DNA from: a virus
Length of the DNA stretch: 20,850 nucleotides
Strand: one strand, 5' to 3'
IMG/VR virus record: IMGVR_UViG_3300025652_000697
Coordinates: 1-20,850 of that record
Part shown: piece by piece, positions 1 through 20,850 of the stretch
Numbering within the stretch: position 1 is the stretch's first letter
Layout of the letters: each line of letters opens with the position of its first letter
Position numbers and translations under genes: made by a program
The notes under the pieces: generated by a model
Database searches by the model: none
Told to the model about the DNA's origin: nothing
Seen by the model: the letters and a program-made list of their open reading frames with translations, nothing else

Positions 1-180
1 TGGAACAGCAAACACTTTTTTCTTTGGACGCATTTGGAAGATGTCTCCAGTAGCTGAAGTGACGTTCATCTTGCGGGTTGGCTTGTAGTAACCCTGCAAG
101 CAATAAAAGTTACCACTTTGAGAAGTACGGAAGTATGTACCCTCTTCTAAGTTAGATAATTGTGTCGATTGTATGTCCAT
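1..180 (-). CDS. Short hypothetical early protein, cut by the window edge
   Basis: A reading frame starts with ATG at 180 and stays open for 60 codons to the window edge, so the C-terminus is missing. The product begins MDIQSTQLSNLEEGTYF and becomes basic near the edge (RPKKK). I do not recognise the family and see no signal peptide or membrane segment. An AAAGGA ribosome-binding site lies at 192-197, 11 bases before the ATG, which supports the start. It follows the 95-residue gene after 48 bases on the same strand. Both lie downstream of the sigma70-type promoter at 563-590, so it is probably an early gene. The early role is inferred from position only. Confidence 0.7.
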   Translation of the reverse strand, partial: MDIQSTQLSNLEEGTYFRTSQSGNFYCLQGYYKPTRKMNVTSATGDIFQMRPKKKVFAVP

Positions 181-228
181 ATTTATGAATATCCTTTAGT
201 ATTAATTTCGAGTTAAAAGTGAATAGAA

Positions 229-516
229 TTAGTTATTATTAAAGCAAGCTACAGAGTTATACTCAGTGCCTAACGGTTCAATAATTGGCTGCGTAAGTAA
301 GAATACATGGTCTGGTACAAATACCTGCACCCCATCTAATTCGTAGACAGTGCCAGATGTCTCTTCAGTGTTGCCACGAGTATCAATAAGCATTTCTCGT
401 GTGCTGCGCTTACCATGTTCATTTGGATAGTATTCTTCTAGCGTCCCTGCCTTGGCTGACTCTAGGAAAAACTCCAGTTCATGTTCTGCAACCATTTGGT
501 TCTTCATGTAACCCAT
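229..516 (-). CDS. Hypothetical 95-residue protein, first gene after the putative early promoter
   Basis: The 95-residue acidic soluble protein has no recognisable domain. An acidic N-terminal half (EHELEFFLESAKAG) is followed by a beta-rich stretch around VYELDGVQVFVPDHVFLL and an Asn-rich end. The ATG at 516 has only a weak purine-rich AGAAAGAT upstream, and a second in-frame ATG lies three codons in, so the exact start is uncertain. It is the first gene after the 560-base non-coding region, and the strong promoter candidate at 563-590 would give it a leader of about 40 bases. In T7 this position is taken by early host-takeover genes. That comparison is positional and gives no function. Confidence 0.65.
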   Translation of the reverse strand: MGYMKNQMVAEHELEFFLESAKAGTLEEYYPNEHGKRSTREMLIDTRGNTEETSGTVYELDGVQVFVPDHVFLLTQPIIEPLGTEYNSVACFNNN

Positions 517-562
517 ATTGTTATCTTTCTGTTATCTCACGGCAACATCGCCGCAGTTTTGA

Positions 563-590
563 TTTATATACATTAATGAATAGATGTCAA
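563..590 (-). promoter_or_regulatory. Sigma70-type promoter, likely early promoter
   Basis: On the minus strand a perfect TTGACA -35 box (585-590) is followed by a 16-base spacer and a TATAAA -10 box (563-568), with a TG just upstream of the -10. Transcription would start near 556 and run into the 95-residue gene at 516. It is the best promoter match I see in the window and fits recognition by host RNA polymerase just after DNA entry, as in T7-like phages. Confidence 0.7.
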
Positions 591-743
591 GACTATGGGT
601 ATTCTATGTGTTAACCCTATGTTTTATTGGTTATATGATAATGTATTCAGTTGTGTTTCGAAAACGATAGAGGAGAGACAGACGAGCAAAAGATTCGCCT
701 AGATTTCGAACAAAACATGAACATTGATGAAAATATGGCTGGT

Positions 744-762
744 AACAGTTGTAGAAACTGTT
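744..762. repeat. Inverted repeat, 7-base arms
   Basis: AACAGTT (744-750) and AACTGTT (756-762) form perfect arms around a 5-base GTAGA loop. It could be a protein-binding operator or a small RNA hairpin. No U-tract follows on either strand, so it is not a terminator. Confidence 0.4.
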
Positions 763-787
763 GCATATACCCCCCGTACCCCTATTT

Positions 788-817
788 TATATAGCCCTAG
801 GTATCCTTAACGGTAAA
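788..817 (-). promoter_or_regulatory. Weak candidate sigma70-type promoter
   Basis: On the minus strand TTTACC (812-817) lies 18 bases upstream of TATATA (788-793). Each box matches the consensus at four of six positions. The -35 lies inside the ACGGTAAATA repeat. Its value is mainly that it would make a tandem set with 563-590 and 966-994, like the several early promoters of T7. On its own it is weak. Confidence 0.25.
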
Positions 818-833
818 TATGACGGTAAATAAG
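810..833. repeat. Tandem 12-base repeat (ACGGTAAATA type), with a third partial copy at 851
   Basis: Two adjacent units, ACGGTAAATATG (810-821) and ACGGTAAATAAG (822-833), share their first ten bases. A shorter copy, ACGGTAAGG, occurs at 851-859 just before a CTATAG element. Short direct repeats near the ends are known in T7 DNA, and iteron-like repeats also mark replication or protein-binding sites. Which applies here is unknown. Confidence 0.5.
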
Positions 834-859
834 CCCACCAGACGCTGAAAACGGTAAGG

Positions 860-1000
860 CTATAGGGGGAATTTTTCTGTGAGACTTCTATCGTAAGCAC
901 TTCAGATTTTTACTTCTAAATTATTGCTACCTATAGGTCTGACTTAAATATATCTCCTCCTCAGTCTTATAATTAAAATAGACAATCAGGTCACCTATAG
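860..1000. promoter_or_regulatory. Cluster of three CTATAG elements, candidate phage RNA polymerase promoters
   Basis: CTATAG occurs at 860-865, 931-936 and 995-1000. The first is followed on the plus strand by GGGGA, resembling the start-site core of T7 promoters. The second lies in the perfect palindrome ACCTATAGGT (929-938). On the minus strand the second and third both read CTATAGGT with AAGTC a few bases upstream. T7-like phages carry single-subunit polymerase promoters with a CTATAG core near their ends. The core is itself palindromic, so orientation is unclear. No polymerase gene is in the window to support a match. Confidence 0.35.
966..994 (-). promoter_or_regulatory. Candidate sigma70-type promoter
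   Basis: On the minus strand GTGACC (989-994) lies 17 bases upstream of TATAAG (966-971). These match the -35 and -10 consensus at four and five of six positions with ideal spacing. It would fire in the same direction as the promoter at 563-590. Confidence 0.35.
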
Positions 1001-1076
1001 AGACTTATTTGGTCTTTCCCTCTCCCTTTTAGTGCAACCTTTAAAATTGGTCATATAAATAAGGAGAGGAAAGAAT

Positions 1077-2795
1077 TTACCATCGTAAACTTTTAGTATG
1101 AGCCTGATGTCCTGAGATAACAGCTAACCCCATGTTTGCTTGGTCTTTCATTCTGCTGACCTCTGCCATCATAAGTTCTTCCTTACGGATAGACATGCGC
1201 TGCTCTACGTCCTGAGCCATTGCATCTACCCAATACTGACAGGCCATTGCTAATGCATCTAAGCGGTCATCATTGGTCAATGCGCCTCTGTCAGCCGTGA
1301 TGCGTGTTAATTGATACATCAGCTGATAACGTAAGGCTTGCTCTGGTGGCAGATGTTGGCAGCTATCAAAATCTTTCTTGATAACCTTCTTGTCTACTAC
1401 CAGTCTGTGTTGGTTCATTACAGGTTCAAGAACGTCAATAATCCTGCGTTCCTTCTGTGTGTTATGTCTAACCTCAGATAGTGTTACTGGGTATACCTTA
1501 GTCAATACAGGCATAAACAATTGGTTAAACATACCATCACCAAAGTTACTTTCGACGATTATCTCATTAACCATTTCTTCCTTTGCGATGACTGCAAGTT
1601 TCTCTAAAGCCTCCTGAGAGTACCCACCTGCTACACCTCCGCATCTACGCACGTATAGGTAGCCATTGAGCATCTTTATGACTGCATACCCCGTCTCATC
1701 TTTACCCCGCCCAGAGGGGTCTATGGACATCACAGAGCCTGTATATTCAATGAAGTCTTCCGACATAAACATAGGCTTGTGATAGTGGTCGCCGTTGAAA
1801 GCAACATTGGGTAATTCTTCCACAATATGCTGTGGGTCTGATGACCAAACGACTTTCTCAGGGGCTTCATGCACTGGTATATCCATAATAACGAGGTCTG
1901 AAACCTTGAGTGGATAGCGTTCTGCATCTGATAGCCTTGTATCGAGCATAAACTGCAGCGCAAACCCAGAGCGTCCATAGGATGCTTCACGTTCTAACAA
2001 ATCAAAGTCAGAAAAGCGGTTAGGGTCTGTTGGGTCACCAATTAAATCACTATCAGCTTGCAGCTTATTGGTAATCATAGGGGCTAACTTAGTGCCATAA
2101 CCTATAGATTGTTCCTGATTTGGGTAACGAGCGGGCCATATACTTACTGTGTAACCACGGTCAGGTAGTTTATTATATAGGCTTTCTTGGTTTTGAGGTG
2201 TGCCAAGATAGATAATACGTCCATCTGGCTTCAAGATAGCGTCAAATTCCTTAACAGCCTCTGATAGTTTATCCCTCATGCCTTGTGTCATTGAGTTATT
2301 TGGGACTTCAATATCGTCTGCAACAATGACATCTGCGCGAGAACCTGCAAGTTGCCCACTAATTCCTACAGACTTAACTGATGGTGCGTGAGACGCTGCA
2401 GCAGGTGCAACATCAAAGCTAATCTTGGACTGTCTTTGGTCTGTCTTTGGCCTCAAATGTGCTAAAATATCCATTTCGTTAATCAAACGCAGCGTGAATG
2501 TAGTAAAGTCATCTGAGCGTGATTTAGATGCAGAAACCACCAATATATTTAATTGTGGGTTCATATATAGCAGCCACACAACATAAGCAGAGGTAATCCA
2601 CGACTTACCTACACCTCGAAAGGCTTGGATAATCATACGTTTCTCACCATGCTGTAGTTTTCTTGCGATGTCATACTGAACCACTGTTGGGTCTGGTAGA
2701 TTAAGGTGCTTCCATATTACGAATAAGAATTTACGAAAATCTGAAAGTGGGTCTTGCTTTATGGGCAAGCCCAGCGAGGTTTTTGCTTTAAACAT
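1077..2795 (-). CDS. Terminase large subunit (T7 gp19-type DNA packaging ATPase/nuclease)
   Basis: This is the motor that drives DNA into the prohead and cuts the concatemer. At 572 residues it is close to T7 gp19. The ATPase half shows a Walker A loop FRGVGKS at residues 59-65, a Walker B segment VIVADD at 156-161 and a coupling motif LGTPQ at 197-201. The C-terminal nuclease half shows likely metal-binding acids in SIDPSG (D359), IIVESN (E415) and NDDRLDAL (D510, D513). The ATG at 2793-2795 overlaps the small-subunit stop by one base (TAATG), which points to coupled translation. It is the last late gene; the non-coding region follows. Nothing looks truncated. Confidence 0.97.
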   Translation of the reverse strand: MFKAKTSLGLPIKQDPLSDFRKFLFVIWKHLNLPDPTVVQYDIARKLQHGEKRMIIQAFRGVGKSWITSAYVVWLLYMNPQLNILVVSASKSRSDDFTTFTLRLINEMDILAHLRPKTDQRQSKISFDVAPAAASHAPSVKSVGISGQLAGSRADVIVADDIEVPNNSMTQGMRDKLSEAVKEFDAILKPDGRIIYLGTPQNQESLYNKLPDRGYTVSIWPARYPNQEQSIGYGTKLAPMITNKLQADSDLIGDPTDPNRFSDFDLLEREASYGRSGFALQFMLDTRLSDAERYPLKVSDLVIMDIPVHEAPEKVVWSSDPQHIVEELPNVAFNGDHYHKPMFMSEDFIEYTGSVMSIDPSGRGKDETGYAVIKMLNGYLYVRRCGGVAGGYSQEALEKLAVIAKEEMVNEIIVESNFGDGMFNQLFMPVLTKVYPVTLSEVRHNTQKERRIIDVLEPVMNQHRLVVDKKVIKKDFDSCQHLPPEQALRYQLMYQLTRITADRGALTNDDRLDALAMACQYWVDAMAQDVEQRMSIRKEELMMAEVSRMKDQANMGLAVISGHQAHTKSLRW

Positions 2796-3028
2796 TAATT
2801 AACCTTGAGTTCACTCACATCAAAGGCTGCATCACTGAAATCAGGAAGCGTACCTACGAGTTCACTCAATGGTGAACCCTCTGCTGGAAGTGCATCTATT
2901 CCGTTATCTTTTAAAAATTGTCTTGCAACATTAAGGTCAGCTGACTTTGCATCTGGGTCTTTGACACGCAGCAGTAAGTTCTCAGCTAATGTTTTATGAA
3001 GAAGAGCCATCATATCAGTATCAGTCAT
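2795..3028 (-). CDS. Terminase small subunit (T7 gp18-type)
   Basis: This roughly 77-residue, mostly helical protein contains the segment LNVARQFLKDNGID, typical of small terminases in T7-like marine phages. It lies directly before the large subunit, as gene 18 lies near gene 19 in T7, and would recognise the packaging site and recruit the motor. I chose the ATG at 3028 over the GTG one codon upstream (3031). A GAAGAGGGG ribosome-binding stretch sits at proper distance only from the ATG, and that ATG overlaps the endolysin stop by one base (TGATG). The assignment rests on size, position and that segment, as small terminases diverge quickly. Confidence 0.85.
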   Translation of the reverse strand: MTDTDMMALLHKTLAENLLLRVKDPDAKSADLNVARQFLKDNGIDALPAEGSPLSELVGTLPDFSDAAFDVSELKVN

Positions 3029-3549
3029 CACGCCCCCTCTTCAGCCATTTCCATGGCTTGATGTAATGTTTCTTTGTTTCGTCGTGACCAACCTCTACCG
3101 AAATGCTTAAAATCATCTAAGCCTTTATAGAATGCTTGCCTAACAGTATAAACGTAATCGATTATAAACTTAGGGTCTTTTTCAGCTACGAGCTGCAAGG
3201 TCTTTGGCCCAATGACACCATCTGCTGTTGCACCAACTGCACGTTGTATAGCTTTTGCAGGTCTACTCGCTCCAGAATTAATAGCCCAATCCAGACAGGC
3301 CCAATCAAGGCCAGATGGAAGTGAATCAAAGTGAATTCTATCAGCGTAATTTTTTCTATATATTGGAGCGACATCCTCTGGTGTGAGGTCACGCATCTCT
3401 TGTTCAGATACAGGTCGGTCAACCCAATCTTCATATACTCTTCTAGTAACGCCAAGGTTGGTCATACCACCCCTGTCGTTTTTGTTGTTCACATAGCCAC
3501 CTTCGTGGACAAGTACCATTTCTAGGCATTTGTTAAAATTTTCTCTCAT
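3028..3549 (-). CDS. Endolysin, GH108-type N-acetylmuramidase with C-terminal peptidoglycan-binding domain
   Basis: The 173-residue protein would cut the glycan strands of peptidoglycan at lysis. The N-terminal domain has the HEGGY motif, with the expected catalytic glutamate at E16, followed by DRGGMTNLGVT at residues 25-35, the pattern of glycoside hydrolase family 108. The C-terminal half (about 92-165, including VGATADGVIGPKT and FGRGWSRR) resembles the small peptidoglycan-binding domain usually paired with it. There is no signal peptide, so it needs a holin to reach the wall, and the gene just upstream supplies one. Its ATG overlaps the holin stop by four bases (ATGA). T7 itself uses an amidase encoded in the early region, so this lysis enzyme differs from T7. 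Confidence 0.93.
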   Translation of the reverse strand: MRENFNKCLEMVLVHEGGYVNNKNDRGGMTNLGVTRRVYEDWVDRPVSEQEMRDLTPEDVAPIYRKNYADRIHFDSLPSGLDWACLDWAINSGASRPAKAIQRAVGATADGVIGPKTLQLVAEKDPKFIIDYVYTVRQAFYKGLDDFKHFGRGWSRRNKETLHQAMEMAEEGA

Positions 3550-3917
3550 TTAGTAACACCCTTTGTTTTCTCGAATGAACGTAGACCACCAAGTCCGAGC
3601 ATACCCATAAGCACTGGCATCATGACTGATGTGTCAGCTTGTGGGACGACTACGCCTAGTGGTGATAAAAGCGGGCTAACTAAGAAGTTAATTGCCATGC
3701 CTACTACGCAAACCCATGCAACTGCTGGCCTCCAAGAAGATTGAAACCAATTTCCCTTGGCTTCCTCTTTGTTCACTGCCAGCTGTGCTATTGATAATTG
3801 TTGTGCGTGTTTTTCAGACATAGTTGCTATCTCATGAGCGAGTTTTGCAGCTACATCTTTGTCAGGCACAACTTTATCCAGAAGCCCAGCGACTGGGCCA
3901 ATCAATGCTTGTAGCAT
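3546..3917 (-). CDS. Holin, three-transmembrane GTA-type family
   Basis: The 123-residue inner-membrane protein is likely to open the membrane for the endolysin. An N-terminal amphipathic or helical region is followed by the conserved-looking GNWFQSSWRP (residues 55-64), then a hydrophobic segment at about 64-84 and another at about 98-114. This matches the holin family first described from gene transfer agents, common in alphaproteobacterial and marine phages. An AAGGAT ribosome-binding site overlaps the end of the upstream gene. The four-base overlap with the endolysin gene makes a holin-endolysin pair. Confidence 0.88.
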   Translation of the reverse strand: MLQALIGPVAGLLDKVVPDKDVAAKLAHEIATMSEKHAQQLSIAQLAVNKEEAKGNWFQSSWRPAVAWVCVVGMAINFLVSPLLSPLGVVVPQADTSVMMPVLMGMLGLGGLRSFEKTKGVTK

Positions 3918-3929
3918 ATTGTATCCTTA

Positions 3930-4382
3930 TTATTTTAGTGGATTTTCGGCTAATGAATCATAAGCCTTCCAAATGTCATCTATTTCCACTTGGAACGTAT
4001 CCAATTTATCACCGATTTGGTCAGTGATAGTGCTTGATTTTTCAACCATACTACGCAGTTCCAGAAGTGCCTTCTGCTGTTCCAGAATTGTCTGCATCTG
4101 TGTAGAAATCGTTGATAAACGTGTATTAAGACCTCTAACATCATTATCTGTTACCGCCTGTTCTAAAGTTTGAATTCTTGAGTTGAAGTCAGCTGCTCTC
4201 ACATTAAATATGTCAGATTCTGAAACAACTAAATCTATACCCTCCTCTACAGCGTAGAAGCGGTTTAGGGTGTCATATCCATAATAAATCGTACCGCTAA
4301 TTGCTGATAAGATTGGAAGGGCAGCAGCTATGTACCACCCTTTGAATGAAAAACGCCCAACTTTAAGTTCAGTGTCTTCCAT
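3930..4382 (-). CDS. Membrane-anchored coiled-coil protein, candidate spanin-like or envelope protein
   Basis: The 150-residue protein has a short cytoplasmic N-terminus, one membrane helix at about residues 16-35 and a long helical, Gln/Leu/Ser-rich coiled-coil body. This is the topology of an inner-membrane spanin (Rz), but I recognise no family, and unlike a typical Rz it is not followed by a nested lipoprotein gene. The ATG at 4382 directly abuts the stop of the upstream exported protein, with an AAAGGA site inside that gene's end. It lies between the exported proteins and the holin, so a role in lysis or host-envelope modification is likely but inferred. Confidence 0.75.
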   Translation of the reverse strand: MEDTELKVGRFSFKGWYIAAALPILSAISGTIYYGYDTLNRFYAVEEGIDLVVSESDIFNVRAADFNSRIQTLEQAVTDNDVRGLNTRLSTISTQMQTILEQQKALLELRSMVEKSSTITDQIGDKLDTFQVEIDDIWKAYDSLAENPLK

Positions 4383-5225
4383 TTACATGTCCTTTATGGG
4401 TGTGCCGTGTTGCTGCATATATGTATTTGCACCATAAATTGCAGTGGCATCCTTCATGTCATCCGTTAAATATCCTGACCAACCAGTTCCAGCATCTGCC
4501 CATGTAATGATAAATTCATCAGCTGCTTGCGTATAAGTGATTGCAGTATAATTCCCAGCGACCAAATTATTGGTAGCGGTATATGCATCAATAGATGCTG
4601 TTAAATCTGAATTGTTTGCTGCAGCCATGAATGCACCAGCTTTTTGAGCATAATTCTCTACACTGTCCAAAGCATTATTATATGTAGCTACTTCTGATGC
4701 TTGAATAGAATACTCATCTGTTTGAAGCATATCCTGTAGTGCAACCTGCTCTGGCTTTGTATCTGCCTCTGCAGCTATTGTAGCTACTGATGTCGCTGTA
4801 GCTAGAACTGATGTAGCACTACTTAATAAGTCTATTGCTAGGGTCAGTTGTGTCATCGATGCAGTATGCTCTTGGGTAAACAGCTGAGTAGCGTTTTGTG
4901 CTGTAGCGTAATCGTGTGCGATAACTTTATCTAATGCAGCTTTGTAAGCTACAAACTGCGCATCAGTTATCTTACCACCTTCTAGGGCATCATCGATTAT
5001 AATACGTCCAACTGTAGCATATCCAACTGCACCATTTGTCAGCTGTCCACTTGCAAGCAAACGATTATTAATTATGTCAATCGTTCCCTTCAGTTCCGTT
5101 ATCTTTTGTGCGCCCGTCTGGCTGTAGTCGGGTGGTGGTGGTGACTCTGCGAGTAGTCCTGAACCGCTCACTAATAGAGCGAGTGTCCCTACTGTTAGAA
5201 GCAACTTTTGCTTTATTTTCTTCAT
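4383..5225 (-). CDS. Exported helical protein of unknown function with signal peptide
   Basis: The first 26 residues form a classical Sec signal peptide: a MKKIKQK basic start, a Leu/Val-rich core and a likely cut after GLLA. SPPPPDYS follows. The mature part (about 254 residues) is Ala/Thr-rich and mostly helical, with no cysteines and no family I recognise. There is no lipobox, so it should be free in the periplasm or outside. The start is well supported: GGAGAAG lies nine bases before the ATG although both are inside the upstream gene. The first 149 bases overlap the end of that gene in another frame, so translation of the two is probably linked. Confidence 0.8.
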   Translation of the reverse strand: MKKIKQKLLLTVGTLALLVSGSGLLAESPPPPDYSQTGAQKITELKGTIDIINNRLLASGQLTNGAVGYATVGRIIIDDALEGGKITDAQFVAYKAALDKVIAHDYATAQNATQLFTQEHTASMTQLTLAIDLLSSATSVLATATSVATIAAEADTKPEQVALQDMLQTDEYSIQASEVATYNNALDSVENYAQKAGAFMAAANNSDLTASIDAYTATNNLVAGNYTAITYTQAADEFIITWADAGTGWSGYLTDDMKDATAIYGANTYMQQHGTPIKDM

Positions 5226-5844
5226 TACTTAAATCTTCTCCAATTCGTAAAAGAGTATCCCAAAACTCTTTGTCAGTTTCATATCCAACGATGTAGATTT
5301 GGGGATGCTGTCTATATTTATCTATTGCGTCTTTGCCCATAAGTATTTTACCCGTCACAACGTCCATTATTGGACAAGGTGTTGAGGCAAGCATCATGCT
5401 TTTAAATACACTCTGGCCTGAGTTTTTTTCAGATTTTGGAGTGGCAGGTGAACTACAGAGAACCGATATGGCACTCACTTGTAATCCTAATCCACCTACT
5501 TGCTGTGGTGCGCCAAGTAATCTTGCGTTCTTTCTACGGTTACAATGTTCGTCTTGTTGCATTGTACCTTGTGAAAACCCAAACATTGTTAGCTGTATTC
5601 CAGAGGTAGTGGGTAATAGGCAGCTATCGTTGCCGCCTCCACCCATCATTGTGGGTGAAATTGCTGACATAACTGGTGAAGCACTAGCTGCTCCAGCTGC
5701 GTTATAATTATTGGTTGTTGAGGCATTACCAGAATCAACATTGCTATCTTGGTAATTATTGCTGAAATCACCGTTTATATCATTTGCATACGCACCGTTT
5801 CCGAGCAGTATTAATATAAAGGTGTAAAAGAGGTATCTACACAT
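5077..5844 (-). CDS. Exported cysteine-containing protein of unknown function
   Basis: The 255-residue product starts with a signal peptide (core around FILILLG, likely cut after AYA at residue 20). An Asn/Ser/Gly/Ala-rich linker covers about 21-70. A compact part follows with four cysteines (C75, C101, C130, C157), which could form two disulfides in the periplasm. The pattern CNRRKNARLL with a later VLC and TPCP recalls exported proteins I have seen in marine phages, but I cannot name a family. The last 49 residues, rich in Arg and Thr, are read in a different frame over the next gene's signal peptide and may be dispensable. GGATGAAG precedes the ATG. It overlaps the lipoprotein gene by 34 bases. 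Confidence 0.75.
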   Translation of the reverse strand: MCRYLFYTFILILLGNGAYANDINGDFSNNYQDSNVDSGNASTTNNYNAAGAASASPVMSAISPTMMGGGGNDSCLLPTTSGIQLTMFGFSQGTMQQDEHCNRRKNARLLGAPQQVGGLGLQVSAISVLCSSPATPKSEKNSGQSVFKSMMLASTPCPIMDVVTGKILMGKDAIDKYRQHPQIYIVGYETDKEFWDTLLRIGEDLSNEENKAKVASNSRDTRSISERFRTTRRVTTTTRLQPDGRTKDNGTEGND

Positions 5845-6065
5845 TCTTCATCCATTACTTTTTGTATTTTATAATCTTCACACATCAACCTCTTGGCTGC
5901 TTCTGGATAACCAATGTAGGCAAGGGTTTGAGCGTTTAGATTACGTTCACAGACAGTATCTCCCATTGGACAGCTCGATGGGAAAGCTATCGGAGTATCA
6001 ACTCTAATTTCGGGGATACATGCTGTGAGTAATAAGGATGTCAGTGCTAGGCCAAGCCTAATCAA
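5811..6065 (-). CDS. Small lipoprotein, candidate outer-membrane spanin
   Basis: The 84-residue product begins with a short signal peptide and a lipobox LTAC, so Cys16 should be lipidated and become the mature N-terminus. Four more cysteines (C32, C39, C62, C75) follow. The frame has no ATG: an in-frame stop lies just upstream and the only usable start is TTG at 6065. That TTG overlaps the stop of the preceding membrane protein by four bases (TTGA), so translation is probably coupled. An inner-membrane coiled-coil protein followed directly by a lipoprotein is the layout of a two-part spanin. The sequence is not Pro-rich like Rz1, so this is a candidate only. Confidence 0.75.
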   Translation of the reverse strand: MIRLGLALTSLLLTACIPEIRVDTPIAFPSSCPMGDTVCERNLNAQTLAYIGYPEAAKRLMCEDYKIQKVMDEECVDTSFTPLY

Positions 6066-6322
6066 TCTGCCATCTTTTCAACAGCAGTTCGTATATGTTC
6101 AATATTAACATCTATACGTGCCATTGCGATAGCTTGTGTCTGTACTAACTGTTCTACTTTTGAAACTCGCTGATTAAATTCAACGATGTCTTGCTGGTTC
6201 TTTTCTATATCTGCCATCATCATAGAAACTATATAAATTATTGCTCCAGCTTGTGTGATAAGACCTAAAAGAAGGGTTGCGGGGACACTTCTGGAAATGT
6301 GCCAACCTTCACTTTGTTCCAT
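6062..6322 (-). CDS. Small membrane-anchored coiled-coil protein
   Basis: The 86-residue protein has a short N-terminus (EGWHISRSVP), one hydrophobic helix at about residues 13-35 and a coiled-coil tail to the end. Similar small proteins with an EGW-x-I/L-x-x-x-VP start occur in phages and prophages of marine bacteria. I know no proven role, though holin-like or inner-spanin roles have been proposed for such shapes. I chose the ATG at 6322, which overlaps the upstream stop by one base (TGATG), rather than the TTG one codon earlier. Its stop overlaps the TTG of the lipoprotein gene. Confidence 0.75.
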   Translation of the reverse strand: MEQSEGWHISRSVPATLLLGLITQAGAIIYIVSMMMADIEKNQQDIVEFNQRVSKVEQLVQTQAIAMARIDVNIEHIRTAVEKMAD

Positions 6323-6528
6323 CAATTAGGTTTAGTAGGCCATTCGCTACTATCTAAAAAAGGGTAAGATGAAATAGTTGTTGGCATATCTCTTATAGCT
6401 TGCCTGTAGGCAAGTTGTTCAGCAGTTGGTGTGCGGTCAGACAAACACCAATGGTCTGTTTCCGCAAGAGTAATAGCTCTTTCTCTTTTCATATCTATTG
6501 TCGCTCGTCGCGTTTGTTCATCACTCAT
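6322..6528 (-). CDS. Tail assembly chaperone-like protein (Phage_tail_APC type)
   Basis: The 68-residue soluble protein carries AETDHWCLSDRTPTAEQ, then YRQAIRDMP and a closing EWPTKP. This is the pattern of the short domain usually annotated as phage tail assembly chaperone and found just after tail fibre genes in many phages. It may help fold or trimerise the fibre encoded immediately upstream, although that activity has not been shown for most members. An AAGGAT site precedes the ATG at 6528, and the gap to the fibre stop is 20 bases. It is the first gene of the accessory block before the holin. Confidence 0.8.
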   Translation of the reverse strand: MSDEQTRRATIDMKRERAITLAETDHWCLSDRTPTAEQLAYRQAIRDMPTTISSYPFLDSSEWPTKPN

Positions 6529-6548
6529 TTTAAATCCTTACATATGTA

Positions 6549-9500
6549 TTAATAATAAATTCTAAGGCTACCGCTACCGCCGTAAGATGAGCTTCCACCG
6601 GGGTTGTGGCTACCTCCACCTCCACCACCGGGTACACTTCCATTTGCCCCTGTACCTGTGCCACCATTAGCACCGCCATTACCGCCATATGTAGAAGTAC
6701 CGCTATTTCGCGTTACGCTACTAATCCTAGAGCCGCCAGAAGCTCCTCCAAAGACACTGTTATTTTGATTAACTCCAGTGTGGCGATTTATATAAGAATA
6801 GTTGTACCCATAGCCATCGTGAGTATAGTAAAAAGCACCGCCATTTACTACTGCGGCGGCTGGTCCTATAAGGTTCATATCACCAGAGCTTATCATATTG
6901 TCAAAATCGCCTTCACGCTGATTTCTAGTTTGACTGCTAGTGCCACGTTCACCACCTCTTGCACGATATGTTCTACCCGATATAGTTATTTCGCTATTTC
7001 CACCATCCGTATATTCATAGCCACCGCTTCCTATACTGTAAGTAATACTGCTAGGTAAATGTTTCTTTTTAATATTAAAAATGACCGCCGCACCGCCAGT
7101 ACCACCACCAGCATTAGCACCATCACGACCACCGCCTCCACCGCCGCCTACAAGGTAAAATGTTACAAAGTCATCGTCGCCTATAGAGCTAGGTACACTC
7201 CAAGAAGAACCAGAAGTAAAGTTATGTTGAGGGCTACCCCAATTTACAGGGTCGGGTAAGCCACCGCCAGCAGTTGTCCATTGAGCTGTACCAGCAGATG
7301 AATACCCAAGTATTTGTCCAGATGCCCCACCGCTAGGGATATGGTTATTACCATTGCCTGTTGGGTGTGAGTAGTTATTAGCTGATGTTGCTATACCGTC
7401 TAACTTAGATTTAAGAGTAGTAGTGAAGTTCTTTTGAGTTAAGCCCCCATCACCCACAGAATAGGTTGTGTCAGTATTTACGACTGTTTCTGTAGCTGTC
7501 GCTAAACCAGTGACGTGTCCATATGCATCAAGTGTTACGTCTTGGATATATGTTCTGCCAGAGTTGTTTGAAGAACTCTGATTTGATGTATCATCATGGC
7601 TAATACTAATTGTAGTGTTTCCACTTTGGTTAGCTGTAAAAGTGCCTGACCCACCTAATGCACCAGTACCTTGTACTGTTAGTGTGCCATTACCAACTGA
7701 CACAGTGCCTGTTCCTACTGATTGAACATGCCCGTATGTATCAAAGGTAATATCTTGGATAAATGTATTTCCACTATTATCACTATTGCTAACACTACTT
7801 GTATCAGCATGGTTTAATGTTACATCACCAGTACCACCACCTGACAATCCAGAACCTGCAGTAATTGTTTGGTCATCTTTAGCACTGGCTTCTATTCCGT
7901 TAAGTTTAGTATGGTCAGCATCAGTAAATACATTAGAGTCACTAGCCGCTTCTACAGCTGCACGTATTTCTGCATTTGTTTGGTCTGCAGTAGCACCAGC
8001 TTCAATTCCAGCCAATTTACTTTCTTCTGCAGTCGTATAAGATGCTGTAGTATTCGCAAGAATAGCTGAGAATGCTTGTACGTTAGTACCTATTACTAGA
8101 CCTAGATTAGCTACTGCACCACTTGTAGATGCAACATCAGATAGGTTATTTGCACCAAACATAGCACCAGACAATGAAGCATACGCGGCAACCCATAGGC
8201 TACCATCATAAACCTTCATGATGTCGTCGGTAGTGTTATAGTACAATGCACCAGAAATCAGACTGTCACCATCATTATCAACAGTTACATCTGCGCTCTT
8301 CTGTCCTAAATACCTATCGTCAAATGAATCTAATGCAGCTAAAGCCGCATCCTTTGAGGCTTGCGCTGATGTGGCTGAAGTAGCCGCATTGGTTGCAGAT
8401 GTACTTGCTTCATTTGCTTTTGTAGTAGCTGTAGATGCAGATGTACTTGCATTAGTTGCAGATGTAGCCGCTTCAGATGCTTTTGTTGTTGCAGTTGTAG
8501 CTGAATTAGAGGCTTCAGTTGCTTTAGTTGTAGCAGTTGATGCTGAAGTTGAGGCACTTGAAGCTGAATTTGATGCAGCTGTTGCACTTGCCCCTGCATT
8601 TGTCTCTGCAGTTTCTGCATTGGTTTCTGCAGTTTCTGATGCAGTTTTTGCTGTCTGAGCATCGTTCTTGTGAGACAATGCTGTAGCCGCACTTGCAGAT
8701 GCTTCGCTTGCTTTAGTTGTAGCAGTGGATGCAGAGTTAGCTGAAGCAGTGGCACTATTAGCACTGGCAGTTGCACTTGTTGCACTTTCAGTAGCTTTTG
8801 TGGTTGCAGTTGCAGATGAAGTAGATGCCTCACTTGCCTTTGTTGTAGCCGTTGATGCACTTGTAGCTGCATTTGTTTCACTTGTTGCAGCATTTGTTTC
8901 TGAAGTTGCCGCATTAGTTGCTGATGTAGCTGCAGCATTCTTTGAACTTAAAGCATTTGTCTCAGAGGTAGCCGCTGCACTTTGCGATGCTGATGCCTCA
9001 GATGCTTTTGTTGTAGCTGTAGTTGCAGAGTTTGCACTATTTGTTGCACTCGTTGCTGAATTATTTGCTGAAGTTAAGGCTTCTGCTGCTTTTGTGGTTG
9101 CAGTTGTAGCACTTCCACTCGCACCTGAAGCACTTGAAGAACTTGCCGATGCACTATTTGCAGAAGCTGTAGCACTGTTTGAAGCATTAGTTTCCGATGT
9201 ACTTGCATTAGTTTCTGAGGTTGCCGCAGCATTTTTAGATGCTAATGAAGCTGCTGCACTTGCAGAACTTTCACTAGCCTTAGTTGTTGATATTGTTGCT
9301 TGTGCTGTGGCTGTATTAGCAGAGACAACTGCTTCAGCCGCTTTAGTCGTTGCAGTTGCAGCGTTTGTATCTGCAGTCAGCACTTCAGCCATGTTAGTTG
9401 CTACTGAATTTACATTATTAGTATTGCCAGCAACCGTTGTTACATTAGCCGCAATACCTGCCACAGTATTAACATCATCAATATTTGCGTTGATTGTGGC

Positions 9501-9818
9501 GATAGCACTATCTGCTCTATCCCTACTTTCCTCAGCAATAAGTCTATTTTGCTGGTGAGCCAAGTCCAAGTCAGCTTCAAATAGTGTTGAACCGTCAGTG
9601 AAATCTACAAGAGCATTCAATGGTGTTACACGCTTAATAATAACTTTAGCACCAGATGCTGGTGTTGCGGCTATATTAATCGTTGTTGAATTCAAAAATG
9701 TAAAAGTTGGAGTTGCTCCATTTACGGTTACAACTACGTCTGCTTGATTTATATATGTGAACGGGATTTGGAACTGGTTTGTCGACCCGTCAGCGACATA
9801 GTTTACAATGGATGCCAT
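6549..9818 (-). CDS. Tail fibre, T7 gp17-type N-terminus with long repeat shaft and glycine-rich tip
   Basis: This is the receptor-binding fibre, 1089 residues against about 550 in T7. Residues 1-145 match the T7 fibre base that docks on the tail (MASIVNYVADGSTNQFQIPF; LDLAHQQNRLIAEE). Residues 150-490 are a low-complexity Ala/Ser/Thr/Asn repeat built on ATTKASEAS and ATSETNA units. Residues 500-850 look like a fibre shaft, with three KLxGI motifs (near 601, 638, 805) and a duplicated IQD-x-T-x-D-x-YGHV module (687-698 and 758-769). Residues 885-1089 are rich in glycine runs (VGGGGGGG at 890; PGGGGGG at 1063) and aromatic residues, like glycine-rich adhesin tips. The AGGAG site at 9825-9829 fixes the start. 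The downstream half probably sets host range. Confidence 0.93.
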   Translation of the reverse strand: MASIVNYVADGSTNQFQIPFTYINQADVVVTVNGATPTFTFLNSTTINIAATPASGAKVIIKRVTPLNALVDFTDGSTLFEADLDLAHQQNRLIAEESRDRADSAIATINANIDDVNTVAGIAANVTTVAGNTNNVNSVATNMAEVLTADTNAATATTKAAEAVVSANTATAQATISTTKASESSASAAASLASKNAAATSETNASTSETNASNSATASANSASASSSSASGASGSATTATTKAAEALTSANNSATSATNSANSATTATTKASEASASQSAAATSETNALSSKNAAATSATNAATSETNAATSETNAATSASTATTKASEASTSSATATTKATESATSATASANSATASANSASTATTKASEASASAATALSHKNDAQTAKTASETAETNAETAETNAGASATAASNSASSASTSASTATTKATEASNSATTATTKASEAATSATNASTSASTATTKANEASTSATNAATSATSAQASKDAALAALDSFDDRYLGQKSADVTVDNDGDSLISGALYYNTTDDIMKVYDGSLWVAAYASLSGAMFGANNLSDVASTSGAVANLGLVIGTNVQAFSAILANTTASYTTAEESKLAGIEAGATADQTNAEIRAAVEAASDSNVFTDADHTKLNGIEASAKDDQTITAGSGLSGGGTGDVTLNHADTSSVSNSDNSGNTFIQDITFDTYGHVQSVGTGTVSVGNGTLTVQGTGALGGSGTFTANQSGNTTISISHDDTSNQSSSNNSGRTYIQDVTLDAYGHVTGLATATETVVNTDTTYSVGDGGLTQKNFTTTLKSKLDGIATSANNYSHPTGNGNNHIPSGGASGQILGYSSAGTAQWTTAGGGLPDPVNWGSPQHNFTSGSSWSVPSSIGDDDFVTFYLVGGGGGGGRDGANAGGGTGGAAVIFNIKKKHLPSSITYSIGSGGYEYTDGGNSEITISGRTYRARGGERGTSSQTRNQREGDFDNMISSGDMNLIGPAAAVVNGGAFYYTHDGYGYNYSYINRHTGVNQNNSVFGGASGGSRISSVTRNSGTSTYGGNGGANGGTGTGANGSVPGGGGGGSHNPGGSSSYGGSGSLRIYY
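8349..9371 (-). repeat. Degenerate tandem repeats coding the fibre shaft
   Basis: About 340 codons (fibre residues 150-490) of short units in Ala, Ser, Thr, Asn, Glu and Lys, with recurring words TTKASEAS, TSETNA and SANSAT. On the plus strand the same DNA reads as repeated GCTTTTGTTGTAGC-like words. Near-identical stretches recur at spacings of tens of bases, so the region can slip or recombine in frame and is prone to misassembly with short reads. Confidence 0.85.
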
Positions 9819-9836
9819 CCATATCTCCTATGTTAG

Positions 9837-9858
9837 AAAAAGCCCCGCCGAAGCGGGG
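9837..9858 (-). terminator. Rho-independent terminator between the gp16-like gene and the tail fibre
   Basis: The minus-strand RNA forms CCCCGC-UUCG-GCGGGG (9843-9858), a perfect six-base GC stem with the very stable UUCG loop. It is followed by C and five U (9837-9841). It lies in the 48-base gap after the gp16-like stop and before the fibre gene, so it would reduce or process transcripts before fibre and lysis genes. Confidence 0.9.
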
Positions 9859-9866
9859 TAAATAGT

Positions 9867-12800
9867 TTAATCAGATATTGAAGTTATTAAGGGGTCAGAT
9901 TGTCGACCTGCCTTAGATAGGCTTCTGGAACGTCTGTTAAGAGCAACAGCCTTTTGAAGTTCAGGATATTCCCTAAACAACTGGTACTTTGCTTTACGTT
10001 TTGCGAGTTGAATATAAACATTCAAATGCTTTACACGCCCATCATCTGAAGAACGAGTTTGATTAATTTCTGCCATATCCGCTAACCGCGCATATCGCTT
10101 TGATTTAATTTGTTTATCTAAGGTTTGTATTAGATTTTTGCGACCTGATACATTAATTGAACCTACTAACTCATTGAATCTTTGATATTGTTTTGCAGAT
10201 AGCTGTACGTCACCGATGGTTTTCTGCGGCCCTACAAATGGATGACTTAACTTGCGTAGCTCCGTATATACGTCTGCTGCTACGTGTTGTTCTGCATCCA
10301 ATTTCTTCTGCCTGATGAACCCAAGTTTATACTGTGGCAAATCTATCGCTTCACCTGTTAGCCAATCATGCTTAACAGCTGATGCATCCATGCCATATAT
10401 TCTTGATTTAACCTTGTCAGTAAATGTACGCAGTTCCGTCATTTGCCCATTAAGGTTCTTGTTCATTTCATATGACAAACTTGAATAAGGTATTGCTGAA
10501 GCAAGCCTATATTCCAATGTATTAGCAACTTTCTTTCCTGATGTATTACCATCAAGCAGTTTCATCGTATCATTCAACGACATCATATATGTTTTAGACA
10601 TGACGTTGTTGGCAAATGCCCCTGCTACCATACCAACTAAATCAGTTAGCTCTGCATCAGGTTCATCCATATGCTCAATCATCTCATAAATATCACCTAC
10701 GATACCAAAGACCATTCCATGTGGGTCTAATCGCTTTAGCTCAAGCCACTCTGGGCTTTCGTTTGTACCAACATTGATTGAATAAGGATGCCAATCAGGT
10801 GATGCATTCCATAGCTTTGCTTCATTTGTGTCAGTCGTATAAGATGGGCCACCTCCAGTAATCTTACCATTCATGGCTAAATTCATTGCATATGCAGTAA
10901 ATCCAGCACCTAAAGTAAGATTGCCCCAAATCATTGCTTTTTCATCAGGTGTACCGTTTCTAATAAGTTCACGCTGACGTTTCATAGCAAAGTTTAAAAT
11001 AGGTAACCGTTCAAATGATACCCTTAGAATGTTCGTTGGAGTTTGGATAAAAGGCATAACCTGCCGTAATGCAGGGAATTTATTAACGACCTGCTGTAGT
11101 TGTGCAGTGAACGTGCCACTTCTAAGAGGTGTAGTGAATGTTGTCTCACGAGCCTCATCAAGTGCTTTGAGTGCTGTTTCACTTGTATGATTATATGACC
11201 CAGTATTTTGTCTAATAAATTCAGCTTTTGACGCTTCATCATCTAACACCTTACCTTCTTTGACCATTTTCTCCCATTTTTCAGCTAGGTTTTCTTTTGT
11301 ATTGATAGCCTTGCCTACTTCACCACTGATATATTCATCCTTGGTTTTATATCCAAGAGCGTTCAATTCATCTCCATCCATCCTTCGCGCTTGCGCTGTA
11401 ACCATAGATTTTAGACGTGAACGGAATATTAGTTGCTTAAAGAACTCATCTTCAGCTGTAAGTGTACGCCCTGATAGCGTTACGGCTTTACCTAGAAAGT
11501 TTATACTTCCACCAACAATACCACCTTTGTCAGATGTAATTGCACGTTTTGGCCCTACACTAGGGTCAAACTTAGTAGCAGTATCAAGAACACCCTCACC
11601 TTGATAGAATGAGCGAAACGTATTTGCTATTGCACTATCATCACCTTGGAAACCAAGTGTTCCAACATACTTCATAGACTCAAGAACTTCATTGAGTAGA
11701 TAAACATATTGCCTAACACCTTCTTCAGCAACTTGCATATTGCCTGTTAAGACACCTCCAACACTTCTTATTGCAGGTCTTGCTAAGAGGTTGAATGTGT
11801 TTGAACCAAGGTTCACGAAATGTGTACGTGGGCCAGACAGTATAGCATTAATCCATACTTCATTTATGACCCCTAACACCTTATTATAGTTTGCTTTTTC
11901 TATAAGTTTAGCTTGCGCAGCTGGATTACCTTTAGCACCTTGTATTTGCTTTGCCAGCTTCTTAACTGCCATTGAGCCACCAAATTGTACCAATCTATCT
12001 AAGGCTAAATCATCTAATGCATCTGCAGTTCTAATACGTCCAGCTGAGACAGCACGAGCCGTTGCTGTTTGAATACCCTTAACAGCCATTTGAACATCAG
12101 CATGTACCTTCATTAAGTCGACTAACTGTCTTTCAATTGCAGTGTTTGTATCACCTGTACGCTGCATCTTTGTTATTATGTCTGCCAATTGATTAATTCT
12201 GCGACCAGTTGATTGTAATATCATTTTACCTGACACAATCTTTTGTGCGCTGTCTGTGGTGATTTTTGCAGCATCTAGGTAGGTTTTACCTATATCTGTA
12301 GGCTTACCCCCTGTTAACTCTGCTACTTGTTCAACCGAGTCATTATAGACTTGTTCAAGCGTTTCTTTTTTATCTAACCCTAAACTTTTAGCAACATTTC
12401 CTGATGACAGTTGTGCCTGTACGCTTTCCATAATTTTAAATGCGTCAGGTGGCCCATCCATTTTTTCAAAATTAAATAGACCCATATCGTTACCATCAGC
12501 ATCTAATGTACCTATCGGTACGACCTCACCTTTTACTCTGACTTTATTTATAGTCTTACGAACAAAGTCAGGATTAATAAGAGCTGAAGGTGCTTTTGGT
12601 TGCTTTGGTGCAGTCGTCTTAACTTTGGGGGGTTTTGCATCTGCCTTTACCACTACTGGTTCTACATCTGCATCAACCTCAAGTTCACTCTCTGGCTTAA
12701 TACTTGTCTCTGCATCTGCAATTTCTGCCAATGTTTCATCAGATACCACGCCATTTTCTTCAATTTCAACTTTTGCCTTACGAGAACCACGAGCAAGTCT

Positions 12801-13577
12801 AATTATGCCTACAACGCTTTCTACACCTAAACCTAAGATACCACCTTCTACAGAGTTTCTAAGCCTGTTTGCCCATTCGTCATCATTAGCATCAGTGGCT
12901 AATGCCTCATTTAAATATGGGACTGCCCAGTCATTATCAACTAGCCAATTTGAAATGTTTGCATCATATGGGTCAAAGGCTGTTGCATCTGCTACAGCAC
13001 CAATACCTATACTTCTTGCAAGACTTTTGCCGCCTCCAAGCGCATAAAATGATGTGGCAAACTGTGAGATGCCTTTAACGATACTACCAGCAGCCGTTTC
13101 TGGTTCTGATATAAGGTCTATATTTTCTACAGCACTTGTTATGAAATCTTGACCTAGTTTGTCTTTATTGGCGACAACTTTCTCTCTGTCATAATAAGTA
13201 GGTATAAGACTATCTGCCTTGCCGTCATTATCATTATCTTCCCAAACAAGTCGTCCAGTATTGAATTTATCTTCAAGAAACTCACCTGCACTATTAATTG
13301 TTTGTGCGGTTTCATTGATTGCTGTCTCTACGCCATCAGCAAGACCAATACCCATATCTTTAACGGTATTAAACACGTTACCTAACATACTTGTTTCTTC
13401 TACAGGCGCAGGTAACTCATATGTATCTGTTATGACTTTCTCTGCAGAACCAGCACCATATATCTTTTCAAAGGTAGGAACTGAACCAGCTCCACCTTTT
13501 ATGAGAATATCTTTGGCTCGTTGTAGCTCTTCTGGATTTTTGAGGATTTTAAACTCTTGCACATTTTCATCTGCCAT
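9867..13577 (-). CDS. Large internal virion / DNA ejection protein (T7 gp16 position)
   Basis: At 1236 residues this is the largest product and lies just before the fibre, where T7 has gene 16. In T7 that protein is ejected first and builds the channel across the envelope. The motifs RLRNSVEGGILGLG (about 238-251) and LSGPRTHFVNLGSN (about 575-590) recur in large ejection proteins of podoviruses. A Pro/Lys/Val-rich linker lies at about 290-330. A hydrophobic stretch near residue 895 (FTAYAMNLAMNG) could touch membrane. I do not see the N-terminal lytic transglycosylase signature of T7 gp16. An EF-hand-like DNDNDGKAD loop occurs at 114-122. Its ATG overlaps the gp15-like stop by one base. Function is by position and motifs. 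Confidence 0.85.
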   Translation of the reverse strand: MADENVQEFKILKNPEELQRAKDILIKGGAGSVPTFEKIYGAGSAEKVITDTYELPAPVEETSMLGNVFNTVKDMGIGLADGVETAINETAQTINSAGEFLEDKFNTGRLVWEDNDNDGKADSLIPTYYDREKVVANKDKLGQDFITSAVENIDLISEPETAAGSIVKGISQFATSFYALGGGKSLARSIGIGAVADATAFDPYDANISNWLVDNDWAVPYLNEALATDANDDEWANRLRNSVEGGILGLGVESVVGIIRLARGSRKAKVEIEENGVVSDETLAEIADAETSIKPESELEVDADVEPVVVKADAKPPKVKTTAPKQPKAPSALINPDFVRKTINKVRVKGEVVPIGTLDADGNDMGLFNFEKMDGPPDAFKIMESVQAQLSSGNVAKSLGLDKKETLEQVYNDSVEQVAELTGGKPTDIGKTYLDAAKITTDSAQKIVSGKMILQSTGRRINQLADIITKMQRTGDTNTAIERQLVDLMKVHADVQMAVKGIQTATARAVSAGRIRTADALDDLALDRLVQFGGSMAVKKLAKQIQGAKGNPAAQAKLIEKANYNKVLGVINEVWINAILSGPRTHFVNLGSNTFNLLARPAIRSVGGVLTGNMQVAEEGVRQYVYLLNEVLESMKYVGTLGFQGDDSAIANTFRSFYQGEGVLDTATKFDPSVGPKRAITSDKGGIVGGSINFLGKAVTLSGRTLTAEDEFFKQLIFRSRLKSMVTAQARRMDGDELNALGYKTKDEYISGEVGKAINTKENLAEKWEKMVKEGKVLDDEASKAEFIRQNTGSYNHTSETALKALDEARETTFTTPLRSGTFTAQLQQVVNKFPALRQVMPFIQTPTNILRVSFERLPILNFAMKRQRELIRNGTPDEKAMIWGNLTLGAGFTAYAMNLAMNGKITGGGPSYTTDTNEAKLWNASPDWHPYSINVGTNESPEWLELKRLDPHGMVFGIVGDIYEMIEHMDEPDAELTDLVGMVAGAFANNVMSKTYMMSLNDTMKLLDGNTSGKKVANTLEYRLASAIPYSSLSYEMNKNLNGQMTELRTFTDKVKSRIYGMDASAVKHDWLTGEAIDLPQYKLGFIRQKKLDAEQHVAADVYTELRKLSHPFVGPQKTIGDVQLSAKQYQRFNELVGSINVSGRKNLIQTLDKQIKSKRYARLADMAEINQTRSSDDGRVKHLNVYIQLAKRKAKYQLFREYPELQKAVALNRRSRSLSKAGRQSDPLITSISD

Positions 13578-15364
13578 TAGTTAACCCCCTCTATTTGGTT
13601 TAGCATTTCGTCTGTTGTTAATGATGTTCCGCCAGCATTTGATTGTGATGCATCAATAATTTCTTGTGCGAGAGCTGCAGCTGCTTCATCATCTGCAAGC
13701 ATTTGCGCCGTAGCATCAAAGTCATCTTCATTTGTCATTTGTTCAGATAAGGCAGCACCTGCGTCATCTAATGGAATGAAAGACCTTTCAGTTAATATTG
13801 CAGCATCTTGTGCAATTTTATACTGAACGGCATCTGTGAACATTGCATCTGGATTAGCCTGTTTCCAAATGACTTTTTGTTCCATGTAATTTTTATCAAA
13901 CATATTACTGGCATTTCGAACTTTTAAATCACCAGTGATGTCAAATGTATTTAGGCCACCAATAGCTTTTAAAAGAGTACCTTTTACAGTTTTAGATGGT
14001 GAATTTGGCGTTAAGAAATCAAGGCTTTCACCTGTTCCATAAACAGTTTTCCACTGACTAAGCAGCGTTGTTGAATCTTTTGGGTCGATAACATCATCTT
14101 CAACAGCCGTTGTAAGTAATTGATATACATCAGTTATGCTAGATTCAGATGCAAGCTGTGACATGACAGCTGCAAATGCGTCATCTTTATCACCTCTGTT
14201 TTCAGCACCGACCTTGGCTTGCGCCTGTCGAAACTTAACTAGGGTTCTATAAAGACTAGAAGCATCACTGTTACCTTGTTGTCCTGATTTCATCAGCTCA
14301 ACCATGACAGCATCAACCTGACCGTTTAGTTCTACTAATTTCTCAGGTGTAATATTTGATACTGTGGATTGTATAATTAGACTTGTGATGTCAGTCTCTG
14401 CATTCGCAACAAACTTCTTCTGTTGTAGAGCGAGTGCCTTACCTGCTGCCACTTCTTCATTAGCAATAATCGTTGATATATTAGCACGAGCATCAAAAAC
14501 AGCTTCACGAGCCGCAATACTTCCACCCAACTTACCAGTTCCTGTTACAACACTGTCTAGTACATCAAGAACATCTGGGTCTTTCAACTCATAGGCTGAC
14601 AATACAATGGCATCAATTATAGTCTTATTGACCTTCTCTCTGTCCATTCCATCTATTTCAGCAAGTTTGGCTTTGTTGTTTAGCCATTTAGCCATGCCAT
14701 CTGCTTTGATTGTACGCTCTATATCAGTGTCATCTTCTAAGAACATTGCATCTGCATATGTGCTTATTTCATTTGTCCATGCAGCATAGTTTTGGTCTTT
14801 CTGCCATGCCACGTTTTTTTCAGTCCAAGATTGACGGAATGCTTCATTTGCTTTTGATGCTGCGCCTGAGAAATACTCAGCCACTTCAAGATTTTCATAA
14901 TCATCAAGACCATTGTTTTCTTGGAAATCTGTATAAAATTTATTCGTAAACTCTGAGATGCTTTCAGGATTACCATTCTTATAAAGTTCTTGGTTATCTA
15001 AAGCATTGCTGAGTTCATTTGTATATCGTGCGCCCATCGCATTGAGATGTGATACTCTGTACCCTTTTCTCAGATATGGACTTGCACCTTCTTCAATAAG
15101 ACCATCCTTAACGGCTTGTCCCATTTCAATACGGTTTTTGTTGTAAAGTGTTACGCCTTCAGCATATTCAGCATCTGCCCTTCTCTCTTCTTCTCTTTGA
15201 AGTGCGGGAACAGCTTTCTTTTCAAGATTACTTAATAATTTGGCTAATCCTTCAAGTGGACTTTTGTCTACAACAGCACGAACATATGTATCTACAGGAC
15301 GTGCAGTCGCTGCTACTGTGGGCAATTGGTTCTCGAACGGGTTTCCGACTACTCTTCTAGCCAT
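13577..15364 (-). CDS. Internal virion protein (T7 gp15 position)
   Basis: The 595-residue, mostly helical soluble protein starts MARRVVGNPFENQLP and has a basic and acidic helical region (LEKKAVPALQREEERRADAEYAEG) at about 48-71 near its N-terminus. The C-terminus is acidic and Ala-rich. In T7 this position encodes gp15, part of the inner core stack that is ejected to form the periplasmic channel. T7 gp15 is longer (about 750 residues). The assignment comes mainly from gene order between gp14-like and gp16-like genes. AGGGG lies a few bases before the ATG. The stop and the next start overlap as TAATG. Confidence 0.82.
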   Translation of the reverse strand: MARRVVGNPFENQLPTVAATARPVDTYVRAVVDKSPLEGLAKLLSNLEKKAVPALQREEERRADAEYAEGVTLYNKNRIEMGQAVKDGLIEEGASPYLRKGYRVSHLNAMGARYTNELSNALDNQELYKNGNPESISEFTNKFYTDFQENNGLDDYENLEVAEYFSGAASKANEAFRQSWTEKNVAWQKDQNYAAWTNEISTYADAMFLEDDTDIERTIKADGMAKWLNNKAKLAEIDGMDREKVNKTIIDAIVLSAYELKDPDVLDVLDSVVTGTGKLGGSIAAREAVFDARANISTIIANEEVAAGKALALQQKKFVANAETDITSLIIQSTVSNITPEKLVELNGQVDAVMVELMKSGQQGNSDASSLYRTLVKFRQAQAKVGAENRGDKDDAFAAVMSQLASESSITDVYQLLTTAVEDDVIDPKDSTTLLSQWKTVYGTGESLDFLTPNSPSKTVKGTLLKAIGGLNTFDITGDLKVRNASNMFDKNYMEQKVIWKQANPDAMFTDAVQYKIAQDAAILTERSFIPLDDAGAALSEQMTNEDDFDATAQMLADDEAAAALAQEIIDASQSNAGGTSLTTDEMLNQIEGVN

Positions 15365-15375
15365 TAATTATACCC

Positions 15376-15951
15376 CTATACTGCTGCGAGACGCGCTTGC
15401 GTATCGTAATAATCGATGCCGAAACCAGCTATTGGTTCGGCAACTTTGAATAATGTTTCTGTAAAACTCTCAGGTTGCATTGAGTTAATTCTGCTTTGCG
15501 CTTCAGATTGGAATGCAAGTTTGTCCATTTCGTTCTGGGCTTGCATACCTTCTAGGCGTTGCGAAACACGGTCTGTAAGTACACCCTCAGAACGCTCAAA
15601 GTCATTTATAAGCTGTTCTACATTTGCGCCTTGCACACCTGCCCCTGCGGCTGCAGCTATTGCTGTGCCTTGAGAGCGCATCGCCTTTAAGTCAGCATCC
15701 ATTTTTTGTTGTGATGCTTGGATTTGTTCTTGGACAATTCGTAAGTTTGCCTGTTTAGATTTTAAAAAGTAAGCGTCTTTGGCTGCATTGGCGTTACGAT
15801 GGACAGCTTCATTCTTTTTGTTTGCTGCGTCTATTGACCCTGCAACCTGCGCAATCGTAGATATGCCTTTTATAGCCATTGATGCTGATGATGCAGCTGC
15901 AGCTGTTCCACCACCACCTGCTACAGCAGCCATTGTCATTGGTTCACACAT
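15376..15951 (-). CDS. Internal virion protein (T7 gp14-type)
   Basis: The 191-residue protein begins MCEPMTM, typical of this family. An Ala/Gly-rich hydrophobic stretch (about 8-40) could insert in the outer membrane during ejection. A long helical Gln/Asn-rich part follows, with RIVQEQIQASQQKMDAD, and then a short C-terminal domain. In T7, gp14 is ejected and forms the outer-membrane pore. The ATG overlaps the stop of the upstream gene by eight bases (ATGTGTGA). Length is near that of T7 gp14 (196). Confidence 0.92.
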   Translation of the reverse strand: MCEPMTMAAVAGGGGTAAAASSASMAIKGISTIAQVAGSIDAANKKNEAVHRNANAAKDAYFLKSKQANLRIVQEQIQASQQKMDADLKAMRSQGTAIAAAAGAGVQGANVEQLINDFERSEGVLTDRVSQRLEGMQAQNEMDKLAFQSEAQSRINSMQPESFTETLFKVAEPIAGFGIDYYDTQARLAAV

Positions 15952-16414
15952 GATTATTTATCCTCAGAAATTCATAAAAGGGTCTGTTTTCAGCCCCGTA
16001 AGTTTCGTGCTTGTTGATGAACGTGAAGCCCATCCAATCAAGCCACTTCATGTGGACAGTGTTTCGGGCATCTACACAGTTAAATAAGACAGTATATCCC
16101 TGACTTAACTTAGCCAGAGCTGCCTTACTGTTACGCAGAAAGGTCATTTGATGTTGATAGATGTCATCTGTTGCACACATCCAAATAATCCCTGCGTCTT
16201 CTAAATGGGACGCAACGACCCCACAAAGCCCAACTCGTTCACCTTGTGGTGTTCGTAGGGTCAATGTGAGGTCACCTATTTCCAAACTTTGCAGCAGGAC
16301 ATCTAGCGGCTCTTTTCCAGTTGCCGCCTGACATTCATTTCTATCTGCTGTTCTAAGTCTTGGAGATATGTATTTTACGTCTTCCACCGTTGTTGGTGTA
16401 AGTAATTTATCCAT
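15944..16414 (-). CDS. GNAT-like protein (T7 gp13-type internal virion/assembly protein)
   Basis: The 156-residue product looks like the DUF2833/T7 gp13 family, which has an acetyltransferase-like fold. Features are VEDVKYISPRLRTADRNE near the start, GERVGLCGVVA (about 57-67) and WLDWMGFTF (about 123-131), the usual last-helix position of GNAT proteins. In T7, gp13 is needed for proper virion assembly, and enzymatic activity is not established. The clear acetyl-CoA loop of active GNAT enzymes is not evident. It overlaps the tail tubular B gene and the gp14-like gene by eight bases each (ATGGATAA and ATGTGTGA). Confidence 0.85.
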   Translation of the reverse strand: MDKLLTPTTVEDVKYISPRLRTADRNECQAATGKEPLDVLLQSLEIGDLTLTLRTPQGERVGLCGVVASHLEDAGIIWMCATDDIYQHQMTFLRNSKAALAKLSQGYTVLFNCVDARNTVHMKWLDWMGFTFINKHETYGAENRPFYEFLRINNHV

Positions 16415-18761
16415 TAACTCTTCTTGATCTAAGATGCATATTTCCTTCCCACTCTGCCGATAAAAATTGGCATGGAAGGTGACTATTGCTCTCTATTATT
16501 ACTCTAATTCGGTCAGCTTTTGACATAACAGGAAACTTAAAATCTCCTGATGTGAGAGCATTTGCACCTAATGTACTTGTGCCATCACCAACAACAAAGC
16601 CACTAAACACGTAGTCTTTTGATGTTGCGCTGCCCTTTTGTTGTATCTTTACTGTAAAATCACCACTGTCTTGATAGCGAAGCAACCAGTGCTTTATCTG
16701 TAATCGTCCACCCGTAATGGCAACACGACCCCCAGTAGCAGTTGGTTCTTTTAAGGTTGGTTCAGAGAACTCATATGTCATCGAATATCTCTCACCCACA
16801 TAAAATTCAGTAGATGTATGATTGCCTGACACAACAATAGCTACTCCAGATACAGAGATATTAGGTAGAACAGTTCCTTGGCTTGAACCACGAGTTACAA
16901 CTACAGGAGATGTAAGTGCATATGGTGTGGTTATAGTTGTTTGGTTTGTTCCACTATTATATGATTTGGTAACTTCTGTATTTGTTAGCCTATAATCTAG
17001 CCTCGTTACATATGATTGGTTTGTATCAAAGCGACCTGCATCGAAATGCATTTGGAATAGAATTGTTTTACCTGCTTTGTTTGCAACAACAAATAATGAA
17101 CTCTCTATAAATTCAGCACTTAGTATTGTTGCGCCAGTGCAGGTATATTCAAACCAAGATGATTGAACCTTTTCCCTACCAGCCATGTGATATTTATATA
17201 TGTATATTTTACTGGGTTGTTGTGAGCTGAGGACAACTAAAGCATTCTCTGCTGTACTCGTCGCCATCTTATAAACACCATCAGGCACATACTTAGCTAC
17301 GTGAGCTGTCACATCTTGCGCATCAGAACGGTCAGTATCATCAATAACGTAGTATTCTCGAACTGAGGTAAATCCACCTCTTGTAGAAGGAAAATAAACT
17401 ACACTACCAGCACTAACAGGTCTGGATGTTGTACTTGATTCATACTCTGTTGTTTGGCTTATCGATGTATTCTTAGGTGTAATGAAATCTCCACCCTTCA
17501 AAATAAACTGAGTTTGGTCTGAGAAGAGTAATAATTTACGGTCAAATGGTATCGCATGTTTAAGTGCTGAAACCTTAACGTGACTGGCTGCAACATCGAT
17601 TGGGTCATTATCCAATAGACTTCTTGCAGTTGTTCCAAAGAAATCAAAATAATCTGATGTTCGTGACATAACTACATTCTCATCAGCCAATACACCTAAA
17701 CGGTTTTGGAAGAAGAAAACGTCTGTAATCTTTTTACCAACAAATGAAGGATTAGGAATAGAGATTTCATCTCCAACAGCCCTATCACCCCAGTCTGCTT
17801 GCTCAAAAGTAAAGTTACCATTGGCTTGGCGTATCAATAAGTGAGGCATTGTTGATGCATTCAGCTCAAATTGTATGTTTGGTTTAGCCCATTCAATCCA
17901 AGTACCAGCACCAATTTTGCTTTGCGTTCCGTTATCACTCACGAATTTTACATAGTAATCATCAAAATCGTTTGTTTGGTCACCTTGAATATGAGCAATA
18001 TATCCGTGTGGTGCTTGTCTTGGTAAATCATCAAATCTTTGAACTGTACCTACAGTTGGACTTAATGCTGTATCTCCCAAACTATCATAAGTTGCTAAGT
18101 CAAAAGAGGCGTTACCCGTTTTAGATATGACAACTGTTGAACCATCTGCTTGTGCTGAAAAGTTTGACTGACCATTTATCGCTGATGCCAAGCGTGAAGC
18201 TATATCATCTGTACGAGTTTCGACTTGGTTTGTTTCAGAAGTAGTTATATCCGCAGCTACGCTACCATCAAGATAAACTGTAAAGCGTTGATTATAATCA
18301 CCTTGTTTTACAGCTATCAAACCAGTGTATGGATATATTGGTGTGACCGCTGTATTCATTGCAACCGTTTGGTTTGAGTTCACAATGAATGTATAATCAG
18401 CAACGGTAACTGCCCTGAAATCAGTAGCAGGTGCTGAAGTGTTCAAGTACCCAGTACCATTAGGATATGTTACAGTTTTTGCATTCCCTGCTAAATCATA
18501 AATAGAAATCTGATTGCTTGCATTTATGAACATGAAATAGCGTTCATTTGCATCACGATTTATTAATTGTGTGAATGACCCCGTTGTTTCGGATGCACTC
18601 ATAATAGCCACATGTTCTAGCGGTGGTCGCTTTTGTAGTCCCTCAACCAGAGAAGGAAACGCATTTACTTGCACTTCAGCCTGAGACGAAAGCCTCAGAG
18701 CTGGTGATTGTTGCGATATGCCTTGTATCAAGTTGGGGATAGCAGAGCTTATCATTCCCAT
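16407..18761 (-). CDS. Tail tubular protein B (T7 gp12-type nozzle)
   Basis: The 784-residue protein matches the size of T7 gp12 (794). Its N-terminus is strongly typical: IPNLIQGISQQSPALRLSSQ, then QVNAFPSLVEGLQKRPPLEHV. The rest is beta-rich, with Asp/Thr/Ser loops, as expected for the nozzle that forms the tip of the short tail and carries fibre contacts. The motif ENVVMSRTSDYFDFFGTTA (about 355-373) is also common in these proteins. The ATG at 18761 overlaps the gp11-like stop (TAATG). Confidence 0.96.
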   Translation of the reverse strand: MGMISSAIPNLIQGISQQSPALRLSSQAEVQVNAFPSLVEGLQKRPPLEHVAIMSASETTGSFTQLINRDANERYFMFINASNQISIYDLAGNAKTVTYPNGTGYLNTSAPATDFRAVTVADYTFIVNSNQTVAMNTAVTPIYPYTGLIAVKQGDYNQRFTVYLDGSVAADITTSETNQVETRTDDIASRLASAINGQSNFSAQADGSTVVISKTGNASFDLATYDSLGDTALSPTVGTVQRFDDLPRQAPHGYIAHIQGDQTNDFDDYYVKFVSDNGTQSKIGAGTWIEWAKPNIQFELNASTMPHLLIRQANGNFTFEQADWGDRAVGDEISIPNPSFVGKKITDVFFFQNRLGVLADENVVMSRTSDYFDFFGTTARSLLDNDPIDVAASHVKVSALKHAIPFDRKLLLFSDQTQFILKGGDFITPKNTSISQTTEYESSTTSRPVSAGSVVYFPSTRGGFTSVREYYVIDDTDRSDAQDVTAHVAKYVPDGVYKMATSTAENALVVLSSQQPSKIYIYKYHMAGREKVQSSWFEYTCTGATILSAEFIESSLFVVANKAGKTILFQMHFDAGRFDTNQSYVTRLDYRLTNTEVTKSYNSGTNQTTITTPYALTSPVVVTRGSSQGTVLPNISVSGVAIVVSGNHTSTEFYVGERYSMTYEFSEPTLKEPTATGGRVAITGGRLQIKHWLLRYQDSGDFTVKIQQKGSATSKDYVFSGFVVGDGTSTLGANALTSGDFKFPVMSKADRIRVIIESNSHLPCQFLSAEWEGNMHLRSRRVNG

Positions 18762-19348
18762 TAAAGTATCCTACGTTTATTCCCACGGTTCATTACACGA
18801 GATACTGAATAGCTATCCATCATGTTGAAATCCGCTGTGTCCCCTTCAAAATCTTTTAGGTCAATCAGGGCTTTTTGCTCATCGCGAGAGACCATTCTAT
18901 GTATGGTTTCTGAGTTAAGCATTCGGTCTGAGAAGATACGTGCAGCTCTTGTTGTTATGTATTTTTTAACAACATCAGGAAGTTCTAAGAAATCCTGATA
19001 GTAAACTATGGATGCTTCTACGGTTGTAGTAAATTCATAGCTGCGTGTGTCTAAGTTAAATAATTTATCACCACGTATTACAGTATTGTAATCTGGTGTA
19101 TCGATACGTGCTACGTCAGCAGGTACAACGATAAAGTTAAATTCGTTACGGCTGAGGACAACTTTGTCTTCTGTGTTGAAATGCCAGCCTTGTGCTTGCA
19201 CCTCACGGCTCACTTCAGTTAAAACTTGGTTGGCTATTGTCACATCAGTAACTTGATTGCCTGTAAGTGTATTAACAGGTGCTTCGCCAATTGTTGTCAG
19301 CAGGACGTTGACCGCCTCTAGTACGGTCATGGACGATGGTTTTGTCAT
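18761..19348 (-). CDS. Tail tubular protein A (T7 gp11-type gatekeeper/adaptor)
   Basis: The 195-residue protein (T7 gp11: 196) forms the ring between portal and nozzle. The N-terminal TVLEAVNVLLTTIGEAPVNTL is characteristic, and later segments such as YITTRAARIFSDRML are typical of the family. GAGGACA lies a few bases before the ATG at 19348. It is the first gene after the capsid terminator, so its expression depends on read-through or an unseen promoter. It is directly joined to the tubular B gene. Confidence 0.95.
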   Translation of the reverse strand: MTKPSSMTVLEAVNVLLTTIGEAPVNTLTGNQVTDVTIANQVLTEVSREVQAQGWHFNTEDKVVLSRNEFNFIVVPADVARIDTPDYNTVIRGDKLFNLDTRSYEFTTTVEASIVYYQDFLELPDVVKKYITTRAARIFSDRMLNSETIHRMVSRDEQKALIDLKDFEGDTADFNMMDSYSVSRVMNRGNKRRIL

Positions 19349-19360
19349 GATGTCCTCATA

Positions 19361-19398
19361 AAATAAAAAAATGGGCTGACCTCATAAAGGCCAACCCA
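19361..19398 (-). terminator. Rho-independent terminator after the capsid gene (T-phi position)
   Basis: The minus-strand RNA pairs 19388-19397 with 19373-19382 in a ten-base stem with two G-U pairs and a five-base loop, plus one A-U pair outside. A U-rich tract follows (19361-19371, ten U in eleven). It lies between capsid and tubular A genes, the site of the T7 late terminator. The plus strand also has A and U flanks, so it could act both ways. Confidence 0.88.
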
Positions 19399-19405
19399 AA
19401 AAAGT

Positions 19406-20365
19406 TTAAGCAGTTTTGATTTCTACTGCACACTCAGGACGCAAGATGCCGTGGCCCATTGCGTACTTCGCAGCCATTAATGTACCTTGGTACATAACTT
19501 CGAAGTCACCTGATGTTCTTTCAACTGCCAAGTCCATTAACTTAACAGTACCCAACGCTTGCTTCTGCATTACAACAGCTGCAGTGTTTGTGAAGTCACC
19601 GTGGTAAGTATTCTGTTCACCAGCTACTGCTGATACGTTTGTTGATGGTACATTGTTAGATTTAACAATTTGAATACCAGCTACACGTAATACTTTACCA
19701 TCAGCGTAGACACCTGCTCCACCCCAATCACGGTTAATAACATCAGTTGTTTGTACCAAGTTATAATATTGTGAAGGTTTCATGATGGCTACACGTTCAT
19801 TCTCAGGAACGTCTTTCTCATCCATGATTTTAGCTGCTTCAAAGATTGATGCTGCTAATGATGCACCGTTTGTTTTAGCATCTGCATCAGTAATAGCTGA
19901 ACCACCGTTACCACCAGAGATGGTTGCAGAGGCACGAGCCGCTAATACAGCTAATTGTAAACAGCGAACATCAAATTGTTTAGCAAGAGCCATACCCAAT
20001 AGACGTGAGTATTCTGCACGTACATCGTAGTGGTTCTTAGCTTCATCGATGTTTGCGATGAATGTATCAGCAATCAACATATCATCAATATTTACAACGA
20101 TTTCATTATGTTTAATCGCTTGTGTACCCAATAAAGGTGTACCCACAGTGTGGTATGCAGCGTTTGCTTTACCTGTCACTGGGAATGAAGCTGACTTACC
20201 ACTCGAAATTGTTCGAGCAACATGTAAGTCTTTCATTACGTTTGTTTCGTCAAAGGCAGTTAAAACTTCACCAGCAAAGACTTTAAGAAATAAAGCATTT
20301 GTTTGCGTGTAGTTAGCTGCCGCAAGGTTTGCCGCGCCGAGGCGTGACGGAGTTACGTTTGTCAT
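19406..20365 (-). CDS. Major capsid protein (T7 gp10A-type, HK97 fold)
   Basis: The 319-residue shell protein is slightly shorter than T7 gp10A (345). The N-terminal part includes ALFLKVFAGEVLTAFDETNVM and the stretch SGKSASFPVTGKANAAYHT, followed by IDDMLIADTFIANIDEAKNHYDVR, which is typical of capsids of T7-like phages. The C-terminal AAKYAMGHGILRPECAVEI is also characteristic. AGGAAAAG precedes the ATG. There is no obvious slippery site and extension like the T7 10B frameshift; the stop is followed within a few bases by the terminator. Scaffold gene and two tiny basic genes lie upstream. Confidence 0.97.
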   Translation of the reverse strand: MTNVTPSRLGAANLAAANYTQTNALFLKVFAGEVLTAFDETNVMKDLHVARTISSGKSASFPVTGKANAAYHTVGTPLLGTQAIKHNEIVVNIDDMLIADTFIANIDEAKNHYDVRAEYSRLLGMALAKQFDVRCLQLAVLAARASATISGGNGGSAITDADAKTNGASLAASIFEAAKIMDEKDVPENERVAIMKPSQYYNLVQTTDVINRDWGGAGVYADGKVLRVAGIQIVKSNNVPSTNVSAVAGEQNTYHGDFTNTAAVVMQKQALGTVKLMDLAVERTSGDFEVMYQGTLMAAKYAMGHGILRPECAVEIKTA

Positions 20366-20489
20366 TATCTTTTCCTATGATAATTTAAGATTTAAGAATG
20401 ACTTTCGCTCTTACTAATCAGGGTTGTCATACGCATATGGCTCTGTCGTTCATTGTCGATAGTCTCAACCACCTAAAGAGGTGTGTTAG

Positions 20490-20627
20490 TTACTTCTTCT
20501 TTGCAGTCTTAGCTGCAGCTCTAAAATTTTTTGCAGTCGGTGCGCCTTTTGAGCCAACCTTGCGGGGTGTCCCACCTCTTGCACGTTTTGCGTGGATGTT
20601 TGCATATAAGCCAGTTTTTTTAGGCAT
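20490..20627 (-). CDS. Tiny basic protein, DUF6321-like
   Basis: A 45-residue frame begins MPKKTGLYANIHAKRARGG and ends in AKTAKKK. The motif GLYANIHAKR followed by GSKGAPTAKNF matches a small family of unknown function (DUF6321 as I recall it) that is widespread in marine phages, often near structural genes. The strong positive charge suggests contact with DNA or the capsid interior, which is inference. AAGGAAT precedes the ATG at 20627. About 124 bases separate its stop from the capsid start. Confidence 0.82.
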   Translation of the reverse strand: MPKKTGLYANIHAKRARGGTPRKVGSKGAPTAKNFRAAAKTAKKK

Positions 20628-20648
20628 GATTATTCCTTATGATAAATT

Positions 20649-20668
20649 GACGGGACTTTCGCCCCGCC
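20649..20668 (-). promoter_or_regulatory. Stable intergenic hairpin with GAAA loop, processing or attenuation site
   Basis: The minus-strand RNA GGCGGGGC-GAAA-GUCCCGUC forms an eight-base stem with two G-U pairs and a GNRA tetraloop. It lies between the two tiny genes. The downstream bases (AAUUUAU) are not a proper U-tract, so I call it an RNA-processing, stabilising or weak attenuation element rather than a terminator. Confidence 0.6.
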
Positions 20669-20675
20669 AGAATGT

Positions 20676-20735
20676 TTACTTTTTCTTTGGTGGACGGCCT
20701 CGTTTTGTACCGTAAGTACCCTTACCTTTTGGCAT
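20676..20735 (-). CDS. 19-residue basic protein with AT-hook-like motif
   Basis: This short frame reads MPKGKGTYGTKRGRPPKKK. RGRPPKK matches the core of an AT-hook, a minor-groove DNA-binding motif. Very similar tiny proteins beginning MPKGKGTYG occur beside capsid genes in marine podoviruses, to my knowledge without a shown function. A strong AAAAGGAGA site precedes the ATG by the right distance, which favours real translation despite the length. Confidence 0.72.
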   Translation of the reverse strand: MPKGKGTYGTKRGRPPKKK

Positions 20736-20747
20736 TATAATCTCCTT

Positions 20748-20850
20748 TTAAAATACTGATGAACGCCCTAGCTTTTCTTCAACGTCTTTGGTGTAAGCCG
20801 TATCCTTGCCATATCGTGGGTCTTTCATAGCCGCCACAACTTGCGCTGTG
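20748..20850 (-). CDS. Capsid assembly scaffolding protein, C-terminal fragment (T7 gp9 position)
   Basis: Thirty-three codons enter from the window edge and end at 20748; the start lies outside. The tail includes VVAAMKDPRYGKDTAY, then VEEKLGRSSVF. The MKDPRYxKDxAY...VxxKLxRSxxF ending is typical of scaffold proteins of T7-like marine phages, and the position before the capsid gene fits gene 9. Confidence 0.85.
   Translation of the reverse strand, partial: TAQVVAAMKDPRYGKDTAYTKDVEEKLGRSSVF

Follow-up and report, generated by a model that had tools for sequence, protein, structure and literature searches.

Marine phages carry a conserved module of envelope-directed genes in which an exported protein with four invariant cysteines (C) is followed by a variable exported protein (D) and a membrane protein that ends in a short motif (E). 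The partnership between C and this motif-bearing E protein is the firmest new result of our analysis. In the window, by which we mean the whole 20,850-nucleotide stretch of IMG/VR record IMGVR_UViG_3300025652_000697, a lipoprotein gene (B) precedes the other three. A preliminary description of this DNA had delimited a block of five genes, A to E, and its border is one gene too wide. The core recurs as a module across marine phages, and because A is common in phages that lack B-E, the natural unit is B-C-D-E with A as a neighbor. Our tentative proposal, held at somewhat less than even confidence, is that B-C-D-E is an exchangeable late lysis module that may act at the outer-membrane stage and perform a spanin-like job with different parts.

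Layout of the block and its gene products

All five envelope-directed open reading frames were confirmed on the minus strand where the preliminary description had placed them, and dN/dS values of 0.01-0.44 (pairs with relatives where computable) indicate purifying selection on every one. The features are as follows, in order of transcription.

6322..6528, minus strand: tail assembly chaperone, the upstream border (Phage_tail_APC, E=6.4e-7)
6062..6322, minus strand: gene A, ATG start at 6322; 86-aa N-in protein with a single transmembrane (TM) segment and a heptad-periodic tail; separable companion
5811..6065, minus strand: gene B, TTG start at 6065; 84-aa lipoprotein with lipobox LTAC
5847..5963, minus strand: B residues 35-73, with the motif CxR..NAxxL..G..AA..[LM]CxD in common with C (hhalign 93%, HMM)
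5077..5844, minus strand: gene C; 255-aa exported protein with a signal peptide, conserved core of the module
5371..5628, minus strand: C residues 73-158, four-Cys core domain (52-sequence alignment)
5077..5225, minus strand: 149-nt C/D overlap, encoding the C tail and the D signal peptide in different frames
4383..5225, minus strand: gene D; 280-aa exported Ala/Thr-rich protein, the window-type occupant of a variable slot
3930..4382, minus strand: gene E; 150-aa N-in single-TM protein with a heptad-periodic tail ending NPLK
3933..3944, minus strand: codons for the E C-terminal NPLK, the conserved terminal motif
3546..3917, minus strand: holin, the downstream border (GTA_holin_3TM, E=2.9e-16; phrog_3427 holin)
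3028..3549, minus strand: endolysin (Glyco_hydro_108, GH108, E=1.9e-26)

The genes had been described as linked throughout by short overlaps or abutting stops. This holds for A/B (4-nt overlap), B/C (34 nt) and D/E (abutting), with a gap of 12 nt from E to the holin, but not for C/D, where the overlap is 149 nt, out of frame, encodes the D signal peptide and is kept in relatives. The earlier statement that T7 has nothing comparable here has to be withdrawn. T7 carries its 17.5 holin and its 18.5/18.7 spanins in the corresponding stretch of the genome, so the position of the block is comparable to that of the T7 lysis genes. The tail fibre gene of the window (6549-9818) encodes long repeats rich in Ala, Thr and Ser, and its product is rich in Gly in the C-terminal part. 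Scans for promoters and terminators gave no useful information.

A and E each have an N-terminal TM segment followed by a tail that is more heptad-periodic than most shuffled versions (1/500 shuffles as periodic for A, 8/500 for E), and the N-in orientation of both was read from charge distribution only. E also gave a few weak coiled-coil matches, below curated cut-offs. The lipobox of B occupies residues 13-16, as read from the sequence, and D begins with a signal peptide. Four cysteines of C (C75, C101, C130 and C157) are invariant across 52 diverse sequences, and the core of B aligns with this Cys core (hhalign 93%, whether the C is of the window type or from pelagiphages), with an HMM match of the C profile to B at residues 35-71. 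Common descent of B and C is likely, not certain, because the comparison covers only about 38 columns and the hhalign probability is a pairwise one.

Apart from phrog_20531, searches of Pfam, PHROG, NCBIfam, PADLOC and PDB returned no family that explains B-E. That family, to which no function is assigned, matches C (E=1.3e-8) as well as its pelagiphage relatives, with the window C as a divergent member. No sequence relatives of C or D were found in PDB, and the AlphaFold models (mean pLDDT 47 for C and 41 for D) are too poor for interpretation. In fold searches, D had no PDB match (best E=1.0), and C retrieved one unnamed viral protein (E=1.3e-4, TM 0.22-0.26). Existing labels on homologues were also rejected: the 'lysozyme' domain is absent from the E homologues CRP-207 gp73 (L001:3292-3870) and CRP-810 gp51 (L002:7384-7803), and the 'OmpA family' domain is absent from the C homologue CRP-810 gp53 (L002:5998-6750).

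The C-D-E module in marine phages

IMG/VR scans for C and E, together with searches of annotated phages, yielded 157 loci, many of them from identical or near-identical contigs. The order B-C-D-E was found wherever the contig was long enough and a window-type D was present, including in three otherwise different annotated phages, namely Roseobacter phages CRP-207 and CRP-810 and a Manatee Spring phage. SAR11-type phages carry C-D-E without B: in Baldr, HTVC023P, HTVC033P, HTVC115P, HTVC202P and Mosig, the C homologue precedes an exported protein, after which comes an E-like membrane protein with an NPL end, and this last protein lies somewhat further downstream in HTVC115P. A 53-aa lipoprotein is encoded directly 5' of C, in the position of B, in four SAR11-type loci (for example L221:4568-4726).

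The C family is large: two broad scans of IMG/VR each gave at least 600 stretches that match its pattern. Among the matches listed, 329 loci were reduced to 97 whose C sequences are at least 20% different from one another, and 78 of these had 3 kb of downstream sequence. A D-slot gene directly follows C in 75 of the 78, and 69 of those 75 products have a hydrophobic N-terminus. An E-type protein (N-terminal TM segment, 60-215 aa, ending [NKST]P[LM] plus 0-4 residues) is encoded in 73 of the 78 loci, whereas only 3 of 202 control N-terminal-TM genes of that size, taken from the same loci outside the module, share the terminal motif. The motif had been noticed on an early subset; among loci fetched afterwards it was present in 38 of 43.

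C was found in only 11 of 50,697 phage records, where no assigned function holds up, and a genome scan gave only 20 loci (L246-L265). The latter come from bacterial and archaeal assemblies of unrelated phyla, all derived from metagenomes or single cells, and are probably phage contigs binned with their hosts.

The D slot is variable. Its proteins fall into eight BLAST groups of 33, 22, 13, 2, 2, 1, 1 and 1 loci, the window type being the group of 13. The notion that D is always unrelated between phages must be tempered, however, as profile comparison joins several D types, either by a jelly-roll-like region at the N-terminus (92-97%) or by a tail at the C-terminus (88%). The window D type and that of MW202481 were not joined to other types by this comparison.

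Additional membrane proteins are encoded in the vicinity. A second N-terminal-TM helical family (beginning MPMKTVASL... and ending NGNGTH or similar) occurs near SAR11-type C modules (L176:9129-9494, L225:7806-8183, L237:5903-6313). Two small holin-like membrane families (phrog_38283 and phrog_2524, no assigned function; L126:4426-4866, L201:3323-3703) lie directly upstream of many modules and have no profile similarity to the window holin.

Gene A as a separable neighbor

The preliminary description had asked whether the five genes travel together. B-C-D-E are linked, but A is upstream in only 84 loci and is frequent in cobaviruses and autographivirus roseophages without B-E; scattered homologues were found for A alone. 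Relatives without B-E fill the slot after A in different ways: with genes for holin and terminase, with a membrane protein of the gp43 type, with a CHAP lysin plus an Rz-type spanin (phrog_1026, E=9e-8; CRP-804 and CRP-118), or with a SIO1-type unimolecular spanin (CRP-171), and several A loci have neither B-E nor a recognized spanin. Among 54 deduplicated A loci, gp43 and B-E never occur together (26 gp43 loci, P=0.003). B-E and recognized spanins (8 and 9 loci) also never coincide in this set, a result that does not reach significance (P=0.21). When B-E are absent, a 150-aa protein (phrog_32327, no assigned function) with a TM segment at its C-terminus occupies the slot after A in L266 (3781-4239) and about 45 A-bearing loci, and showed no co-occurrence with B-E in the 54 loci. 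In one locus (L310), an A close to that of the window has directly behind it, where the window has B-E, a C of the SAR11 type and a D from the largest group. In PADLOC, the helical part of A weakly matched PDC-M02B (E=5e-4).

Possible roles of the module

Three roles had been offered for the block: lysis, superinfection exclusion and virion-associated adhesion. Lysis has the most support, because endolysins are enriched near the module, canonical spanins occupy the corresponding slot in relatives, and carriers have no recognized spanin. In whole-record searches with curated families (GH108, M15, amidase-2, T4-type lysozyme and GH19), 7 of 16 independent records had an endolysin no more than 2.5 kb from the module, against 2.7 expected (P=0.01). 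For this count the window-type clade was entered once, distances were worked out by hand from coordinates, and matches in very long open reading frames were set aside as probable virion proteins. Within loci, endolysin density was 7.4 per 100 kb inside 2.5 kb of the module and 0.75 at 2.5-6 kb (26 versus 2, about 10-fold), a contrast that is biased upward because the search seeds came from module neighborhoods. Of the records with a recognized endolysin, about half have it far away from the module, including CRP-810 and Mosig (about 25 kb), HTVC115P and others. Whole-record searches for three spanin families (phrog_1026, phrog_13 and phrog_30566) gave matches in none of the 24 records with the module but in 4 of the 6 roseophages that lack it, a contrast that is phylogenetically confounded, drawn from hand-picked records and limited by how few spanin families it covers. 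A 2024 paper on autographivirus roseophages mentions only several lysis genes in the module (PMC11092137).

The resemblance to two-component spanins (lambda Rz/Rz1; phrog_1026 in CRP-804 and CRP-118) lies in the combination of an N-in inner-membrane helical protein with a short lipoprotein, in the late position with holin and endolysin, and in the use of the same slot in relatives. By hydropathy, heptad periodicity and charge, both E and A are predicted to have the single N-terminal TM segment, N-in orientation and helical periplasmic domain of an i-spanin, and B is a short lipoprotein like an o-spanin. Unlike those systems, the module has no sequence match to a spanin family for B or E, includes two extra exported proteins, has a conserved NPL end and a four-Cys domain, and keeps its membrane protein and lipoprotein genes apart: C and D intervene between B and E, and the A that adjoins B is separable. 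The SIO1/cobavirus-type unimolecular spanin (phrog_30566; ICBM1, CRP-171) is likewise found after or beside A in related roseophages, but it is a single protein with a lipobox and a C-terminal TM segment that is not homologous to B-E, and none of A-E combines an N-terminal lipobox with a C-terminal TM segment. No record searched carried both this spanin and B-E.

A spanin-like reading fits the anatomy, position and substitution pattern of B-C-D-E best, and we regard it as possible rather than probable. Under this model, E would be anchored in the inner membrane and extend its helical tail into the periplasm, B would be lipid-anchored, probably to the outer membrane, and C would be a disulphide-stabilized periplasmic protein sharing its Cys motif with B. 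D would be an exported effector that varies from phage to phage. A bridge made of B/C and the NPL end of E might load D and do no harm while the inner membrane is intact and the peptidoglycan in place; once holin and endolysin have put an end to both, the complex would disrupt the outer membrane. Against a lysis role, the B and E genes are not adjacent as spanin genes are, SAR11-type phages have C-D-E but no B, the two holin-like families beside the module are not homologous to the window holin, and jelly-roll-like D-slot proteins suit surface binding as well as disruption. A more doubtful extension is that C-D-E forms an exported phage machine of a kind not described before and widespread among phages of the ocean, in which E would be a rod with an NPL docking end, C a four-Cys adaptor (with B as its lipid-anchored relative in some phages) and D an interchangeable, host-matched effector, providing a lysis route unlike that of spanins.

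The main rival is envelope remodeling or superinfection exclusion, in which a coated or altered surface would block the binding of other phages, or of progeny to debris, with D as a variable surface binder and C and E as its export and anchoring scaffold. We consider this rather improbable. A variable D on a conserved C-E scaffold is what would be expected of something that meets host surfaces, the D-slot relative in HTVC033P is annotated as carbohydrate-binding, and lysis genes are not always near the module; yet B-E match no defense or exclusion model in PADLOC, so that this role gained no positive evidence there, and the module sits in the late region next to the holin in the window, with endolysins enriched nearby. 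It is more improbable still that the module is a phage-encoded system for surface fibres or aggregation, functionally akin to the curli clusters known in pelagiphages (PMC9599517, PMC7029224, PMC9004378). Those T8SS clusters are also multi-gene envelope modules moved between marine phage families, and a lysis role has been proposed for their curli pore (PMC9599517, PMC9004378); the SAR11-type C moreover has a Ser/Thr/Asn-rich N-terminal stretch. However, searches of Pfam, NCBIfam and PHROGs did not match B-E to CsgG, CsgF or curlin, and no CsgG- or CsgF-annotated gene appeared in the stretches read around C. Membership of B-E in the curli systems was rejected on this ground, leaving an analogy only.

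Similarly improbable is the reading in which A and B are an ordinary spanin pair, with C-D-E serving some unrelated purpose. The 4-nt A/B overlap, the N-in helical A, the short lipoprotein B and weak matches of A homologues to Rz-like spanin profiles (E 0.03-0.1; 0.1 for the window A) would suit such a pair, but A adjoins true spanins in CRP-804, CRP-118 and ICBM1 and thus does not replace them, while B goes with C-E, is also found without A, and carries the Cys motif of C. We therefore demoted the simple A-B pair. The least probable alternative is that the products are virion-associated or adsorption proteins, encoded beside the tail fibre and chaperone genes that adjoin the module in the window and in HTVC115P. 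It would be unusual for components of an assembled virion to have Sec signal peptides, a lipobox or membrane anchors, and in other phages the module lies away from tail genes; a virion role is judged unlikely in view of the predicted Sec-type N-termini of C and of almost every D-slot protein.

If the module does carry out an outer-membrane step of lysis, it would explain how phages of abundant marine alphaproteobacteria that lack recognizable spanins complete lysis, and it would offer a clear constant-plus-variable architecture open to testing. If it is instead a surface system, it would represent a widespread means for marine phages to alter infected cells.
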